Shown here in pieces: positions 1 through 64,000 of a stretch of DNA of 64,000 nucleotides (position 1 is the stretch's first letter; every line of letters starts with the position of its first letter). Both the position numbers and the translations under genes were made by a program. The notes beneath the pieces are model-generated. The model ran no database searches and had not been told where the DNA came from. It saw only the letters and a list, made by a program, of their open reading frames with translations. The DNA comes from Clostridiales bacterium Firm_16 (GTDB lineage Bacteria; Bacillota; Clostridia; Saccharofermentanales; Saccharofermentanaceae), in the NCBI GenBank assembly GCA_001604185.1, contig LVAV01000043.1, positions 1 to 64,000 on the forward strand, in the 5' to 3' direction.

Positions 1-24
1 AAGTAGCACATAGGAGGTGTTTAC

Positions 25-222
25 ATGGCAAAGTGTGAGATCTGTCAGAAAGATACTCATTTCGGCAGAAAGATCAGCATCACGCGTTCACAGGTTTCCC
101 GTCGTGCGTTGACACAGCAGCAGCCGAACGTTCGTAACGTTAAGGTAGTTGTTGATGGCACCCCTAAGACTATGCATGTTTGTACGCGTTGCCTGCGTTC
201 CGGTGCAGTAGAAAGAGCGTAA
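25..222 (+). CDS. rpmB: 50S ribosomal protein L28
   Basis: This 65-residue protein is bacterial L28, a late-assembling protein of the large ribosomal subunit. It starts MAKCEICQKD and carries two CxxC pairs (CEIC near residue 4 and CTRC near residue 53), the zinc-binding form of L28. The ATG is preceded by a strong Shine-Dalgarno site (AGGAGG at 12-17). It stands alone, followed by a clear terminator, so it is probably a single-gene transcript or the end of an operon that begins before the window. Length and sequence are normal for the family, so identity is firm. Confidence 0.97.
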   Translation: MAKCEICQKDTHFGRKISITRSQVSRRALTQQQPNVRNVKVVVDGTPKTMHVCTRCLRSGAVERA

Positions 223-256
223 TTTCTTCTCCACCTGATGAGTTAATGAGAATTAT

Positions 257-286
257 CCCGCTTCTTTTGAAGGAGCGGGTTTTTTC
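257..286 (+). terminator. Rho-independent terminator after rpmB
   Basis: A ten-pair stem (cccgcttctt at 257-266 with aaggagcggg at 270-279, one G-T pair) closes a three-base loop and is followed directly by six T residues. It ends the rpmB transcript before the promoter of the next gene. Confidence 0.9.
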
Positions 287-343
287 ATGCCTATATTAGT
301 GAATAATAAACCAGCCGTTCAATTCCCAGCCGCGAATCTAGGG

Positions 344-365
344 TATAATTTGATAGAAGTTCTAT
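344..365 (+). promoter_or_regulatory. Probable promoter -10 box and start-proximal hairpin of the GNAT-AKR gene
   Basis: A perfect TATAAT lies at 344-349, with only a weak -35 candidate (TTCAAT near 318). A small stem (atagA...Tctat, 353-365) falls where transcription should begin. AAGGAG at 367-372 is the ribosome site for the ATG at 380. Confidence 0.55.
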
Positions 366-379
366 TAAGGAGTGCGCTT

Positions 380-1756
380 ATGAAAAACCCGATTATTGAG
401 ACTGATAGATTGATCCTTCGTCCGCTTTCTCTTGAGGATGCCCAGACGGTGTTCGATACCTGGGCTTCTGATCCGGAAGTGGCTAAATATATGCGCTACT
501 ACACGCACAAGTCCGTAGAGACCACGAAGGAGTGGCTGGAGCATACCGTCTCCAACGAATACAGTGATACGGATTATGACTGGGGTTTTATCCTCAAGGA
601 GACCGGTGAACTCATCGGTTCCGGCGGTCTTTACTATGACGACGAAGACGGCATGTTCGAGATCGGATACAACTTCGCCAAGGCGCAGTGGGGCAAGGGT
701 CTTGCTACTGAGGCAGCCCGCGCGATGCTCGATTTCGGAAGAAACACGCTTCACCAGACACAGTTCCGCGGACGCCACGATGTCCGAAACACTACTTCCG
801 GCAACGTCATGAAGAAGTGCGGATTCGTCTATGAGGGCGACTGCATCGACCATATGCTCGAAGACGGCGCAGAGAGAAAAGTCAGCATGTATCGTCTGTC
901 TACACCGGAAGAACCGAAGAATTTCAAGCTCAGCAACGGCATCGAGATCCCGCCGGTAGGTTACGGTTCCTACAGATCTACCCTCAACGACGGTAAAGCA
1001 CCGATCCTTAAGGCACTGGAACTGGGCTACCGCTATATCGATACTGCTTCTTTCTATAAGAATGAGGAAGAGATCGGTGAAGCCATCAAGGAAAGCGGCA
1101 TTCCCCGTTCCGAGATCTTCCTGGCAACCAAGATGTGGCCTTCGGAGATGGGCTACGAAGAGACGAAGGAAGCTTTCGATCGTTCCTGCAGCAAGCTGCA
1201 GACCGACTACATCGATCTGTATCTGATCCACTGGCCGAAGAAGAATCCTCAGGATCTGCAGTGGCGTCAGAGTATCCGTGATACATGGCGTGCCATGGAG
1301 GAACTGTATAAAGAGGGCAAATGCCGTGCCATCGGTGTATGTAACTTCCAGCCCCATCACCTTCAGGTGATCCTGGATAACTGTGAGATCAAGCCGATGG
1401 TCGACCAGCTCGAACTGCATGTGGGATACCTGCAGCAGTATACTCTGGACTTCTGCAGAAAACACGATATTATTCCCCAGGCCTGGAGCCCGCTGGGCAG
1501 AATGTATTTCTCGGAAGAACCTTGTCTGCAGAAGATGGCCAAGCAATATGGCCGTCCGGTATCCCAGCTTCTTCTCCGCTTCCTCAATCAGTCCGGGATC
1601 CAGATCATTCCGAAGAGTACACACGAGGAGCGCATGAAAGAAAACATGGATATTTTCGGCTTCACCATCAACGAAGAAGACATGCATTTCCTGTCCGTTC
1701 TTCCGCAGATATTCTTCTCTAAGGAGTTCCCGGACTGGGCAACTCGTTGTGAGTGA
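380..1756 (+). CDS. GNAT acetyltransferase fused to an aldo/keto reductase
   Basis: One 458-residue polypeptide joins two enzymes. Residues 1-173 are a RimJ/RimL-type GNAT N-acetyltransferase: the start resembles IETDRLILRPL, and the acetyl-CoA pyrophosphate loop is QWGKGLAT at 103-110. Residues 180-458 are an aldo/keto reductase (TIM barrel, NADPH-dependent) with the full catalytic tetrad Asp221, Tyr226, Lys251 and His284 (GYRYIDTA, SFYKNE, ATKMW, LIHWP). The start at 380 is chosen because AAGGAG precedes it and the GNAT fold begins there; an upstream ATG at 287 lies on the rpmB terminator. Both active sites look intact. The substrate cannot be told. The linker is short (about STPEEPKNF) with no frameshift visible, so this looks like a true fusion. 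It is a single transcription unit. Confidence 0.88.
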   Translation: MKNPIIETDRLILRPLSLEDAQTVFDTWASDPEVAKYMRYYTHKSVETTKEWLEHTVSNEYSDTDYDWGFILKETGELIGSGGLYYDDEDGMFEIGYNFAKAQWGKGLATEAARAMLDFGRNTLHQTQFRGRHDVRNTTSGNVMKKCGFVYEGDCIDHMLEDGAERKVSMYRLSTPEEPKNFKLSNGIEIPPVGYGSYRSTLNDGKAPILKALELGYRYIDTASFYKNEEEIGEAIKESGIPRSEIFLATKMWPSEMGYEETKEAFDRSCSKLQTDYIDLYLIHWPKKNPQDLQWRQSIRDTWRAMEELYKEGKCRAIGVCNFQPHHLQVILDNCEIKPMVDQLELHVGYLQQYTLDFCRKHDIIPQAWSPLGRMYFSEEPCLQKMAKQYGRPVSQLLLRFLNQSGIQIIPKSTHEERMKENMDIFGFTINEEDMHFLSVLPQIFFSKEFPDWATRCE

Positions 1757-1808
1757 AATGAAGCCTCCGAAGGCGTGGAGAACGGTTCACAAATCAGAGC
1801 TTTTGCGG

Positions 1809-1814
1809 TATAGT
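1809..1814 (+). promoter_or_regulatory. Probable -10 box of the trkA-trkH operon
   Basis: TATAGT at 1809-1814 lies 28 bases before the trkA start in the only gap upstream of this pair. No good -35 box is visible. A G-rich stretch (gtgggggtag) precedes the ATG in place of a standard ribosome site. Confidence 0.4.
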
Positions 1815-1842
1815 AAACAGTAGTATTTGTGGGGGTAGTGCC

Positions 1843-3234
1843 ATGTTTGCAAATCTGCTGCACAACGTTTCGAAAAGCCTGAAGATCATCATTGTCGGCA
1901 ACGGCAAAGTTGGTCATACGCTTGTCGAACAGTTGAGTAAGGAAGGCAACAATATTACCGTGATCGAGAAAGATGCCACGGTCATCGCGGATCTGGATTC
2001 GCAGTTCGACGTCATCACCATCAAGGGGAATGGCGCGAGTTACAATACCCTCAAGGAGGCGGGCGTAGAAACGGCAGATCTGGTCATCGCCGTGACAGGT
2101 TCCGACGAGCTGAATCTTCTCTGCTGTACCATTGCCAAGCAGTTCAGTTCCTGTGCCGCTATCGCCCGTGTACGTACCCCGGATTACAGCCAGGAAGTCG
2201 GCTATCTGCGTGATAAGCTCGGTCTGGCCATGATCATCAACCCGGAACTGGAATCTGCCAGAGAGATGGCGCGTATCCTCTATCTTCCGACGGCACTGCA
2301 GGTCAATACTTTTGCCCACGGACAGGCGGAGATGATCAAGTTCAAGATCCCGTCCGGTAATACTCTGGACCAGATGACCATCGCGAATCTGGGTCGTCAT
2401 ATCACCAACAATATCCTCATCTGCGGTGTCGAGAGAAAGGGCGAGGTGTATATCCCTTCCGGTAGTTTCTGTCTGGAAGCGGACGATACTATTTATTTCG
2501 CCGCGACCCGTAATGAGGCAAGAAAATTCCTCAAGAACATCGGTGTATTTACCAAGCAGGTCAAGAATGCCATGATCGTCGGCGGCGGTCTGTCCTCCTT
2601 CTATCTGGCGAATGAACTGCTTCATGCCGGTGTGGATGTTAGTATCCTGGAGACTTCTCTGGAACGGTGCAATGAATTGTCCACCATGCTTCCGGAAGCC
2701 ACCATCATCAATGCGGATGCCTCTTCCCAGGAGGGGTTGATGTCCGCAGGTCTCACAAATATGGAAGCCTTCGTTCCGCTTACGGGTATCGACGAGGAGA
2801 ACGTACTTCTTACCCTGTATGCGAAGCGTGTTTCCAAGGCAAAAGTTATCACGAAGATCAACCGGATCAATTTCTCCGAGGTCATCGCGGATCTGGATCT
2901 GGGAAGTGTCGTATACCCGAAGCTGATCACGTCGGAAGCGATCATTGCATACGCACGTGCTTTGCGCGCGTCCCGAAGCAGTGAAATCGAGACGTTGTAT
3001 CACCTTTTCGATTCGAAGGCAGAGGCCATCGAATTCCGTATCAAGGAAGCTTCTCCTGTCGTCGGCAAGGAACTTCGTGAGCTGTCTTTGAAGGACAATC
3101 TTCTGATTGCCTTCATCAACCGCAGAGGCAAGATCATTATCCCGTCCGGTTCGGACACCATCGAGATCGGCGACTCTGTCATGATCGTAACCACCCATAC
3201 CGGATTCAACGAAATCCGTGATATCTTGAAGTAA
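1843..3234 (+). CDS. trkA: Trk potassium uptake regulatory subunit TrkA
   Basis: This 463-residue cytoplasmic protein gates the TrkH potassium channel in response to NAD(H)/nucleotides. It has the duplicated TrkA layout: an N-terminal Rossmann domain with the nucleotide loop GNGKVG (19-24), a TrkA_C ligand domain, a second Rossmann domain starting near MIVGGGLSSF (about 245), and a second TrkA_C domain ending with a typical GDSVMIVTT strand. Length matches the family (about 450-460). trkH starts 26 bases downstream, so the two are surely co-transcribed. The first dozen residues precede the fold, so a slightly later start is possible. Confidence 0.95.
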   Translation: MFANLLHNVSKSLKIIIVGNGKVGHTLVEQLSKEGNNITVIEKDATVIADLDSQFDVITIKGNGASYNTLKEAGVETADLVIAVTGSDELNLLCCTIAKQFSSCAAIARVRTPDYSQEVGYLRDKLGLAMIINPELESAREMARILYLPTALQVNTFAHGQAEMIKFKIPSGNTLDQMTIANLGRHITNNILICGVERKGEVYIPSGSFCLEADDTIYFAATRNEARKFLKNIGVFTKQVKNAMIVGGGLSSFYLANELLHAGVDVSILETSLERCNELSTMLPEATIINADASSQEGLMSAGLTNMEAFVPLTGIDEENVLLTLYAKRVSKAKVITKINRINFSEVIADLDLGSVVYPKLITSEAIIAYARALRASRSSEIETLYHLFDSKAEAIEFRIKEASPVVGKELRELSLKDNLLIAFINRRGKIIIPSGSDTIEIGDSVMIVTTHTGFNEIRDILK

Positions 3235-3260
3235 TCGACCACACAAGGAGCCGACTTATC

Positions 3261-4724
3261 ATGAATTATCCCATGATCATCAACATACTCGGACATGTCC
3301 TTCGTATCGAAGGCATCATGATGTTGTTGCCTGCTCTGGTGGGTCTGGTGTATCAGGAAAGCACCGGCTGGGTGTTCCTGGTCATGGCCGTGGGGTTGTT
3401 CCTGCTCGGCTTCCTGCTGTCCTTCAAGAAACCGAAGAATTCCACGATCTATCTCAAGGAAGGCTGTGTGGTTACCGCTCTCTCCTGGGTCCTGATGAGT
3501 TTCTTCGGTGCGCTTCCCTTCTACTACACTCAGGAGATTCCGTCCCTGGTTGACGCGTTCTTCGAGACGGTATCCGGTTTTACCACTACCGGTGCCAGCA
3601 TCATGCCCAACGTAGAGATCCTGTGTCATGCGTCCCAGTTCTGGAGATGTTTCACTCACTGGATCGGCGGCATGGGTGTTCTGGTCTTCCTTCTGGCCGT
3701 CATTCCCATGAGCGGCGGATCAAATATCAACCTGATGCGCGCAGAGAGCCCGGGGCCTTCTGTCGGAAAACTCGTTCCGAAAATGCGTCAGACGGCGCGC
3801 CTTCTCTATCTGATCTACTTTACGCTCACCGCCACGGAAGTGCTTTTCCTGGTGATCGGAAAGATGCCGATCTTCGACAGTATCTGTAGTTCCTTTGGTA
3901 CGGCAGGTACCGGTGGTTTCGGTGTCAAGGCAGACAGTATGGCCAGCCAGACCCCGTATATCCAGTGGGTCATCACCATATTCATGGTGCTCTTCGGCAT
4001 CAATTTCAACTTCTATTTCTTCCTGCTTTATAAGTACTTCAAGAAGGCGTTCCGCATGAGCGAGGTACGGGTCTACCTGGCCATCATCCTCGGTTCCATC
4101 GCCGTGATCACCTTCAATATCCTGCACATATTCGGAAACCTGGCGACTTCTTTCCGTCACGCCAGTTTCCAGGTAGCGTCCATCATTACCACCACAGGAT
4201 TTGCTTCCACTGACTTCGACATCTGGCCGGAGACCAGCCGTGCACTTCTGGTGATCCTGATGTTCGTCGGCGCCTGTGCAGGAAGTACCGGCGGTGGTAT
4301 CAAGGTATCCCGTTTCATCATCCTGGTGAAGACCCTTGGTAAAGAACTGAAATCCTATGTTCATCCGAAGTCTGTGACCAAGATCACCATGGACGGAAGT
4401 CCGGTAGAACATGAGGTAGTACGTTCCGTAAACGTATATATCATTACCTTCCTCATTATCTTCACCACATCCTTCCTTCTCGTCTCTCTGGATAACAAGG
4501 GATTGATCACCTCCTTCTCTGCAGTGGCGGCTACCATCAACAACATCGGACCGGGTCTCGAACTGGTTGGTCCGACCCAGAATTTCGCTCACTTCTCCGT
4601 GCTGTCCAAGTTCGTCATGATCTTCGATATGCTGGCCGGAAGACTGGAACTTTTCCCGATGCTGATGCTGTTCCATCCGAAGCTTTATATCACGAAACCG
4701 CTGCTTTCCAAGAAAGTCAAATAA
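3261..4724 (+). CDS. trkH: Trk potassium uptake channel subunit TrkH
   Basis: This 487-residue integral membrane protein is the potassium-conducting subunit. It shows the four-fold repeated pore architecture of the TrkH/KtrB superfamily: pore loops with glycine-rich filters at GFTTTGAS, GTAGTGGFG, TTTGFAS and NNIGPG, each between hydrophobic segments. The loop motif GGMGVLVF and the positively charged SWVLMSFFGALPF region are also typical. AAGGAG lies before the ATG (3246-3251). It partners TrkA directly upstream. Nothing follows in the operon. Family assignment is secure. Confidence 0.95.
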   Translation: MNYPMIINILGHVLRIEGIMMLLPALVGLVYQESTGWVFLVMAVGLFLLGFLLSFKKPKNSTIYLKEGCVVTALSWVLMSFFGALPFYYTQEIPSLVDAFFETVSGFTTTGASIMPNVEILCHASQFWRCFTHWIGGMGVLVFLLAVIPMSGGSNINLMRAESPGPSVGKLVPKMRQTARLLYLIYFTLTATEVLFLVIGKMPIFDSICSSFGTAGTGGFGVKADSMASQTPYIQWVITIFMVLFGINFNFYFFLLYKYFKKAFRMSEVRVYLAIILGSIAVITFNILHIFGNLATSFRHASFQVASIITTTGFASTDFDIWPETSRALLVILMFVGACAGSTGGGIKVSRFIILVKTLGKELKSYVHPKSVTKITMDGSPVEHEVVRSVNVYIITFLIIFTTSFLLVSLDNKGLITSFSAVAATINNIGPGLELVGPTQNFAHFSVLSKFVMIFDMLAGRLELFPMLMLFHPKLYITKPLLSKKVK

Positions 4725-4779
4725 ATCACTTTTCCTTCCAAAATTCCGCAGCTTACTAGTTATCCATTTCTTTTCATGG

Positions 4780-4814
4780 TATGCTAAAGGTACATGTAAA
4801 CGTGCTTTGCGCAC
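4780..4814 (+). promoter_or_regulatory. Putative promoter and 5' hairpin before the small unknown gene
   Basis: A -10-like TATGCT lies at 4780-4785 in the 120-base gap after trkH. About 16 bases later a small hairpin, GTGC-tttgc-GCAC (4802-4814), falls in the predicted 5' leader. No convincing -35 box is seen. Confidence 0.35.
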
Positions 4815-4846
4815 CTGATTCTTTATGAATAGAAATGGAGGGAAAT

Positions 4847-5317
4847 ATGGGTTTTCTGGATAAATTATTGAACAATGCCGCCAAGAAAGCGATCAGTGAT
4901 GCTATCGATTCCGTTACCGGCAGCAACACAAGTAATACCTCGGTACCGGTATCTCAGCCTCAGGCTGCACCGTCACCGATCCCGCAAGAGACCTCGTACG
5001 AAGACGATCGTACCATCGAGCAGAAACTGGATGCGATCCTTGCTTCTGAGTTTCCTTCTTATCAGGTGCAGAAGAAAGTGGATCCGAGATCCATGGGCGC
5101 TGTCGGTAAGAGTCTGATCCCCTTCGATTATGTGATCTCTCAGAACGGCAGCATCAAGCTGGTCATCATGACTCCGGGAAACAATACCTGTGCTTCCCGC
5201 GGATATCGTTTCACGAAGGAGTTTGCCGTTCAGAGCAACATCACTCTGATCAATTTCCTCTGGTATTCACTGAATGAGGAAAGCTATATCATAGGTCGTC
5301 TGCATCAGTATCTCTGA
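4847..5317 (+). CDS. Unknown 156-residue protein beside the reverse transcriptase
   Basis: I do not recognise this protein. The start is placed at the ATG preceded by GGAGGG (4837-4842); an in-frame ATG at 4835 overlaps that site. Residues 1-26 can form an amphipathic helix (MGFLDKLLNNAAKKAI). A Ser/Pro/Gln-rich flexible linker follows (about 27-55). Residues 60-156 look like a compact alpha/beta domain with the segments FPSYQVQKKVDP, IPFDYVISQNGSIKLVIM and a Tyr/Leu-rich C-terminus. There is no signal peptide or membrane span. The N-terminal helix-linker-globular layout is common in small Clostridia proteins of unknown role. Its stop codon lies inside a palindrome leading into the RT-associated RNA, so a link to the RT is possible but unproven. 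Confidence 0.7.
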   Translation: MGFLDKLLNNAAKKAISDAIDSVTGSNTSNTSVPVSQPQAAPSPIPQETSYEDDRTIEQKLDAILASEFPSYQVQKKVDPRSMGAVGKSLIPFDYVISQNGSIKLVIMTPGNNTCASRGYRFTKEFAVQSNITLINFLWYSLNEESYIIGRLHQYL

Positions 5318-5320
5318 TGC
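5302..5320. repeat. Perfect palindrome over the stop codon before the RT-associated RNA
   Basis: GCATCAG-tatct-CTGATGC (5302-5320) is a seven-base perfect inverted repeat that contains the TGA stop (5315-5317) of the small unknown gene. It has no T-run, so it is a poor terminator. It sits 17-23 bases upstream of a -10-like TATAGA (5325-5330), so it could be an operator, or the 5' end of the structured RNA region. Confidence 0.6.
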
Positions 5321-5329
5321 GCGATATAG

Positions 5330-5478
5330 AAAGAAGAGAAATGCGTTTTCGCACCTGCGGTGGATCAAGCCCGCGCTTTCTCGGAAGATTGACTTCCGGA
5401 TTTTGCAGGTAATCGGTGCGGGTACAGATCCGGTAACACAAGCAATGCTTGTTTCAAAGCTGTTTCTCTTCTTTTTTT
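5330..5478 (+). ncRNA. Candidate structured non-coding RNA upstream of the reverse transcriptase
   Basis: This stretch has no open frame but folds well by eye. P1 is a perfect 12-bp stem closing the element (aaagaagagaaa 5330-5341 with tttctcttcttt 5463-5474), and a run of seven T residues ends at 5478, so P1 also works as a terminator. Inside are a tetraloop hairpin TGCG-TTTT-CGCA (5342-5353); a two-part helix (ggatc 5362-5366 with gatcc 5427-5431; cccgc 5370-5374 with gcggg 5418-5422) that holds a hairpin cggaag/cttccg (5382-5398); and a hairpin acaagc/gcttgt (5438-5452). cctgc (5354-5358) can also pair with gcagg (5405-5409), which would make a pseudoknot. An RNA directly 5' of an RT is the layout of retrons and of several RT-associated RNA motifs. 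Folding was done by hand; no homology search was possible. Confidence 0.72.
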
Positions 5479-5492
5479 ATGCAATCAATCAG

Positions 5493-5548
5493 GCAGGTCA
5501 GGCCGTGCTTCGCACAGGAAAGTCCTGCGGAAAGGACCCGATCCGGCG
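5493..5548 (+). promoter_or_regulatory. Structured leader immediately before the RT start codon
   Basis: The RT leader can fold in two competing ways. One has an outer stem gcagg (5493-5497) with cctgc (5524-5528) around an inner hairpin GTGC-ttc-GCAC (5505-5515). The other is gtcc (5522-5525) with ggac (5534-5537), which would hold the only ribosome-site-like sequence (aaaggac). This suggests translation control or continuation of the upstream RNA element. The start codon at 5549 otherwise has a weak, distant ribosome site. Confidence 0.45.
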
Positions 5549-6796
5549 ATGACAGGTATTCTGGAAGCGCTTCAATACGAGGAGACCTGGAAGGAGTTTA
5601 TGGACTATAAACTTTCGGGCCACTATGTCTCCCGTCATGAGAAACAACAGCTGGCGGACTATGTCGAGCAGCGCAGGTATCTCCCCATAGCGCAGGCGCT
5701 TGTGGCCGGGGACTACTGCTTCGCACCGCCTGTGAAGCGTACCATCAACAAGAGCGGCACAGCGAAGAAGCGTGTGGTCTATACCTTCTCCGATGACGAG
5801 AACCTGTTTCTGAAGTGTCTGGGATATCTGCTCTACCGGTATGACCCGAAGCTGTCGTGCAAGTGTTTTTCCTTCCGAAAATCCTTATCTGCCAGAGATG
5901 CCATCTTCGCCATCTTGTCCCAGAAAGACCGGGACGAGTTGTACTGTTTCAAGGCCGATATCTCCAACTACTTTAATTCCATTCCGGAAGAGAAACTGGT
6001 AGAAGTGCTGGAGGAACTGATCGACGACGATCCGAAGCTTATGTGGTTTCTCCGCTGCCTTCTTCTCAGTAGAAAGAGTCTGCTGGAAGACGGGACCGAG
6101 ATCACCGAATCGCGGGGCGCTATGGCCGGGATCCCCGTCTCCCCGTTCTTCGCCAATGTCTATCTGCTTTCTATGGACAAGTATTTCGAGGAACAGGATG
6201 TGCCCTACTTCCGCTATTCTGACGATATCCTGATCTTCGCAAGATCCCGGGAAGAACTGGATGCCCGGATCGCGGAGTTCAAGTCTCAAGTCGCGGCAAA
6301 ATGTCTCGCCCTCAATCCGAAGAAGATGTCCGTTTCCGAACCCTCGCAGCCATGGGAATTCCTGGGCTTCTGCTACCATCAGGGTCAGGTGGACATATCC
6401 CGCGTCACGAAGGATAAACTCAAAGGCAAGATCCGCAGAAAAGCCAAAGCTCTTCTGCGCTGGAAGACGAAGAACGACGCCGAGTTCGAACGGGCCGGCC
6501 GCGCCCTGATCCGCACCTTCAACCGGAAGTTCTATAACGAGAAACACGAAGACTGCTTCACATGGAGCCGATGGTTTTTCCCCGTTATAACCACCGATAA
6601 GAGCCTCTCCGAACTGGATGCCTATCTTATCGAATATGTACGCTACCTCTTCCAGGGAAGGCATTTTAAGGGGAATTACAGGGTCACCTATGACGATATC
6701 AAGAAACTGGGGTTCCGAAGCCTGCGGCACGAGTACTATATCAGTCGCAAGAAACCGGATCTCGAGGTCAAGAGAATACACGACGCACTTCAATAA
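5549..6796 (+). CDS. Reverse transcriptase of unassigned (group II-like) type
   Basis: This 415-residue protein has the core motifs of an RNA-directed DNA polymerase: KKRVVYTFSDDE (about 73-84, motifs 1-2), KADISNYFNSI with catalytic Asp137, GIPVSPFFANVYL (194-206, motif 4), YFRYSDDILIF with the catalytic Asp pair 225-226, LALNPKKM and EFLGF (260-264). The thumb-like C-terminus (about 270-415) carries conserved Trp/Tyr positions but no HNH, zinc-finger or protease domain. It lacks the retron NAxxH/VTG motifs and the DGR SQ signature, and motif 4 lacks the PQG of most group II intron RTs. It therefore looks like a group II-like or 'unknown group' RT. It follows a structured RNA and ends convergently overlapping the next gene by 29 bases. 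Target and product are unknown; a role in phage defence or in copying the upstream RNA is only inference. Confidence 0.9.
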   Translation: MTGILEALQYEETWKEFMDYKLSGHYVSRHEKQQLADYVEQRRYLPIAQALVAGDYCFAPPVKRTINKSGTAKKRVVYTFSDDENLFLKCLGYLLYRYDPKLSCKCFSFRKSLSARDAIFAILSQKDRDELYCFKADISNYFNSIPEEKLVEVLEELIDDDPKLMWFLRCLLLSRKSLLEDGTEITESRGAMAGIPVSPFFANVYLLSMDKYFEEQDVPYFRYSDDILIFARSREELDARIAEFKSQVAAKCLALNPKKMSVSEPSQPWEFLGFCYHQGQVDISRVTKDKLKGKIRRKAKALLRWKTKNDAEFERAGRALIRTFNRKFYNEKHEDCFTWSRWFFPVITTDKSLSELDAYLIEYVRYLFQGRHFKGNYRVTYDDIKKLGFRSLRHEYYISRKKPDLEVKRIHDALQ

Positions 6797-7970
6797 TGCG
6801 CTTGACCAGATCCGAATGGGCATCGAAGTTGCGAAGCTTGATGGAGGTACCACGCTGGTCCCGCATCAGAAGAACGCCCGTATCGGTACAGATCGCCACT
6901 TCGTAAGGATGCTTGTTCTCCGGGTGATAAGGATCCGAAAGGAACACCAGATCACCGGGATGGATGCTCTCCAGAAGAAGATCCCTTGTAACCGCATCGT
7001 ACTCCAGCTGCACAGGATGTCCTTCCTTCATCTGATTGTCCATCTCACGGGACAGCTTAACGCCGTTCACCGATGCCGATACATAGACCAGACCTTGCAT
7101 AGAGATGCCACGCTTGGTCAGGCCTCCCTGCAGGTATGTTGAGTTCACCATCATGAGGGCCGAGCTGACAAAATATCGCACACCGGAGTTCGCGGTCTCT
7201 TCCGCCAGTCCCAGCTCAACCACACCACTACTGCTGATCCATCCGGTCTCGCCGTTAGGAAGCGTGACCTGGTACACGCCGTCACGCTTAACGTCTGAAT
7301 ACAGGACCGTATTCATCATGACTTCCGCGATCAGAGTACCGCTGCTGGCGTGGGACATAACACGCTTGGACATATCTGCGATGACCAGCTTATACTGATG
7401 CAGTTCTGGCTCACAGGAAGACATATCCGCACTCAGATCGTCCTCCCGCACATATCCGATGATATTATCCATGGAACGGATCAGCACATATCCGTTCTGG
7501 CTCTCTTCCTCCATCAGGTGCACCGGCTCATTCATCAGAAGCTGCGTGATACGCTGGCTCTTGATGTCCGCCTTCTGCATGACACTGGTACAATTCGACT
7601 TCACCACACGGTAGGAATCGTCATAGATCAGTTCCGGATCCTCGTCTACGAAGATCGCGATATCCGTATTCTTGAAAAATCCCGGCAAAACCTTAGGCAG
7701 CACAAGGAACACCACCAGCAGGATCGCGGCGAAAACCGATGCAGCGATGACTACCTTCGGCCATCTCTTGATCTGATACTCGGAGACATTGGAATCCGAA
7801 CTGTCCAGAGACCATACATTGGCAAGATCCTCGGCTTTACCGAACTGGCCGGAAGGCTCGGCAAAAGAACCCACCTTGGAGCTGGCTACACCGTCATCTT
7901 TTCTCTTTCTTCTGAAGATCTTCTCCAGCCGCAGTTTCAGCTGTTTCTTGATCCTGGATTCCTGCTTCAT
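6768..7970 (-). CDS. Membrane-anchored SH3 protein with an inactive NlpC/P60-like domain
   Basis: The 400-residue product has a basic cytoplasmic tail (1-70), one membrane span (about 71-91), two SH3-like repeats (about 115-180 and 193-252, ending NGETGWISSSG) and a C-terminal NlpC/P60-like domain (about 265-400). That family cleaves peptidoglycan peptides. The fold is recognisable (YLQGGLTKRG, IHPGDLVFLSD), but the DCSG catalytic Cys is replaced (S290-M291-Q292-G293) and the HVGI histidine is Glu357 (YEVAI). It should bind the wall rather than cut it. It is the last gene of the dnaD-dnaI-acpS run, 11 bases after acpS. Its 3' end overlaps the RT gene coming the other way. Confidence 0.85.
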   Translation of the reverse strand: MKQESRIKKQLKLRLEKIFRRKRKDDGVASSKVGSFAEPSGQFGKAEDLANVWSLDSSDSNVSEYQIKRWPKVVIAASVFAAILLVVFLVLPKVLPGFFKNTDIAIFVDEDPELIYDDSYRVVKSNCTSVMQKADIKSQRITQLLMNEPVHLMEEESQNGYVLIRSMDNIIGYVREDDLSADMSSCEPELHQYKLVIADMSKRVMSHASSGTLIAEVMMNTVLYSDVKRDGVYQVTLPNGETGWISSSGVVELGLAEETANSGVRYFVSSALMMVNSTYLQGGLTKRGISMQGLVYVSASVNGVKLSREMDNQMKEGHPVQLEYDAVTRDLLLESIHPGDLVFLSDPYHPENKHPYEVAICTDTGVLLMRDQRGTSIKLRNFDAHSDLVKRIIEVRRVFS

Positions 7971-7981
7971 CGTTCCTCTTC

Positions 7982-8374
7982 TTATTCCTTATCCTGACAT
8001 TCCAGACAACAGAAAGCCACCGCACATCCGTTGTCATGGGAGATCGAGATACTGATGGATTTTCCTCCCAGTTCTTCAAAGACCGCCTTCGCGTGTCCCG
8101 ACAAAGTCACCACCGGCATGCCGTTTCCGTCCGGCAGGACCTCCATCTCGGTAAACGCCACGCCGGATATCCCGATTCCGGTGCCCAGCGCTTTTGCCAC
8201 GGCTTCTTTGGCGGCAAAACGGCCCGCATAGCTTTCCATGGCCTTGGCATTCCTGGACCCACAGTACTTCTGCTCCGCCTCCGTATAGATACGGCGCAGG
8301 AAAGCCTCTCCCAGGCGCGTCACCGAATCCTCGACCCGTGCGATCGCAATAATGTCCACACCGCTTCGGATCAT
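7982..8374 (-). CDS. acpS: Holo-[acyl-carrier-protein] synthase
   Basis: AcpS moves the 4'-phosphopantetheine arm from coenzyme A to acyl carrier protein for fatty acid synthesis. The 130-residue length is normal. Diagnostic parts are the N-terminal GVDIIAIARV with the metal-binding Asp (residue 7), the FAAKEAVAKALGTGI motif (about 53-67) with the second metal ligand Glu, and SISISHDNGCAVAF near the end. It starts three bases after the DnaI-like gene's stop, which indicates one operon. No odd features. Confidence 0.96.
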   Translation of the reverse strand: MIRSGVDIIAIARVEDSVTRLGEAFLRRIYTEAEQKYCGSRNAKAMESYAGRFAAKEAVAKALGTGIGISGVAFTEMEVLPDGNGMPVVTLSGHAKAVFEELGGKSISISISHDNGCAVAFCCLECQDKE

Positions 8375-8377
8375 GCT

Positions 8378-9334
8378 TCAGCCCTCTCGGCCCGGGACCA
8401 TATACATCTTGAAAGAATGCGACAGACGCTCATATACCCGTCCGCCATAGCGCTCTTTCAAGGAAGCCAGGTCGTAATTCGTCGTTATGATCGTCTTCTT
8501 TCCCATCTGGGCACGGGTGTCCAGAATATAAAGAAGATCCGCTTCACTATTGGGCGTCTTCACTTCCACGCCCAGATCGTCCAGCACCAGGAGCTCCGCT
8601 TCCACCAGGAGATTCCGCTTGGAAGTCACGGCCTTCTCCTTATCCGGCACCGTATAGAAAGACTGCACGATCTTTCTGTATTCCATCATGAGCTCCTGGG
8701 CATCCGCCATACGGATCACCATGGCCGGGATACCGTGCTCGGCATAATACCTGGCCGCACTTACCGCCATGAAGGTCTTCCCCGTACAGGATGGCCCGAA
8801 AAGCACCATATTCGTTATCTTCAGTTTCTCCGTCAGGGTCTTCACCGCCAGAAACACATTCCCGGCCGCCTGTCTTCCCTCGAAGAATTTCTCATTTGCC
8901 TTGTCAAAAGCGACCTCAGGGTATCGGTCGATCCCGCCTTGCTCGAGATAGGTGGGCGCCAGGATCCCGCAGATGCACCGGCAGGGCATACGCGATTCCT
9001 TGCCGCTTTCTGAGGTCACCGTGATCCAGCCCGTATCTTTACAGAGTTCGCAGAAAGGCTTCACCTGGAAGTCTTCCTGGGTCAATCCGCAGCTTCTAAG
9101 AACCTCTTCACGCTTCTTATCCAGTCCCTGAAGTCTCGGCGCGATGGTCTCATCGGTCTTACCGTCCAGCGAAAGAAGCATCTGCGCTTCCGTCAGCGCT
9201 GCGATCTCCTTCTCCACCGCCACCAGTTCCGGGAACTGCTCACGGATCCGGGCCACATGTTCACGCAGACGGATCTCGCTATGGATCTTCCTGTTTTCCA
9301 GGATGTTCTGAACATCGTCATTCATTCCGCTCAT
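8378..9334 (-). CDS. dnaI: DnaI/DnaC-like helicase-loader ATPase
   Basis: This 318-residue AAA+ protein should load the replicative helicase or act at the primosome. The N-terminal half is helical (1-95) followed by a small cysteine cluster (CELC...PCRCICG, about 98-120), as in DnaC/DnaI zinc regions. The ATPase domain has Walker A GPSCTGKT (about 188-195), Walker B LLVLDDLG (about 243-250) and sensor segment TIITTNYD. It follows the DnaD-like gene by 16 bases, the usual DnaD-DnaI neighbourhood in Firmicutes. Symbol given by context; the precise loader role is inferred. Confidence 0.85.
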   Translation of the reverse strand: MSGMNDDVQNILENRKIHSEIRLREHVARIREQFPELVAVEKEIAALTEAQMLLSLDGKTDETIAPRLQGLDKKREEVLRSCGLTQEDFQVKPFCELCKDTGWITVTSESGKESRMPCRCICGILAPTYLEQGGIDRYPEVAFDKANEKFFEGRQAAGNVFLAVKTLTEKLKITNMVLFGPSCTGKTFMAVSAARYYAEHGIPAMVIRMADAQELMMEYRKIVQSFYTVPDKEKAVTSKRNLLVEAELLVLDDLGVEVKTPNSEADLLYILDTRAQMGKKTIITTNYDLASLKERYGGRVYERLSHSFKMYMVPGREG

Positions 9335-9350
9335 GGCACTTCTCCTTACT

Positions 9351-10646
9351 TCAGTCGTCCTTCAGCAGCTCGTCCATATCCTTCAGCGGATCGCTGATCA
9401 GGTCATCGATCTGCTGCTGGGTATACTCGTTCTGCAGGTACGGGATCTCGCCTGCCTTCCCGCCGGAAGGCGCATTCTTGCGTGCCTGATAGGTGTCTTT
9501 GTTCTTCTTTCTGGACTCCGATTCGAACTGTCTGGCCTTCGTCACCGAAGCCACCCCGTTCTCCTTCCACAGACGGAGACGGTCATCCACATTCGCCAGA
9601 GTAATAGTCGTCATATAGCTGTGCAATACCTCATAGGCATAGTGCACGATGGGTTCTTCCCACATATCTTCCTTGGTCCACTTCTCGATGATCGCCAGAT
9701 CCATGCCGTCCAGTTTCTTCCGGAAAAGCTCTCCACAGAAGTTCGTCATGGCGGCTTTTCGATCCGCCGCGGCCTTCTGGAGCTCATAGGTCTTTGCCGC
9801 CTCTACGTCGTGAATGTTGTGGGAGAACCACTCCTGGAGGATCTCGTCCATATCCGGGAACGTGACCTTCTCACGGTTCTTGTCCTTGCGCAGATAAGAA
9901 TAGAGATAAGGCGGCACATCGGGCTTCATCTTATAGGTGGTGACCCAGGTCGTAATATATTCGATAGCAATACCGTCCATGGCCTTACGCATCTTCTTGC
10001 CCATGGCAGTCATACAGGCCTTGATATCAGCATCCTCACCCAGGATCTTCTCCAGATCCGAATAGGAACGGACACCACGACGGCACCATTCCTCACGCAG
10101 TTCTTCTGCCGGGCGGGTATTTCTTACCAGAAGCTTTCCCTTATCCTGAAGGGAACCGAAAAGGGAGTAGATCACGTTGGCTTCCAGCTTATGGACATTG
10201 GCACTGTCGTCAATGAAACGCTGCCAGATGTAGCTCATCTTGCCCATAAAGAAAGTATCGCTGATGCTTCGGGAAAGTCTCTCCATATCCGGATTGGTAT
10301 GCTGAGGCGGCATCTCCAGACTCTCGGAGTCCTTCTTGGCCTCGATATAGCGGTCCACTTCTCTGGCCTTGATGTCCACCAGACGAAGGGTACCGTCCTG
10401 CTCCTTCTCCACCAGTCCGTCTCTCTCCAGATAGAAGACCTGTTCTTCGATCTCCTTCGCGGACATGCCTGTCCTCTTGGAAAGTTTCTCGAGGGTGACC
10501 GGAACTCTGGAAGCCGACTGGTTCAGCAGCATCAGCAGATAGATCTGGATGGCTGCCCCTGACAAGGAAGACATATACTGCGTGATAAACAGGTCCGGAA
10601 CCTGTGTATCGGACAGTAATAACTGGTTTCTTTCCTCCATCGTCAT
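9351..10646 (-). CDS. dnaD: DnaD-like replication initiation protein
   Basis: The 431-residue product has an N-terminal winged-helix region (about 10-105: 'LSKRTGMSAKEIEEQVFYLERDGL') and two C-terminal DnaD/DnaB2-type helical domains with the Tyr-Ile-xx-Trp signature (AIEYITTWVTTYKM about 230, then IVHYAYEVLHSYM). DnaD helps open the origin and recruits the DnaI loader. The start is set at the ATG at 10646 because GGAGG sits 7 bases upstream; the frame is open for 27 more codons, over the promoter. It is first in an operon with the DnaI-like gene. Sequence is only DnaD-like, so the symbol is tentative. Confidence 0.82.
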   Translation of the reverse strand: MTMEERNQLLLSDTQVPDLFITQYMSSLSGAAIQIYLLMLLNQSASRVPVTLEKLSKRTGMSAKEIEEQVFYLERDGLVEKEQDGTLRLVDIKAREVDRYIEAKKDSESLEMPPQHTNPDMERLSRSISDTFFMGKMSYIWQRFIDDSANVHKLEANVIYSLFGSLQDKGKLLVRNTRPAEELREEWCRRGVRSYSDLEKILGEDADIKACMTAMGKKMRKAMDGIAIEYITTWVTTYKMKPDVPPYLYSYLRKDKNREKVTFPDMDEILQEWFSHNIHDVEAAKTYELQKAAADRKAAMTNFCGELFRKKLDGMDLAIIEKWTKEDMWEEPIVHYAYEVLHSYMTTITLANVDDRLRLWKENGVASVTKARQFESESRKKNKDTYQARKNAPSGGKAGEIPYLQNEYTQQQIDDLISDPLKDMDELLKDD

Positions 10647-10676
10647 GATCGGACCTCCGTAAAAAAGCGTGTGTAT

Positions 10677-10682
10677 ATTATA
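10677..10682 (-). promoter_or_regulatory. -10 box of the dnaD operon
   Basis: On the minus strand a perfect TATAAT lies at 10682-10677, 31 bases before the dnaD start and just after the nifJ terminator. The -35 region is weak. Confidence 0.55.
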
Positions 10683-10720
10683 GCACCAAAAGCCCCTCTC
10701 TCCTACTCCTAACTTCGCGC

Positions 10721-10756
10721 ATAACAAAGAGGCTGTCTCCTTTCGGAAACAGCCTC
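10721..10756 (-). terminator. Rho-independent terminator of nifJ
   Basis: On the minus strand a 12-pair stem (plus-strand 10729-10740 with 10745-10756, one wobble) with a GAAA tetraloop is followed by TTTGTT. It separates nifJ from the dnaD operon. Confidence 0.88.
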
Positions 10757-10800
10757 CTGATTTGTTTACTTACGCTCTATGCGAAGCGGCGATCTTGAGA

Positions 10801-13800
10801 TCAGACGGTCTCGTTAGCCTTCTTCACGTAAGACTGGTAACGCTCAACTGCGTCTGCATGTGTCTTCTCGAACATGCCGTCAACCACATCTTCCGGATAC
10901 TTCTTGTAGAGGGAGTTGTAACGAACTTCGCTCTTGAGGAATCCGATGAAGTCGCCTGTCGGCTCCTTGGAATCGAGAGTGAAAGCGTTCTTGCCTTCTG
11001 CAGTCAGAGTCGGGTTGAATCTGAACAGGTGCCAGTAACCGCACTCAACAGCCTGCTTCTCCTTGGTCTGAGCAACCTTAAGGCCACCCTTGATACCGTG
11101 GTTGATGCAAGGTGCGTAGCAGATTACGATGGACGGACCATGGTAAGCTTCAGCCTCTGTGAAAGCCTTGATCAGCTGGTTCTTATCTGCGCCCATGGAA
11201 ACCTGAGCAACATATACATAACCATAGCTCATAGCCATCATGCCGAGGTCCTTCTTCTTGATTGCCTTACCGCCTGCAGCGAACTGAGCAACAGCAGAAT
11301 GAGGTGTAGACTTGGAAGCCTGTCCACCAGTGTTGGAGTAAACCTCTGTATCGAGAACGAGAACGTTCACATCCTCACCGGAAGCAAGTACGTGATCCAA
11401 TCCGCCGTAACCGATATCATAAGCCCATCCGTCACCACCGATGATCCACTGGGATCTCTTCATGAAGAAGTCTTCATACTCGAGAGCCTTCTTAGCGGCA
11501 TCGGAACCTTCAGCCTTCAGAGCATCTGCGAGCTTCTCAGCGTTCTCACGAGCCTGATCGCCGGAGTTGAATCCATCGATCCAAGCCTGTGCAGCAGCCT
11601 TGAGGTCATCAGAAGATGTAGCAGCAACTGTCTCCTCAACGAGGGACTTAGCTCTGGATCTGAGCTGCTTGTAACCGAGGAACATACCGAGACCGTGCTC
11701 AGCGTTGTCTTCGAAGAGGGAGTTACCCCAAGCAGGACCGAAACCTCTGTAGTTTGTTGTGTAAGGCATAGACGGAGCAGAACCACCCCAGATAGAGGAA
11801 CAACCTGTAGCATTGGAGATCTGCATTCTGTCACCGAAGAGCTGGGTAAGGAGCTTAACATAAGGTGTCTCACCGCAGCCAGCGCATGCGCCGGAGAACT
11901 CGAGGAGCGGCTGCTCGAACTGAGAACCCTTGATGCTGGCCTTGTTCATCGGGTTATCCTTATGCGACAGAGCAACACAGTAATCCCAGTTATCAGCTTC
12001 CTTGAGGTTATCCTTAAGCGGAACCATCGTGATAGCCTTTTCCTTAGCGATACAGGACTCTACGCAGATACCGCAGGAGAGGCAGTCCATAGCAGAAACC
12101 TGGATACGGAACTTGTACTGCTCGTAACCCTTCATGCCGTCCTTTGTCTCGAACGGAGCCTTAGCAGCCTCTTCCTCTGTGAGGAGGAACGGACGGATAG
12201 CAGCGTGCGGGCAAACGATGGAGCACTGGTTACACTGGATACACTTGGAAGCATCCCAAACCGGGATATCAACAGCGGTACCACGCTTCTCGTAAGCAGC
12301 GGTGCCCTGCGGGAATGTACCGTCTTCCATACCCTTGAAGGTAGATACAGGGAGAGAGTTACCTTCCTGTCTGTTCATTACGTTAACAACCTTCTCGATG
12401 AACTCAGGAACAGCCTTCTTCTCAACCGGCTTGTCCTCAGCTGTCTTCCAGGAATCCGGAATGTCAACTTCTACAACTGCGTCAACACCTGCGTCGATAG
12501 CAGCGTAGTTCATCTGAACGATATCGTCACCCTTCTTACCGTAGGACTTCAGAGCAGCCTTCTTCATGTAGTCAACAGCCTGCTCAACAGGGAGGATACC
12601 GGAAAGCTTAAAGAATGCAGACTGGCAGATGGTGTTGATTCTTCCGCCGAGACCGATCTCCTTAGCCTTAGCAACAGCGTCCAGAGTGAAGAACTTGATG
12701 TTGTTGTTAGCGATATATCTCTTCATAGCACCCGGGAGTCTGTCCTCGAGTTCTTCTCTTGTCCACTGAGTGTTGAGGAGGAATGTTCCGCCCGGCTTCA
12801 GTGTGGAGAGCATATCGTACTCATAAACATAAGACTGGTTGTGGCAAGCTACGAAGTCAGCCTTGTTGATGAGGTATGTAGAACGGATCGGAGTAGTACC
12901 GAATCTCAGGTCAGAGATCGTGATACCACCGGACTTCTTAGAGTCATAGGAGAAGTAAGCCTGAGCATACATGTCGGTGTGGTCACCGATGATCTTGATG
13001 GAGTTCTTGTTAGCACCAACAGTACCGTCAGCACCGAGACCCCAGAATCTAGCCTGTACTGTACCCTCGCCTGCAACTTCGATAGACTCGGAGCAATCGA
13101 GAGAGAGGAATGTAACGTCATCATCGATACCGATGGTGAATCTTTCCTTCGGCTGATCCTTCTTGAGTTCCTTATAAACTGCCAGGATCGTCTCAGGTGT
13201 GGTGTCCTTAGAACCCATACCGTAACGGCCGCCGATGAGCTTCGGAGCGTTCTTACCAACGTAAGCAGCTGCAACATCGAGGAAGAGCGGCTCAGCGTAG
13301 GAACCAGGCTCCTTAGTTCTATCGAGAACTGCGATAGCCTTAGTTGTTGCCGGGATAGCCTCGAGGAGCTTCTCAGCAGAGAACGGACGATAGAGGTGAA
13401 CCTTAACAAGACCAACCTTCTCACCGTGAGCGTTGAGGAAGTCGATAACTTCTTCAGCTGTCTCACAGACAGAACCCATAGCGATGATTACGCGGTCAGC
13501 ATCTGCTGCACCGTAGTAATTGAACAGCTTGTAGTCTGTGCCACGGATCTCATTGATCTTATCCATGTAAGCCTGAACCTGATCCGGAACTGCGAGATAG
13601 AACGGGTTGGAAGCCTCTCTGCCCTGGAAGTAGATATCCGGGTTCTGAGCTGTACCACGAAGTGTCGGGTGGTTCGGAGAGAGGGATCTCTTACGGAATT
13701 CCTTAACTGCATCGTAATCAACGAGGGAACCGAGTGTATCGTAATCGATAACTTCGATCTTCTGGATCTCGTGAGATGTACGGAAACCGTCGAAGAAGTG

Positions 13801-14310
13801 AATGAACGGAACTCTTGTCTTGATAGTAGCAAGGTGAGCTACTGCAGCGAGGTCTGCAACTTCCTGAACGGAGTTGGAGCAGAGCATTGCGAAACCGGTC
13901 TGACGGCAAGCATATACGTCTGCGTGATCGCCGAAGATGTTAAGAGCGTGAGCTGCGAGAGCTCTTGCGGAAACGTGGAATACGCACGGGAGAAGCTCAC
14001 CGGCGATCTTGTACATGTTCGGGATCATCAGGAGAAGACCCTGGGATGCGGTATAAGTTGTTGTCAGAGCACCTGTTGCCAGTGAGCCGTGAACAGCACC
14101 TGAAGCACCTCCCTCAGACTCCATCTCGACGATGTTAACCGTCTGTCCGAAGATATTCTTTCTGCCCTGCTGTGCCCATTGGTCGGTGTGGTCAGCCATA
14201 GGCGAGGACGGTGTGATCGGGTAAATCGCTGCGTTTTCGGTAAATGCATATGAGGTATATGCGGCAGCTTCGTTACCGTCCATGGTCTTTTTTGTAAGTT
14301 CAATTGCCAT
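10801..14310 (-). CDS. nifJ: Pyruvate:ferredoxin (flavodoxin) oxidoreductase
   Basis: The 1169-residue single-chain enzyme oxidises pyruvate to acetyl-CoA and CO2 and passes electrons to ferredoxin or flavodoxin; it is central to anaerobic energy metabolism. Domains run in the standard order: an N-terminal pyrimidine-binding domain (PITPSSPMADHTDQW), a transketolase-like domain, two [4Fe-4S] ferredoxin motifs (CIQCNQCSIVCP and CLSCGICVESC), then the thiamine diphosphate domain with a further cluster cysteine pair (CAGCGETPY) and GDGWAYDIGYGG. Length fits the family. The ribosome site is AAAGGAG. Codon choice is more restricted than in its neighbours, as expected for a highly expressed gene. 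It has its own promoter and terminator. Confidence 0.98.
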   Translation of the reverse strand: MAIELTKKTMDGNEAAAYTSYAFTENAAIYPITPSSPMADHTDQWAQQGRKNIFGQTVNIVEMESEGGASGAVHGSLATGALTTTYTASQGLLLMIPNMYKIAGELLPCVFHVSARALAAHALNIFGDHADVYACRQTGFAMLCSNSVQEVADLAAVAHLATIKTRVPFIHFFDGFRTSHEIQKIEVIDYDTLGSLVDYDAVKEFRKRSLSPNHPTLRGTAQNPDIYFQGREASNPFYLAVPDQVQAYMDKINEIRGTDYKLFNYYGAADADRVIIAMGSVCETAEEVIDFLNAHGEKVGLVKVHLYRPFSAEKLLEAIPATTKAIAVLDRTKEPGSYAEPLFLDVAAAYVGKNAPKLIGGRYGMGSKDTTPETILAVYKELKKDQPKERFTIGIDDDVTFLSLDCSESIEVAGEGTVQARFWGLGADGTVGANKNSIKIIGDHTDMYAQAYFSYDSKKSGGITISDLRFGTTPIRSTYLINKADFVACHNQSYVYEYDMLSTLKPGGTFLLNTQWTREELEDRLPGAMKRYIANNNIKFFTLDAVAKAKEIGLGGRINTICQSAFFKLSGILPVEQAVDYMKKAALKSYGKKGDDIVQMNYAAIDAGVDAVVEVDIPDSWKTAEDKPVEKKAVPEFIEKVVNVMNRQEGNSLPVSTFKGMEDGTFPQGTAAYEKRGTAVDIPVWDASKCIQCNQCSIVCPHAAIRPFLLTEEEAAKAPFETKDGMKGYEQYKFRIQVSAMDCLSCGICVESCIAKEKAITMVPLKDNLKEADNWDYCVALSHKDNPMNKASIKGSQFEQPLLEFSGACAGCGETPYVKLLTQLFGDRMQISNATGCSSIWGGSAPSMPYTTNYRGFGPAWGNSLFEDNAEHGLGMFLGYKQLRSRAKSLVEETVAATSSDDLKAAAQAWIDGFNSGDQARENAEKLADALKAEGSDAAKKALEYEDFFMKRSQWIIGGDGWAYDIGYGGLDHVLASGEDVNVLVLDTEVYSNTGGQASKSTPHSAVAQFAAGGKAIKKKDLGMMAMSYGYVYVAQVSMGADKNQLIKAFTEAEAYHGPSIVICYAPCINHGIKGGLKVAQTKEKQAVECGYWHLFRFNPTLTAEGKNAFTLDSKEPTGDFIGFLKSEVRYNSLYKKYPEDVVDGMFEKTHADAVERYQSYVKKANETV

Positions 14311-14352
14311 ACACTTTCTCCTTTATATAAAGATTTAACTATAGTTTGTGGC

Positions 14353-14393
14353 CGGCATGTGCGAATGGGCACACGCCGAGCGCATATATTATA
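14353..14393 (-). promoter_or_regulatory. nifJ promoter with a hairpin at the transcript start
   Basis: On the minus strand an extended -10 (TGTTATAAT) has its core at 14393-14388. About ten bases later lies a ten-pair inverted repeat CGGCGTGTGC...GCACATGCCG (14378-14353, six-base loop, one G-T pair). The hairpin would be at or within a few bases of the mRNA 5' end. It may stabilise the message or be an operator. Confidence 0.6.
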
Positions 14394-14473
14394 ACATATA
14401 TAAAGAACTGTGGCTTCCCTTCTTGTGCCGAAATCGAAAAAAATGCATCTCTTTTTCCATTTTTTCCTCCAGA

Positions 14474-14525
14474 AGTAAAAAACGCAAATAAGGCACGATC
14501 TCTCAGAGGAGAATCGTGCCTTATT
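14474..14525 (-). terminator. Terminator hairpin downstream of the first VanW gene
   Basis: A ten-pair stem (aaggcacgat 14490-14499 with atcgtgcctt 14513-14522, extendable by A-T pairs) lies in the 281-base gap between nifJ and the VanW gene. On the minus strand it is followed by a T-rich stretch. Apart from this and the nifJ promoter I see nothing else in the gap. Confidence 0.75.
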
Positions 14526-14591
14526 CTGTGCATTTTTTCGTTCTTTGCGGGACCTGCCGGAATCGGTATCCGAAATGCGGATATCCGTAAC

Positions 14592-16217
14592 TTACGCCGG
14601 TGATACCGCACCTGTTTTCGGGTCCATCTTATAGATCGAACCATCCGGACCTCTGGTACCTACGCGGTACTCTGCCTCGATGAGGGCATACTCGGTCTTC
14701 AGTTCTTTTCTGGCAATTTCCTTGCCGTTGGCGTCATAGGTGACCTTGTAAGCCAGTGCGATCTTATGGTTATGCGCACTACGTACCTTCTCCATGGTTC
14801 CGACCGGAAGCGACGAGTCCGCCTTGTAATTGACACGTGTCGGCGCTTCATCTACAAGCAGTTCACTTGCACCGAAGAAACTGATCTTCTGACCATCCGG
14901 AAGCTGGCGGCCATAGATCTCAACCGTTACCCAGCGGTCTCCGTAATAGGCATGGATCGCAACAGGATAATCTGTATTGTTTGTAAACTTGAAGTCCGGA
15001 TCTTCCCAGGATACCGTTGCATCCGTACCCGGATCTACATAATCACTCGGCCAGGAGTGGGGCACTCGCACATCTACACGAAGGTCGGCCTCCATGACGC
15101 TGTGATAAAGCATGGTATTGGCCTGGCAGATACCGCCGCCCAGCTGCATTTCACTTGCACCGTTGGTGATACCCGGAGCCATCTGATAACCTTTGGCTTC
15201 GGTTCTCTGGCCGATAAACTTGTTGAAATCGAACTGTTCACCCGGCTGAAGGACGATGCCGTCAAGGGCTTTGCAGACCAGCCAGATATTGTGATTTCGG
15301 GCCGGCTTGTCCGTGGTCTTCGAGCTGTTGGAGGAAACCTTACCAAGCTTGGAACTGAGAGATTCTGACGTGACCTTCGGCTCGATCGAACTCAGTTCCA
15401 CCGGAATGACGGTCTTGTAGTTTTCTCTGATCAAAGCATCGTTGACTGCCGCAATGGCTTTATCTGTATTAACGACCTGACCGTTGACTGCTTCCTCGAA
15501 GCGGAAAGTCAGGGTGTCAACGTTAAAGCCGGTGGCTTTGGCATCTTTCGGAGCATAATTGAATCCGTCCAGGGCTTCATGGACCACAGACGTAACATCA
15601 CCATAAGTGATCGTGTATTCGGAAGTATACTCCTTCGGTGTCTTCTTCAGCGCCGTGATCTGTCTGTAGCGGGCAAGAAGTCCGTCTACGCCCTCCTGCG
15701 GGCTTGTTTTTGCATAGTTGAAAGCCTCGGTCAGCACTTCATCGATATTGGATGAAACAGACATACCCGAAAGATCCATCGGGACCTGTTCCTCTCCGAC
15801 CTGGAACTTGATGTCGACCATCTCTTCTACAGTCTTCTCGCGGGTAGCCTTAAAAAGGTCCATGGCTTCTGCCAGGGTCTTCTCGGAAACATCGACACCG
15901 TCGACCTTGATGCCTTCGTAAAACTTATCTGAGGTAACGGCTTCTTCCAGTTCCTCTTCTGTATACTTGATCTCTACGCCGTTCACATCCGTGACGGTAT
16001 ATTTCTTGGCGAAGAAACGGTCAACTTCTGCTTTATAAAACTGGGTATAAAGGATCGTAGCCGTAAGGCCCAACAACAATACGACGGTCAAAGCCGCCAA
16101 TCCCTTCGTCCCTGTATTCTTCTTTTTCCTTCTGACTTTCTTATTTAAATTCTTAGTCTGCCGTATTGCAACATTCCTAGAGGGCGCTCTTCCTCTTGTT
16201 GTAGCATTCTTCTTCAT
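14592..16217 (-). CDS. VanW family membrane-anchored cell-wall protein (copy 1)
   Basis: This 541-residue protein has a strongly basic N-terminus (1-38), one membrane span (about 39-62), a PG_binding_4/YoaR-like region (about 95-250) and a VanW domain (about 300-440) with the hallmark QLGGGICQANTMLYHSVMEADL. It ends in a conserved tail, VGTRGPDGSIYKMDPKTGAV. The biochemical role of VanW proteins is not settled; they are tied to peptidoglycan and found beside some vancomycin-resistance genes. It is a close paralogue of the 631-residue protein at 18162-20057, with gpmI between them. It lacks that copy's repeat tail. No resistance genes are nearby, so a housekeeping wall role is likelier. Confidence 0.9.
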   Translation of the reverse strand: MKKNATTRGRAPSRNVAIRQTKNLNKKVRRKKKNTGTKGLAALTVVLLLGLTATILYTQFYKAEVDRFFAKKYTVTDVNGVEIKYTEEELEEAVTSDKFYEGIKVDGVDVSEKTLAEAMDLFKATREKTVEEMVDIKFQVGEEQVPMDLSGMSVSSNIDEVLTEAFNYAKTSPQEGVDGLLARYRQITALKKTPKEYTSEYTITYGDVTSVVHEALDGFNYAPKDAKATGFNVDTLTFRFEEAVNGQVVNTDKAIAAVNDALIRENYKTVIPVELSSIEPKVTSESLSSKLGKVSSNSSKTTDKPARNHNIWLVCKALDGIVLQPGEQFDFNKFIGQRTEAKGYQMAPGITNGASEMQLGGGICQANTMLYHSVMEADLRVDVRVPHSWPSDYVDPGTDATVSWEDPDFKFTNNTDYPVAIHAYYGDRWVTVEIYGRQLPDGQKISFFGASELLVDEAPTRVNYKADSSLPVGTMEKVRSAHNHKIALAYKVTYDANGKEIARKELKTEYALIEAEYRVGTRGPDGSIYKMDPKTGAVSPA

Positions 16218-16362
16218 TCCGCTTCAGCCTCGTCTTAACTGTCTCTTTTTCTTTTCCATAGAATGATACGCTGAATTATTTCGTAGTTCAATATAATAAT
16301 CACATAACCTTTCATTTTTCTCAACACAAAAAATGGTATAAAATTATCAAATTTTCATCTAT

Positions 16363-16403
16363 AAAAAAATACATCTCATGCGTCCGAAGACGATGAGATG
16401 TAT
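16363..16403 (-). terminator. Rho-independent terminator of gpmI
   Basis: On the minus strand a stem of about 15 pairs (plus-strand 16369-16384 with 16389-16403, one bulge) with a TTCG tetraloop is followed by seven T residues (A-run on the plus strand at 16363-16369). Confidence 0.9.
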
Positions 16404-16433
16404 TCTTTGATTTTTCAGTAGATTTCAGATGGA

Positions 16434-18062
16434 TTATTTCATCTTGATCATGGAAGATTCCCAGCAATCCGGCTTCTCAACACCGAGGAGATCGGCGATG
16501 GTAGCTGCGATATTGGCAAGACCGTAGGAATCGGAATCAACAACCTCGTACTTATCCTTGTTCTCGGTATTATCGTAGAAGATGCACGGTACAGGATTCA
16601 GTGTGTGGCTTGTCTTTGCCTTGATACGACCGTCCTTATCAGCCTTCGGAGAACCGTCCTTAGCCAGTTCGTACATTTCTTCGGCATTACCGTGGTCAGC
16701 TGTGATGATCGCCATACCGCCGACAGCATCGATAGCCGGCAGGATTCTCTTGAGGGCGATATCTACGGACTCAACACCGATGACAGCAGACTCGAATACG
16801 CCGGTATGACCGACCATGTCGCCGTTCGGGAAGTTAACACGCATGAAAGGATACTTGTTCTCGGAGATCAGCTCAACCAGCTTATCTGTGATCTCAGCGG
16901 ACTTCATCCAAGGACGCTGCTCGAAAGGAACGATATCGGAAGGGATCTCGATGTACTCTTCCAGATCATCGTTGAACTTGCTGGAACGGTTACCGTTGAA
17001 GAAGTAAGTAACGTGACCGTACTTCTGTGTCTCGGAGATTGCCAGCTGGGCAATACCCTTGTTGGCCAGCAGTTCACCCAGTGTGTTGCGGATGACCGGC
17101 GGAGATACCAGGAACTTCTTCGGGATATGCAGGTCGCCGTCATACTCCAGCATACCGGCATAGTTAACCTGTGGAACACGTACACGGTCGAACTTGTCGA
17201 ACTCAGCACCGCTCTCGAAAGCAACGGTCAGCTCCTGGGCACGGTCGCCACGGAAGTTATAAAGGATCACGCTGTCGCCATCCTCGATGGTGCCGACAGG
17301 CTTACCGTTCTCGGCAATAACGAATGCCGGCAGATCCTGGTCAATAACGTTCGGGATCTCAGAACGAAATGTCTCGATGGCTTCTTTCGCTGTTGCGAAC
17401 TGTCTGCCCTCACCCAGAACGTGAGTCTTCCAGCCGGCTTCAACCATACCCCAGTTTGCGCCGTAACGGTCCATAGTGATGACCATACGTCCGCCACCGG
17501 AAGCAATGCGGTAATCGTGGGAAGCATCGGAAAGCTCAGCAAGCTTGGCTTCCAGCTGATCTACATACTGAAGTGCGGATGTCTCACCAACATCACGACC
17601 ATCCAGAAGGATGTGGATGCGTACTTTCTCTACGCCCTCTTCCTTCGCCTCATCCAGCATAGCCAGGAGGTGATCGATATGGGAGTGAACGTTACCATCG
17701 GAAAGAAGTCCGACGAAATGCATGGTGCCACCCTTCTTTGCATCCGCTACGAGGGACTGCCATACTTCGCTCTGGTACATAGACTTGCTGGCCAGAGACT
17801 CAGAAACAAGCTTTGCACCCTGGCTGTATACCTGGCCTGCACCGATCGCGTTGTGACCAACCTCGGAGTTACCCATATCACCGTCAGAAGGAAGTCCTAC
17901 TGCGGTACCGTGTGCCTTCAGTTTCTGCATCGGATATTTCTTCATGCAGTTGTCGAGGATCGGCTTCTTGGCGCCGGTTACGGCGTTACCTGTCTCGATG
18001 TCTTTGATTCCTACGCCATCCATGATGATCAGGACGACTGGGCCTTTGTAAGATGTACTCAT
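16434..18062 (-). CDS. gpmI: 2,3-bisphosphoglycerate-independent phosphoglycerate mutase
   Basis: GpmI interconverts 3- and 2-phosphoglycerate in glycolysis using two manganese ions. The 542-residue product has the alkaline-phosphatase-like metal site LIIMDGVGI (Asp near residue 13), the catalytic serine in GNSEVGHNAIGAG (about 64-76), and metal ligands in MVGHTG and ITADHGNAEEM. Length is slightly above the usual 510. The start at 18062 follows AAGGAG; an in-frame start 11 codons upstream has no site. It lies between two VanW paralogues and sits right behind a terminator hairpin with almost no room for its own promoter. Confidence 0.97.
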   Translation of the reverse strand: MSTSYKGPVVLIIMDGVGIKDIETGNAVTGAKKPILDNCMKKYPMQKLKAHGTAVGLPSDGDMGNSEVGHNAIGAGQVYSQGAKLVSESLASKSMYQSEVWQSLVADAKKGGTMHFVGLLSDGNVHSHIDHLLAMLDEAKEEGVEKVRIHILLDGRDVGETSALQYVDQLEAKLAELSDASHDYRIASGGGRMVITMDRYGANWGMVEAGWKTHVLGEGRQFATAKEAIETFRSEIPNVIDQDLPAFVIAENGKPVGTIEDGDSVILYNFRGDRAQELTVAFESGAEFDKFDRVRVPQVNYAGMLEYDGDLHIPKKFLVSPPVIRNTLGELLANKGIAQLAISETQKYGHVTYFFNGNRSSKFNDDLEEYIEIPSDIVPFEQRPWMKSAEITDKLVELISENKYPFMRVNFPNGDMVGHTGVFESAVIGVESVDIALKRILPAIDAVGGMAIITADHGNAEEMYELAKDGSPKADKDGRIKAKTSHTLNPVPCIFYDNTENKDKYEVVDSDSYGLANIAATIADLLGVEKPDCWESSMIKMK

Positions 18063-18084
18063 ATTACTGCTCTCCTTTTCTATT

Positions 18085-18120
18085 AAAAGGGGCACAACTC
18101 TTTAGCTAAGACTTGTGCCC
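18085..18120 (-). terminator. Terminator or attenuator between the second VanW gene and gpmI
   Basis: On the minus strand gggcacaa (18120-18113) pairs with ttgtgccc (18097-18090), with more pairing inside, followed by CTTTT. It lies only about 25 bases before the gpmI start. gpmI transcription may therefore depend on read-through here. Confidence 0.7.
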
Positions 18121-18161
18121 TCTATTTACTGTGTCAGAACTTGTCGACTCGGCGACCGCGC

Positions 18162-20057
18162 TCACTCGGCAGGGGCATCTTCTCCACCGCCATCAGACGG
18201 AGCCGGTGTTTCGGAAGGTGCCGGTGTCTCAGATGGTGCCGGCGTCTCAGAAGGTGCTGGTGTCTCGGACGGAGCCGGCGTCTCAGATGGTGCCGGTGTC
18301 TCAGATGGTGCCGGCGTCTCAGAAGGAGCCGGTGTCTCAGACGGAGCCGGAGTCTCAGATGGTGCCGGCGTCTCAGAAGGTGCCGGTGTCTCGGACGGTG
18401 CCTGCGTCTCGGACGGTGCCTGCGTCTCAGACGGTGCCTGAGTATCAGACGGTGCTTGCGTCTCAGAAGTTTCCTGTGTCTCAGACGGCGGTACATATCC
18501 ATCCGGCGGAGTTACCGCGCCCGTCTTCGGATCCATCTTGTAGATCGTGCCATCCGGACCTCTGGTGCCGACGATGACTCTGGCGTATACGAACGGATAC
18601 TCGGTCTTCAGTTCCTTACGACTGATCTCGTTGCCGTCCTTATCGTAAGTAACGATATATGCAATTGCAATCTTGTGGTTATGAGAACCACGGTCTCTGT
18701 TCACGGTACCGACCGGAAGAGAAGAATCAGCGATGTATTCAACATGGGACGGAGCTTCGTCTACCAGATATCCGCCACCGAAGAAGCTGATCTTCTGACC
18801 GTCCGGAAGAAGTCTTCCGTAGATCTCAACCGTTACCCAGCGGTCTGCATAGTAAGCATGCAGGGCGATCGGGTATTCGGTGTTATTAGTAAATCTGAAG
18901 TTCTTACCACCCCAGGTAACTGTTGCGTCTGTACCGCCATCAACATAATCACTCGGGTAAGTGTGGGCATTTCTCTCATCAACCTGGAGATCTGCCTCAA
19001 TAACACTCTGGTAGATCATGGTGTTGGCCTGGCAGATACCGCCGCCGTACTCCGGACGGGTCTTACCGTCGTAGATACCCGGAGCTTCCTTGTAACCCTT
19101 CTCCGGTGTTCTCTCACCGATGTAGGCGTTAAAGTCGAACTGCTCACCCGGCTGGAGAACCAGACCGTTCAGCTTCTCACATACCAGGCGGATATTTGTA
19201 TTTCTGTTAGCGTTATCCTTCGTCTTGGAACCGTTGGAAGAGATCTTACCGAGGTTCGCACGGAGGAAATCTGCAGAGGTCTTCGGCTCAACTACAGTCA
19301 GCTCAACCGGGATCACTGCCTTGTACTCTTCTTTCTCGAAAGCGGAATTGACATCTGCGATGGCCTTATCCACATTTACAGACTGGCCGTTGGAAGATTC
19401 TTCAATGATGAACTGCAGAGCATCCACATCAAAACCTGTTGCATGGGCTTCTACCGGCTCCTTATTGAAGGAATCCAGAGCTTCGTGCGTCAGATTGCTG
19501 ACGTTGTCATATCCGATGGTGAATGTGGAAGTATATTCCTTCGGAGTCTTCTTAAGTGCGGTGATGAGATCGTAACGCTCCTTCAGGCCTTCTACGCCTT
19601 CCAGCGGACTGGTCTTGGCATAGCTGAAAGCTTCGGTCAGGACTTCATCGATGTTCGATGCCAGGGACATGCCCTCGGTCTTCATCTTTACCAGATCATT
19701 GCCAACCTGGAACTGGATGTCTACCATATCGTCGACCTTCTTCTCACGGGTCTCTTTGAACATGGCCTTTGCTTCGTCGAGAGTCTTGTTGGAAACATCG
19801 ACACCGTCGACCTTGATGCCCTGGTAGAACTTGTCGTAGTTAACTTCTGCCGCTAATTCGTCAGCAGTATATTCAACCTGGATTCCGTTAAGATCGGTAA
19901 CCGTATACTTCGTCTCGAAGAAACGGTCCACTTCTTTCTTGAAAAACTGGGTATACAAAATCGTGCCCGTCAGACCAAGGACCAAAAGCACAGTAACCGT
20001 AGCCACGATACCCGTAGTTATCTTTTTCTTTCTTCTTCTTGCAGCGTTCTTCTTCAT
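18162..20057 (-). CDS. VanW family membrane-anchored protein with a hexapeptide-repeat tail (copy 2)
   Basis: The 631-residue protein repeats the layout of copy 1: basic N-terminus, membrane span (about 15-37), PG_binding_4-like region, and a VanW domain with EYGGGICQANTMIYQSV. The two paralogues match over most of their length, including the KMDPKTGAV motif. Copy 2 then adds about 105 residues, mainly 15 tandem six-residue units (SETPAP or SETQAP), ending SDGGGEDAPAE. Such Pro/Ser/Thr/Glu tails are usually extended wall spacers and are prone to length change. With a short cytoplasmic N-terminus and one span, the repeat tail should be outside the cell. It has its own promoter and is divergent from the sugar transferase. 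Confidence 0.9.
   Translation of the reverse strand: MKKNAARRRKKKITTGIVATVTVLLVLGLTGTILYTQFFKKEVDRFFETKYTVTDLNGIQVEYTADELAAEVNYDKFYQGIKVDGVDVSNKTLDEAKAMFKETREKKVDDMVDIQFQVGNDLVKMKTEGMSLASNIDEVLTEAFSYAKTSPLEGVEGLKERYDLITALKKTPKEYTSTFTIGYDNVSNLTHEALDSFNKEPVEAHATGFDVDALQFIIEESSNGQSVNVDKAIADVNSAFEKEEYKAVIPVELTVVEPKTSADFLRANLGKISSNGSKTKDNANRNTNIRLVCEKLNGLVLQPGEQFDFNAYIGERTPEKGYKEAPGIYDGKTRPEYGGGICQANTMIYQSVIEADLQVDERNAHTYPSDYVDGGTDATVTWGGKNFRFTNNTEYPIALHAYYADRWVTVEIYGRLLPDGQKISFFGGGYLVDEAPSHVEYIADSSLPVGTVNRDRGSHNHKIAIAYIVTYDKDGNEISRKELKTEYPFVYARVIVGTRGPDGTIYKMDPKTGAVTPPDGYVPPSETQETSETQAPSDTQAPSETQAPSETQAPSETPAPSETPAPSETPAPSETPAPSETPAPSETPAPSETPAPSETPAPSETPAPSETPAPSETPAPSDGGGEDAPAE
18198..18467 (-). 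repeat. Fifteen tandem 18-bp units encoding SETPAP/SETQAP
   Basis: Fifteen in-frame 18-base units encode the C-terminal tail of the second VanW protein. The units nearest the stop are all SETPAP (11 copies). The four upstream units end QAP, one of them SDTQAP. Units differ mostly at third positions (gaa/gat, ggt/gga), so the array is neither brand-new nor uniform. Confidence 0.92.
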
Positions 20058-20099
20058 GCCGTCACAACCCTTTTCTTGTCTTTCTTATACACCATAAAA

Positions 20100-20128
20100 A
20101 GATTACAACAGTATTGTATCAGTTTCAA
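20100..20128 (-). promoter_or_regulatory. Promoter of the second VanW gene
   Basis: On the minus strand TTGAAA (20128-20123) and TAATCT (20105-20100) are separated by exactly 17 bases, 42 bases upstream of the gene. Confidence 0.6.
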
Positions 20129-20216
20129 GGGAAAAACCGTTCAATTTTACACACAAAATCTAGCACTTTTTTCCCCTGTTTTTGTACCTTCGGCTGATTT
20201 TCGACGGTAATTGACG

Positions 20217-20251
20217 TATAATATATTCAGGTAAATTTTTGCTTACCTGAA
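20217..20251 (+). promoter_or_regulatory. Promoter -10 and 5' hairpin of the sugar transferase gene
   Basis: A perfect TATAAT lies at 20217-20222. A nine-pair inverted repeat TTCAGGTAA...TTACCTGAA (20226-20251) begins about where transcription should start. It may be an operator or a stabilising 5' stem. The -35 region is weak. A ribosome site (AGGAG) precedes the ATG at 20287. Confidence 0.6.
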
Positions 20252-20286
20252 CAAACGCCGATAAATGCGGGATTTTAGGAGTTTAC

Positions 20287-21783
20287 ATGCACACTTCACA
20301 TCGTTTTACGAAGGCTCACGCTTTCAAGATTTTATACTTTTTTGTCGTGATCCTTCTGGTCAATCTGTCCTATGTCTGGACTTTCTATCTGTTGAGTGTC
20401 ACCCATGTCACTCCCATCTATAAGGAGAACATTCAGGCGTACATCGCCCTGATCCCTGTGATCAGTATCTCTTCCTTAATTCTCGCCGACGCCCTGCATC
20501 TTTCCAGGTTCTTTCGCAAGAAGCCCTGGAACATCTTCTCCCAGACCATCTACTTCGTTGTCCTGGAGACCATGGTCACCACCACCGCGAAGGATATGCT
20601 CCTGCAGCGTGCTTTCCCGCGAAGCGTACAGATCTTCAGTGTTATCATCATGTTCGCCGTGATCTCTTTCTGGTCGGGCCTGTGCCTGCATCTGAGCCAT
20701 AAGCTTTATGAGAAGAACCGTCTCGTGATCATCGGCGGTTCCCTGACTTCCGCCAAGCTCATGCGTGACAAGATCATGCCGGTTCTGCACCGCTATGACC
20801 TGGAACTGACCGATACTTTCCAGTATTCGGACCGCATCGGTATCCGAAATGCCATCATGTCCCAGTCGGAAGTCTTCATCTGTCCGGATGTTCCGGATGA
20901 AGTCAAGTCAGACATCATCCTGCAGTGCGCACGCAAGGACACTGTCGCCTACATGGTACCACAGTACTACGAGATCTCCCTTTACAAGTCCAGGATCATC
21001 AACTTTGACGACCTGATGGTCTTCCTGGTAGACCGTATGTCCCTGAAGTTCGAGCAGCGTGTTCTGAAGCGTATCGAGGACATTCTCCTTTCCGTGATCG
21101 CCCTGATCCTGGCCTCTCCTTTCCTGCTGGTCTCCGCGATCCTCATCAAGTGCACATCCAAGGGAAGCGTCATCTACCGTCAGGAGAGACTGACCATAGA
21201 CAAGCGTTCCTACTTTATCTACAAACTTCGCACCATGTATAACGATGCCGAAGTCAAGACCGGCCCGGTCATCTCCGGTGCCAACGATCCGCGTGTCACA
21301 CCTGTCGGCCGTTTCCTGCGCCGCTCCAAGCTGGACGAAGTCCCGCAGTTCATCAATGTCCTCAAGGGTGAGATGAGCGTCGTCGGTCCCCGTTCCGAGC
21401 GTCCGGACTTCGTAGAGAAGTTCGAAGCTGAGATCCCGGGTTATGACCAGCGTTTCGCCGTCAAGGCCGGTATCACAGGCCTGGCCCAGGTCGTAGGAAG
21501 CTACGATACTTCCGCTCAGGACAAGCTTCGTTACGATCTTCTTTACATCAAGAATTTCTCCGTGATCGAGGATATCAAGGTCATCCTGCATACCTTCCGC
21601 GTCATCTTCACGCCGAAGCTTTATAAGCGCTCCTTCAGCGAGAACGTGGAGCAGTACGCGCCTTCCGCTACCCGCGCCGAGATCCGTGAGATCAAGAAGA
21701 AGAGACGCCGCAAGGCCAAGGAAGCTGAGGCTTCTTCCGACTCCGACAAGAAAGAAAGCGCCGGCGAAACCGACCGGATCTGA
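20287..21783 (+). CDS. Initiating polyprenyl sugar-phosphate transferase
   Basis: This 498-residue membrane enzyme should transfer a sugar-1-phosphate from a nucleotide sugar to undecaprenyl phosphate, the first step of surface glycan synthesis. It has the WcaJ/WbaP layout: four to five N-terminal membrane spans (about 15-140), a middle nucleotide-binding-like domain, a re-entrant hydrophobic helix (about 255-285) and the catalytic bacterial sugar transferase domain ([47 protein letters not shown]). The C-terminus is a Lys/Arg/Glu-rich tail. It faces the glycosyltransferase genes convergently. The sugar it uses cannot be read from sequence. Confidence 0.92.
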
Positions 21784-21845
21784 TCCTCCTGTCGGGATAT
21801 GCCCGCGCCCTACTATGCAAAAGCTCTATTTCACGAGTGTATCGT

Positions 21846-23039
21846 TTATAGTTCGATCAGCCACTCCAGTCTGTGCATGATGTCATCCCAGTCATACTGG
21901 CTGAAGCAGTAGTATTCTCCGTTTCTGCCAATGATCTCTCTTTCCGTCGGATGGGATACGAGATAGTCCACACAGGCTTCAAATTCTTTCTCATCGTGAT
22001 AGAAAAGACCGCCGTTCGAGACCAGACAATGGTCCTTCAGGGTACCGCACACGCCGTTGACCAGTACAGGATGCTTGAGTGCGAAGCTTTCCAGCACCGC
22101 GATCGACAAGCTCTCGAACATGGAAGGCAGCACCAGGAACATGGCGCCCTTGATGGCCGCATATTTATCGTTCTCCGACACGAAGCCCAACGGAAAAACT
22201 TCATTCGAAGCCTCCGCGTTCATAGCGTTTTTGCCGATGAGGACCAACGGAACCGGGGATTTGCCGGCAGCTCTTCTCTTCTCGTTATAACTTTTCAGGT
22301 AAGTAAGAAGATCCTTGCAGCCCTTGTTTACATCCACGCGTCCGGCATAGACGATGTACTCCTGCGGGATCGCATAACGATGGCGGAAGCCTTCCATATC
22401 GATATTCTCCGGGATCGTGACACCACAGCCGCCGATGGCGCTGGGGATACGCTGGGTCCCGAAGACCTCATTCACCAGTTTCTGCTCGCTTCTGGAATTG
22501 AAGAACATGGCCTTCACGTTCCGGAACACCTGCTGGAACGTCGGGATATGCAGATACGGCTCGTCGTGGGCCGTGGGGATCAGGATCGCCTTCTCCGCAA
22601 CCTTCGGCACACCATATACGGTGGTGTAGTAAAGGTAGGTCATGAAGAGAAATGCCGAATACTCGTCTTTGCTCGCCTCCAGGGCCGCGATCAGCTTCGG
22701 GCAGTACGGTCCCTGCATACGGAACCAGTTGTCGAGGAAAGCCTCGTCGAAATGGGCATTTCCGCGGTCCAGTTTCTGCAGGAGTTCTCGGTGGATCTTA
22801 CCGAACTCCACCAGTTCCCGCTCCTCTTCGTTGGGAAAACGCAGGATCTTCACGCCGTTGAGGGAATCTTCTCCCTCCGGATATTCATTCTTCCAGCTCT
22901 GGTAGTCCCGGGCACAGGTCGTAAAAACCGTGACCTCATAATGCTTCGTCAGGCGCTCGGCATAGAGCCGTGCTTCCAGCTCCGCACCGCCGTTGACCTC
23001 CTCGCCGTATCTTTGCACCACCACTGCTACTTTCTTCAT
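21846..23039 (-). CDS. GT4-family glycosyltransferase
   Basis: This 397-residue GT-B fold enzyme probably adds a sugar to the surface polymer at the cytoplasmic face. It has the N-terminal acceptor loop VVQRYGEEVNGGAE and a C-terminal donor domain with YAGRVDVNKGC and the EX7E-type region MFESLSIAVLESFA. It overlaps the preceding gene by four bases (ATGA) and is last in the run manC-coiled-coil gene-three glycosyltransferases. Donor and linkage are unknown; mannose or D-rhamnose is suggested by the pathway genes nearby. Confidence 0.88.
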   Translation of the reverse strand: MKKVAVVVQRYGEEVNGGAELEARLYAERLTKHYEVTVFTTCARDYQSWKNEYPEGEDSLNGVKILRFPNEEERELVEFGKIHRELLQKLDRGNAHFDEAFLDNWFRMQGPYCPKLIAALEASKDEYSAFLFMTYLYYTTVYGVPKVAEKAILIPTAHDEPYLHIPTFQQVFRNVKAMFFNSRSEQKLVNEVFGTQRIPSAIGGCGVTIPENIDMEGFRHRYAIPQEYIVYAGRVDVNKGCKDLLTYLKSYNEKRRAAGKSPVPLVLIGKNAMNAEASNEVFPLGFVSENDKYAAIKGAMFLVLPSMFESLSIAVLESFALKHPVLVNGVCGTLKDHCLVSNGGLFYHDEKEFEACVDYLVSHPTEREIIGRNGEYYCFSQYDWDDIMHRLEWLIEL

Positions 23040-24121
23040 GTATGTTCCTCACTTCCCAGCCAGGGTCCGAGTACGTCCCACAGCTGCGCCTTCACGCGTT
23101 CTGTCTCGAACCGCGCGAGTTCGGTCTTCATGTTGTTCTTCAGTTCCTCCCGGAGTTCCTCGTTGCTCACCATCTCATGGAGCACCGCCGCTGCCTTCGC
23201 CGGATCTTTGCCGGACAGAAGGATGCCGCCCCGGCCCATGGTCTCGCCGATGGCGCCATAGTCCGCCGCCAGTACCGGCAGGTCGAAAAGGAACGACTCC
23301 ACGACAGGCACGCAGAAACCTTCGTGTTCACTCATGATGAGGAACACCTTCGCGGTCTTATAGAACGCCAGGATCTCGGCAAAAGACGTATGTCCCGGGA
23401 TGATCACCTGGTCCGAAAGTCCCAGTTTCTCCACATAGGACACGATCCGGTCTTTATATAGCTCGGTGCCTGTAGCCGATCCCGCCAGGATCAGGCGGGC
23501 GGAAGCATCGTAGTTCTTCACGTATTCAGAGAACACGGAGACGATATCTTCCTGGCACTTATTCGGAGACATTCTTCCCACAAAAAGGATATTCGTGCGT
23601 CCGTCGGACAGTTCCTGCAGACGCTTCGGATCCGGCGCCTGGGTATAGTCGGAAAAAGGCATCAGGATCGGGATCACATGAGGTTTCGGGAAGCCCCACT
23701 CCTCCAGTTCACGGGCGTTATAGGACGACACCGTGATCGCCAGATCTACGGATGATGCCATTTTGGCCGCCTGTAGTCTTCCATCTTCCGCGCCGGAAGT
23801 CAAGCCGGAATTATACTGACGGAAGAACTTGGCCGGTGTGATATTGTGGTACACCACCGCCTTCTTGTTCGGAAGTCCCGCGAACCAGTCATTCATGTCA
23901 TCACCGGTAGAAAGATGGAGCAGGATCCGGTCGTCGGGACGGATCTCTTTCTTGGCTTTCTCCAGTTTGATTACATCGTTACTGCCCTTGAGGTGATTGA
24001 AACGGGCGCTGATGTAGTTCTCTACACCCTTCTCGGTAAAAAGCGCCGCCATGGCCAGGCAGTCATTGCTGACCGCATCACCATAGGAGATGGTAGAGAG
24101 AAACTGCCATACCCGACTCAT
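23036..24121 (-). CDS. GT4-family glycosyltransferase
   Basis: The 361-residue product is a retaining GT-B glycosyltransferase with the donor-site signature MSEHEGFCVPVVES (about 265-278) and NILFVGRMSPNKCQED. Its start, ISYGDAVSNDC, resembles that of the next gene upstream (WNKGDAVGNEV), and the two share most motifs, so they are paralogues from a local duplication. It begins two bases after that gene ends. Likely builds successive sugars of one chain. Confidence 0.88.
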   Translation of the reverse strand: MSRVWQFLSTISYGDAVSNDCLAMAALFTEKGVENYISARFNHLKGSNDVIKLEKAKKEIRPDDRILLHLSTGDDMNDWFAGLPNKKAVVYHNITPAKFFRQYNSGLTSGAEDGRLQAAKMASSVDLAITVSSYNARELEEWGFPKPHVIPILMPFSDYTQAPDPKRLQELSDGRTNILFVGRMSPNKCQEDIVSVFSEYVKNYDASARLILAGSATGTELYKDRIVSYVEKLGLSDQVIIPGHTSFAEILAFYKTAKVFLIMSEHEGFCVPVVESFLFDLPVLAADYGAIGETMGRGGILLSGKDPAKAAAVLHEMVSNEELREELKNNMKTELARFETERVKAQLWDVLGPWLGSEEHT

Positions 24122-24123
24122 GC

Positions 24124-25197
24124 TTACGCTCCTTGTACATTCTGGAAGGTCTTGATCGATGCCAGCATCTGCGGCAGGATCTTCTCCGGATCGAACTTGT
24201 CCAGCTGTTCCTTCTGCCTGTTACGAATCTCAGCCTTCAGATCTTCGTCCCGGATGACGGCATCCATAAGGGCCGCTACCTTGGCCGGATCCTTATCGGT
24301 AAAGCAGATACCGCCGTCCCCCAGCGTCGCCGGGACTGCGCAGGCCGAATAAGCCAGCACCGGCACCTGGAATACCATGGATTCCAGAAGCGGCACGCAG
24401 AAGCCCTCGTGCTCACTCATGCACAGGAAGAGATCCGCACGCTTGTAGTAAGCCAGGATATCGGCGAAAGGACAGTGTGCCCGGAATACCACATCCTTGA
24501 AGTGGTTGTCCCGGCAGAAGTTGTGAAGCTTGTTGACGTACAAAGTCATGTCGTCGTTGCCCACCAGGATCAGACGGCTTCTCTCGTTATAGCGGGATTT
24601 ATACTCCGCGAAAGCCGAGATGATATCCTCCAGGCACTTGTTCGGCACCATACGGCCGACGAAAAGAATATTGGTATATCCGTCAGACAGAGAGTCAACC
24701 AGGCTCTGGTCGGCTGCCTGCTTATAGTCTTCGAAAGCGATCAGAAGCGGCATCTCGGATACATTCTTATATCCCAGAGCCACCAGCTCATCGGCATTAT
24801 ACCGGGAATCCGCCCAGGCTGCATCGAAGATCTTCGCACCTTCCTGCAACTGCTGACGGGCCTTCACTGCCGTCTTGGACGAAAGCTTATCGTAGGGAGC
24901 GAAGAATTCCCCCGGTGTGATGTTGTGGTAGATGATGATCTTCTTACAGGGGAAAGCCTTGATCTTTCTCCAGATCAGGTCCGGTGTGATCCAGGCCAGG
25001 TGGAACAGCAGAAGGTCATCTTCCTTCACCATAGACTCGAAATCGTCGAAAAGCACCGCTCCGGGCTGGCTGTGTACCGGCTGGGACTTGACCACCAGAT
25101 TCTCGATCCCGCTGTTGCTCAGATACCGGCTGATGGCCCGGACTTCATTTCCTACGGCATCGCCCTTGTTCCAGGTCTGGATGTACTGATAGATCAT
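24124..25197 (-). CDS. GT4-family glycosyltransferase
   Basis: The 357-residue product is paralogous to the 361-residue enzyme downstream. Shared features are the GDAVGN acceptor motif, HNITPGEFFAPY, NILFVGRMVPNKC and MSEHEGFCVPLLES. The ATG overlaps the stop of the coiled-coil gene by four bases, with GGAGGAG as ribosome site. It should act at the cytoplasmic membrane surface on a lipid-linked glycan. Its exact sugar is not known. Confidence 0.88.
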   Translation of the reverse strand: MIYQYIQTWNKGDAVGNEVRAISRYLSNSGIENLVVKSQPVHSQPGAVLFDDFESMVKEDDLLLFHLAWITPDLIWRKIKAFPCKKIIIYHNITPGEFFAPYDKLSSKTAVKARQQLQEGAKIFDAAWADSRYNADELVALGYKNVSEMPLLIAFEDYKQAADQSLVDSLSDGYTNILFVGRMVPNKCLEDIISAFAEYKSRYNERSRLILVGNDDMTLYVNKLHNFCRDNHFKDVVFRAHCPFADILAYYKRADLFLCMSEHEGFCVPLLESMVFQVPVLAYSACAVPATLGDGGICFTDKDPAKVAALMDAVIRDEDLKAEIRNRQKEQLDKFDPEKILPQMLASIKTFQNVQGA

Positions 25198-25787
25198 GCA
25201 TTCTCCTCCGGACCATTCTGGCTTTCTTTCGGCTTGGCGAGATTACGGGAAGATAAGGCCCCGCTCAGTTCCTCAATGCGGTTCTCCAGCTCGGCAATAC
25301 GCGCATTCGCCTTAGCCAGTTCTTTTTCCGCTTTCTCGGCGGAATCACGGTCACTGCGGTTGATCTTGGCCAGCAGATGCAGCATCTCCTGGTTAGCCCG
25401 CACCATGTCGTTATTGTAGTTGATCTGGGCATAAAGATATCTTCTGGACGGCCAGCACACCACCTTGAGAAAAGCTCTCTTGATGGCGCTTCGTGTCTTA
25501 CTTACCGGCGGGTTATGGGTCACCGTGATGATGTCCGAAGTCTTGGAAGCATGGGCCAGATAGGCGCTGATGGCATCCATACACTCGGATTTACCGGATT
25601 CTCGGGTATCCAGTGTCGAATCCATCTTCACTCCCAGATCTTCCATGACAGAGACCACATCCACATTGAAGGAATCGGTCTCCTCGAAGATCTTCTTATA
25701 ATCCTTGGAAGCCTGGGGGGCCTCCTGTGCGACTTTCTCCAGTTTGTCCTGCCATACGGCATTACTTACGAAAGGCTTCTCACCCAT
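25194..25787 (-). CDS. Coiled-coil protein of the glycan cluster, unknown role
   Basis: The 197-residue protein has an acidic N-terminal part, an amphipathic basic/hydrophobic helix at about 98-120 (KRAFLKVVCWPSRRYLYAQ) and a long coiled coil at about 121-178 (EKELAKANARIAELENRIEEL). The helix and the start of the coil resemble residues 87-110 of the methyltransferase at 32596-33657 (RRLFRKIMCPIIQPLLDDQN). No enzyme motif is present. Its place between manC and three glycosyltransferases, with a four-base overlap, suggests a scaffold or chain-length helper at the membrane. That role is inference. Confidence 0.8.
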   Translation of the reverse strand: MGEKPFVSNAVWQDKLEKVAQEAPQASKDYKKIFEETDSFNVDVVSVMEDLGVKMDSTLDTRESGKSECMDAISAYLAHASKTSDIITVTHNPPVSKTRSAIKRAFLKVVCWPSRRYLYAQINYNNDMVRANQEMLHLLAKINRSDRDSAEKAEKELAKANARIAELENRIEELSGALSSRNLAKPKESQNGPEENA

Positions 25788-25808
25788 TTCCTATCCTCCT
25801 GATCCGGC

Positions 25809-26888
25809 TCAGAGCAGATCTGTGCGTCCTTGTCTGCGCAGCTCTTCCACCAGTTTCTTCACGTCCTGGGAACGATCCTTGCGGATGACCATGATGGCGT
25901 CATCCGTATCCACGATCACCAGATCCGAAACACCTACGGTGGTGATGACGCGCTTACCGGACTTGGAGAAGATGATGCAGTTCTCTGTCTCGATACCTAC
26001 ATGCGGCCCGCGGACCACGTTATCGTCTTCTGTATGCGGGAAAACCTCTGCCAGTGCATCCCAGGAACCCACGTCATTCCAGCCGAATTCCGCCGGGATC
26101 ACGCAGACATCCTTGGTCTTCTCCATGATGCCGTAGTCAACGGAGATGGGCTCCAGATTCGGATAGATCGAGGCGATAGCCTGGCTCTCCTTCTCCGTGC
26201 CGAGATCGTCGAAGATCTTCTCGAAGGTCTTATACATATCCGGAAGCAGTGTCCGGAATGCATCCAGGATCACGCTTACCTTCCAGATAAACATACCGCT
26301 GTTCCACAGATACTTTCTGGAATTGACATATTCCTGGGCTCTTGCCTTATTCGGCTTCTCGACGAAGCGCTCCAGCTGGTGCACTTCCTTCTCTCCCGGG
26401 ATCGTATCGCCGAAACGGATATAACCGTAAGCGGTAGTCGGCTCTGTCGGCCACAGACCGATGGTCACGATCTTGCCTGTCTTCTCCGCCGTATCGAAGG
26501 CCAGGTTCAGAATGCGCTGGTATTCATCGATATCGGAAATATGGTGATCCGATGCCAGGACAGCCATCAGGGCATCGCCGAATTCCTTCTTGATGCGCAT
26601 GGCGGCATAAAGGATACACGGTGCCGTATTTCTGCCGATGGGCTCCTGCAGGATATGTTCTCTCGGGAAATCCTTCGGAAGCAGGGTGTCCATGAGACGG
26701 GCCTGCTCCTGGTTCGTTACGATATAGGAATCTTCAATGGGTATCACTTTATCGAAGTGGTGGATGGTCTCATTGATCATGGGATCATCGCTTGTAAGGG
26801 AAACCAGTTGTTTCGGACATGACATTCTGGAGATCGGCCAGAAACGGGTACCTCCACCGCCTGCCATGATGACTGCAACTTTCTTCAT
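25809..26888 (-). CDS. manC: Mannose-1-phosphate guanylyltransferase
   Basis: ManC makes GDP-mannose from GTP and mannose-1-phosphate. The 359-residue form has only the nucleotidyltransferase part, without the fused isomerase domain of long ManC proteins. Motifs are AGGGGTRFWPISR (pyrophosphorylase loop), the FVEKP signature (about 172-176) and WNSGMF. The start is at 26888 (GGAGGG seven bases upstream); a GTG two codons earlier is too close to that site. It leads an operon with the coiled-coil protein and three glycosyltransferases and feeds gmd elsewhere in the cluster. Confidence 0.94.
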   Translation of the reverse strand: MKKVAVIMAGGGGTRFWPISRMSCPKQLVSLTSDDPMINETIHHFDKVIPIEDSYIVTNQEQARLMDTLLPKDFPREHILQEPIGRNTAPCILYAAMRIKKEFGDALMAVLASDHHISDIDEYQRILNLAFDTAEKTGKIVTIGLWPTEPTTAYGYIRFGDTIPGEKEVHQLERFVEKPNKARAQEYVNSRKYLWNSGMFIWKVSVILDAFRTLLPDMYKTFEKIFDDLGTEKESQAIASIYPNLEPISVDYGIMEKTKDVCVIPAEFGWNDVGSWDALAEVFPHTEDDNVVRGPHVGIETENCIIFSKSGKRVITTVGVSDLVIVDTDDAIMVIRKDRSQDVKKLVEELRRQGRTDLL

Positions 26889-26927
26889 TTCCACACCCTC
26901 CGTTTTCTTTTGACTTTCGATGGTGTT

Positions 26928-26933
26928 ATTATA
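26928..26933 (-). promoter_or_regulatory. Extended -10 promoter of the manC operon
   Basis: On the minus strand TGATATAAT, an extended -10, has its core at 26933-26928, 40 bases upstream of the manC start. No -35 match is seen, as is common for extended -10 promoters. Confidence 0.55.
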
Positions 26934-26982
26934 TCATGGGTTATGAAATATAGGCGGATAAATTCAAGGAAGGACACGTGCT

Positions 26983-27777
26983 TTGCGAAAACTCATCGTC
27001 TGCGACATCGATAATACTCTTCTTCCTGCCGGTGGCCGGATCTCTGACGTCACGGCAGAAGCCCTGGCAACACTGGATGAAGACACCGGATTTACCATCG
27101 CCACAGGGCGTTCTTTCCACGTGGTGAGAAAGTTCGTAGACGACCTTCACCTGACCCTTCCCGTCATCACCAGTAACGGCGCTCAGCTTTACGATTACGC
27201 CAATGAGGTGTCCCTCTACGAGACATTGATCTCCCCACAGACGATCCAGGTTCTTTTCAAGAAACTGATCGAAGAAGGCTTCGATTTCGTAGCCTATGCC
27301 GACAAGGGGATCTACTTCCGTCCCCAGAGCGAGCATCTTGCATTCTTTCAGAACTATAACGCCTCCGTGGCGCCGGAACTTCGGGCACCGATGCTGCCCC
27401 TGGACGAGGACTCGCTTTCCGGTGTTTCCGAGAAGATCACGAAGGTCCTTGTGTATTTCCCGACCAAGTCCCTGATTACCGAGCTTCAGACCTGGGAAGA
27501 TCTGGAGATCACCGCTTCCATGAACCATGTCATCGACATCATGGCCAGAAATTCCACCAAAGGCAACGCCGTGGTGGCCCTGGCCCGTCACCTGGGGATC
27601 CCTCTTTCTTCCGTCTACTGCTTTGGCGACGGCGAGAACGACGTCAGCATGTTCACCTGCGGCGCCGTGGGAGTGGCCATGGGCAATGCTTCCGATTCGG
27701 TAAAAAAGAAGGCGCAGGTCGTCACCCTTCCTTGTCTGGAGGATGGCGTCGCCTACGCCATTAAAAATCTTCTTTAA
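26983..27777 (+). CDS. HAD-superfamily (Cof-type) phosphatase
   Basis: The 264-residue product is a Cof/IIB HAD hydrolase that removes phosphate from small metabolites. Motif I is CDIDNTLL (the nucleophile Asp), motif II TGRSF, motif III Lys in STKGNAV (about 188), and motif IV FGDGENDVSMF (about 211-221). It uses a TTG start: AAGGAAGGA lies upstream and no ATG is suitable. It is divergent from manC and convergent with the SPFH gene. A sugar phosphate is a plausible substrate but unproven. Confidence 0.9.
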   Translation: MRKLIVCDIDNTLLPAGGRISDVTAEALATLDEDTGFTIATGRSFHVVRKFVDDLHLTLPVITSNGAQLYDYANEVSLYETLISPQTIQVLFKKLIEEGFDFVAYADKGIYFRPQSEHLAFFQNYNASVAPELRAPMLPLDEDSLSGVSEKITKVLVYFPTKSLITELQTWEDLEITASMNHVIDIMARNSTKGNAVVALARHLGIPLSSVYCFGDGENDVSMFTCGAVGVAMGNASDSVKKKAQVVTLPCLEDGVAYAIKNLL

Positions 27778-27827
27778 GGATCTTCTGATCCGTTCTTTTC
27801 CTTTTTCTTCGGAAAAGCTCTATCCCA

Positions 27828-29258
27828 TCAGTTCTGAGGGCGTGGTGTTCCGCAGTCCGGGCAGAATCTGGAGTCGATGCCGAGCTTACCGCAGTTCGGA
27901 CAGTTCCATACGCCTGCCGGTGCCGAAGCTGCTCCTGCAGCACCCATTGCGGCTCCTGCCATTGCAGCGCCCATAGCGGCATTGGCTACGCCGGCGCCTG
28001 CATCCGGTGCAGGGTTCACACCGGCATTCGGAACAGGATTTGCAGCTACGTTCGGTACAGGATTCAAAGTCGCGTTCGGATCCGGTGTGCCTGCTGCACC
28101 CGGATTACCGGAGACTACGCCTCCGAAGCCTTCGCCCATCTTTCTGGCATCACCCATGATCGGGTTGAGGGCATCTCTTGTCATATTGATCACGCCGCCC
28201 ATGGCGCCCAATGTTACGCCCAGACCGGCAATATCGCCGATACCGCTTCCACCGCCGGCACCACCACCGGTAATACCGTTCTGCATGGCTTCCAGGCCGA
28301 CCTGTCTTGCGGTCTCGTCCTGATAGGTGTAGCCCTTCATCTTCATCTCCTGGGCCTCAGCCTGAGCCTGCATCATGTAGGCTTCTGCTTCTGCCTGGGC
28401 CTTGATACGAAGTGCATCTGCCTCTCCCTGAGCGTTGACCATCTTCAGCTGTGCTGCTGTCTGGGCTTCCAGGATCTTTCTGCCCTGAGCTGCCTCAGCC
28501 TCGGCACGTCTGACTTCTTCTTCACGCACCTTCAAGGTCTTGTCAGCATACTGCTGCTTCAGACGCATGAAGTTCGGATCATCGTCCGGTGTCATGATGC
28601 TGGTCACATAGAACTCCGGCATGAAGAGACCATACTCTTCAAAGTCCTCGTTGATCGCTGTGCGCAGACTCTCAGAAAGGATATCCAGATAAGCATCGAT
28701 CTCCAGGATATTCAGGTTCTGCTCTTTAATGATCCGGGCCAGATGAGACTTGACCTTATTGATGACCAGAGCCTTGAACTTGCCGGTTCCGTAAGCAACA
28801 CCTTCGCCTCCGATGATATCGCTCTGCAGGAGACTGTCGGTGGTGCCCACCAGTTTCACGATGAGTTTTTTGGAATCAACGACCTTCAGATTGAAAGTAC
28901 CGCTGGCGCCGATCTCGATGTGCAGTCCCGATGCCGGGTCGAAGAGACGGACTTTGCTGTCGGTACCCCACCTGATCCCCATCTGGGTCGCCATGTTGAT
29001 GAAGTACACTTCCGCATGGAAAACATTCTCTCCACCGGTACCCAGTTTCAAGAGGCTCTGCAGGAGAGGGATGTTATAAGTCGTCAGGGTGTGTCTGCCC
29101 GCCTGGAAAAGATCCATCGCTTTTCCGTCACGGAAGAAGAGCGCTTCCTGGGACTCATGTACAACCAGCTGCGAGCCGATAGTGAAGTCTTCTTTCGGGT
29201 GCTTGTACGCGAAAACCTCATTATTGCCTTCGTACTTAATTACACTGATAATTTCCAT
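27828..29258 (-). CDS. SPFH-domain protein with a C-terminal zinc ribbon
   Basis: The 476-residue product has an N-terminal SPFH/band 7-like domain (about 20-240) of the YdjI/virion-core type, a helical coiled stretch rich in Ala/Glu (about 245-310), a Gly-rich segment, a Pro/Asn/Ala repeat linker (NPVPNVAANPVPNAGVNPAP) and a C-terminal zinc ribbon (CPNCG...CPDCG). SPFH proteins form membrane-associated oligomeric rings. It directly abuts the gene at 29259, so the two are co-transcribed. The role in the cell is not known; related proteins are linked to envelope stress. Confidence 0.9.
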   Translation of the reverse strand: MEIISVIKYEGNNEVFAYKHPKEDFTIGSQLVVHESQEALFFRDGKAMDLFQAGRHTLTTYNIPLLQSLLKLGTGGENVFHAEVYFINMATQMGIRWGTDSKVRLFDPASGLHIEIGASGTFNLKVVDSKKLIVKLVGTTDSLLQSDIIGGEGVAYGTGKFKALVINKVKSHLARIIKEQNLNILEIDAYLDILSESLRTAINEDFEEYGLFMPEFYVTSIMTPDDDPNFMRLKQQYADKTLKVREEEVRRAEAEAAQGRKILEAQTAAQLKMVNAQGEADALRIKAQAEAEAYMMQAQAEAQEMKMKGYTYQDETARQVGLEAMQNGITGGGAGGGSGIGDIAGLGVTLGAMGGVINMTRDALNPIMGDARKMGEGFGGVVSGNPGAAGTPDPNATLNPVPNVAANPVPNAGVNPAPDAGAGVANAAMGAAMAGAAMGAAGAASAPAGVWNCPNCGKLGIDSRFCPDCGTPRPQN

Positions 29259-30062
29259 TTACTGCTTCCTTTCCGGCTTCATGCCAATAATTACGATCAC
29301 TGCTATAGGGGCGACAATTGCGGTAATTGCCGCGGGTCCGGTATCCATATGGAATCCGTATGCCAGCACCATGAATATGATCAGGGGTATGGCGGATACG
29401 AAAGAAAGTATCTGTATGAGGATGGACAGGCCGCCTTCCAGATAGATGGCGTAGGCAAGTCCTGCCGCCAGTACAAGGGTGATGGGGATGTCGATCGCCA
29501 GCGACAGTCCTACCTTCTCCTTGAGGAATATACATAATATGATCGGAAGGATCAGACCGATGCCGATAGCATACGGGATCCGCTTCTTGCGCTCGATGAG
29601 GACCATCTTCTTGCACTCTTCGACCTTCTCGGCGGAATCTTTATAATCCGGGATCTGTTCGAATTCCGTGAGGGCTCTGCGATAGGTCTTCTTGTCGAAA
29701 TAATTCTGTCCCTTGGCATAGTGCTTCACTTGTTCGCACTGGGCCTCGCCTTCCTTGCAGACCCGCATCAGGTCGGAGGCGATGGCATCGGGATAAGAAG
29801 CACACTCTGCCGCCGCGGTCTTGAACATCAGCATGGCCTGTCCGGCCGTAGCCACGTCGGCTTTACCGGCCAGCAGTTCCTTGGCACGGTTCATCTTCTC
29901 GATGATCCGGGTATATTTGCTGAAATCCGGGACCAGATCCTGGAGCGACCACCGGTTACCGCAGTGCGCGCAGACACAGGCACCGGCAAGGTAATCGTTC
30001 ACGATATCTCCGCCGCAGATCTTACACTTTAATGTAGCAGGTGATGTTGTTCCTTCAGGCAT
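29259..30062 (-). CDS. Zinc-ribbon, TPR-like membrane protein
   Basis: The 267-residue product starts with a zinc ribbon (CKICGGD...CAHCGNRW, about 12-42). A helical repeat region follows (about 50-155; KTYRRALTEFEQIPDYKDSAEKVEECK), resembling the short repeats found with zinc-ribbon envelope proteins. Three or four membrane spans fill the rest (about 162-262). Its stop abuts the SPFH gene's ATG with no gap. The zinc-ribbon ends shared by both proteins suggest they act together at the membrane. I do not know its function. Confidence 0.82.
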   Translation of the reverse strand: MPEGTTSPATLKCKICGGDIVNDYLAGACVCAHCGNRWSLQDLVPDFSKYTRIIEKMNRAKELLAGKADVATAGQAMLMFKTAAAECASYPDAIASDLMRVCKEGEAQCEQVKHYAKGQNYFDKKTYRRALTEFEQIPDYKDSAEKVEECKKMVLIERKKRIPYAIGIGLILPIILCIFLKEKVGLSLAIDIPITLVLAAGLAYAIYLEGGLSILIQILSFVSAIPLIIFMVLAYGFHMDTGPAAITAIVAPIAVIVIIGMKPERKQ

Positions 30063-30223
30063 TCTTTATGCTCCCATACAATTGAAGTTGCACAGCCAGA
30101 AGCATCTTTCGCGCTCCTACCCCCACACTGTTCTCATTTTAGCATACTTTTTTACTATGCGAAAAGGTACGCAAACACCCCTTTGGGCGCTTCTTTTCTA
30201 CGTGATAAAAACAACTTAGGTCC

Positions 30224-32584
30224 TTACAAAGCCTCGATCTTCCCCGCGATGCTCTCTGCCACCACGCTCCAGTCGAAGACTTTCTCGGCGTGGGCACGGG
30301 CACGTCTGACCATATCGTCGCACTTTTCCAAGGCAAAAGCACTGACCGCCTCATGGGCGTTTTCGGTCTTTGTGACGATGAACAACGACAGGTCGTCGAT
30401 ACCACGGGCACCAAATTCCGTCGTGATGGTCGGAATACCGGAAGCCATGTAATCGAACATCTTCAGGTTCGTACCGGAACCGGACTCCATCAGGTTCAGG
30501 GCGAAGTCCACGGTAGATGCCACAGCGGCCTTCTCTTCCTCGGTCACCAGACCCAGAAGAGCCACGTTGGACGGAAGTTTCTTATGACGGAAATATTCAC
30601 ACTGGCTGCCCAGAAGCAGGAAGCGCACTTTTCTGCATTTCTTCGCGACCTCGATGACACTCTCGGCGGCTTCCAGGTTCGGCTGGTGGTAAGAGCCCAT
30701 AAACATACCGATGGTTTCCTTCTCCAGGCCTTTGCTCTTCTTATTCTCCATACGCTCGGCCACGGAAATGAAGTGGATATCCGAGCAGTCTACACCGTTC
30801 GGTACGACGAAGATGCGGGACGGATCCGCGTGATACATCTCGACGATCTTATCCTTATCCTGCTGAGAGCAGGTCATGACCAGTGCACTCTCGCTGCAGC
30901 ACTTGCCCTCTACTTCGCGAAGTTTCTCCAGAACTTCGGTCGTGTACGGGCTCGGTGTATACATCTTCTCCTTCAGGAGATATTCCACGTTATGAGCCTC
31001 ATGGATCATCTTAAGATGCGGAAGATCCTGCATGACCTTGATGGCCTGCGGATAACCGTATGGGTGGCTGACCACGATCCACTGGGCATTCACGCATTTC
31101 TTCTTAAGAACTTCGTTATATTTCGGAGTGGAATCCGGGAACAATATCATGTCCATGTCTGTAGCCGGTACGCCGACAGCGGCTTCCAGCTGCTGAGCCT
31201 GTTCCTGCTGACGGGCCGTTCTCGGGATGACGGTCTCCACCATGCCCGGTGCGATGCGGCGGCTTCTGTACTGACCGAAGCAATGGGTCATGCAGACAAG
31301 TTCCACGTCGAAGTAACGGGCCAGGTTCTTATACAGGCCGAAGATACGGGCCTGTCCGCCGCCCTGAGGCGGATAGATGTTGTAGGAAAGATCCACGACG
31401 ATCCTTTTTCTCTTAGGCTTGGCGCCATTTTCGTCCACATCGGAAAGGATCTCTTCTGTAGCCCCCTGCCAGGTGATTCCCTTCACCTTCTGGCAGGCCG
31501 CTTTACCCATCTCTTCTGCTTCCTTCTTGTGAGATGCAAACCATTCCAGTTTCTCGGCAATGGCTTTCTCCTCGAAGGACACGACATAACCGGTCTTGCC
31601 GTTCTCTACGAACTCATTCGGTCCGCCGGCATCGTCGGTGGTCAATACCGGCTTGCAGTGCATCATGGCCTCGATGGTGATATAACCATAGTCCTCATCC
31701 ATCGGGAAATAAGGTACACAGATAGAACGGGCGTAGTAGTCGTTGACTTCTTCGTCCGATACGAAGCCCAGCAGATGGACACGCTTATCGTCCTTGGCCA
31801 GGGCTTCCAGTTTCTCTTTTTCCGGACCGGTGCCGGCAATATAGAGAGACACATCGCTCGTGACGTACTTCATGGCACGGATCAGCATATCGATACGCTT
31901 CGGTCCGTCCAGGCGGCTGCACATAAAGAAGAACTCGCCTTCCTTGCAGGCGTCATCCTTCAGGATCGTCGGCGGATAGATGGTCTTAACATCTGCGTCC
32001 TCCGGGAAATAATCCTTTCTCTTCTTCACCGTGTCAGAGATGGCACAGTGCTTCGAGATAGTCGGGCGGCTCAGGGCACAACGGTCCATGTAGTGCAGGA
32101 TATCGCGGATGAAAGGTCCCGGGAAAGCGAAATACTTCTCCGGTACCGGTTTATTCTTCAGGGCATAAAGCAACTGAAAAAAGCCTTCCAGTTCGTCATA
32201 GAAAGGATGGGTCTCCATGTAGTCCAGTACTTCATCGATCTCGGCAACGCCTCTTTCTACCTCGGCGGGAAGGCCCATCAGGTGGTAGGTGTCATAGAGT
32301 CCGCGAAGAGTATGGAGCATCCACACGATCTGGTTATCGTGAGGGATCATCCAGGACGGATATTTTGTCGAGATCACCAGATCGAAGTGAGACAGATCCA
32401 GCTTATAGAACATGTGATAGCTGTCGATCAGGTCCCAGAAACTGTGCTCCTTGGTAGGGAGCTTGATCAGTTCTGCCTGATGACGGGTATTCTTATTGAT
32501 GGATTCGCACAATCCCCAGGCCAGATTCTCGGCGCCGCCGATGGTAAAAGGCACCGGACTTGGGCTGACTACAGCAATTTTCAT
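30224..32584 (-). CDS. Two-domain glycosyltransferase (tandem GT4 modules)
   Basis: The 786-residue protein is two GT-B glycosyltransferases in one chain. Module 1 (about 1-385) starts VVSPSPVPFTIGGAENLAWGL and carries the donor motif PMDEDYGYITIEAMM. Module 2 (about 395-786) starts IVVDLSYNIYPPQGGGQARI and carries FVVPNGVD and ESGSGTNLKMFDYMASG. Module 1 resembles the 349-residue enzyme at 33654-34703. Such fusions are known from polymannan and rhamnan pathways, where one protein makes two linkages in turn. It is the last gene of the wzm-wzt operon, 11 bases after the methyltransferase. Confidence 0.9.
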   Translation of the reverse strand: MKIAVVSPSPVPFTIGGAENLAWGLCESINKNTRHQAELIKLPTKEHSFWDLIDSYHMFYKLDLSHFDLVISTKYPSWMIPHDNQIVWMLHTLRGLYDTYHLMGLPAEVERGVAEIDEVLDYMETHPFYDELEGFFQLLYALKNKPVPEKYFAFPGPFIRDILHYMDRCALSRPTISKHCAISDTVKKRKDYFPEDADVKTIYPPTILKDDACKEGEFFFMCSRLDGPKRIDMLIRAMKYVTSDVSLYIAGTGPEKEKLEALAKDDKRVHLLGFVSDEEVNDYYARSICVPYFPMDEDYGYITIEAMMHCKPVLTTDDAGGPNEFVENGKTGYVVSFEEKAIAEKLEWFASHKKEAEEMGKAACQKVKGITWQGATEEILSDVDENGAKPKRKRIVVDLSYNIYPPQGGGQARIFGLYKNLARYFDVELVCMTHCFGQYRSRRIAPGMVETVIPRTARQQEQAQQLEAAVGVPATDMDMILFPDSTPKYNEVLKKKCVNAQWIVVSHPYGYPQAIKVMQDLPHLKMIHEAHNVEYLLKEKMYTPSPYTTEVLEKLREVEGKCCSESALVMTCSQQDKDKIVEMYHADPSRIFVVPNGVDCSDIHFISVAERMENKKSKGLEKETIGMFMGSYHQPNLEAAESVIEVAKKCRKVRFLLLGSQCEYFRHKKLPSNVALLGLVTEEEKAAVASTVDFALNLMESGSGTNLKMFDYMASGIPTITTEFGARGIDDLSLFIVTKTENAHEAVSAFALEKCDDMVRRARAHAEKVFDWSVVAESIAGKIEAL

Positions 32585-32595
32585 GTCGGGCCTCC

Positions 32596-33657
32596 TTATT
32601 TCTTCGCGATCACCGCATAGTCCTGACTGCCCCAGATCAGCTCAGACAGCAGGTAGATACCGTCATTTGCTTCCTTAGTATGGGTCACGTCCCCTTCTTC
32701 GAGAAGCGGGAGACTGTATGGAATACGGCTTGCCTGGGTATAAAGGATCTGTACGTCCTTGAAGCCGACACTTTCCATGATGAACTTCATGGTCTTCGGG
32801 TGTACCGGCTTCTCATGGGTCATATCCATGTAGAAAGCGTTGGTATAGATAGAAAGACAGGTCGGGTTCGGTGTCTCGAATACCAGAACGCCGTCCTTCT
32901 CCAGCTTATCGTAAGCGGCCTGACACAGAGAGATCAGGTAAGAAGGCTTGAGGTGCTCGATGAGCTGGAATCCGGCAATGGCGCCCACCGACTCATTGGG
33001 GATAGAACGCACATAGTTCAGCGCGTCCATCTTCACCACATCCAGGCCCTTGGCCCGACAGACATCGTAGAACTTCGAATAGGTCTCGACACCGGTGGAA
33101 GGGATACCATAACCCCGGAGCAGTTCCAGGAATTCACCACGTCCGCAGCCCAGGTCGATAACCTTGCTCTTGCCGTGGAAGAACTGCATATATTCTTCCT
33201 GACGGGCACGGATACTTGTTTCTTCGCCACGGAAAAAGCTCTCAAACTGATCGTAGGAGATCACATCGTAGGCGTCGTTATTCTGTACGTCGATCTGGCG
33301 CTGGAGATTCGCGATCTCGTCCACGACAGCCGCATTGAATGCATTCTGGTCATCCAGCAGCGGCTGGATAATGGGGCACATGATCTTTCTGAAAAGACGA
33401 CGCACCAGTACGATTAATTTTCCGATGACTTTCTTATCGGAACGGATCTCATGACCATAGACAACCGTGCTCCGGTTACGGAGATTGGCGATGCGGGCAT
33501 TGCCGTCCTGGGCAGCCTGCTCGGCAGAGGTATTCTCGAAATTCGACTTATGACCCAGGATCTTCTCGACGACTTCGTTAATGTTTCCGCCGCCGTCCCG
33601 CTGGTCTTTCTCAATGTCCGAAAGGATCTGGTTGATGTTTTCCTCAGTCTTGCTCAT
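32596..33657 (-). CDS. SAM-dependent methyltransferase with N-terminal coiled coil, candidate glycan chain-capping enzyme
   Basis: The 353-residue product has a variable N-terminus, a hydrophobic/basic helix (about 77-100, LVRRLFRKIMCPIIQPLL), a short coiled coil (about 101-125) and a class I methyltransferase domain (about 135-353) with SAM motif I VIDLGCGRGEF (166-176). The start at 33657 overlaps the preceding stop by four bases (ATGA). In ABC-exported O9/O8-type glycans and D-rhamnans, a methyltransferase caps the non-reducing end and the Wzt tail domain reads the cap. Co-location with a Wzt that has such a tail supports that reading, but no substrate is proven. Confidence 0.83.
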   Translation of the reverse strand: MSKTEENINQILSDIEKDQRDGGGNINEVVEKILGHKSNFENTSAEQAAQDGNARIANLRNRSTVVYGHEIRSDKKVIGKLIVLVRRLFRKIMCPIIQPLLDDQNAFNAAVVDEIANLQRQIDVQNNDAYDVISYDQFESFFRGEETSIRARQEEYMQFFHGKSKVIDLGCGRGEFLELLRGYGIPSTGVETYSKFYDVCRAKGLDVVKMDALNYVRSIPNESVGAIAGFQLIEHLKPSYLISLCQAAYDKLEKDGVLVFETPNPTCLSIYTNAFYMDMTHEKPVHPKTMKFIMESVGFKDVQILYTQASRIPYSLPLLEEGDVTHTKEANDGIYLLSELIWGSQDYAVIAKK

Positions 33658-34703
33658 GGTCTTGTAAGCTCCCTTACTACTTTCTTCCACGAGATCTCCA
33701 TCTCGTCCAAGTGCTTCCTGCCCATTGTTCCCATCTCTTTCGCCAGGTTGTCGGATCCGGCGATCTCATCGATGGCTTCTGCGATACTCTTCGGTTCCGG
33801 CTCACAGATCAGACCGGTCTTTCTGTCCAGCTGGAATTCCAGCGGACCGCCGCTGTCCTTACAGGTGATGACCGGTCTTGCGGCGGCCATGGCCTCCAGC
33901 GTGATATATCCGTAGTCCTCATCCTTCGGGATGAAGAGCACGGCTTTGGCCTTGGAATACAGTTCGATCTTCTCTTCCTGGGGAATAAAGTCCATGATCT
34001 TGACCCGATCGGTGAGATGGTTCTTGCTGATCAGGTCCTGGATCTCCGAAAGAAGGATCGGGTTCTCCGCATGGCCCACGATATAAAGCTTGATCTTGCT
34101 CTTGGTCAGAGCCAGAGCTTCGATGGCCAGCTTCTGACGCTTGGTCATGTTGATACGGCTGGGCATGAGGATATAGTCTTCGTAATCCCCTGCGAAGAAA
34201 CTGTCCATATCCGGGCAGGGGTGATAAAGCGGGATGGATGAGATGCCGTTGAATCTCTGCATACGGTTGCTGACATTCTGGGCAATGGTGTATATCCGCT
34301 TGGCTTCCGGGAGATACCGGTTGTCAGCGTTTTTGACGATGCTTCGGAAATATCTTCCTTCTTCGTCATCCTTCAGAGGGCTGTATTCCGTATCGAACAG
34401 TTCATAAGCCTGGCGGTGCTGATGCAGTGCCCAGACCACCTTGTTGTCGTGGGGCATGAAATAGGCCGGAAACTTCAGTCCGATACAAAGGTCCACGTGT
34501 CCGCCCCAGGAGTTGTTGATGTCCATCAGGCGGGAAGCCACGATATGGTTCTCCAGGAAAGGTCCCGGCTGGTCGATGAAAGGCATGGTGACGATCTCTG
34601 CCTCGTGGCCTTCCTCGATGAGGGCTTTCTTAAGATTGGCGGCCAGGAATTCGGCACCGCCGGTAATATACGGGATCTGAACAGTCGTGATGGCAATCTT
34701 CAT
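33654..34703 (-). CDS. GT4-family glycosyltransferase
   Basis: The 349-residue GT-B enzyme starts KIAITTVQIPYITGGAEFLA and has the donor motif PKDEDYGYITLEAMAAARPVITCKDSGGP (about 255-283). It resembles module 1 of the 786-residue double enzyme. It overlaps both neighbours by four bases, in the tight run wzm-wzt-rmd-GT-MT-GT. It should extend the exported glycan. Sugar and linkage are unknown. Confidence 0.88.
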   Translation of the reverse strand: MKIAITTVQIPYITGGAEFLAANLKKALIEEGHEAEIVTMPFIDQPGPFLENHIVASRLMDINNSWGGHVDLCIGLKFPAYFMPHDNKVVWALHQHRQAYELFDTEYSPLKDDEEGRYFRSIVKNADNRYLPEAKRIYTIAQNVSNRMQRFNGISSIPLYHPCPDMDSFFAGDYEDYILMPSRINMTKRQKLAIEALALTKSKIKLYIVGHAENPILLSEIQDLISKNHLTDRVKIMDFIPQEEKIELYSKAKAVLFIPKDEDYGYITLEAMAAARPVITCKDSGGPLEFQLDRKTGLICEPEPKSIAEAIDEIAGSDNLAKEMGTMGRKHLDEMEISWKKVVRELTRP

Positions 34704-35638
34704 GAATCCTTCTCCCCACCATGTCTTCTGTAATCTTCCAGTACATCCTTCAGGGTCTGCTCGATGGGATAGGCCGGCACGAACCCTGTGTCGTTCTGGA
34801 TCTTGCTGTTATCACTATATACCTTCGGCCAGGAACTGGTCTCTTTCTTGGATTCAGGAAGTGTGGTCACTTCGGTTGCTTTCTCGGAAAGGTGGATCAG
34901 GGTGCTGACGATATCGTGGATATAGTAAGCATTACCGGATCCTACGTTATAGATCTCTCCGGATCTTCCCTTCTCCATCAGGAGACGGTAGGCACGGACA
35001 GTATCTCTTACATCGGCGAAATCACGCCATCCGTCCAGAGAGCGGATCTCGATATGGTCGGACCGCCCGTTCTCCAGATCAACGATACGCTGACAGTAGT
35101 CCGTCACCACAAAGCCGGGCTTCTGGCCGGGGCCGATGTGGTTGAAGGATCGGGTCATGATGATGTCCAGACCGTATTTCTTACCCAGAACTTTTACCAG
35201 AGATTCCTGGGCACTCTTAGATACGTCATAGGGGCTCTCCGCCAGTTGCGGAGCATCTTCCGACAGCGGGCCGGAAGGTACGTTGCGCATGTCGTACTGG
35301 TTGGCGGATCCGATCAGGATCAGTCGGGTGGACGGTGTGTGCTTACGGATCGCCTCGATGAGGTTCACGGCAATGTCCACGTTGATGTGCATGGTCAGCA
35401 CCGGTCTTTCCCAGGATACGTTCGGGGAAGCCTGGCCGGCCAGATTGAAGATCACGTCCGGTTTCTTCTCGGAAACGATGCGGTCTACCTGCTGCGCATC
35501 CAGCATGTCGGCGCAGATGGTATCTTCATCCGTGGAAACGATATCCACGCCGAAGACCTCGTAACCGCAGGACAGTAATTCCTGTTTCAGATAGCGTCCG
35601 GCAAAGCCGTTGATTCCGATGATCGCAACCGTTTTCAT
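34700..35638 (-). CDS. rmd: GDP-6-deoxy-D-lyxo-4-hexulose reductase (Rmd-like)
   Basis: The 312-residue short-chain dehydrogenase has the NAD(P) loop GINGFAG (about 8-14), the active-site Tyr-x3-Lys in SPYDVSK and the family-typical stretch FNHIGPGQKPGFVVTD. That stretch favours Rmd, which reduces GDP-4-keto-6-deoxy-mannose to GDP-D-rhamnose. The start at 35638 makes a four-base overlap with wzt; a longer frame begins inside wzt. Gmd is encoded about 2 kb upstream and supplies the substrate. GDP-talose-type activity cannot be excluded. Confidence 0.85.
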   Translation of the reverse strand: MKTVAIIGINGFAGRYLKQELLSCGYEVFGVDIVSTDEDTICADMLDAQQVDRIVSEKKPDVIFNLAGQASPNVSWERPVLTMHINVDIAVNLIEAIRKHTPSTRLILIGSANQYDMRNVPSGPLSEDAPQLAESPYDVSKSAQESLVKVLGKKYGLDIIMTRSFNHIGPGQKPGFVVTDYCQRIVDLENGRSDHIEIRSLDGWRDFADVRDTVRAYRLLMEKGRSGEIYNVGSGNAYYIHDIVSTLIHLSEKATEVTTLPESKKETSSWPKVYSDNSKIQNDTGFVPAYPIEQTLKDVLEDYRRHGGEKDS

Positions 35639-36957
35639 GACTTTCCTTTCTCCTTCTCCTGCTTCCAGTGATGTTCGAAGAATACGATACCGATACCCGG
35701 TTTCTCCGATACCACGTCGAATGTGCAATAGTTCTTATAGAAGTCCATCGGTGCATCCTGGTCATCCGTGATAGCTACCGACAGGATATATTTTCCCGCC
35801 ATCAGTTCCATATGTTCGCCGCTGAAGACCACCACACCGTTCTTGCCGGAAGTGATGGTAGGTACGCCGTCCAGTTTCTGGTTGACGCCATAGATCAGGG
35901 AACCGTCCTTCTCGTGGAAGGCCATACCGAAGATGTATTCCTTGCCCTGGACCTTGATGTCGTAGTGGATCTTCAAGGTGAAAGGCTTACCATGGGCGAA
36001 GACTTTGGTCTCTCTTCCGTTATGGTCCAGAAGTTCCACATTCGTGATGACCGCGTCCTTATATCCGAAGTGGTCCGAATTGACGTCGATCTTGACCTGT
36101 CCGTCTTCTTCCTGGGCTTCCTCCTGTGGCTGTTCTTCTTCCGCAGGGGCTTCCGGCTCCGGTTCCGGCGGTTTCTGGGCTTCCAGATAATCCAGATAGG
36201 CCTGGGCCACATCGGAAATATCTCCGGATGCCGCAACAACGCCTTCTGAGATCCAGATACCGGTATCACAGAACTCCTTAATGGTGTTGATATCGTGGGA
36301 AACGATAACGATGGTCATGCCGTCTTTCTTCAACTGACGGAGCTTGTTGAGACACTTCTCCTGGAAGTTGGCATCACCGACAGCCAGGATCTCGTCTACC
36401 AGCAGGATATCCGCATCCACGTTGATGGCAACGGAGAAGGCCAGACGCATATACATACCGGATGAATAAGTACGTACCGGATTGTCGATATACTCGCCCA
36501 GTTCCGAGAAGGCGATAATGTCTGCAAGTCTTGCATCGATCTCCTTCTTGGTAAGACCGAAGATGGCCGCATTCGTATAGATATTCTCACGTCCGGAAAG
36601 ATCCGGATGGAAACCGGCACCCAGCTCGATGAGGCAGGATACACGACCGGTGATCTTGATATCGCCCTTGTTGGGATACATGATCCGGGAAAGAAGCTTC
36701 AGGAAGGTACTCTTACCACATCCGTTCACGCCCAGAAGGCCGACGGCTTCTCCCTTCTTGACCTTCAGGTCGACTCCTCGTAATACCCATCTCTCCTCGT
36801 AGAGATTTCTCTTTCTGAAAAGCAGTTTCTCCTTCAGGCTGGATCCCTTATCGTAGTAGACACGATATTTCTTATAGACATCCCTGGCTTCGATCACCAG
36901 CTTGGATGCCTCCTCGGGGAGTTTATAAAGTGAATGAATGCTTCTTTTTCTATCCAT
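35635..36957 (-). CDS. wzt: Polysaccharide ABC exporter ATPase with C-terminal carbohydrate-recognition domain
   Basis: The 440-residue Wzt powers glycan export with Wzm. The ATPase domain (about 1-250) has Walker A GVNGCGKST, signature YSSGMYMRLAFSVAI and Walker B ILLVDEIL. A Pro/Glu-rich acidic linker (about 255-290) leads to a beta-rich Wzt_C domain (about 295-430). In O9a-type systems this tail binds the methylated or phosphorylated end of the chain, coupling termination to export. The stop overlaps the rmd start. wzm starts one base upstream. Confidence 0.94.
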   Translation of the reverse strand: MDRKRSIHSLYKLPEEASKLVIEARDVYKKYRVYYDKGSSLKEKLLFRKRNLYEERWVLRGVDLKVKKGEAVGLLGVNGCGKSTFLKLLSRIMYPNKGDIKITGRVSCLIELGAGFHPDLSGRENIYTNAAIFGLTKKEIDARLADIIAFSELGEYIDNPVRTYSSGMYMRLAFSVAINVDADILLVDEILAVGDANFQEKCLNKLRQLKKDGMTIVIVSHDINTIKEFCDTGIWISEGVVAASGDISDVAQAYLDYLEAQKPPEPEPEAPAEEEQPQEEAQEEDGQVKIDVNSDHFGYKDAVITNVELLDHNGRETKVFAHGKPFTLKIHYDIKVQGKEYIFGMAFHEKDGSLIYGVNQKLDGVPTITSGKNGVVVFSGEHMELMAGKYILSVAITDDQDAPMDFYKNYCTFDVVSEKPGIGIVFFEHHWKQEKEKGKS

Positions 36958-36958
36958 A

Positions 36959-37744
36959 TCACAGCTCCTCCGCGAAACGACGCTTGAGCTTACCGAAGAT
37001 CAGGAAGCCCAGTACGGTAAAGACCGCGCCCATGCCGATGGCTGTCGTAAGAGTAGACAGCTCCGGAACTCTTCCGTAGTACATGATGTCACGGTATGCA
37101 ATGATGATCGATGTCATAGGGTTGATATAGAAAAGTTTCTGAAGACGTGTGTGTCCTTCCAGAATATCCACATCGTACATGATCGGCGTCATGAACTGCC
37201 AGGCCATGGTGATGATGCTGAGGATATATTCCAGATCGCGGAAGTAGACCGTCAGGGCAGATGTGATCATGGTGATGCCCAGCGCCAGGAAATATTCGAC
37301 GATCATGATGATCGGCAGATATAAAAGCGCGACCGGGTTCAACCCTCGCCCGGAAAGGATAACTACGGGGAATACTACCAGATAGGTCAACAGCATATTT
37401 ACAAAAGCACTGGTAACATAGGAGATCGGCAGTACTTCTCTCGGGAAATAGATCTTCGTCACCATGGTATTCTGGGACACGACGCATCCGGCGCCTCCGG
37501 CAATACTCGTCGAGAAGAAGATCCAGGGGATCAGTGCCACGAACAGGAACAGATAGAACTGTTTAATATTCGGTTGTCTTATGATCGTCGAGAATACGAT
37601 CGTATAGACCAGAAGTTGCAGGAGCGGGTTGATAAAGGTCCATAAGAAACCTAAGAAGGACGCCTTGTATCGTCCCTTCAGATCACGCTTTACGAAACCG
37701 ATGATCATCTGTCGGTAGTTGTACAGTTCCTTGATTATACCCAA
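36959..37744 (-). CDS. wzm: Polysaccharide ABC exporter permease
   Basis: The 261-residue ABC-2 type membrane protein has six predicted spans and the family start LYNYRQMIIGFVKRDLKGRYKASFLGFLW. It forms the glycan channel with Wzt. The chosen start is a TTG at 37744, ten bases after AGGGG; it keeps the conserved N-terminus, which the first in-frame ATG (37708) would cut. It follows the gmd terminator and may be the first gene of a separate transcript or depend on read-through. Confidence 0.92.
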   Translation of the reverse strand: MGIIKELYNYRQMIIGFVKRDLKGRYKASFLGFLWTFINPLLQLLVYTIVFSTIIRQPNIKQFYLFLFVALIPWIFFSTSIAGGAGCVVSQNTMVTKIYFPREVLPISYVTSAFVNMLLTYLVVFPVVILSGRGLNPVALLYLPIIMIVEYFLALGITMITSALTVYFRDLEYILSIITMAWQFMTPIMYDVDILEGHTRLQKLFYINPMTSIIIAYRDIMYYGRVPELSTLTTAIGMGAVFTVLGFLIFGKLKRRFAEEL

Positions 37745-37764
37745 TGCCGCTAAGCCCCTTCTAA

Positions 37765-37810
37765 CAAAATAAAGCAGTGAAGCGGAAGAAACACCTCTTC
37801 CGCCACTGCA
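37765..37810 (-). terminator. Terminator or attenuator between gmd and wzm
   Basis: On the minus strand a 14-pair stem with a small bulge (plus-strand gcagtg 37774-37779 with cactgc 37804-37809, gcggaaga 37782-37789 with tcttccgc 37796-37803) precedes TTTATTTTG. Only about 30 bases separate it from the wzm start. Confidence 0.85.
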
Positions 37811-37828
37811 TCTTACTTCAAATCAATA

Positions 37829-38875
<1,047 letters not shown>

Positions 38876-38895
38876 TCAGCGTCTTGAGCATCGTC

Positions 38896-40083
38896 TTATT
38901 GTATCACATCATATATTGCCTGACCATATGCGATGGTTGCGGCGTCCCACGAAAACTTTTTGACCTGTTCCTGCATTTTTTTGTGCAGTTCCCGAGCATC
39001 GAAGTCTCCGTCGAGGATCTTATCCAGCTGGTCGGCCCAGGCCTGAGGATCGGAAGGATCGCAAAGCCAGCCGGCATCCCCCACCACTTCCGGAAGCGAG
39101 GAAGTATTGGATACGATGACCGGCGCGCCGCATGCCATGGCTTCCAGTGCCGGAAGTCCGAAGCCCTCGTATAACGACGGGAAGGCAAAAGCTCTGGCGC
39201 ATCGGTACAGATCTAACTTGTCGGAATCGGATAAATAGCCCGTGCGGATAATGTCCTGCTTGAAGGATGACTGCTCGATCTTTTCCAGGATCGGCTCGTA
39301 GTGCCAGCCCAGGCCCCCGCCCAGGATCAGCTTCAGCTCCGGGTGTTTTTCCTTAAGCATGGTAAAAGCATCGATGAGAAGTCCCACGTTCTTACGGGGT
39401 TCCAGGGTGCCCAGATAAAGGATGTAACCGTCTTCCCCGATCTTCCATTTCTCAGAGACACGGGCAAATACATTCTCTGCCTGTTTCTTATCGGCGCAGG
39501 GACTGTAGATCTTGCGGTTAACACCACAGTAGGCCACAAGGATCTTCTCTTCCGGGACCCCGAGGCACTCCATGATCTCTCTTTTGGAGAATTCGCTGAT
39601 GGTCATGATGCGTTCTGCTTTCTTGCAGGACTCGGGAAGATGCTTGGTGAGAAGGCGCTTGTTGCGACGGTCCATGGTCTCCGGGTAACGGGCGCAGACC
39701 ATATCGTAGACGGTAATAATGGATTTACCCTTCATGCCCAGGGGCACCAGGTAATTGAAAAATACAGTGATATCGTTCTCGGTTCCGAGGAGTGTCTCGT
39801 AAGGCAGGATCTTGCCCAGTTTTCCGAGACGGATGTAGGCGCCCAGCGGCATGAAAAGACTCTGCTTAAAGGGCATGTCAGCGACGGGCTTGTCCGCATG
39901 CTGCTTGACAAAGTCCATCCCGCCATTACGCTTTAGAAAATCAAATACGTGAACTTCGACATTTGCATACCCGCCCTTCTCAAGATTCGGGCCCAGGCGT
40001 CTTGCAACTTCTTTGGCATAGGTACCGATGCCCGTGAGCTTCGATGCCGCCAAAGGCTGAAGATTGAATGCAATTTTTTTCAT
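38896..40083 (-). CDS. GT4-family glycosyltransferase (mannosyltransferase-like)
   Basis: The 395-residue GT-B enzyme has [17 protein letters not shown] (donor nucleotide site) and [23 protein letters not shown], the standard GT4 EX7E region, closest in style to GDP-mannose/D-rhamnose-using WbdB/WbpY enzymes. It lies 50 bases upstream of gmd. Its ATG (AAAATG, preceded by tcaataatct) lacks a recognisable Shine-Dalgarno site, unlike almost every other gene here, so translation may be weak or leader-dependent. Confidence 0.87.
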
Positions 40084-40117
40084 TTTAGATTATTGACGAT
40101 GTATCCTTATCTTCCGA

Positions 40118-40474
40118 TCAACGGATGGAAACATGCATAGACTTGGCAATGATGAAGAAACGACGGTTCTCTACCTTGATCTTGAAGATGTGGTAGCCCT
40201 GACCAATGTGGTATCTCTCGTTCATCTGATAGAATTCTTCCTGCGGAGCGAGTCCGATGAAGTCCCCACCCTCATAAGTAAAGTGCATCGGGCAGGAGAT
40301 CATGAATGGCTGCATGAAGACAATTTCCAATGTAGGCTCGGCAAATTCATCTTCTTTTCCTACCAGGACGACCTGTTCCGAATCAGCAGACTGAATCTCG
40401 AAATACATCCAAAGAACATCAGAGAGGCATTCTTTGATGGAATTAAATTTAATTAAACACTCATTGGCTGTCAT
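40118..40474 (-). CDS. Unknown 118-residue protein
   Basis: I do not recognise this gene. It has a strong ribosome site (GGAGGG) and its own upstream gap. The protein is acidic and rich in Phe/Met/Tyr, starts MTANECLIKFNSIKECLSDV and looks all alpha plus beta, with no membrane span, signal peptide or metal motif. It ends 34 bases before the glycosyltransferase and is likely co-transcribed with it. A -10-like TATACT lies within the upstream 100 bases. Confidence 0.7.
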   Translation of the reverse strand: MTANECLIKFNSIKECLSDVLWMYFEIQSADSEQVVLVGKEDEFAEPTLEIVFMQPFMISCPMHFTYEGGDFIGLAPQEEFYQMNERYHIGQGYHIFKIKVENRRFFIIAKSMHVSIR

Positions 40475-40576
40475 GCAAAACCCTCCTTTTTGCTTAGTTC
40501 AGAGTATACACGCATCTTTGCGACAATTAAACCCTAAAACCCTAGGCAAAATCGACAATTTTGTGGAGAATTCGCA

Positions 40577-41158
40577 CTATTTTTCAAACTTTTGCCTTAT
40601 TTTCTTCGCATAGTTTTCACTTTTCTTCGTAGATATGAATACAAAGTAACCCTCCTCCTCGTAGATTTTCACTCCTCCAAAAATGGAAATCATCTTATTC
40701 TTATACCATTCTTTGCGTTTGGTAACAAGAACCATGCGACCCCCTATTTCCAGTCGGTTGAAGCCTTTCTCGATGAAAGCCTTCGCCACCTTGAAATCCG
40801 TATGGTACGGGGGATTGCTCAGGATCCAGGTGAAGCCTTTACCGGGCACGGCCGAAACATCGGGGCCCAGCACCACCGTTGCTCCCTGGATTCCGTTATT
40901 GTGCAAGTTCTTTTTACTAATTGATACAGCCTTAGGGTCCACATCGGTCATGACCACATGGTCTCCTCCTACCTGGAGAGCGGCCCATATTCCGACCACA
41001 CCCGTGCCGCATCCTAAATCAAGCACCCGATCATCGGGTGTGAGCTCCACATGGGAAAGCATGTGGAGTGTCCCCTGATCGGGTGCTTTGGGGGAAAAGA
41101 GGGAAGGATCCGTTTCCACCGTGATCGTTTTTCCCAAGATTTCCCAAGTGTATTCCAT
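40577..41158 (-). CDS. Class I methyltransferase with NPPY motif (RsmC/MTS-like)
   Basis: The 193-residue protein has SAM motif I DLGCGTGVVGIWAAL (about 47-61), an acidic turn TDVDPKAV, and the catalytic NPPYHTDF (about 114-121) that marks N-methyltransferases acting on nucleic-acid bases or protein amides. The size and the gene's start fit the small MTS family that includes the RsmC catalytic half. It may methylate rRNA. It sits 24 bases downstream of the phosphohexomutase. The target is not determinable. Confidence 0.85.
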   Translation of the reverse strand: MEYTWEILGKTITVETDPSLFSPKAPDQGTLHMLSHVELTPDDRVLDLGCGTGVVGIWAALQVGGDHVVMTDVDPKAVSISKKNLHNNGIQGATVVLGPDVSAVPGKGFTWILSNPPYHTDFKVAKAFIEKGFNRLEIGGRMVLVTKRKEWYKNKMISIFGGVKIYEEEGYFVFISTKKSENYAKKIRQKFEK

Positions 41159-41182
41159 GTTTTGTGCCTCGTTATCCGGTTA

Positions 41183-42967
41183 TCAGAGCTTCGACTGAAC
41201 GTAAGCGGAAACTTTGGCTTTGGTATCGGCAAGTCTTGCCTTGGACTCGTCCTCGGTGTTGGCGTAGATACCAAAGTAGATCTTCAGCTTCGGCTCCGTG
41301 CCGGACGGTCTTGCACAAGCCCAGTCAAGGCCCTTGTCGCCGCCCAGTTCGTACAGCAGTACGTTGGATACCGGCAGGTCGATGGGCTGGATATCGATAC
41401 CGTTCTCTGTGAAGACATAACGCTTGGATGTCTGGTAGTCGCGGACAGCCACGATCGGGACACCTCCCATCAGGGACTGAGCTTCGGCCAGATTCTTGGC
41501 ATTCTCCAGCTCGCTGCGCAGGGATGTCATGGCACCGGCGATCTTCTCGACACCTTCTTTGCCTTCCAGTGTGAAGGAAACCGCTTCTTCGAAACCATAA
41601 CCGAAGCGCTTGTAGATGCTGTCCAGTCTCTCCAGGAGGCTTTCTCCGCGCTCCTTGCTCTGCGCCTGCATACCGGCGATGAGCATAGCGGCTACGACTG
41701 CGTCCTTATCTCTTACGTTGACACCGGAGAGATATCCATAGCTCTCCTCGAAGCCGAACTGGAAGTGCTTGTTGCCGAACTCGTCGTCCAGCTTGATGCG
41801 CTCACCGATGAACTTGAATCCGGTGAGGACTTCCTGCAGTTCAACACCGTAGTACTTGCAGATAGCGCCGGCAAGTTTACTGGACACGATGGTGGTTACG
41901 GCGAAAGGATTCTCTTCCAGAGTACCTGCGGATTTCTTGGAATCCAGGATGTAATCCAGAAGCATCAGGCCGATCTGGTTACCGGTAAAAGGTACGAAGG
42001 TCTCGACGCCGTCCTTGACGGTACGTACGGCTACACCGATACGGTCGCTGTCCGGGTCAGTACCGATGACCATTTCCGCGCCTACCTTCTTAGCAAGCTC
42101 GATAGCCATGGAAAGTGCGGCCGGGTTCTCCGGGTTCGGTGTCTCCACAGTTGGGAAAGCGCCGTCCGGGAGCTCCTGCTCCGGAACAACATATACGTTT
42201 TCGAAACCGACCTTCTTCAGGATACGGCGTACCGGCTTGTTGCCCGAGCCGTGAAGAGGCGTATAGACGATGGACATATCCTTCTGGTTCAGGATCGCCT
42301 GACGGTCGATGACCAGAGTGTCCAGCATGTTGGTGTAGTCTTCATCTACTTCTGCACCCCAGTAGGTCAGAAGCCCCTTGTTCTTGGCATCTTCCAGGGA
42401 ATCCGGCTGGATGGAGCGGATATCCTCGATGGCCTCGATGTAGCTGAGGATCTTCGAAGCGGCCTCCGGCGGAACCTGTCCACCGTCTTCGCCGTATACC
42501 TTATAGCCGTTATACTTCGGCGGGTTGTGGGACGCAGTGATCATGACACCGACGAAAGCCTTATGGTAACGTACGGAATAAGAAAGCATCGGTACCGGAC
42601 GAAGCTCATCCGACAGGAATACGCGGATGCCCATGGATGTGAATGTACGTGCAGCGATCTCGGCGAATTCCGGAGAGAAATGACGGGAGTCATAGGAAAT
42701 GACTACGCCCTTCTTCACTGCTTCTTCCCCTTCTGTGAGGATATATTTACCGATACCTGCCGAGGCCTTGGCCACCGTATACAGGTTCATGCGGTTGGTG
42801 CCGGCACCCAGGATGCCACGAAGACCACCGGTACCGAATTCCAGATCACGATAGAATCTCTCCTCGATTTCCTTCGGGTCATCCTTGATGGCAGCAAGCT
42901 CATTTCTTGTTGCTTCATTGAAATACGGATCCTGGCTCCATAACTGGTACAATTCGTTCACACTCAT
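41183..42967 (-). CDS. pgcA: Phosphoglucomutase/phosphomannomutase
   Basis: The 594-residue alpha-D-phosphohexomutase interconverts hexose-6-phosphate and hexose-1-phosphate, giving glucose-1-P and possibly mannose-1-P for ManC. It has the phosphoserine loop MITASHNPPKYNGYK (about 138-152), the metal loop DPDSDRIG (about 304-311), the sugar loop GFEESYGYL and the phosphate-binding RPSGTEPKLKIYF. Length matches the long PgcA-type enzymes of Firmicutes. GGAGG precedes the ATG. The symbol is by similarity; substrate preference is not visible. Confidence 0.92.
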   Translation of the reverse strand: MSVNELYQLWSQDPYFNEATRNELAAIKDDPKEIEERFYRDLEFGTGGLRGILGAGTNRMNLYTVAKASAGIGKYILTEGEEAVKKGVVISYDSRHFSPEFAEIAARTFTSMGIRVFLSDELRPVPMLSYSVRYHKAFVGVMITASHNPPKYNGYKVYGEDGGQVPPEAASKILSYIEAIEDIRSIQPDSLEDAKNKGLLTYWGAEVDEDYTNMLDTLVIDRQAILNQKDMSIVYTPLHGSGNKPVRRILKKVGFENVYVVPEQELPDGAFPTVETPNPENPAALSMAIELAKKVGAEMVIGTDPDSDRIGVAVRTVKDGVETFVPFTGNQIGLMLLDYILDSKKSAGTLEENPFAVTTIVSSKLAGAICKYYGVELQEVLTGFKFIGERIKLDDEFGNKHFQFGFEESYGYLSGVNVRDKDAVVAAMLIAGMQAQSKERGESLLERLDSIYKRFGYGFEEAVSFTLEGKEGVEKIAGAMTSLRSELENAKNLAEAQSLMGGVPIVAVRDYQTSKRYVFTENGIDIQPIDLPVSNVLLYELGGDKGLDWACARPSGTEPKLKIYFGIYANTEDESKARLADTKAKVSAYVQSKL

Positions 42968-43001
42968 ACACTGTTTCCTCCTTAGTTATTGATTCGCATT
43001 A

Positions 43002-45785
43002 TTACGATTCTTCTGTTTTCGGTTCTTCTTGTTTGTTGTCCTGTGCTGCTACTGCCACCTTCTCCTTCTTCTTCCTGGTGAAAAGCAGGGAGAGTCCGAG
43101 GAAGCACAGTACGCCTACGCCGCTGCCAAGCAGGCCGGGCTTCAGACCCGGAGATGTGAATTTCATCTCCACGGTATGCTCACCTGCAGAGAGCGGGAAG
43201 CAGATAAAGGCATCCTGGTAAGCGGAGTAATTGACTTCTATACCATCCACACATACGCGCCAGCCCTTCTCGAAAGGTACGGTGGTAACAAGCAGTTTGT
43301 CGCTGTCCGAAGAGGTCATCAGGGAGACCCGGCCGTTCTTGACGTTGACATTGGCGACATCCGCTTTCAGCGCATCGGTGTGCTTGGTTACGTTGGATGT
43401 ATTTACATAAGCGAAGATCGGATCGAAAGAATAGTAGACATCGTCGGTTGTCCGGATCTCGACCGTGATCGTCTCCCCCGCCTGGTAAGAACCCAGATTC
43501 AGGATCTGGCTGTAGTAGGAAGAGTTATCGACGGTATTGATCTTCTTATCGTTTACACGGACTGTGTTGACGCACTGCATATGCATGAAGGGGATCACCA
43601 TATAAAGCGGATCGGTCCTGTCCACCGTGATGGTGGTACGCATGACCATGGCGATCTTGGAATTGTTCCGCAGATAGTAGTTCAACGCCTTGTTCTTAGG
43701 ATCCTTCTTCTCCAGATTCAATGTGTTAGTGATCTTGTCGCCGTTATTCAGCGAGTTCTCAGGCTGGATGTCGGTCTTCTCGCCGTTGTGGACTTCCCAC
43801 TCTGCATTGAATGTATCGTAGATGTCGGAAGCATCGATTCCGGAAAGGGATCCGATCCACTTCTCCTGGAAGTCGAAATAGTCTTTCTTAGAAGCGTCCT
43901 TCTCTAGCTGGTATCCGTCGAAAGAGGCGGCATCCTTCTGGGCCAGGAACGCAATGGGGAGGGCATTGTCATTCTCATAGAGATAGTACTTGCCCACATT
44001 GGCCGCGTAGCGCAGATCCGACAGACCGTGGTCTGTGGAGATGGTGTAGCGGATACCCAGGATGGAGTCCGCCGGCATGATGGTATTCATATGCTCTACG
44101 CTAAAGTAATTGTAGTTGGAACGATAACCCAGCTGCTTGAGGAAGCGGTCGGTCTTCTTGTTCGCCATGGAAGCAAAAATGCTGATGCCCTGAGTATTGG
44201 TGTAGAACGGCACCGTGTTCGGAAGCAGGAATCCGTTCCACTGTTCGTGGATCTCGGAACGATACCACGGACCCTGCTCTTCTTTCGAAGCCAGTTCCTG
44301 GAGGTCTCCGATCATCTCGGCAAATTGCGGTGCATCTTCACTGCCGCCGAATACCTGGGACATGAAGCAGCGAGGAGTAAAGGCCACACTCTCGATGAGG
44401 ATCACCAGGATCAACATCGCGGTCCCGGTCCGTCTGAGGTTGTAGATCACTTCCGGCCATTTTTCCAGCGTCTTACCATAGAAAAGCGCTGCCGTCAGGA
44501 TCAGGATCAGAAGGGTGGCGAAGAATGTATTGTCCGGTTCCTTCATCTGGCCCAGGCTCTGGGAAATGCAGAGCAGCCCGCAGATGATGCCGGCAGCCGT
44601 CAGGAAGGCTTTCTTGCCGGCTTCCTTCATGTGCTGGTAAGAATAGTAGGCTACCATGATCATGACGAAGGAGAAAAGATAGGAGAACCGGAAACGGAAC
44701 CAGTTCGGATCATCGAAAAGATGCCATGCCTTATTCAGCAATGGGAAATGGAAGGAGAAAATACCGAATCCGAAGGCCACGCCGATACCGATCTTCAGAC
44801 CCTTGCGGATAGACTTGTTCAGGAAGAACAGGACACAGAGGAATAATACCGCCATGCCACAGAACAGGAACGGCAGGTTGGCGGAAATATCGTCGGCCCC
44901 CTTCTCCACAAACTGGTCTACCAGGGACAGGATCGGGAATGTCGGATCCATGCTCAGTCCGGAAGACTTGGTAAAGTCTCCGTTTCCTAATGTATCCAGA
45001 GCGGCCGGGATCAGTATGCAGGCACTCATCATGCCGGCAACGATGGCCGAAAGAATGAATGCGCCGACTTTCTTCACGCCGTCATTCTGTTTCTCCTTGG
45101 AGAACTCGCCTCTATATCCCATGTTGCAAAGGAGATAGAGGAAAGCGAAGATACCGATCATGTAGGCCATGTAATAGCCCGATACGAAGAGGACCAGCAG
45201 CAGGAGCGTAAGCTTCGGCCAGCATCTTCGATCTTCCATGAACTTCTCGGTCAGGAGGATCAGAAGTGGCAGAAGGGCGAAGCCGTCCAGCCACATGATA
45301 TTAAACATAAATACCAGCGCGAAGGCGCAAAGCGGATAAAGCATGCCGAAGAGGATGGTCATCTTATCCTTGTCCTGGAACTTTCTGTCCAGAAGCCAGG
45401 TCATGAATGCGCCGGCAAAAGCGAACTTCACCATGATCAGGATGGTGATGAATTCCTGCAGATGCGTCTGCGGGAACAGGAAGATAGCGAGGTTCAGCGG
45501 GCTGGAGAGATAGTAGGCGAAAACACCCAATGTGTTCTGGCCCATGCCCAGGCCCTGGGAATAAAGGAGGGATTCTCCTCCGGAAATGGCGTTTCTATAG
45601 CCAAGCAGATAGGGGCCGTACTGGGCGCCCAGGTCAGATGTCAGACTGTTTCTCGCGCCGAAAGGTGTGATGCGGTTGATGGCGAATACCGCCGCGAATG
45701 CCAGGAGCGTGGCAAAGAAAGCGATAAGCGGTCGTATATCCAGGGTTCTCTTTCTTGCTTTTTCAAGAGATGTCTTCTCGATCAT
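43002..45785 (-). CDS. YfhO family multi-span membrane glycosyltransferase (copy 1)
   Basis: The 927-residue protein has about a dozen N-terminal membrane spans (to about 480), a large extracytoplasmic domain (about 500-885) and a last span (about 890-910). The conserved early loop SDLGAQYGPYLLGYRN resembles the catalytic loop of GT-C enzymes. In Bacillus, YfhO works with a GtrB-like enzyme (CsbB) to put sugars on lipoteichoic acid. The same pair is present here, which supports a glycan-decorating role. The next gene upstream is a paralogue (both begin MIEKT-LE). Confidence 0.9.
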   Translation of the reverse strand: MIEKTSLEKARKRTLDIRPLIAFFATLLAFAAVFAINRITPFGARNSLTSDLGAQYGPYLLGYRNAISGGESLLYSQGLGMGQNTLGVFAYYLSSPLNLAIFLFPQTHLQEFITILIMVKFAFAGAFMTWLLDRKFQDKDKMTILFGMLYPLCAFALVFMFNIMWLDGFALLPLLILLTEKFMEDRRCWPKLTLLLLVLFVSGYYMAYMIGIFAFLYLLCNMGYRGEFSKEKQNDGVKKVGAFILSAIVAGMMSACILIPAALDTLGNGDFTKSSGLSMDPTFPILSLVDQFVEKGADDISANLPFLFCGMAVLFLCVLFFLNKSIRKGLKIGIGVAFGFGIFSFHFPLLNKAWHLFDDPNWFRFRFSYLFSFVMIMVAYYSYQHMKEAGKKAFLTAAGIICGLLCISQSLGQMKEPDNTFFATLLILILTAALFYGKTLEKWPEVIYNLRRTGTAMLILVILIESVAFTPRCFMSQVFGGSEDAPQFAEMIGDLQELASKEEQGPWYRSEIHEQWNGFLLPNTVPFYTNTQGISIFASMANKKTDRFLKQLGYRSNYNYFSVEHMNTIMPADSILGIRYTISTDHGLSDLRYAANVGKYYLYENDNALPIAFLAQKDAASFDGYQLEKDASKKDYFDFQEKWIGSLSGIDASDIYDTFNAEWEVHNGEKTDIQPENSLNNGDKITNTLNLEKKDPKNKALNYYLRNNSKIAMVMRTTITVDRTDPLYMVIPFMHMQCVNTVRVNDKKINTVDNSSYYSQILNLGSYQAGETITVEIRTTDDVYYSFDPIFAYVNTSNVTKHTDALKADVANVNVKNGRVSLMTSSDSDKLLVTTVPFEKGWRVCVDGIEVNYSAYQDAFICFPLSAGEHTVEMKFTSPGLKPGLLGSGVGVLCFLGLSLLFTRKKKEKVAVAAQDNKQEEPKTEES

Positions 45786-45818
45786 ACTTCTTCTCCTGTT
45801 ACTTTCATATAGACTCTA

Positions 45819-48536
45819 TTATCGCTTTTTCCCGATGTAAAAAGCAAGCACCGCACTGGCGATGACACCCACAGCACTGATTATAACACCAATCATACCG
45901 CCTGGCAGTGTGAATTCCAGTTCGACATGGTGGGAACCAGCTGTCAGCGGCAGGCTCAGGAAGGATTCCTGGTAAGGAAGGATCTCGGTCTCCTGACCAT
46001 CCACAATGGCGCGCCAGCCCTTCTCATAAGGAATGGTGGTCACCAGAAGCTTGCCTTCTGCACTTTCTGTATCCAGGGACATGTGACCGTCCTTGAAATC
46101 CAGATTGGTAACACCGGTCTTCAGCTGCGTCATCTGTGCCGAGAGGGCAGTGAGATCGCAGGTGGCGATCTGCGGTGCGAAGGAAGCGTAGATATCTTCC
46201 TGGGTGCGGATCTCGATCTGCACTTTCTCGCCCTTCTTGAAGGTGCCCAGGTCGCAGATCACAGAGTAGTAAGAATCGGATTCTTCCTGGTAGACCCGCT
46301 GGTCGTTCACATAGACTTCGTGGGGGCAGGCCTTGGCCTGGAAGGGGATGTTCAGGTAAAGTGTTCCGTCTTTGTCCATCTCCACTTCAGTCAGGAAGCG
46401 CATGGGAGACTTCGCATTGGTTCTTATGTAGATCGTAAGGCCCGACGGGAATTTGTCTGTGTTTTCCTTGTTCAGGCGGTCCATTCTGGAATTAGATTCC
46501 GGGATCGGATCCTTATACTCGGCCGGGGCCTCCTCTCCGTTCAGGATCGTCCATTCCGGAGTTTCTGTCTGGTAAAGACCGGATGCATCGCTGCCGGTCA
46601 AGGAAGTAAGCAGAGCTTCCTGATATGCAAAATAGTCCTTCTCTTTCTCGGCGGTCTCCAGGGAGAGGCCGTCATATTCTCCAGCATCCGATCCGGCCAG
46701 GAATGCCGGCTGGACAGCGTTGGGGTTCTCAAAGAGTGTATAGCTGCTGGTCTTTCTCAGTGGCGAAAGTCCGTCGATCTCTTCCCGGTCGGAAAGGATA
46801 TAGCGGATGCCGAGAAGGGAATCCATCGGCAGGATACATGCGTGATGCTCGATGCTGCAGTAGTTGAAGCTTGCACGGTAGCCCAGCTGCTTGAGGAAGT
46901 GCTGGCTCTGCTTGTTGGCCATGGAAAGGAAGGTACTGATGCCCTTGACGTCACCATAGGCCGCCAGGGTCAGGGAGTCGATATTCTTTCCCAGCTTGTC
47001 AGTCTGCTCGGTACGGTAGTTTCCGTCGTCGATGGTAGCAGTCAGTTTCTTAACCTGCTCGGCCTGAGATGCAAATTCACTCTGCTCCTGGGCTTTGCCG
47101 AAGAGATTGCCCACGGTGACTTTGGGGTTCAGGAAGACCAGTTCTACGACCATGACTGCCGCCAGAAGTCCGACGCCGTATCTCTTCAGTCCGTCGATGG
47201 AGGCAGGCCACTTCTCTTTGTTGGCGCCGAGCAGCAGGGCCAGCAGGATCACCGTGACGAAAAGTACCTGGAAGAACATGACCTTGCCGTTCTCCTTGGT
47301 GCCTACCAGCTCCGAGATCAGGAGCATCAGGAGAACCACGCCGCCCGTCACGACAAAATCCTTCGTGCGAAGGGCTTTGAGATGCTGGAAGGAGTGGTAT
47401 GCGATGAGGATCATGCCGAAAGAGAAGATAAAAGAGTACCGGTAGAGATACCAGTTCGGTGCGTTGAAAAGATGCCATGCCATATCCAGCGGCGGAAGCA
47501 GGAAAGAAAGGATGCCGACGCCCAGGGAGACCGCGCACCAGCGCTTCAGTCTTCCGGAGATGGACGGGTTTCTGAAGAAAAGGATCACCAGGCAAAGGGG
47601 GGCCATATCTGTGTAGATATACGGAAGGTTCGCGGAAATATTCGAAAGGCTGGTAAGGAAGAACTGCGGGAGCAGCTGTATGATCGCGAAATTCGGTTCC
47701 AATGAGGATTCCATCGAGGCAGAATTGTCGCCGTTACGGATCGTATCCAGTCCTGCAGGAAGCAGGATACATGCGCATACTGCCGCGGCACAGATCGCTG
47801 CCAGACAGTAAAGTCCTACCAGTTTCTCTCCGTTAGGTTCTCTTCCCTTGGTAAAAGCTCCGTCATAGTCCAGCACGAAGATCAGGTAGAAGAAGGAGAA
47901 TACACCGACGATGTATGCCATATAGTACCCGGATGCGAAGAGTACGATCAGGGTCAGAAGCAGTTTCCACCACTGACGCAGATCGGTCTTGTACTTGTCC
48001 AGAAGATGGATCAGAAGCGGCAGAATCGCAAAGCCGTCCAGCCACATGAAGTTCATCAGGAAGATCAGGGCGAAGGAACAAAGCGCATACACCATGCCGA
48101 AAAGAATCGGCGCCTTCGAGTTCTTTTCACTACGAGAGGAAAGGAGAAGCGTCATGAAAGATCCGGCCAGGGACAGCTTGATCATGATGATCAGCACGAT
48201 GGCATCGGAGATATGGCTTACGGGAAAAAGTAACGAGATCAGGTTCACCGGGCTGGCCACGTAATAAGCCAGGATGCCCAGAAAGTTCTTGCCCATGCCG
48301 ACGGAGGAGGAATAAAGGAGATTCTTGCCCCCCGTCAGGATGTTGCGGAAAGTGACCAGAAACGGCGCGTACTGGGCGCCCAGATCGGAAACCAGGATGC
48401 TCTTCTTACCGAAGGGAGAAATACCGTTGGTAAAGAAGATCAGCGCCATGGCCGCCATCATGAGAAAGAAAGTGATCAACGGCAGAAGATTGCGTTTTTT
48501 CCTCGAAGAAGACTCGAGAGTTGTTTTCTCGATCAT
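45819..48536 (-). CDS. YfhO family multi-span membrane glycosyltransferase (copy 2)
   Basis: This 905-residue paralogue of the gene 33 bases downstream shares the N-terminus MIEKTTLE, the loop SDLGAQYAPFLVTFRN, the FNYCSIEH region, the large outer domain and a final span. It leads the two-gene run and faces the GtrB-like gene divergently. Two different YfhO copies may transfer to different acceptors. It has a good ribosome site (AAGGAGG). Confidence 0.9.
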   Translation of the reverse strand: MIEKTTLESSSRKKRNLLPLITFFLMMAAMALIFFTNGISPFGKKSILVSDLGAQYAPFLVTFRNILTGGKNLLYSSSVGMGKNFLGILAYYVASPVNLISLLFPVSHISDAIVLIIMIKLSLAGSFMTLLLSSRSEKNSKAPILFGMVYALCSFALIFLMNFMWLDGFAILPLLIHLLDKYKTDLRQWWKLLLTLIVLFASGYYMAYIVGVFSFFYLIFVLDYDGAFTKGREPNGEKLVGLYCLAAICAAAVCACILLPAGLDTIRNGDNSASMESSLEPNFAIIQLLPQFFLTSLSNISANLPYIYTDMAPLCLVILFFRNPSISGRLKRWCAVSLGVGILSFLLPPLDMAWHLFNAPNWYLYRYSFIFSFGMILIAYHSFQHLKALRTKDFVVTGGVVLLMLLISELVGTKENGKVMFFQVLFVTVILLALLLGANKEKWPASIDGLKRYGVGLLAAVMVVELVFLNPKVTVGNLFGKAQEQSEFASQAEQVKKLTATIDDGNYRTEQTDKLGKNIDSLTLAAYGDVKGISTFLSMANKQSQHFLKQLGYRASFNYCSIEHHACILPMDSLLGIRYILSDREEIDGLSPLRKTSSYTLFENPNAVQPAFLAGSDAGEYDGLSLETAEKEKDYFAYQEALLTSLTGSDASGLYQTETPEWTILNGEEAPAEYKDPIPESNSRMDRLNKENTDKFPSGLTIYIRTNAKSPMRFLTEVEMDKDGTLYLNIPFQAKACPHEVYVNDQRVYQEESDSYYSVICDLGTFKKGEKVQIEIRTQEDIYASFAPQIATCDLTALSAQMTQLKTGVTNLDFKDGHMSLDTESAEGKLLVTTIPYEKGWRAIVDGQETEILPYQESFLSLPLTAGSHHVELEFTLPGGMIGVIISAVGVIASAVLAFYIGKKR

Positions 48537-48568
48537 GTGCCGGATCCTCCTTTCTGAATCACGTAAGC

Positions 48569-48596
48569 ATCATATCACAAAAGCCATCATTTCCAA
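48569..48596 (-). promoter_or_regulatory. Promoter of the yfhO pair
   Basis: On the minus strand TTGGAA (48596-48591) and an extended -10 TGATATGAT (core 48574-48569) are 16 bases apart, 33 bases upstream of the ATG. Confidence 0.6.
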
Positions 48597-48667
48597 AATG
48601 TTCACCCTTTCAGAAGGTCGTTGTAGTATACTTATTACGAATTCATAAAGAGTACCTGAGGTGTAAC

Positions 48668-49630
48668 ATGCTGATCAGTTTACTGGTTCCCTGCTATAAC
48701 GAAGAAGAGTCGCTTCCGATTCTTTACGAGGCGTTATGTAAAGTCATGCAGGAATGCAGTCAATATAACTTCGAGCTGATCCTGGTAAATGACGGAAGTA
48801 AGGATAAGACCATCTCCGTCATGAGGGATCTGGCTTCCAAGGATTCGCGCATCCGCTATATCTCCTTCTCCCGTAACTTCGGTAAGGAAGCCGCCATGTA
48901 TGCCGGTCTTTCTGCCGCCAAGGGTGACTGGGTCGGTCTTCTGGATGCCGATATGCAGGATCCGCCTTCCCTTCTGCCTCAGATGTTCGAGATGTTGTCT
49001 GCTGATGAATGTGATGTGGTCGCGACCCGTCGTGTATCCCGTAAGGGCGAACCCCCGATCCGGAGCTTCTTCGCCCGTCGTTTCTATCGTCTCATCAACC
49101 GTTTCACGGATGTGGAGATCGTAGACGGTGCACGTGATTTCCGTGTCATGACGCGTCCTGTCGTGGATGCCATCCTCTCCCTTTCGGAGAGACAGCGTTT
49201 CAGTAAAGGTATTTTTGCCTGGGTAGGATTCCGTACCAAGTGGCTGGAGTATGAGAATGTGGAGCGTGTGGCCGGCGAGACCAAGTGGTCCTTCTGGAAG
49301 CTGTTCCTGTATGCGATCGAAGGAATCGTCTCCTTTACCACGGCGCCGCTTCGTATTGCAACCTTGACAGGATTCATCCTTTCCTTCGCATCCTTCTGCT
49401 ACTTACTGTACTACTTCATTTATGCAGTCATCTCCCAGATCTGGAAAGAAAGACCTGGTTATCCGTCCCTTTTGTCCTTCGTGCTCTTTATCGGCGGCAT
49501 GATCCTTCTGGCTCTCGGCATCATCGGAGAGTACCTGGCGAAGACCTACCTCGAGATCAAGCAAAGACCTCTCTACGTTATTGCGGAAGATAACAAGAAG
49601 GATAAGGACAAGGAACAGGACGAGAAATAA
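48668..49630 (+). CDS. Polyprenyl-phosphate glycosyltransferase (GtrB/CsbB-like, GT2)
   Basis: The 320-residue enzyme should move a sugar from a nucleotide donor to undecaprenyl phosphate on the inner face, making the donor for YfhO-type enzymes outside. The GT2 domain (about 1-225) has LLVPCYNEEESLP, LDADMQDPP (the DXD metal site) and QRFSKGIFAW. Two membrane spans follow (about 230-295) with a Lys/Asp/Glu-rich tail. A long upstream extension of the frame is rejected: the ATG at 48668 has GAGG before it and the domain begins there. TATACT at 48627-48632 may be its -10 box. Confidence 0.93.
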   Translation: MLISLLVPCYNEEESLPILYEALCKVMQECSQYNFELILVNDGSKDKTISVMRDLASKDSRIRYISFSRNFGKEAAMYAGLSAAKGDWVGLLDADMQDPPSLLPQMFEMLSADECDVVATRRVSRKGEPPIRSFFARRFYRLINRFTDVEIVDGARDFRVMTRPVVDAILSLSERQRFSKGIFAWVGFRTKWLEYENVERVAGETKWSFWKLFLYAIEGIVSFTTAPLRIATLTGFILSFASFCYLLYYFIYAVISQIWKERPGYPSLLSFVLFIGGMILLALGIIGEYLAKTYLEIKQRPLYVIAEDNKKDKDKEQDEK

Positions 49631-49652
49631 ACTCGCCCAAGTTTGATTCTTC

Positions 49653-49727
49653 ACAACAAAAAACATGCCTCTTCGCTGGTCCTCGGGCTTTGCCCTGCGG
49701 AACCACGCATCGGCATGTTTTTTTGTT
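49653..49727. terminator. Bidirectional terminator hairpin with conserved core (element A)
   Basis: Between convergent genes, acaaaaaacatgcc and ggcatgttttttt (about 49656-49669 and 49712-49724) form a long stem with T-runs on both strands. Its apical part (49674-49700) holds cgctggtcctcgg, a hairpin GGGC-ttt-GCCC and cctgcg. The same core recurs in element B at 50335-50411 with different stems. Confidence 0.85.
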
Positions 49728-49751
49728 ACGATATAATCTCGTCGGCGAGTC

Positions 49752-50237
49752 TTATTTCTCGACGGTTACCTTCTTCATTCTCTGTTCGGTAAGTGGTCTG
49801 TCGCCGCGGTCTGTCGGTGTGGATGCGATTTCGTCTACGACTTCGATACCTTCGATGATCTTACCGAAGGCTGCGTAGTTGCCATCCAGGAACGGGCCGT
49901 CTTCGTGCATGATGAAGAACTGGGATCCTGCGGAGTTCGGGTCTCCTGCGCGAGCCATGGACAGAACGCCGCGCTCATGGGACAGGTTGTTCTCTACGCC
50001 GTTGCTTCTGAATTCACCCTTGATGTGATGGCCCGGACCACCCATGCCTGTACCTGTCGGGTCACCGCCCTGGATCATGAATCCGGAGATGACACGATGG
50101 AAGATCAAGCCGTCGTAGAAACCTTTCTCAATAAGATCAACAAAATTCTGTACGCTGATCGGCGCCACGTCCGGATACAGTTCCAGCTTCATGATGCCGC
50201 CGTTCTCCATTTCAATCGTTACAATTGGATTTGCCAT
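49752..50237 (-). CDS. Peptidyl-prolyl cis-trans isomerase (cyclophilin type)
   Basis: The 161-residue cytoplasmic cyclophilin speeds proline isomerisation during folding. It has the active-site stretch FHRVISGFMIQGGDPTGTGMGG (about 46-67, with the catalytic Arg), GVLSMARAGDPNSAGSQFF and a conserved FGKIIEG. No signal peptide. It has its own promoter and lies between two related terminator elements. Length is normal for the family. Confidence 0.96.
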   Translation of the reverse strand: MANPIVTIEMENGGIMKLELYPDVAPISVQNFVDLIEKGFYDGLIFHRVISGFMIQGGDPTGTGMGGPGHHIKGEFRSNGVENNLSHERGVLSMARAGDPNSAGSQFFIMHEDGPFLDGNYAAFGKIIEGIEVVDEIASTPTDRGDRPLTEQRMKKVTVEK

Positions 50238-50274
50238 AATTCAAATCTCCTTATTTCTTAGAATCACTTCTTTG

Positions 50275-50303
50275 ATAGTACGGGAAAAGGACTTACTTTG
50301 CAA
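50275..50303 (-). promoter_or_regulatory. Promoter of the cyclophilin gene
   Basis: On the minus strand TTGCAA (50303-50298) and TACTAT (50280-50275) are 17 bases apart, 38 bases before the ATG; AAGGAG serves as ribosome site. Confidence 0.65.
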
Positions 50304-50334
50304 GTTTCTGAGAAGAATACATGTGTTACCTGTT

Positions 50335-50411
50335 CACACAGAATAAAACTTCTCGCGCTGGTCCTCGGCGCTTCGCGCCTGCGTAGGCGTGTCGAAGTTT
50401 TTTGCTGTGTG
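50335..50411. terminator. Terminator hairpin with conserved core downstream of truA (element B)
   Basis: Outer stems cacacag/ctgtgtg (50335-50341, 50405-50411) and aaaacttc/gaagtttt (50345-50352, 50394-50401) enclose cgctggtcctcgg (50356-50368, identical to element A), a hairpin GGCGC-ttc-GCGCC, and cctgcg (50378-50383). It ends the truA operon on the minus strand, and has T-runs on both sides. Confidence 0.8.
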
Positions 50412-50416
50412 AAAGC

Positions 50417-51211
50417 TTACCACACGAGATCTTCGTAGAATACTTCTTCCAGAGTAAGTCCTTTTGCCGGCATGGTCTTTCCGGCTTCTTTTCTGGCGCC
50501 TTCTCCTTTAAGAAGGTGGGTGATCTCGTCTTCCGTCATTTTTCCCTGGCCGACATATACCAGCGTTCCGGCCATAATGCGGACCATGTTATAGAGGAAG
50601 GATTCGCCGACCACCGTGATCTCGATGAGGTCCGGGTCGCCCTCTGCCCGCTTGACGTAGACGTCTTTCATGGTACGGATCGGCGTGATGTCCGGTCCGC
50701 CCTGAGCGCGAAAAGCACTAAAGTCATGGGTGCCGATAAACAGTTTGGCTGCGTGGTCCATGGCTTCTACATCCAGGTCTCCGGGAACGAAGGCTTCCGT
50801 TCTACGGCTGATGGCCGCCGGTACCTTGCGGTTTCTGACACGGTAGCAATAACGTTTTCCTTTGGAATCGAAGCGGGCATGGAACGGGTCCGGCTTCTGC
50901 TGTGCCGCCAGGACTACCAGATCCTCCGGCAGCACGGCATTGAGTGCCAGCGGGATCTTGTCCTCCGGAATATAGAAAGGTACGTCCACATGGGATACAT
51001 GACCCTTGGCGTGGACGCCGGAGTCCGTACGGCTGCAACCGTAAATACGGCAAAAGCGCCCGTACACCTTCTCCACTGCTTCTTCCAGTGTCTGTTGTAC
51101 GGAGCGCCCGTTGTCCTGTCTCTGGAAACCGACAAAGTCGGTCCCGTCATATTCAGTCAGCAAAACAATGCGGATATCCTGATTGGATTCTTCTCTGCTT
51201 GTTTCGCTCAT
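50417..51211 (-). CDS. truA: tRNA pseudouridine38-40 synthase
   Basis: TruA makes pseudouridine at positions 38-40 of the tRNA anticodon arm. The 264-residue protein has the catalytic Asp in CSRTDSGVHAKG (about 58-69), the YDGTDFVGFQRQ start and FLYNMVRIMAGTL near the end. It follows glucokinase by five bases. In many Firmicutes truA directly follows ecfT; here glcK is in between. Identity is firm. Confidence 0.96.
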   Translation of the reverse strand: MSETSREESNQDIRIVLLTEYDGTDFVGFQRQDNGRSVQQTLEEAVEKVYGRFCRIYGCSRTDSGVHAKGHVSHVDVPFYIPEDKIPLALNAVLPEDLVVLAAQQKPDPFHARFDSKGKRYCYRVRNRKVPAAISRRTEAFVPGDLDVEAMDHAAKLFIGTHDFSAFRAQGGPDITPIRTMKDVYVKRAEGDPDLIEITVVGESFLYNMVRIMAGTLVYVGQGKMTEDEITHLLKGEGARKEAGKTMPAKGLTLEEVFYEDLVW

Positions 51212-51216
51212 ATTCT

Positions 51217-52194
51217 TTAGCCCTGAAGCTTGTCGTCAAAGCAAGCCTTACCCATCATGGCGGCGCCGACGATACCTGCGTCGTTGCCCATCTTGGCCAG
51301 ACGGATCTCGGTCTTTCTTACGCCAGGACCGAAGAACGGCTTATTCATGGTCTTCTCACGAAGCGGCAGCAGGAGCGGATCGCCCTCGTTGCATACACCG
51401 CCGCCGATCAGCAGTACTTCCGGCATGAAAGCGTTGATAACATTGGCCAGTCCATCGGAGAGGTACTCGATATAGGTATCGACTACATCCTTGGCTACCT
51501 GGTCGTCCAGACGCATTGCTTCAAAAGCGATCTTCGCGTTGAGCTTGCCGTCATTAGCGGCGATGAGATCATTGAGCTTGGATTCCGGATTGGCGTTAGC
51601 CGCTTCACCTGTCATACGAGCCAGTGCGGATGCGGAGCTGTAAGCCTCGAAGCAGCCCTTACGGCCGCAGGAGCACTGCTGTCCGCCGGTCACCAGTACC
51701 GTGTGACCGAACTCGGAACCGGCCTGATTGAAGCCGGAGAAAATACGGTTGTTGATGATGACGCCGCATCCGATACCGGTACCGATTGTGATGGTGACCG
51801 AATCCGCAACATCTGCTGCCGCACCGGAGACACTCTCGGCCATAGCGGCGCAGTTAGCGTCATTGTCGATATACACCGGAAGATCGATCACATCGTGGAT
51901 GATCTTTCTCATAGGTGCATTTACGAAAGGAAGGTTGGTTGCGTAAACCAGTGTGCCGGCCTTGTTGTCCGGAGTTCCCGGAGAACCGATACCGATGGCG
52001 GATACATCTGATTCGGAGATACCGGCGTCAGCGATTGCATCCTTCGCCAGTTTTCCCATATCCGTGATGATCTCTTCCATGGATCGCTCTGCATTGGTCT
52101 TGATGCTGAGTTTATTCAGCAGCTCACCACTCTCTGATACGACACCGGCCTTGATGTTGGTGCCGCCTAAATCGATTCCTACAAAATATGCCAT
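51217..52194 (-). CDS. glcK: ROK-family glucokinase
   Basis: The 325-residue kinase phosphorylates glucose at the entry to glycolysis. It has the ATP loop GIDLGGTNIKAGV (about 5-17), the catalytic ENDANCAAM-like stretch (DNDANCAAMAE) and the ROK zinc motif CSCGRKGCFEAYSS (about 170-183). GAGGAG precedes the ATG. Its insertion between ecfT and truA is not the usual order. ROK proteins can also be repressors, but there is no DNA-binding domain here. Confidence 0.92.
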   Translation of the reverse strand: MAYFVGIDLGGTNIKAGVVSESGELLNKLSIKTNAERSMEEIITDMGKLAKDAIADAGISESDVSAIGIGSPGTPDNKAGTLVYATNLPFVNAPMRKIIHDVIDLPVYIDNDANCAAMAESVSGAAADVADSVTITIGTGIGCGVIINNRIFSGFNQAGSEFGHTVLVTGGQQCSCGRKGCFEAYSSASALARMTGEAANANPESKLNDLIAANDGKLNAKIAFEAMRLDDQVAKDVVDTYIEYLSDGLANVINAFMPEVLLIGGGVCNEGDPLLLPLREKTMNKPFFGPGVRKTEIRLAKMGNDAGIVGAAMMGKACFDDKLQG

Positions 52195-52256
52195 TTCAAA
52201 ACTCTCCTCATCTTTTGAAATCCATTGTTTTCAGGTTTTAATCATACCCGAACATT

Positions 52257-53072
52257 TTACTTCAATTTCCACAAGAAATCCACCAATAAAGGCAGAAAAG
52301 CCAAGACTGTCAGGATCAGGAACCACAGCCAGTCCGACTTCTTCATGCGAAGCGGATGGAGCTTGGTCTTACCCACGCCGCCCTGATAGCATCGGGCATC
52401 CATGGCAACCGCCAGTTCCTCTGCCCTCTTAAAAGCACTTACGAACAGTGGTACCAGCACGGTTACATAGCCTTTTGCCCGCTGGAATACATTGCCCGTA
52501 TCGTATTCCGCGCCTCTGGAGGACTGGGCCTTCATGATCTTATCCGTCTCTTCCACAAGCGTCGGGATGAATCGCAGTGCGATCGACATCGTCATAGCCA
52601 TCTCGTTGACCGGTACCTTGATCTTCTTCAGCGGCGATCCCAGGGATTCCAGCGCATCCGCCAGTTTCAGCGGGGTCGTGGTCAGCGACAGGAGAAGCCC
52701 CGTCACCAGGATCAGCAGGAACAGACGGAACGCCAGCAGGATCGCCCGCTTGATGCCCTCATCTGTGATGACAATGATCCCCCAGTGTACCAGTTCTTTT
52801 CCCGAACGGTTCGTGAGTATATTGATCACGAAGACGAATATCATGATAAACAGTATCGGCCTGACCGACTTCAGTACTTCCAGCGGCGGGATCTTCGACA
52901 GGATCGTGATGAACAGGATCACACCGAAAGTCGCGATCAAGGCCACTGCCGTATCCGCCAGGAACACCGTCACCATATAAAGGATAAACAGTATGACCTT
53001 CACTCGCGGGTCCAGCCGGTGCAGGGCCGAGTCAGCCGTATAGTAGCGTCCGATGGAAACATCCTTGATCAT
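52257..53072 (-). CDS. ecfT: Energy-coupling factor transporter membrane protein EcfT
   Basis: EcfT couples the ECF ATPases to vitamin-binding S components. The 271-residue protein has five to six membrane spans and the two coupling-helix motifs expected (Ala-Arg-Gly-type SSRGAEYDTG near 186 and the MDARCYQGG segment near 227). It overlaps the ecfA stop by four bases (53069-53072). Next to rplQ, the standard place for the shared 'group II' ECF module in Firmicutes. Confidence 0.94.
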   Translation of the reverse strand: MIKDVSIGRYYTADSALHRLDPRVKVILFILYMVTVFLADTAVALIATFGVILFITILSKIPPLEVLKSVRPILFIMIFVFVINILTNRSGKELVHWGIIVITDEGIKRAILLAFRLFLLILVTGLLLSLTTTPLKLADALESLGSPLKKIKVPVNEMAMTMSIALRFIPTLVEETDKIMKAQSSRGAEYDTGNVFQRAKGYVTVLVPLFVSAFKRAEELAVAMDARCYQGGVGKTKLHPLRMKKSDWLWFLILTVLAFLPLLVDFLWKLK

Positions 53073-54865
53073 GAGGACACCTCCTCATCACCGAAGACCA
53101 GCGACACCGCGGCGCGCTTCACATCGAACTCCCCTTCATCTGCGTAAGGGAATGTCTTCTTTAATTTCAGCATGGTATTCATCAGCAGCGGCCGATCCAG
53201 TCTCATACTGATGAAATCCGTATTCTTCGAGAAAAGCTCTCGCGGCGTGCCGAAGAATACTTGCTCACCCTTCTTCAGTACCAGGATCCGATCTGCGATC
53301 ATGGCCGCTTTATCCATGTCATGGGACACCAGCACGATGGACTTGCCCTTCTCTCTGAGGGTCTGAATATATCCGAAGATCTCCTTCTGCCCCACCGGGT
53401 CCAGTCCGGCTGCCGGTTCATCCAGGATCAGCACATCCGGATCCATAGCCAGTACGCCGGCAAAAGCCACACGTCTCTTCTGACCGCCCGAAAGCTCGAA
53501 GGGCGAGCGTTCCAGCACTGATTCATCCAGTCCCACCAGCGGGATGGATTCCTTCATGAGACGCTCGCAGTCCTCATCACTGTAGCCCATCTTCTTCGGG
53601 CCGAACTTGATATCCTTTGCCACCGTCTCCTCGAAGAGCTGATATTCCGGATACTGGAACAGCAGTCCGACGTGATGACGGATCTTCTTAATATCTGCAT
53701 TCTTATCTGTGGAGATAAAGCCGTTCTGGGACTCTTCCCACACTTCCACCTTTCCCTCCTGAGAACGAAGTATACCGTTGAGATGAGAGATCAGCGTTGT
53801 TTTGCCCGATCCGCTGTGACCGATGACCGCCAGGATCTCGCCCTTTCTCACATCGAAATTCACGTTATCGATGGCCTTCTTGCCATTCTTCTCATAGGCA
53901 TGGGACAATCCCGTAACACGCAGTGCCACCTGCTCAGACAGCGGCGCTCTCTGCGGAAGTACCACCTTCGGGATATCCGTCTTCTTCTCCTTGAGGATCT
54001 TCGTGATGGCTTCGATGGCCTTCTCTTCCGATTCAAAAGCACTTCTCTCGGGTTCCACTCCGCACAGTGCGGACACTTCACAAAGCAGCTCCGCCCACTT
54101 CGGGAGTTCCAGACCGAATTCCTGGATCTTCTTGACCTGGGAGAACACTTCCGGGGGTGTACCCTGAAGCATAAGCTTACCATGTTCCAGAACGATCACG
54201 CGGTCTGCCAGGAAAGCCTCATGCATGTCGTGGGTAATGTGCATCACCGTGATCTTCTTATCCATACGCATTCTGGCCACCAGCTGCAGGAATTCATCCC
54301 TGGCCTTCGGGTCCAGCATAGATGTACTCTCGTCCAGGATCAGTATCTGGGGCTGCATGGCCAGAACACCGGCGATGGCCAGTTTCTGTTTCTGACCGCC
54401 GCTAAGGGAAGCCGGCTGCTTATCCGCCTTCTCCAGAAGTCCGACATAACCCAGGGCCTTCTCCACACGCTGCGCAAGTTCCGGCAACGGAACAGAAAGA
54501 TTCTCCGGTCCGAAAGCAACATCCTCCTCGACGGTAGTACCGACGATCTGATTATCCGGATTCTGGAATACCATACCGCAATGGGAACGGATGGACCAGA
54601 AGTTCTCATCCTTTGCGCCATCCAGTTCGAATATATGAATATTTCCCTCATCCGGGAATTCCAGGAGATTGACCAGCTTGGCCAGAGTCGACTTACCCGA
54701 GCCGTTCCGGCCCAGGATCGCCACATATTCACCTCTTTGAACAGAAAAAGATACATGGTCTACCGCTACCACATCACTGCCGGCATTGGTATCGTATGAG
54801 AACACCAGATCTTCTCCGTTGACGGCAACTTTGAAGTTTTCCAGTTCTGAAATCAAAGGTTCCAT
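53069..54865 (-). CDS. ecfA: Fused energy-coupling factor ATPases EcfA1-EcfA2
   Basis: One 598-residue polypeptide holds both ATPases of the ECF vitamin transporter. Half 1 has Walker A GRNGSGKS (52-59), signature LSGGQ (154-158) and ILILDE; half 2 has GHSGSGKT (349-356), LSGGQ (458-462) and LILDEP. The order matches EcfA1-EcfA2, normally two genes. A linker of about 60 residues (250-310) joins them. Both nucleotide sites look complete. There is no frame break, so the fusion appears real. The start at 54865 follows AAGGA; an upstream extension lies over the rplQ terminator. Confidence 0.93.
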   Translation of the reverse strand: MEPLISELENFKVAVNGEDLVFSYDTNAGSDVVAVDHVSFSVQRGEYVAILGRNGSGKSTLAKLVNLLEFPDEGNIHIFELDGAKDENFWSIRSHCGMVFQNPDNQIVGTTVEEDVAFGPENLSVPLPELAQRVEKALGYVGLLEKADKQPASLSGGQKQKLAIAGVLAMQPQILILDESTSMLDPKARDEFLQLVARMRMDKKITVMHITHDMHEAFLADRVIVLEHGKLMLQGTPPEVFSQVKKIQEFGLELPKWAELLCEVSALCGVEPERSAFESEEKAIEAITKILKEKKTDIPKVVLPQRAPLSEQVALRVTGLSHAYEKNGKKAIDNVNFDVRKGEILAVIGHSGSGKTTLISHLNGILRSQEGKVEVWEESQNGFISTDKNADIKKIRHHVGLLFQYPEYQLFEETVAKDIKFGPKKMGYSDEDCERLMKESIPLVGLDESVLERSPFELSGGQKRRVAFAGVLAMDPDVLILDEPAAGLDPVGQKEIFGYIQTLREKGKSIVLVSHDMDKAAMIADRILVLKKGEQVFFGTPRELFSKNTDFISMRLDRPLLMNTMLKLKKTFPYADEGEFDVKRAAVSLVFGDEEVSS

Positions 54866-54891
54866 GCATCTTTTCCTTTTCAACTTTTGAA

Positions 54892-54932
54892 ATAAAGAAA
54901 AGTGACGGACAGCATATCTGCTATCCGTCACT
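54892..54932 (-). terminator. Rho-independent terminator after rplQ
   Basis: On the minus strand AGTGACGGATAGCA pairs with TGCTGTCCGTCACT (plus-strand 54901-54932, one mismatch, loop GATA), followed by TTTCTTT. It separates the ribosomal operon from ecfA. Confidence 0.88.
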
Positions 54933-54965
54933 TGAACTGTTCAAGATTTTTCTGGACAGCCTGAC

Positions 54966-55532
54966 TTACTCAGCGAATGTAAGAAGAGCCATCTCAGAAG
55001 CGTCACCGCGGCGAGCGCCGAGCTTCACGATCTTGGTGTAACCACCCTTGTGGTTGATCATAGCCGGTGCGATCTCATCGTAAAGGATGTTTACCGGATC
55101 AACTACCTTGCCCTCTGCATCGTGGCTCTTTCTCAGCCAGTAAGCAGCATTCTTACGAGCAGCCAGTCTGGAAGGAGCGTCAACCTGAACCGTCTTCTTG
55201 GTGATTTCACGGTCCACTACCTCGTACTTCTTTCCATTCTTAGATGTCTTGGTAACCAGGACCTTCATGCCCTTAGCATCCAACTTAGCAGAAGAAACAG
55301 TAACTTCCTTTGTTGTGAAGTTATCCTTCTCACGGATAGCGTCAGCGATAAGCTTGTCGATGATCTTGCTTACTTCCTTAGCGCGTGCAACAGTTGTTAC
55401 AACATGCTTTCTGTTCTCAGCAAGTGCCTTTCCGTCTTCCTTAACCGGGCAAACAACGAGAGATGTTGCCAGATTTCTCAAAATTGCGATACGCTGATCG
55501 CTCACTCTTCCTAATTTTCTGTAACCTGCCAT
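54966..55532 (-). CDS. rplQ: 50S ribosomal protein L17 with a long internal insertion
   Basis: L17 binds 23S rRNA near the exit tunnel. The N-terminus (MAGYRKLGRVSDQRIAILRNLATSL) and C-terminus (INHKGGYTKIVKLGARRGDASEMALL) are typical, but the protein is 188 residues against the usual 115-130. The extra part lies at about 68-120 (KEVTVSSAKLDAKGMKVLVTKTSKNGKKYEVVD...), lysine-rich and beta-like, inside the core fold. It is last in the operon. The frame is clean, so this is a true lineage-specific extension. Confidence 0.95.
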   Translation of the reverse strand: MAGYRKLGRVSDQRIAILRNLATSLVVCPVKEDGKALAENRKHVVTTVARAKEVSKIIDKLIADAIREKDNFTTKEVTVSSAKLDAKGMKVLVTKTSKNGKKYEVVDREITKKTVQVDAPSRLAARKNAAYWLRKSHDAEGKVVDPVNILYDEIAPAMINHKGGYTKIVKLGARRGDASEMALLTFAE

Positions 55533-55585
55533 GGTTCATACCTCCTATAAATTTACAATATCCTAGCTGGCCCTCGAGCCGCTAT

Positions 55586-56539
55586 TCAGTCCTCGACATC
55601 TGCGAGAGACAGGTCCATATCCTCGAGCTTCTGGATAACTTCTTCCAGAGACTTCTTACCGAGGTTACGTACTTTCATCATTTCATCTTCCGACTTGGCA
55701 ACAAGATCGCCAATCGTGTTGATACCTGCGCGCTTCAGACAGTTATATGTACGAACGGAGAAATCCAGATCCTCGATAACGATATCGTGGGTGGAGTTCT
55801 TGCTGGAGCTGTCATCCGAATCACGGAAGCTCGGTCCATTCGCAACGTCTGTCAGAGCGGTGAACAATCCCAGATGATCACGCAGGATCGCAGCGGCAGA
55901 GGAGAGAGCCTCGTCCACTTTGATGGTGGCATCTGTCCAGACTTCCAGCGTCAGGCTGTCAAAGTCTGTTCTTTCACCTACACGGGTATTAGAGATCGTG
56001 TAGTTTGCCTTCTTTACCGGAGTAAAGATGGAATCGATCGCAATTACACCGATGGTCTGTGTAGCAGGCTTATTCTGATCGGCTGTGGCATAACCACGGC
56101 CCTTGCTGATAGTCAACTCGATGAACAGGCGTCCTGCACCATTCATGGTAGCAATGACGTGATCCGGATTCATGATCTCTACTTCTTCATCGTGAACGAT
56201 GTCGCCAGCAGTAACCACACCGGTCTTGCCCTCATCCATGCTGATGTAAACCGTCTTCGGTGTATCTACATGAAGCTTGGCACGAATGCCCTTAACATTC
56301 AGGATGATCTCGGTCATATCCTCGATAACACCCGGGATGGTAGAAAATTCATGATAGACACCTTCTACGCGGATGGACGTAACAGCCGCACCCGACAAAG
56401 AAGAGAGAAGAACTCGACGAAGGGAGTTACCAAGTGTCGTACCATAGCCACGCTCGAGAGGCGCAACCACGTATTTACCGTAAGAGCAATCGTCGTTTAC
56501 TTCAACACATTCAATTGTTGGCTTCATAATTTCAATCAT
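55586..56539 (-). CDS. rpoA: RNA polymerase alpha subunit
   Basis: The 317-residue alpha subunit assembles RNA polymerase and contacts activators. The N-terminal dimerisation domain has ERGYGTTLGNSLRRVLLSSLSGAAVT (about 29-54), and the C-terminal domain has RTYNCLKRAGINTIGDLV and LGKKSLEEVIQKL. A Ser/Asp-rich linker (about 228-248) separates them. It lies in the rpsD-rpoA-rplQ order typical of Firmicutes. Confidence 0.98.
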   Translation of the reverse strand: MIEIMKPTIECVEVNDDCSYGKYVVAPLERGYGTTLGNSLRRVLLSSLSGAAVTSIRVEGVYHEFSTIPGVIEDMTEIILNVKGIRAKLHVDTPKTVYISMDEGKTGVVTAGDIVHDEEVEIMNPDHVIATMNGAGRLFIELTISKGRGYATADQNKPATQTIGVIAIDSIFTPVKKANYTISNTRVGERTDFDSLTLEVWTDATIKVDEALSSAAAILRDHLGLFTALTDVANGPSFRDSDDSSSKNSTHDIVIEDLDFSVRTYNCLKRAGINTIGDLVAKSEDEMMKVRNLGKKSLEEVIQKLEDMDLSLADVED

Positions 56540-56580
56540 AGATTATCCTCCTACGCGCTCATGCCAGCGCACGGCGATCA

Positions 56581-57198
56581 TTACTTCGAGTACAACTCAA
56601 CGATCAATGTCTCCTTAACCTCGAGATCGACATCCTCACGAGCCGGTTCTCTTACGATGGAGCCAGTCAATGTCTCTTCGTTGAAAGAGAGCCATGCCGG
56701 TACCGGACGAGAGTTGGAAAGTGTCTCAAACTTCGGAGACTTACGGGAAGTTTCCTTAACTGCGATAGTATCGCCAACCTTCAATGTCATAGAAGGGATA
56801 TTTGCTTTCTTGCCATTTACTGTGAAATGAGCATGTGTAACCAGCTGACGTGCTTCTGCACGGGAAGAAGCCAGACCAAGACGATAAACAATGTTATCGA
56901 AGCGGAGTTCGAGGAGCTCAAGGAGCTTCTCACCGGTCTTACCCTGCTTACGCTCAGCGCGTGCATAAGTAAGTCTGAACTGCTTCTCCAAAACGCCGTA
57001 GAAACGCTTTGTCTTCTGCTTCTCACGAAGCTGTACACCATATTCTGAAATCTTCTTTCTGCCCTGACCATGCTGACCCGGTGCAGCACTCTTCTTAGCA
57101 AGAGCGCACTTAGCGGAATAGCATCTTGCACCTTTAAGGAAGAGTTTGTCACCCTCTCTGCGGCAGAGTCGGCAGGTTCCTTCTGTATATCTAGCCAT
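56581..57198 (-). CDS. rpsD: 30S ribosomal protein S4
   Basis: S4 starts assembly of the small subunit. The 205-residue protein is the zinc-binding form, with four cysteines at about 9, 12, 26 and 31 (CRLCRREG...CYSAKC). The S4 RNA-binding domain covers about 95-160 ([22 protein letters not shown] in this family; here [20 protein letters not shown]). Ribosome site GGAGG. Normal operon position after rpsK. Confidence 0.98.
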
Positions 57199-57215
57199 TC
57201 TCTATACCTCCGAAC

Positions 57216-57617
57216 TCAGACTCTTCTTCTCTTAGGCGGTCTGCAACCATTGTGCGGAACAGGAGTAACATCCTTGATCATGGTTACTTCCAGTCCGGCT
57301 GTCTGCAAAGCGCGGATAGCGGATTCACGACCCGGACCCGGACCCTTTACAAACACTTCTACAGTACGCATGCCGTGATCAGCAGCCTTCTTACCTGCAT
57401 CCTCAGATGCCATCTGAGCTGCGAACGGTGTACCCTTACGGGAACCCTTCATGCCCATCTCACCGGCAGAAGCCCAGGAGATTGCATTACCCTGCATATC
57501 TGTGATAGTAACGATTGTGTTGTTAAATGTAGCGTGAATATGAGCCTGTCCACGGTCAATATTCTTACGCTCTCTTCTCTTCGGTCGAACGGCCGTCTTC
57601 TTAACTGCTTTTGCCAT
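57216..57617 (-). CDS. rpsK: 30S ribosomal protein S11
   Basis: The 133-residue S11 lies on the small-subunit platform. It has [26 protein letters not shown] and ends in the conserved [10 protein letters not shown]. It lies 15 bases after rpsM with the site GGGGGAGG. Identity is certain. Confidence 0.98.
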
Positions 57618-57632
57618 AGTTCAGCCTCCCCC

Positions 57633-58001
57633 TTACTTCTTCTTACCAGCGATCGTGCGCTTCGGACCCTTACGGGTACGTGCGTTCGTCTTCGTGCGCT
57701 GGCCGCGAACAGGAAGACCCATTCTATGACGACGTCCACGGTAGCAACCGATTTCTGTCAATCTCTTGATGTTCAGGGAAACTTCTCTTCTCAGGTCACC
57801 CTCAACGTTGTAATTGTTCTCGATCTGATCACGAATCTTAGCAACTTCATCCTCGGAAAGATCCTTCACACGGGTGTCAGGATTGATCTGGGAATCTGCA
57901 AGAATACGGGCAGAACTTGTTTTACCAATGCCGTAAATGTACGTAAGAGCAATCTCAACTCTCTTGTCATTTGGCAAATCTACACCGGCAATACGAGCCA
58001 T
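57633..58001 (-). CDS. rpsM: 30S ribosomal protein S13
   Basis: The 122-residue S13 binds the head of the small subunit and touches P-site tRNA. It starts [26 protein letters not shown] and ends [15 protein letters not shown]. The start at 58001 follows GGAGG with an eight-base gap; an in-frame ATG five codons earlier overlaps that site. Confidence 0.98.
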
Positions 58002-58180
58002 TCTGTGTACCTCCATGAATGATTCTTAAAAGTTTCTACGTATATATATTTCATGCTGATGCTAAGATCCTCGGTTAAGAGGCAGCCGCCTTGGCATATG
58101 GTGCATGTAATATCCTACATTAAATTGACGTGTTCAGATGCGGTTCATTTCGGACCGGGTTACGTCCGAAAGAAACAGCA

Positions 58181-58294
58181 TCAACCCTGCTTTTGCTTGT
58201 GCTTAGGGTCAGAGCAGATAATCATGACACGTCCGTTGCGGCGGATTACCTTGCACTTCTCGCACATGGGCTTTACCGATGGTCTAACTTTCAT
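58181..58294 (-). CDS. rpmJ: 50S ribosomal protein L36
   Basis: This small gene encodes 37 residues, [18 protein letters not shown] then [19 protein letters not shown], the full zinc-binding L36 with its Cys/Cys/Cys/His ligands (C11, C14, C27, H32). The ribosome site is GGGAGG upstream. It lies between infA and rpsM, as usual in Firmicutes, and has its own strong promoter. The 179 bases between its stop and the rpsM start hold no other gene that I can see. Confidence 0.97.
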
Positions 58295-58333
58295 ATGACG
58301 AAACCTCCCTACTTTAAAACAATGCAAAACTGA

Positions 58334-58387
58334 CGTGCGCTACGAGCGCACGCTAAAACATTATACCAAAAACTATTGCCGATGCAA
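58334..58387 (-). promoter_or_regulatory. Internal operon promoter before rpmJ, with a hairpin at the start site
   Basis: On the minus strand TTGCAT (58387-58382) and an extended -10 TGGTATAAT (core 58365-58360) are 16 bases apart. A perfect eight-pair hairpin CGTGCGCT-cgt-AGCGCACG (58352-58334) begins about seven bases later, at the expected mRNA 5' end. It would drive rpmJ-rpsM-rpsK-rpsD-rpoA-rplQ apart from the upstream ribosomal genes. Confidence 0.75.
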
Positions 58388-58429
58388 GTAGTTTTTTGAT
58401 TTTCCTGAAACTTTTCGCAAAAAGCGATA

Positions 58430-58648
58430 TTACTTTGCGCGCCAGGTGATTCTTCCGCGAGAAAGATCATATGGAGAAAGCTCCATTGTTACTCTGTCCC
58501 CGGGCAGGATCTTAATGTAATTCTGTCTGAGTTTGCCGGAAATATGGGCAAGTACAATGTGACCGTTCTCCAGTCTTACTTTGAAAGTTGCGTTCGGAAG
58601 TGCATCATCTACGATTCCTTCCACTTCGATTACATCTTCTTTAGACAT
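58430..58648 (-). CDS. infA: Translation initiation factor IF-1
   Basis: The 72-residue IF-1 (S1-like OB fold) sits in the ribosomal A site during initiation. It starts [20 protein letters not shown] and ends [11 protein letters not shown], all conserved. The start at 58648 lies inside the end of map (eight-base overlap) with GGAGG upstream, so translation is probably coupled. Confidence 0.97.
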
Positions 58649-59411
58649 TCTTTTCCTCCGTGCGTGTAATAATTTCAGGTCCGTTATCTGTAATAATGAT
58701 CGTATTCTCATAATGTGCTGCCAGCGATCTGTCTCTGGTGATGACCGTCCACTCATCCGGCAGTACTGCGATCTCTCTTCTTCCGGCTGCGATCATGGGC
58801 TCGACACAGAATGCCATGCCCTTTACGATACGCGGTCCGTGGCCGAAACGGCCGTAGTTCGGAACATCCGGATCCTCATGCAGCTGGAAACCGACACCAT
58901 GTCCTGTCAGTTCCCGGATCACTCCGTATCCGAAGCTCTCCGCGTGCGCCTGCACCGCTGAAGAAATATCTCCGATACGATGTTCCGTATTGGCTTTTTC
59001 AAATCCCTTCCAGAAGCATTCCTCGGTTACGCGGATCAGCTGCTTGGCTGCATCGGAGATCTCTCCTACTGCAAAAGTTCTCGCCGCGTCAGCGTGGTAT
59101 CCGTCAAGAGAGCAGCACACATCACATGTTACGATGTCGCCGTCCTTAAGAACACACTTGGCACTCGGGATACCGTGAACGATCACTTCGTTCGGCGATA
59201 TACAGATCTGGCCCGGGAACGGCGGGTCGCCGTAATGGAAAGACGAAGAGATGGCACCGTACTTGTCGAAGACTGCCTTGGCGATCTCATCGAGTTCCAG
59301 AGTTGTAATACCCGGACGGACTGCTTCACCGAGAGTCAGGAGCGCCTCCTCGACGATCTTTCCCGATTCGCGCATTTTTTCAAAGTCTGCATCTGATTTA
59401 ATTTGAATCAT
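58641..59411 (-). CDS. map: Methionine aminopeptidase, type I
   Basis: Map removes the initiator methionine from new proteins. The 256-residue enzyme has the five metal ligands in [17 protein letters not shown] (two Asp), [18 protein letters not shown] (His), CVEPMI (Glu) and the C-terminal [10 protein letters not shown]-like stretch with Glu (here [10 protein letters not shown]). The start at 59411 follows GTGAGGA; an in-frame ATG 16 codons earlier lies inside the adk 3' end. Confidence 0.96.
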
Positions 59412-59418
59412 ATAATCC

Positions 59419-60084
59419 TCACTGAATCTTCTGGAATCCCAATTTACTGAGAGCCGCACTTGCCTGTTCGAAGGCCGCCTTCGGATCCTTGGAATTATCA
59501 GCTGCGATCAGGATGCCCTTCTTCTCGTAGAAATCGATCAGCGGCTTGGTGTTCTTCTCATAAGTAATGAGACGCTGCTCCACGGTCTCCGGCTTGTCAT
59601 CGTCACGCTGTACGACTTCCTTGCCGCAAACATCGCAGACACCCTCTACCTTGGTCGGACGAGTCACTACATTGTAGCTCTCTCCGCAGGATGTGCAGAC
59701 TCTTCTGTTGACTACACGTCCCATGATGACCTCATTCGGAACATCCACACGGATCACTGCATCAATAGCCGTGTTATTGGCTTTCAGCATTTCATCCAGT
59801 TTCTCTGCCTGAGCAATGGTTCTCGGGAATCCGTCAAGGAGATAACCGACCTTGCAGTCATCCTGCTTCAGTCTGTCCTCTACCATAGAGATCGTGATCT
59901 CGTCCGGTACCAGTTGGCCGGCATCGATATACTTCTTTGCCTCTTTTCCCAGCGGGGTCTCTTCCTTAATGTTGGCACGGAAGATATCACCGGTGGAAAT
60001 ATGTGTGATTCCATAGGAATCTCTCAATACGGTGGCCATTGTACCTTTTCCGGAACCCGGCGCACCAAGAATGATCAGTTTCAT
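59419..60084 (-). CDS. adk: Adenylate kinase
   Basis: Adk balances ATP, ADP and AMP. The 221-residue long form has the P-loop GAPGSGKGT (about 7-15), the STGDIFRAN AMP site, the GFPRTIAQAE segment and a LID domain with a four-cysteine zinc site (CTSCGESY...CDVCGKEV, about 127-152). Start at 60084, following GGAGGG. It is preceded by a hairpin in the gap after secY. Confidence 0.97.
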   Translation of the reverse strand: MKLIILGAPGSGKGTMATVLRDSYGITHISTGDIFRANIKEETPLGKEAKKYIDAGQLVPDEITISMVEDRLKQDDCKVGYLLDGFPRTIAQAEKLDEMLKANNTAIDAVIRVDVPNEVIMGRVVNRRVCTSCGESYNVVTRPTKVEGVCDVCGKEVVQRDDDKPETVEQRLITYEKNTKPLIDFYEKKGILIAADNSKDPKAAFEQASAALSKLGFQKIQ

Positions 60085-60112
60085 ACTCTTTTTCCCTCCT
60101 GTTTCAAGAGTG

Positions 60113-60146
60113 CGCAAAACCCCGCGTGATGAATTATCACGCGAGG
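60113..60146 (-). terminator. Hairpin between secY and adk, possible weak terminator or attenuator
   Basis: On the minus strand CCTCGCGTGAT pairs with ATCACGCGGGG (one mismatch, five-base loop) followed by TTTTGCG. The T-run is short, so some read-through to adk-map-infA is likely. The 126-base gap holds nothing else that I can identify. Confidence 0.6.
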
Positions 60147-60212
60147 TTGCGTTGTTTCTCTAATTTTACGATACCCGATGCATGCTTATCTGCATAACAC
60201 ATACCTGAATGA

Positions 60213-61526
60213 TCAGTCAAGGAAGCCCTTGTAATTGTGAGTAACCATCTGGGACTCGATCTGCTGTACCATATCGTTGGCAACACCTGTCATGATGAGA
60301 ACAGATGTACCTGCGAACCAGACACCCTCCATGCCGGTGATCTTACCGAGCAGTGTCGGGATCAGTACGACGATGCACAGGAAGCAAGCGTCACACCAGT
60401 TCAGTCTGTTTGCTACCTTGGCGATAAACTCGGATGTCGGACGACCAGGTCTTACACCCGGGATAAAACCACCATTCTTCTGCAGATTCTGTGAAATCTC
60501 GATAGGATTGAACTGAATCATAGAGTAGAAGAATACGAAAGCAAAGATACAGAAGAAATATGCTACATAGTAGAACGGATTCGAACCGAAGTTTCTGAAC
60601 CAGTTCACGACTACGTTGTTGGAGTTCGGGAAGAAGATCGCAACGATCGTAGACGGCAGAGACAGGAAAGACATTGTGAAGATGACCGGCATAACGCTGG
60701 ACTGGTTCACTTTCAGCGGAATGTATGTATTCTGTCCGCCATATACCTTTCTACCAACTACCTTCTTCGAATACTGTACAGGAATTCTTCTTTCCGCGTT
60801 CTGAACATAAACACAGAAGATGATCGTAGCAACGGAGAACAGAGCAATAACAACGAAGGCAGTAATACCAACGGCCATTCCGACTCCACCGTTCTTGAAC
60901 TTTCCGGAAATGTTCAGAGCGTCATAGTAAAGTGTGGTGACCATCTGCGGGATACGTGTAACGATACCTGCGAAGATGATCAATGATACACCATTACCGA
61001 TACCCTTCTCATTGATACGCTCACCGAGGAATACAACGAATGTTGTACCGGCGGTGAATGTAAGGATGATCAAGGCAGCTGTCAACGGCTTCGGCAAGTA
61101 ACTTGTCATAGCCGAACGTGTAGCGTATGTGAAGAAAGAAGCCTGGAGAAGAGCCAGACCAACCGTCATGTAACGGGTGATCTTCTGGATCTTCTTCTGT
61201 CCTTCTTCGCCCTCTTTGGCAAGATTCTCCAAAGCAGGGATAGCTACAGTGAGGAGCTGGATGATGATGGATGAGTTGATGTATGGGGTGATACCCATTG
61301 CAAAGATGGTTGCTGCATAAAGACCACCACCAGAGATAATATCCATCAATCCACCGATCTGTCCCCAGTTCGTAACGATGCTTTTAAATTCGATACGATT
61401 GATACCCGGACACGGGATCAAGCCGCCTACCATGTACAAGCCGAGGATGAACAGGGTAAAGAGCAACTTCTTGCGCAAATCCGGAAGACGGAATGCATTC
61501 ACTAAGGTGTCAAAAATACCCTTCAT
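60213..61526 (-). CDS. secY: Preprotein translocase channel subunit SecY
   Basis: SecY is the protein-conducting channel of the plasma membrane. The 437-residue protein has ten predicted spans, the early motif GGLIPCPGIN, the plug region near SGGGLYAATIFAMGI, and NAERRIPVQYSKK and GGFIPGVRPGRPT in the cytoplasmic loops. The start at 61526 (GGAGG seven bases upstream) is preferred to an ATG eight codons earlier. It follows rplO by one base. Confidence 0.98.
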   Translation of the reverse strand: MKGIFDTLVNAFRLPDLRKKLLFTLFILGLYMVGGLIPCPGINRIEFKSIVTNWGQIGGLMDIISGGGLYAATIFAMGITPYINSSIIIQLLTVAIPALENLAKEGEEGQKKIQKITRYMTVGLALLQASFFTYATRSAMTSYLPKPLTAALIILTFTAGTTFVVFLGERINEKGIGNGVSLIIFAGIVTRIPQMVTTLYYDALNISGKFKNGGVGMAVGITAFVVIALFSVATIIFCVYVQNAERRIPVQYSKKVVGRKVYGGQNTYIPLKVNQSSVMPVIFTMSFLSLPSTIVAIFFPNSNNVVVNWFRNFGSNPFYYVAYFFCIFAFVFFYSMIQFNPIEISQNLQKNGGFIPGVRPGRPTSEFIAKVANRLNWCDACFLCIVVLIPTLLGKITGMEGVWFAGTSVLIMTGVANDMVQQIESQMVTHNYKGFLD

Positions 61527-61527
61527 C

Positions 61528-61971
61528 TCATACCTCCAGTACTGTTCCACCAGCCTTTTCGATCTTCTCTTTAGCTGAAGCAGAGAACTTCTTAGCTTTT
61601 ACTGTAAGCTTCTTGGTCAGCTCGCCGTTACCAAGGACCTTAACGCCGTCATTGACCTTGCCGAGAGTGATGATACCGGCATCTGCGAGGATCGTTGCAT
61701 CGACCTCTGCACCGTTATCGAACTTCTCAAGATCAGAAACGTTGATCTCAACATACTCAGCAGCGAAACGCTTGTGGTTGAAACCACGCTTCGGCAGACG
61801 TCTGTAAAGAGGCATCTGACCACCTTCGAAACCAGGACGTACACCGCCGCCGGAGCGAGCATTCTGTCCCTTGTGTCCACGACCGGCAGTCTTTCCGTTT
61901 CCGGATCCGGCACCACGGCCCTTACGATATGCTTTCTCGTTTCCGCAGGAAGACATTTCATTAAGTTTCAT
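61528..61971 (-). CDS. rplO: 50S ribosomal protein L15
   Basis: The 147-residue L15 assembles late and binds 23S rRNA. It has the glycine-rich RNA-binding N-terminus ([20 protein letters not shown]) and the [18 protein letters not shown] signature. The start at 61971 follows GGAGG; a longer frame overlaps rpmD. Standard position before secY. Confidence 0.98.
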
Positions 61972-61987
61972 GTTCCCTATACCTCCA

Positions 61988-62167
61988 TTACACTTCTTCG
62001 CATGTAACAAGATGTGCTACAGTACGAACCATGCCGCGAATAGCCGGTGTATCTGTCTTCTCAACAGACTGTCCGATCTTCTTCAGACCGAGAGCAGCAA
62101 CCGTTGCAGCCTGGTTTTTCTTAGATTTGTTGGTGCTCTTCACCAATGTAATCTTCAAATTAGCCAT
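61988..62167 (-). CDS. rpmD: 50S ribosomal protein L30
   Basis: The 59-residue L30 starts [20 protein letters not shown] and has the conserved [21 protein letters not shown]. The start at 62167 follows GGAGG; the frame is open 15 codons further into rpsE's end. Standard order rpsE-rpmD-rplO. Confidence 0.97.
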
Positions 62168-62183
62168 GTAAAGCACACCTCCA

Positions 62184-62681
62184 TTACAGAATTTCTTCGG
62201 TAGACTTGCCACGCAGACGTGCTACTTCTTCGAGAGAACGCATGCTCTTCAAGCCTTCCAGTGTTGCATTAACAACGTTGTTCGGGTTATTCGTACCCAG
62301 AGACTTTGTACGGATATCCTTGATACCGCAAAGCTCACATACCGCACGGACAGGACCACCGGCGATGATACCGGTACCACTTGCAGCCGGCTTCATAACG
62401 ATCTTACCGGCACCGAATACGCCGAAAGCCTCGTGAGGAATCGTGTTGCCGTCGAGAGGAACACTGATCATGTTCTTCTTGGCATCTTCGATACCCTTTC
62501 TGATAGCATCCGGGATTTCAGCAGCCTTACCCAGGCCCTTACCAACGTGGCCATTCTCATCACCAACGATTACGAGGGCTGCGAAACGGAAGTTTCTACC
62601 ACCTTTAACCGTCTTGGAAACACGTCCGATGTGGATGACTTTTTCTTTTAATTCGGATGTTGAATTCGGTTCAAAACCCAT
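62184..62681 (-). CDS. rpsE: 30S ribosomal protein S5
   Basis: The 165-residue S5 helps decoding fidelity. It has the RNA-binding core [19 protein letters not shown] (about 15-33), [20 protein letters not shown], and the C-terminal [23 protein letters not shown] precedes the ATG. No unusual features. Confidence 0.98.
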
Positions 62682-62698
62682 CTTGTTATCCCTCCTAA

Positions 62699-63067
62699 TT
62701 AGAATACCAGGCCAGCTTCACGAGCTGCCTCAGCTAAAGCTTCTACACGACCATGGAAAATGTATCCGCCTCTGTCGAAGACAACTTCTTTGATCTCCTT
62801 AGCCAGAGCGCGCTCTGCAATCAACTTACCAACTGCAGCTGCACCTTCCTTGTTGCTTCCGTTAGCAATAGAAGCTTTCACTTCCTTATCTAATGTGGAG
62901 GCACTTACCAATGTCTTGCCAGCCTCATCATCGATGATCTGAGCATAGATGTTTGTGTTACTTCTGAAAACGCACAGACGTGGACGTGCAGGGGTTCCGC
63001 TGATCTTTTTTCTTACGCGGACATGCTTTCTACGGCGAATAGCGTTCTTGTCAATCTTATTAATCAT
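62699..63067 (-). CDS. rplR: 50S ribosomal protein L18
   Basis: The 122-residue L18 binds 5S rRNA. It has the basic N-terminus [15 protein letters not shown], then [20 protein letters not shown], and ends in [26 protein letters not shown]. It lies between rplF and rpsE as usual. Confidence 0.98.
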
Positions 63068-63085
63068 GCTTTTTCACCCCTTCAC

Positions 63086-63628
63086 TTACTTCTTAGCGCC
63101 AGTCTTACCTTCCTTGATGCGGACATATTCACCAACATATCTGATACCTTTGCCCTTATATGCATCCGGAAGTCTGAACGAACGGATCTTAGCGGCGGTC
63201 TCGCCAACTAACTGCTTGTCTGCACCCTTAACGACGATCTGGTTCTGAGCCGGAACATCAATAGTGATTCCTTCCGGTTCTTCCATCTCGATCGGGTGAG
63301 AATAACCAAGGTTGAATACAACCTTCTTACCCTGCTTTGCTGCTTTGTAACCAACACCCTGGATCTCGAGTTCCTTCTTGAAACCTTCGGAACAACCGAT
63401 AACCATGTTGTTGATAAGAGAACGTGTCAAACCATGCAAAGCCTTTACCTGCTTTTCATCGTTTGGTCTTGTTACAGTGATCACATTACCATCTACTGTA
63501 ACATTGATGGAAGGATGTACATTCAAAGAAAGTGTAGCGTCCTTACCCTTCACAGTGATGGTCTGACCATCCTGCTTTACTTCGAGCCCTGCCGGGATCG
63601 TGATCGGCATATTGCCAATTCTAGACAT
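63086..63628 (-). CDS. rplF: 50S ribosomal protein L6
   Basis: The 180-residue L6 lies near the factor-binding centre. It starts [20 protein letters not shown] and contains the repeated L6 fold, [22 protein letters not shown], and GVRYVGE-like [20 protein letters not shown] at the end. Ribosome site AGGAGG. Normal length and order. Confidence 0.98.
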
Positions 63629-63698
63629 AACAATCTACCTCCTGCTCTTTAGATTGCGGAACGTCTCCGTTCCATTTCAGAGTTTATATGGTTTTAAA

Positions 63699-64000
63699 TT
63701 ACCAAACGTAAGCCATAACCTCGCCGCCCACGCCGAGCTTGCGAGCATTCTTATCTGTCATAACGCCCTTGGATGTGGAAATGATAGCAATACCCAGGCC
63801 GCCGAGAACCTTCGGGAGATTCTCCTTGTCCGCATATACGCGGAGACCAGGCTTAGAAATTCTCTGGATACCGGAAATAACGTGCTTCTTAGCAGCGTAC
63901 TTCAGAGTGATCTTGATCATTCCCTGCTTATCATCTTCGATCGTCTCGAAAGAAGCGATATAACCTTCATCTACTAAAATCTGTGCGATAGCCTTCTTCA
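63699..64000 (-). CDS. rpsH: 30S ribosomal protein S8 (N-terminus outside the window)
   Basis: The frame runs to the window edge; about 100 residues are present, beginning [20 protein letters not shown] and ending [13 protein letters not shown]. The conserved [14 protein letters not shown] lies near the C-terminus. An in-frame ATG at 63920 is internal: the residues before it match the normal S8 sequence. About 30 N-terminal residues are missing. Follows the usual rpsH-rplF order. Confidence 0.95.

What the first reader, a model, noticed from the sequence alone, without database searches (positions are those of the whole stretch)
5330..6796. Unassigned reverse transcriptase with a complex RNA directly upstream
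Seen: a 149-base untranslated element with a perfect 12-bp closing stem and a seven-T end, three internal helical arms (tetraloop hairpin; a 5+5 bp helix carrying a hairpin; a 6-bp hairpin) and a possible 5-bp pseudoknot, followed 70 bases later by an RT with intact catalytic Asp residues (137, 225, 226). Known: retrons, DRT defence systems and several RT-associated RNA motifs pair an upstream RNA with an RT. The protein lacks retron (NAxxH, VTG) and DGR (SQ) signatures and has the unusual motif 4 GIPVSP. Inference: a new or poorly studied RNA-RT system in which the RNA may be template, primer or regulator.
Basis: partly seen in the sequence, partly recalled or inferred. Interest (0 to 1): 0.85.

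Follow-up and report, generated by a model that had tools for sequence, protein, structure and literature searches.

The report
Three-part RNA–reverse-transcriptase cassette (UG26/RT-5)
This is a real but already catalogued pair, an RNA gene (Rfam RT-5) and its reverse transcriptase (UG26), with an overlooked third gene beside it; the RNA may serve as a built-in template for short repeated DNA, somewhat like telomerase, and the pair sits at the same chromosomal site in every genome of its genus that was searched.

Summary
In detail: RNA (5330-5478), its 12-bp closing stem, arms and pseudoknot, and the RT (5549-6796) with intact Asp residues are all there. They are not unassigned: the RNA is Rfam RT-5 (RF03026, 77 bits, threshold 45.7), the RT is PADLOC RT_UG26 (506 bits; next best 124). 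Added here: (1) a covariance model including the closing stem finds the RNA beside 76 of the 80 best UG26 loci, from several phyla, with heavy covariation, pseudoknot included; (2) the 160-aa gene 4835-5317 is a third component, in 62 of 71 testable loci, ending just before the RNA; its domain resembles Vsr endonuclease but keeps no catalytic residue; (3) in this genus RNA and RT are in 23 of 23 genomes at a syntenic site, whereas a retron RT is in 5 of 23; (4) in a related genus RNA and RT lie 1.2-9.5 kb apart and the RNA keeps a promoter, so it is an independent gene. The loop after the last hairpin is a candidate telomerase-like A-B-A' template (UUC-AAAGCUGU-UUC), predicting (ACAGCTTTGAA)n cDNA; the support is suggestive only. 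Mechanism and defence role are inferred by analogy with DRT9/DRT10, untested. New variant of a known kind.

The parts
4835..5317 (+). Third component: 160-aa protein; conserved N-terminal MG with an amphipathic-looking helix (by eye), disordered linker, C-terminal domain (res. 61-160) resembling the Vsr/PD-(D/E)XK fold without a conserved catalytic residue
   Evidence: HMM in 65 of 80 UG26 loci, 62 of 71 with at least 560 nt held upstream; stop codon median 6 nt before the RNA in 63 loci; AF2 model; VIA Z 9.7/9.0/8.3 to I-Bth0305I, NGO0050, Vsr, Foldseek not significant; PADLOC RTasCOG2852 in 21 of 46 members at E<=0.1, best 7e-7, window member 5e-4; conservation
5330..5478 (+). RT-5-type noncoding RNA, whole element with closing stem and U-run
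   Evidence: Rfam RF03026 5349-5466, 77.1 bits; own model R1 5322-5480, 75.8 bits
5330..5341 (+). P1 closing stem, 5' strand (pairs 5463-5474)
   Evidence: sequence; 11 of 12 modelled P1 pairs have double changes on 94 RNAs
5342..5353 (+). P2 hairpin UGCG-UUUU-CGCA
   Evidence: sequence; helix 2
5353..5358 (+). Pseudoknot 5' strand ACCUGC (pairs 5405-5410)
5362..5431 (+). P3 arm: GGAUC/GAUCC and CCCGC/GCGGG, with inner hairpin 5382-5398 and P4 GAU/AUC (5399-5401/5412-5414)
   Evidence: sequence; helices 4-6 (the inner hairpin 5382-5398 is not in the model)
5405..5410 (+). Pseudoknot 3' strand GCAGGU
5438..5452 (+). Last hairpin (place of SL5, the proposed template boundary, in DRT10)
   Evidence: sequence; 9 of 9 modelled pairs have double changes (helix 7)
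5453..5466 (+). Candidate template: A UUC 5453-5455, B AAAGCUGU 5456-5463, A' UUC 5464-5466 (A' lies in P1); predicted cDNA (ACAGCTTTGAA)n
   Evidence: 38 of 65 distinct loops repeat the 3-mer, 8.8 expected; weaker; analogy to PMC12632851
5463..5474 (+). P1 closing stem, 3' strand; T-run 5472-5478
   Evidence: sequence
5549..6796 (+). UG26 reverse transcriptase, 415 aa, catalytic D137, D225, D226
   Evidence: PADLOC RT_UG26 E 1.3e-152; Pfam RVT_1; AF2 mean pLDDT 91.8

Best explanation
A three-part system of the UG (DRT) kind: a Vsr-fold partner protein, an independent structured RNA (RT-5) and a UG26 RT. Shown by sequence: the parts, their linkage, the covarying RNA structure, the syntenic maintenance. 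Inferred: the RT binds the RNA; the loop between the last hairpin and the closing stem is the template, the hairpin is its 5' boundary, and the matching UUC segments let the cDNA slip back and be extended again, giving about 11-nt tandem-repeat single-stranded DNA (ACAGCTTTGAA)n, probably primed on the RT itself (Tyr-397 near the C-terminus, nearly invariant, is a candidate). The partner's degenerate nuclease fold would bind cDNA or RNA, and its N-terminal helix might reach the membrane. The end use is most likely anti-phage, in a lineage where the system has become a fixed chromosomal gene.
For: RNA at E<1e-6 beside 76 of 80 UG26 loci, same strand, RNA end a median 25 nt before the RT match; the 80 are the best of a capped list, 8 are from the window's genus and one (L117) repeats a row of the model. 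In 14 loci with other RTs the best score is 21.7 bits, against at least 39.4 in the 76. Covariation with pseudoknot. Partner in 62 of 71 testable loci; its distances follow those of the RT, r 0.74 over 903 (not independent) pairs of 45 loci. A is UUC in 44 of 65 distinct loops; 38 of 65 repeat the 3-mer near the stem against 8.8 expected. In DRT10 the template has this place and A-B-A' form (PMC12632851). 22 of 22 listed split loci keep TATAAT upstream of the RNA; control windows 1 of 83.
Against: No cDNA, binding or phage data. A' coincides with the closing stem, whose conservation alone could produce the UUC match; rows are related, so 65 loops are not 65 independent tests. 22 of 65 loops repeat only 2 nt and 5 none; the 5 are all from the related genus, where the anchor fell on a wrong A-run. 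A first scan with RNAfold-defined hairpins gave 13 of 74 loops with 3 nt or more, about 8 expected, and more loops with no repeat (33) than expected (19). Presence in 23 of 23 genomes of the genus is not what one expects of a defence system (general knowledge). The partner is missing in 7 of 22 relatives in the genus and in 9 of 71 loci, so it is not always needed.
Confidence: 0.55

Rival explanations
1. Same RNA-templated RT, but the product is made once (no repeat addition) or is read differently, e.g. as a promoter or gene as in DRT2, with another part of the RNA as template.
For: UG relatives use their RNAs in different ways (PMC12632851 discussion; PMC13174585 passages). The loop is more conserved (UUC in 44 of 65 distinct loops) than the DRT10 loop is said to be, so sequence-specific use is plausible.
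Against: The loop's place after the last hairpin and next to the closing stem matches the DRT10 template; UUC repeat excess.
Confidence: 0.22
2. Domesticated, non-defence RNP: in this genus the RT and RNA carry out a cellular task (stress response, DNA repair or signalling).
For: RNA and RT in 23 of 23 genomes of the genus, one RNA match each; nlpC beside it in 21 and acpS in 20 of 22 relatives; dN 0.15-0.25 with dS above 1.6 in the 8 pairs printed; retron RT only 5 of 23; no close relative in phage, plasmid or viral collections: listed best rows 23-27% identity, every plasmid and phage record under 60%.
Against: Elsewhere the system is patchy and crosses phyla. All UG enzymes characterised so far are linked to phage defence (stated in PMC12632851). 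A paper reports UG26-type RTs in cold-seep viruses (PMC10504277, passages).
Confidence: 0.15
3. The RNA is a cis-acting 5' leader that regulates the RT mRNA rather than a partner RNA.
For: Lies upstream of the RT, mostly within a few tens of bases, in the 76 loci.
Against: In 18 loci measured, RNA and RT are 1.2-9.5 kb apart with predicted ORFs, many on the other strand, between them; the RNA keeps a promoter there and a U-rich tail after the closing stem.
Confidence: 0.04
4. Ordinary group II intron or retron RT beside an unrelated RNA.
For: Weak profile matches to both; fold closest to group II RT GsI-IIC.
Against: 103.8 of 300 bits for TIGR04416 and 60.2 of 235 for NF038233; no intron in the Rfam scan of the 64 kb; UG26 506 bits.
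Confidence: 0.01

Closest known systems
Rfam RT-5 RNA (RF03026)
   Same: The RNA is a member by score; same inner arms
   Different: The Rfam consensus shown (104 positions) has neither the closing stem P1 nor the pseudoknot as pairs; both are shown here
PADLOC RT_UG26 and RTasCOG2852
   Same: RT is a clear UG26; 21 of 46 partner proteins match RTasCOG2852 at E<=0.1, the window's weakly and over its N-terminus only
   Different: Which UG class PADLOC pairs with RTasCOG2852 was not seen; a pairing with RT-5 was not found in the papers searched
DRT10 (UG17, SLATT, ncRNA)
   Same: Three parts; RNA with a central stem, several arms and a template loop after the last hairpin; possible A-B-A'
   Different: Other UG group; Vsr-fold partner in place of SLATT; loop more conserved
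DRT9 (UG28, ncRNA, poly-dA)
   Same: UG RT with an RNA whose template loop is conserved; structural match (Foldseek TMq 0.55-0.63)
   Different: No poly-U template here; DRT9 is described as RT plus ncRNA
Telomerase
   Same: Possible template with alignment repeat and upstream boundary hairpin
   Different: No repeat addition shown; weak sequence similarity only (E 5e-5)

Membership tests
Rfam RT-5 (RF03026) | Score above gathering threshold 45.7 bits | tested here: met
   77.1 bits, full model 1-104
UG26 reverse transcriptase (UG/DRT family) | Best match to the UG26 profile over the whole protein | tested here: met
   506.2 bits, residues 4-401, next UG27 124 bits; no curated cut-off is given; no tree was made
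UG26 system as seen in relatives | RT-5-type RNA upstream of the RT | tested here: met
   76 of 80 loci; none of 14 control loci with other RTs reaches the score of the 76
DRT10 | UG17 RT | tested here: not met
   UG17 97.3 bits against UG26 506.2
DRT10 | SLATT membrane partner | tested here: not met
   Neighbours are the Vsr-fold protein and an SH3/NlpC-P60 protein; no SLATT match
DRT10 | A-B-A' template repeat after a stable hairpin | tested here: inconclusive
   38 of 65 distinct loops against 8.8 expected; confounded by P1; 13 of 74 against about 8
DRT9 | Universally conserved poly-uridine template | tested here: not met
   Loop is UUCAAAGCUG
Retron | Retron RT profile and NAxxH/VTG motifs (motifs recalled) | tested here: not met
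   NF038233 60.2 of 235 bits; motifs absent from the translation, by eye
Group II intron | RT/maturase above cut-off and intron RNA nearby | tested here: not met
   103.8 of 300 bits; Rfam scan of the whole window finds RT-5 only
Diversity-generating retroelement | Template/variable repeat pair and Avd | not tested
   No repeat search was made
Vsr-type endonuclease (partner) | Vsr fold | tested here: met
   VIA Z 9.7, 9.0 and 8.3 over 85-88 residues, rmsd 2.3-2.5, only modestly above other rows; Foldseek alone had no E below 0.1
Vsr-type endonuclease (partner) | Conserved catalytic acid/His residues | tested here: not met
   In 46 members no D, E or H is conserved at 90%; the columns that are: M5, F141, N147, Y151, R155. 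Acid in over half at 9, 72, 77, 86, 148 and 154. Vsr's catalytic residues were not mapped one by one
Anti-phage defence system | Protection against phage | not testable with these tools
   Needs plaque assays

The most novel reading that the evidence does not exclude
A telomerase-like bacterial RNP that has become a fixed, vertically inherited chromosomal gene in a genus: UG26 copies a built-in 11-nt RNA template over and over into (ACAGCTTTGAA)n DNA, bound by a degenerate Vsr-fold protein, for a constitutive cellular or innate-immune role.
Probability: 0.25. Interest if true: 0.88.

Novelty: new variant of a known kind. Interest (0 to 1): 0.66.

Why it matters
It turns two database entries without a published function that I could find (RT-5 RNA and UG26 RT) into one three-part system with a concrete, cheap test: look for an 11-nt repeat cDNA of stated sequence. 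If right, it adds a further group to the repeat-making UG enzymes and bears on the proposed bacterial roots of telomerase; and it offers a case where such an enzyme is fixed in a genus rather than patchy, so its role outside an arms race can be asked.

Tried and rejected
Group II intron, retron: rejected by profile cut-offs and the Rfam scan; no RT tree was made. Cis leader: rejected by split loci. The HD-GYP protein (about 795 aa) directly before the RT in some split loci was considered as a partner and set aside: other loci lack it. Phage, plasmid and viral collections: no close relative; listed best rows 23-27% identity, only 20 of 696 plasmid records were listed, all 696 under 60%; the viral scan used two peptide patterns, and a paper does name UG26 in cold-seep viruses. 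MAFFT alignment of 48 RNAs (A3) shifted P1 by one base between genera and was replaced by A4 and the model alignment A5. The automatic A-B-A' scan on RNAfold hairpins was spoiled by alternative folds; the motif-anchored scan was used, with its own misplaced anchors. Foldseek on the partner gave no significant hit (best E 0.16, TnsA); the Vsr match rests on VIA re-alignment and on the PADLOC name. HMMER against PDB for the partner: best E 0.32; Pfam: none for the window member. Antisense hits of the model, 15-29 bits, lie on the same RNAs and were not counted, save one row (L040) that stayed in A5. Papers: searches listed no account of this system; one search showed 20 of 144 papers and only 20 of 42,923, while the three papers with both UG26 and reverse transcriptase were all listed. 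Weinberg 2017 and Mestre 2022 (recalled) are not held. The class of UG26 within UG is inferred only.

Full report
WHAT IS THERE. Rfam names the RNA: RT-5, RF03026, 5349-5466, 77.1 bits against a threshold of 45.7, the only match over threshold in the 64 kb. PADLOC names the RT: RT_UG26, 506.2 bits over residues 4-401; the next profiles are UG27 (124 bits), a generic RT (121), UG4 (108), UG17 (97) and Drt9 (88). It lies far below the cut-offs for group II maturases and retron RTs. So neither half is unassigned, although I found no published function for either in the papers I could search.

THE RNA IS REAL AND LARGER THAN ITS RFAM MODEL. RF03026 was found in 83 of 198 relatives' genomes at E<=0.001, one match each, 77 of them over the curated threshold. 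From 25 of these RNAs I built a model that adds the closing stem. RNAalifold on the same alignment gave 23 of 39 pairs with double changes. A scan for UG26 relatives gave 450 confirmed stretches from a capped list, of which the best 80 loci were kept. In these the model finds the RNA at E<1e-6 in 76, on the RT's strand and upstream of it (RNA end to RT match: median 25 nt, range -2 to 572). Of the four misses, L161 has under 100 nt upstream, L130 scores 22 bits, L166 and L168 have no hit. Record titles of the 80 include Lachnospiraceae, Bacteroidales, Propionibacteriaceae, Bifidobacteriaceae, Coriobacteriales and one Acidobacteriota (L168, without the RNA hit); many are gut or rumen bins whose names may be wrong. 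Eight of the 80 are the window's genus and L117 is also a row of the model. In 14 loci with other RTs the best score was 21.7 bits (L199, other strand, about 1.5 kb off); ten of these 14 RTs were checked against PADLOC and for none is UG26 the best profile. On 94 aligned RNAs 39 of 43 pairs show changes on both sides, and the score 0.662 exceeds every shuffle (mean 0.239) and every slid version (at most 0.157). The pseudoknot, which the model did not contain, is 97.9% paired, with C-G/U-A swaps in 16 and 19 sequences at two positions and double changes in 2 and 5 at two others; its count of further pair types is not above the shuffles. The alignment is fitted to the other helices, and one row is a spurious antisense hit.

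AN INDEPENDENT RNA GENE. In a related genus (g2) RNA and RT lie on one strand but 1.2-9.5 kb apart in the 18 loci measured, with predicted ORFs between, many on the other strand. There the RNA keeps a -10 box TATAAT about 7-8 nt before the closing stem in 22 of 22 listed loci, 20 with a TTG-type -35; control windows 1 of 83. In the window's genus the -10 is less clear. A leader of the RT message would not be expected to survive such separation; a trans-acting RNA can. One genome (G053) has the RNA and no UG26 match in a 93% complete assembly.

THE THIRD PART. Clustering genes around the 80 loci brought out one more widespread family besides the RT (46 loci by BLAST): the gene that ends just before the RNA, in the window 4835-5317. 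A profile finds it in 65 of 80 loci, and in 62 of 71 where at least 560 nt upstream are held; its stop is a median 6 nt (range -4 to 158, 63 loci) before the RNA. Nine of the 71 lack it; in three of these other genes are recognisable by eye (toxin-like in L158, glycyl-tRNA-synthetase-like in L178 and L179). Its distances follow the RT's (r 0.74 over pairs of 45 loci, not independent). The N-terminal MG is conserved (44 and 41 of 46); the middle is poorly predicted; residues 61-160 fold confidently (block pLDDT 95-98) into a Vsr-like nuclease fold (I-Bth0305I Z 9.7, NGO0050 9.0, E. coli Vsr 8.3). Foldseek alone was not significant. The residues conserved at 90% or more are M5, F141, N147, Y151 and R155, no acid or histidine among them, so it is probably no active nuclease; five diverged g2 members do show a VVE or VIE strand, which as I recall fits active relatives better. 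PADLOC's RTasCOG2852 model matches 21 of 46 members at E<=0.1, best 7e-7, so such proteins have been noted beside RTs before.

A CORE GENE HERE. All 23 genomes of the genus searched carry the RNA and the RT (in G001 in pieces at contig ends). Of 22 relatives, 21 have the same convergent SH3/NlpC-P60 gene, 20 acpS and 17 trkH within the fetched stretch, and each has at least trkH or nlpC; the third part is present in 15 of 22. RT protein identity to the window is 66-81% (a cut contig aside), like nlpC (66-76%) and somewhat below trkH (72-83%); dN is 0.15-0.25 with dS above 1.6 in the 8 pairs printed. RT and nlpC distances correlate (r 0.73; with trkH 0.47). As a yardstick, the retron RT also present in this genome is in 5 of 23. 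In the order 83 of 188 genomes have UG26; across the phylum RF03026 is in 1 of 397 other genomes (strict filters).

HOW IT MAY WORK. The DRT10 paper (PMC12632851; read: part 1 of 3 of the results, the sections on RNA determinants and evolution, and the discussion) shows a UG17 RT copying a loop that follows a stable hairpin, with a short repeat (A-B-A') that lets the product slip back. In our RNAs the same place starts with UUC in 44 of 65 distinct loops, usually followed by AAA. In the window A is 5453-5455, B 5456-5463, A' 5464-5466, predicting (ACAGCTTTGAA)n. Of the 65 loops, 38 repeat the three bases near the stem, 22 repeat two and 5 none, against 8.8 expected for 3-mers drawn from the same RNA. 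Because A' is also the first bases of the closing stem, and the rows are related, this is suggestive only; an earlier scan was weak (13 of 74, about 8 expected). The RT model (pLDDT 91.8) resembles group II RT GsI-IIC (TMq 0.69-0.75), G2L4 (0.59-0.68) and DRT9 (0.55-0.63). Priming, the product's fate and the partner's task are inference.

VERDICT. A known RNA and a known RT group, here joined with a third part, a fuller RNA structure, natural separation showing that the RNA is its own gene, and fixation in a genus. The mechanism is a good, testable analogy rather than a result.

Noticed in passing
window 6768-6796: The RT gene and the convergent SH3/NlpC-P60-like gene (6768-7970, minus strand) overlap tail to tail by 29 bases.
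   Followed up: no
G000 contig C2:115848-116741 (L002): A second RT in the genome, retron-like (PADLOC RT_Ec107-like), patchy in the genus (5 of 23).
   Followed up: partly
L088 8621-11008, L095 5349-7730 in oriented coordinates: In several split loci an HD-GYP-type protein of about 795 aa ends 3-4 bases before the RT start.
   Followed up: partly
window 287-1756: One 489-aa ORF seems to join a GNAT-like acetyltransferase region to an aldo-keto-reductase-like region (by eye).
   Followed up: no
L103 (G053): RT-5 RNA scoring 147 bits with no UG26 RT found in that genome.
   Followed up: partly
L027, L034, L040, L041, L045: Diverged partner proteins with a VVE or VIE strand and a WWN motif, closer (as recalled) to the active Vsr/DUF559 pattern than the window's.
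   Followed up: partly
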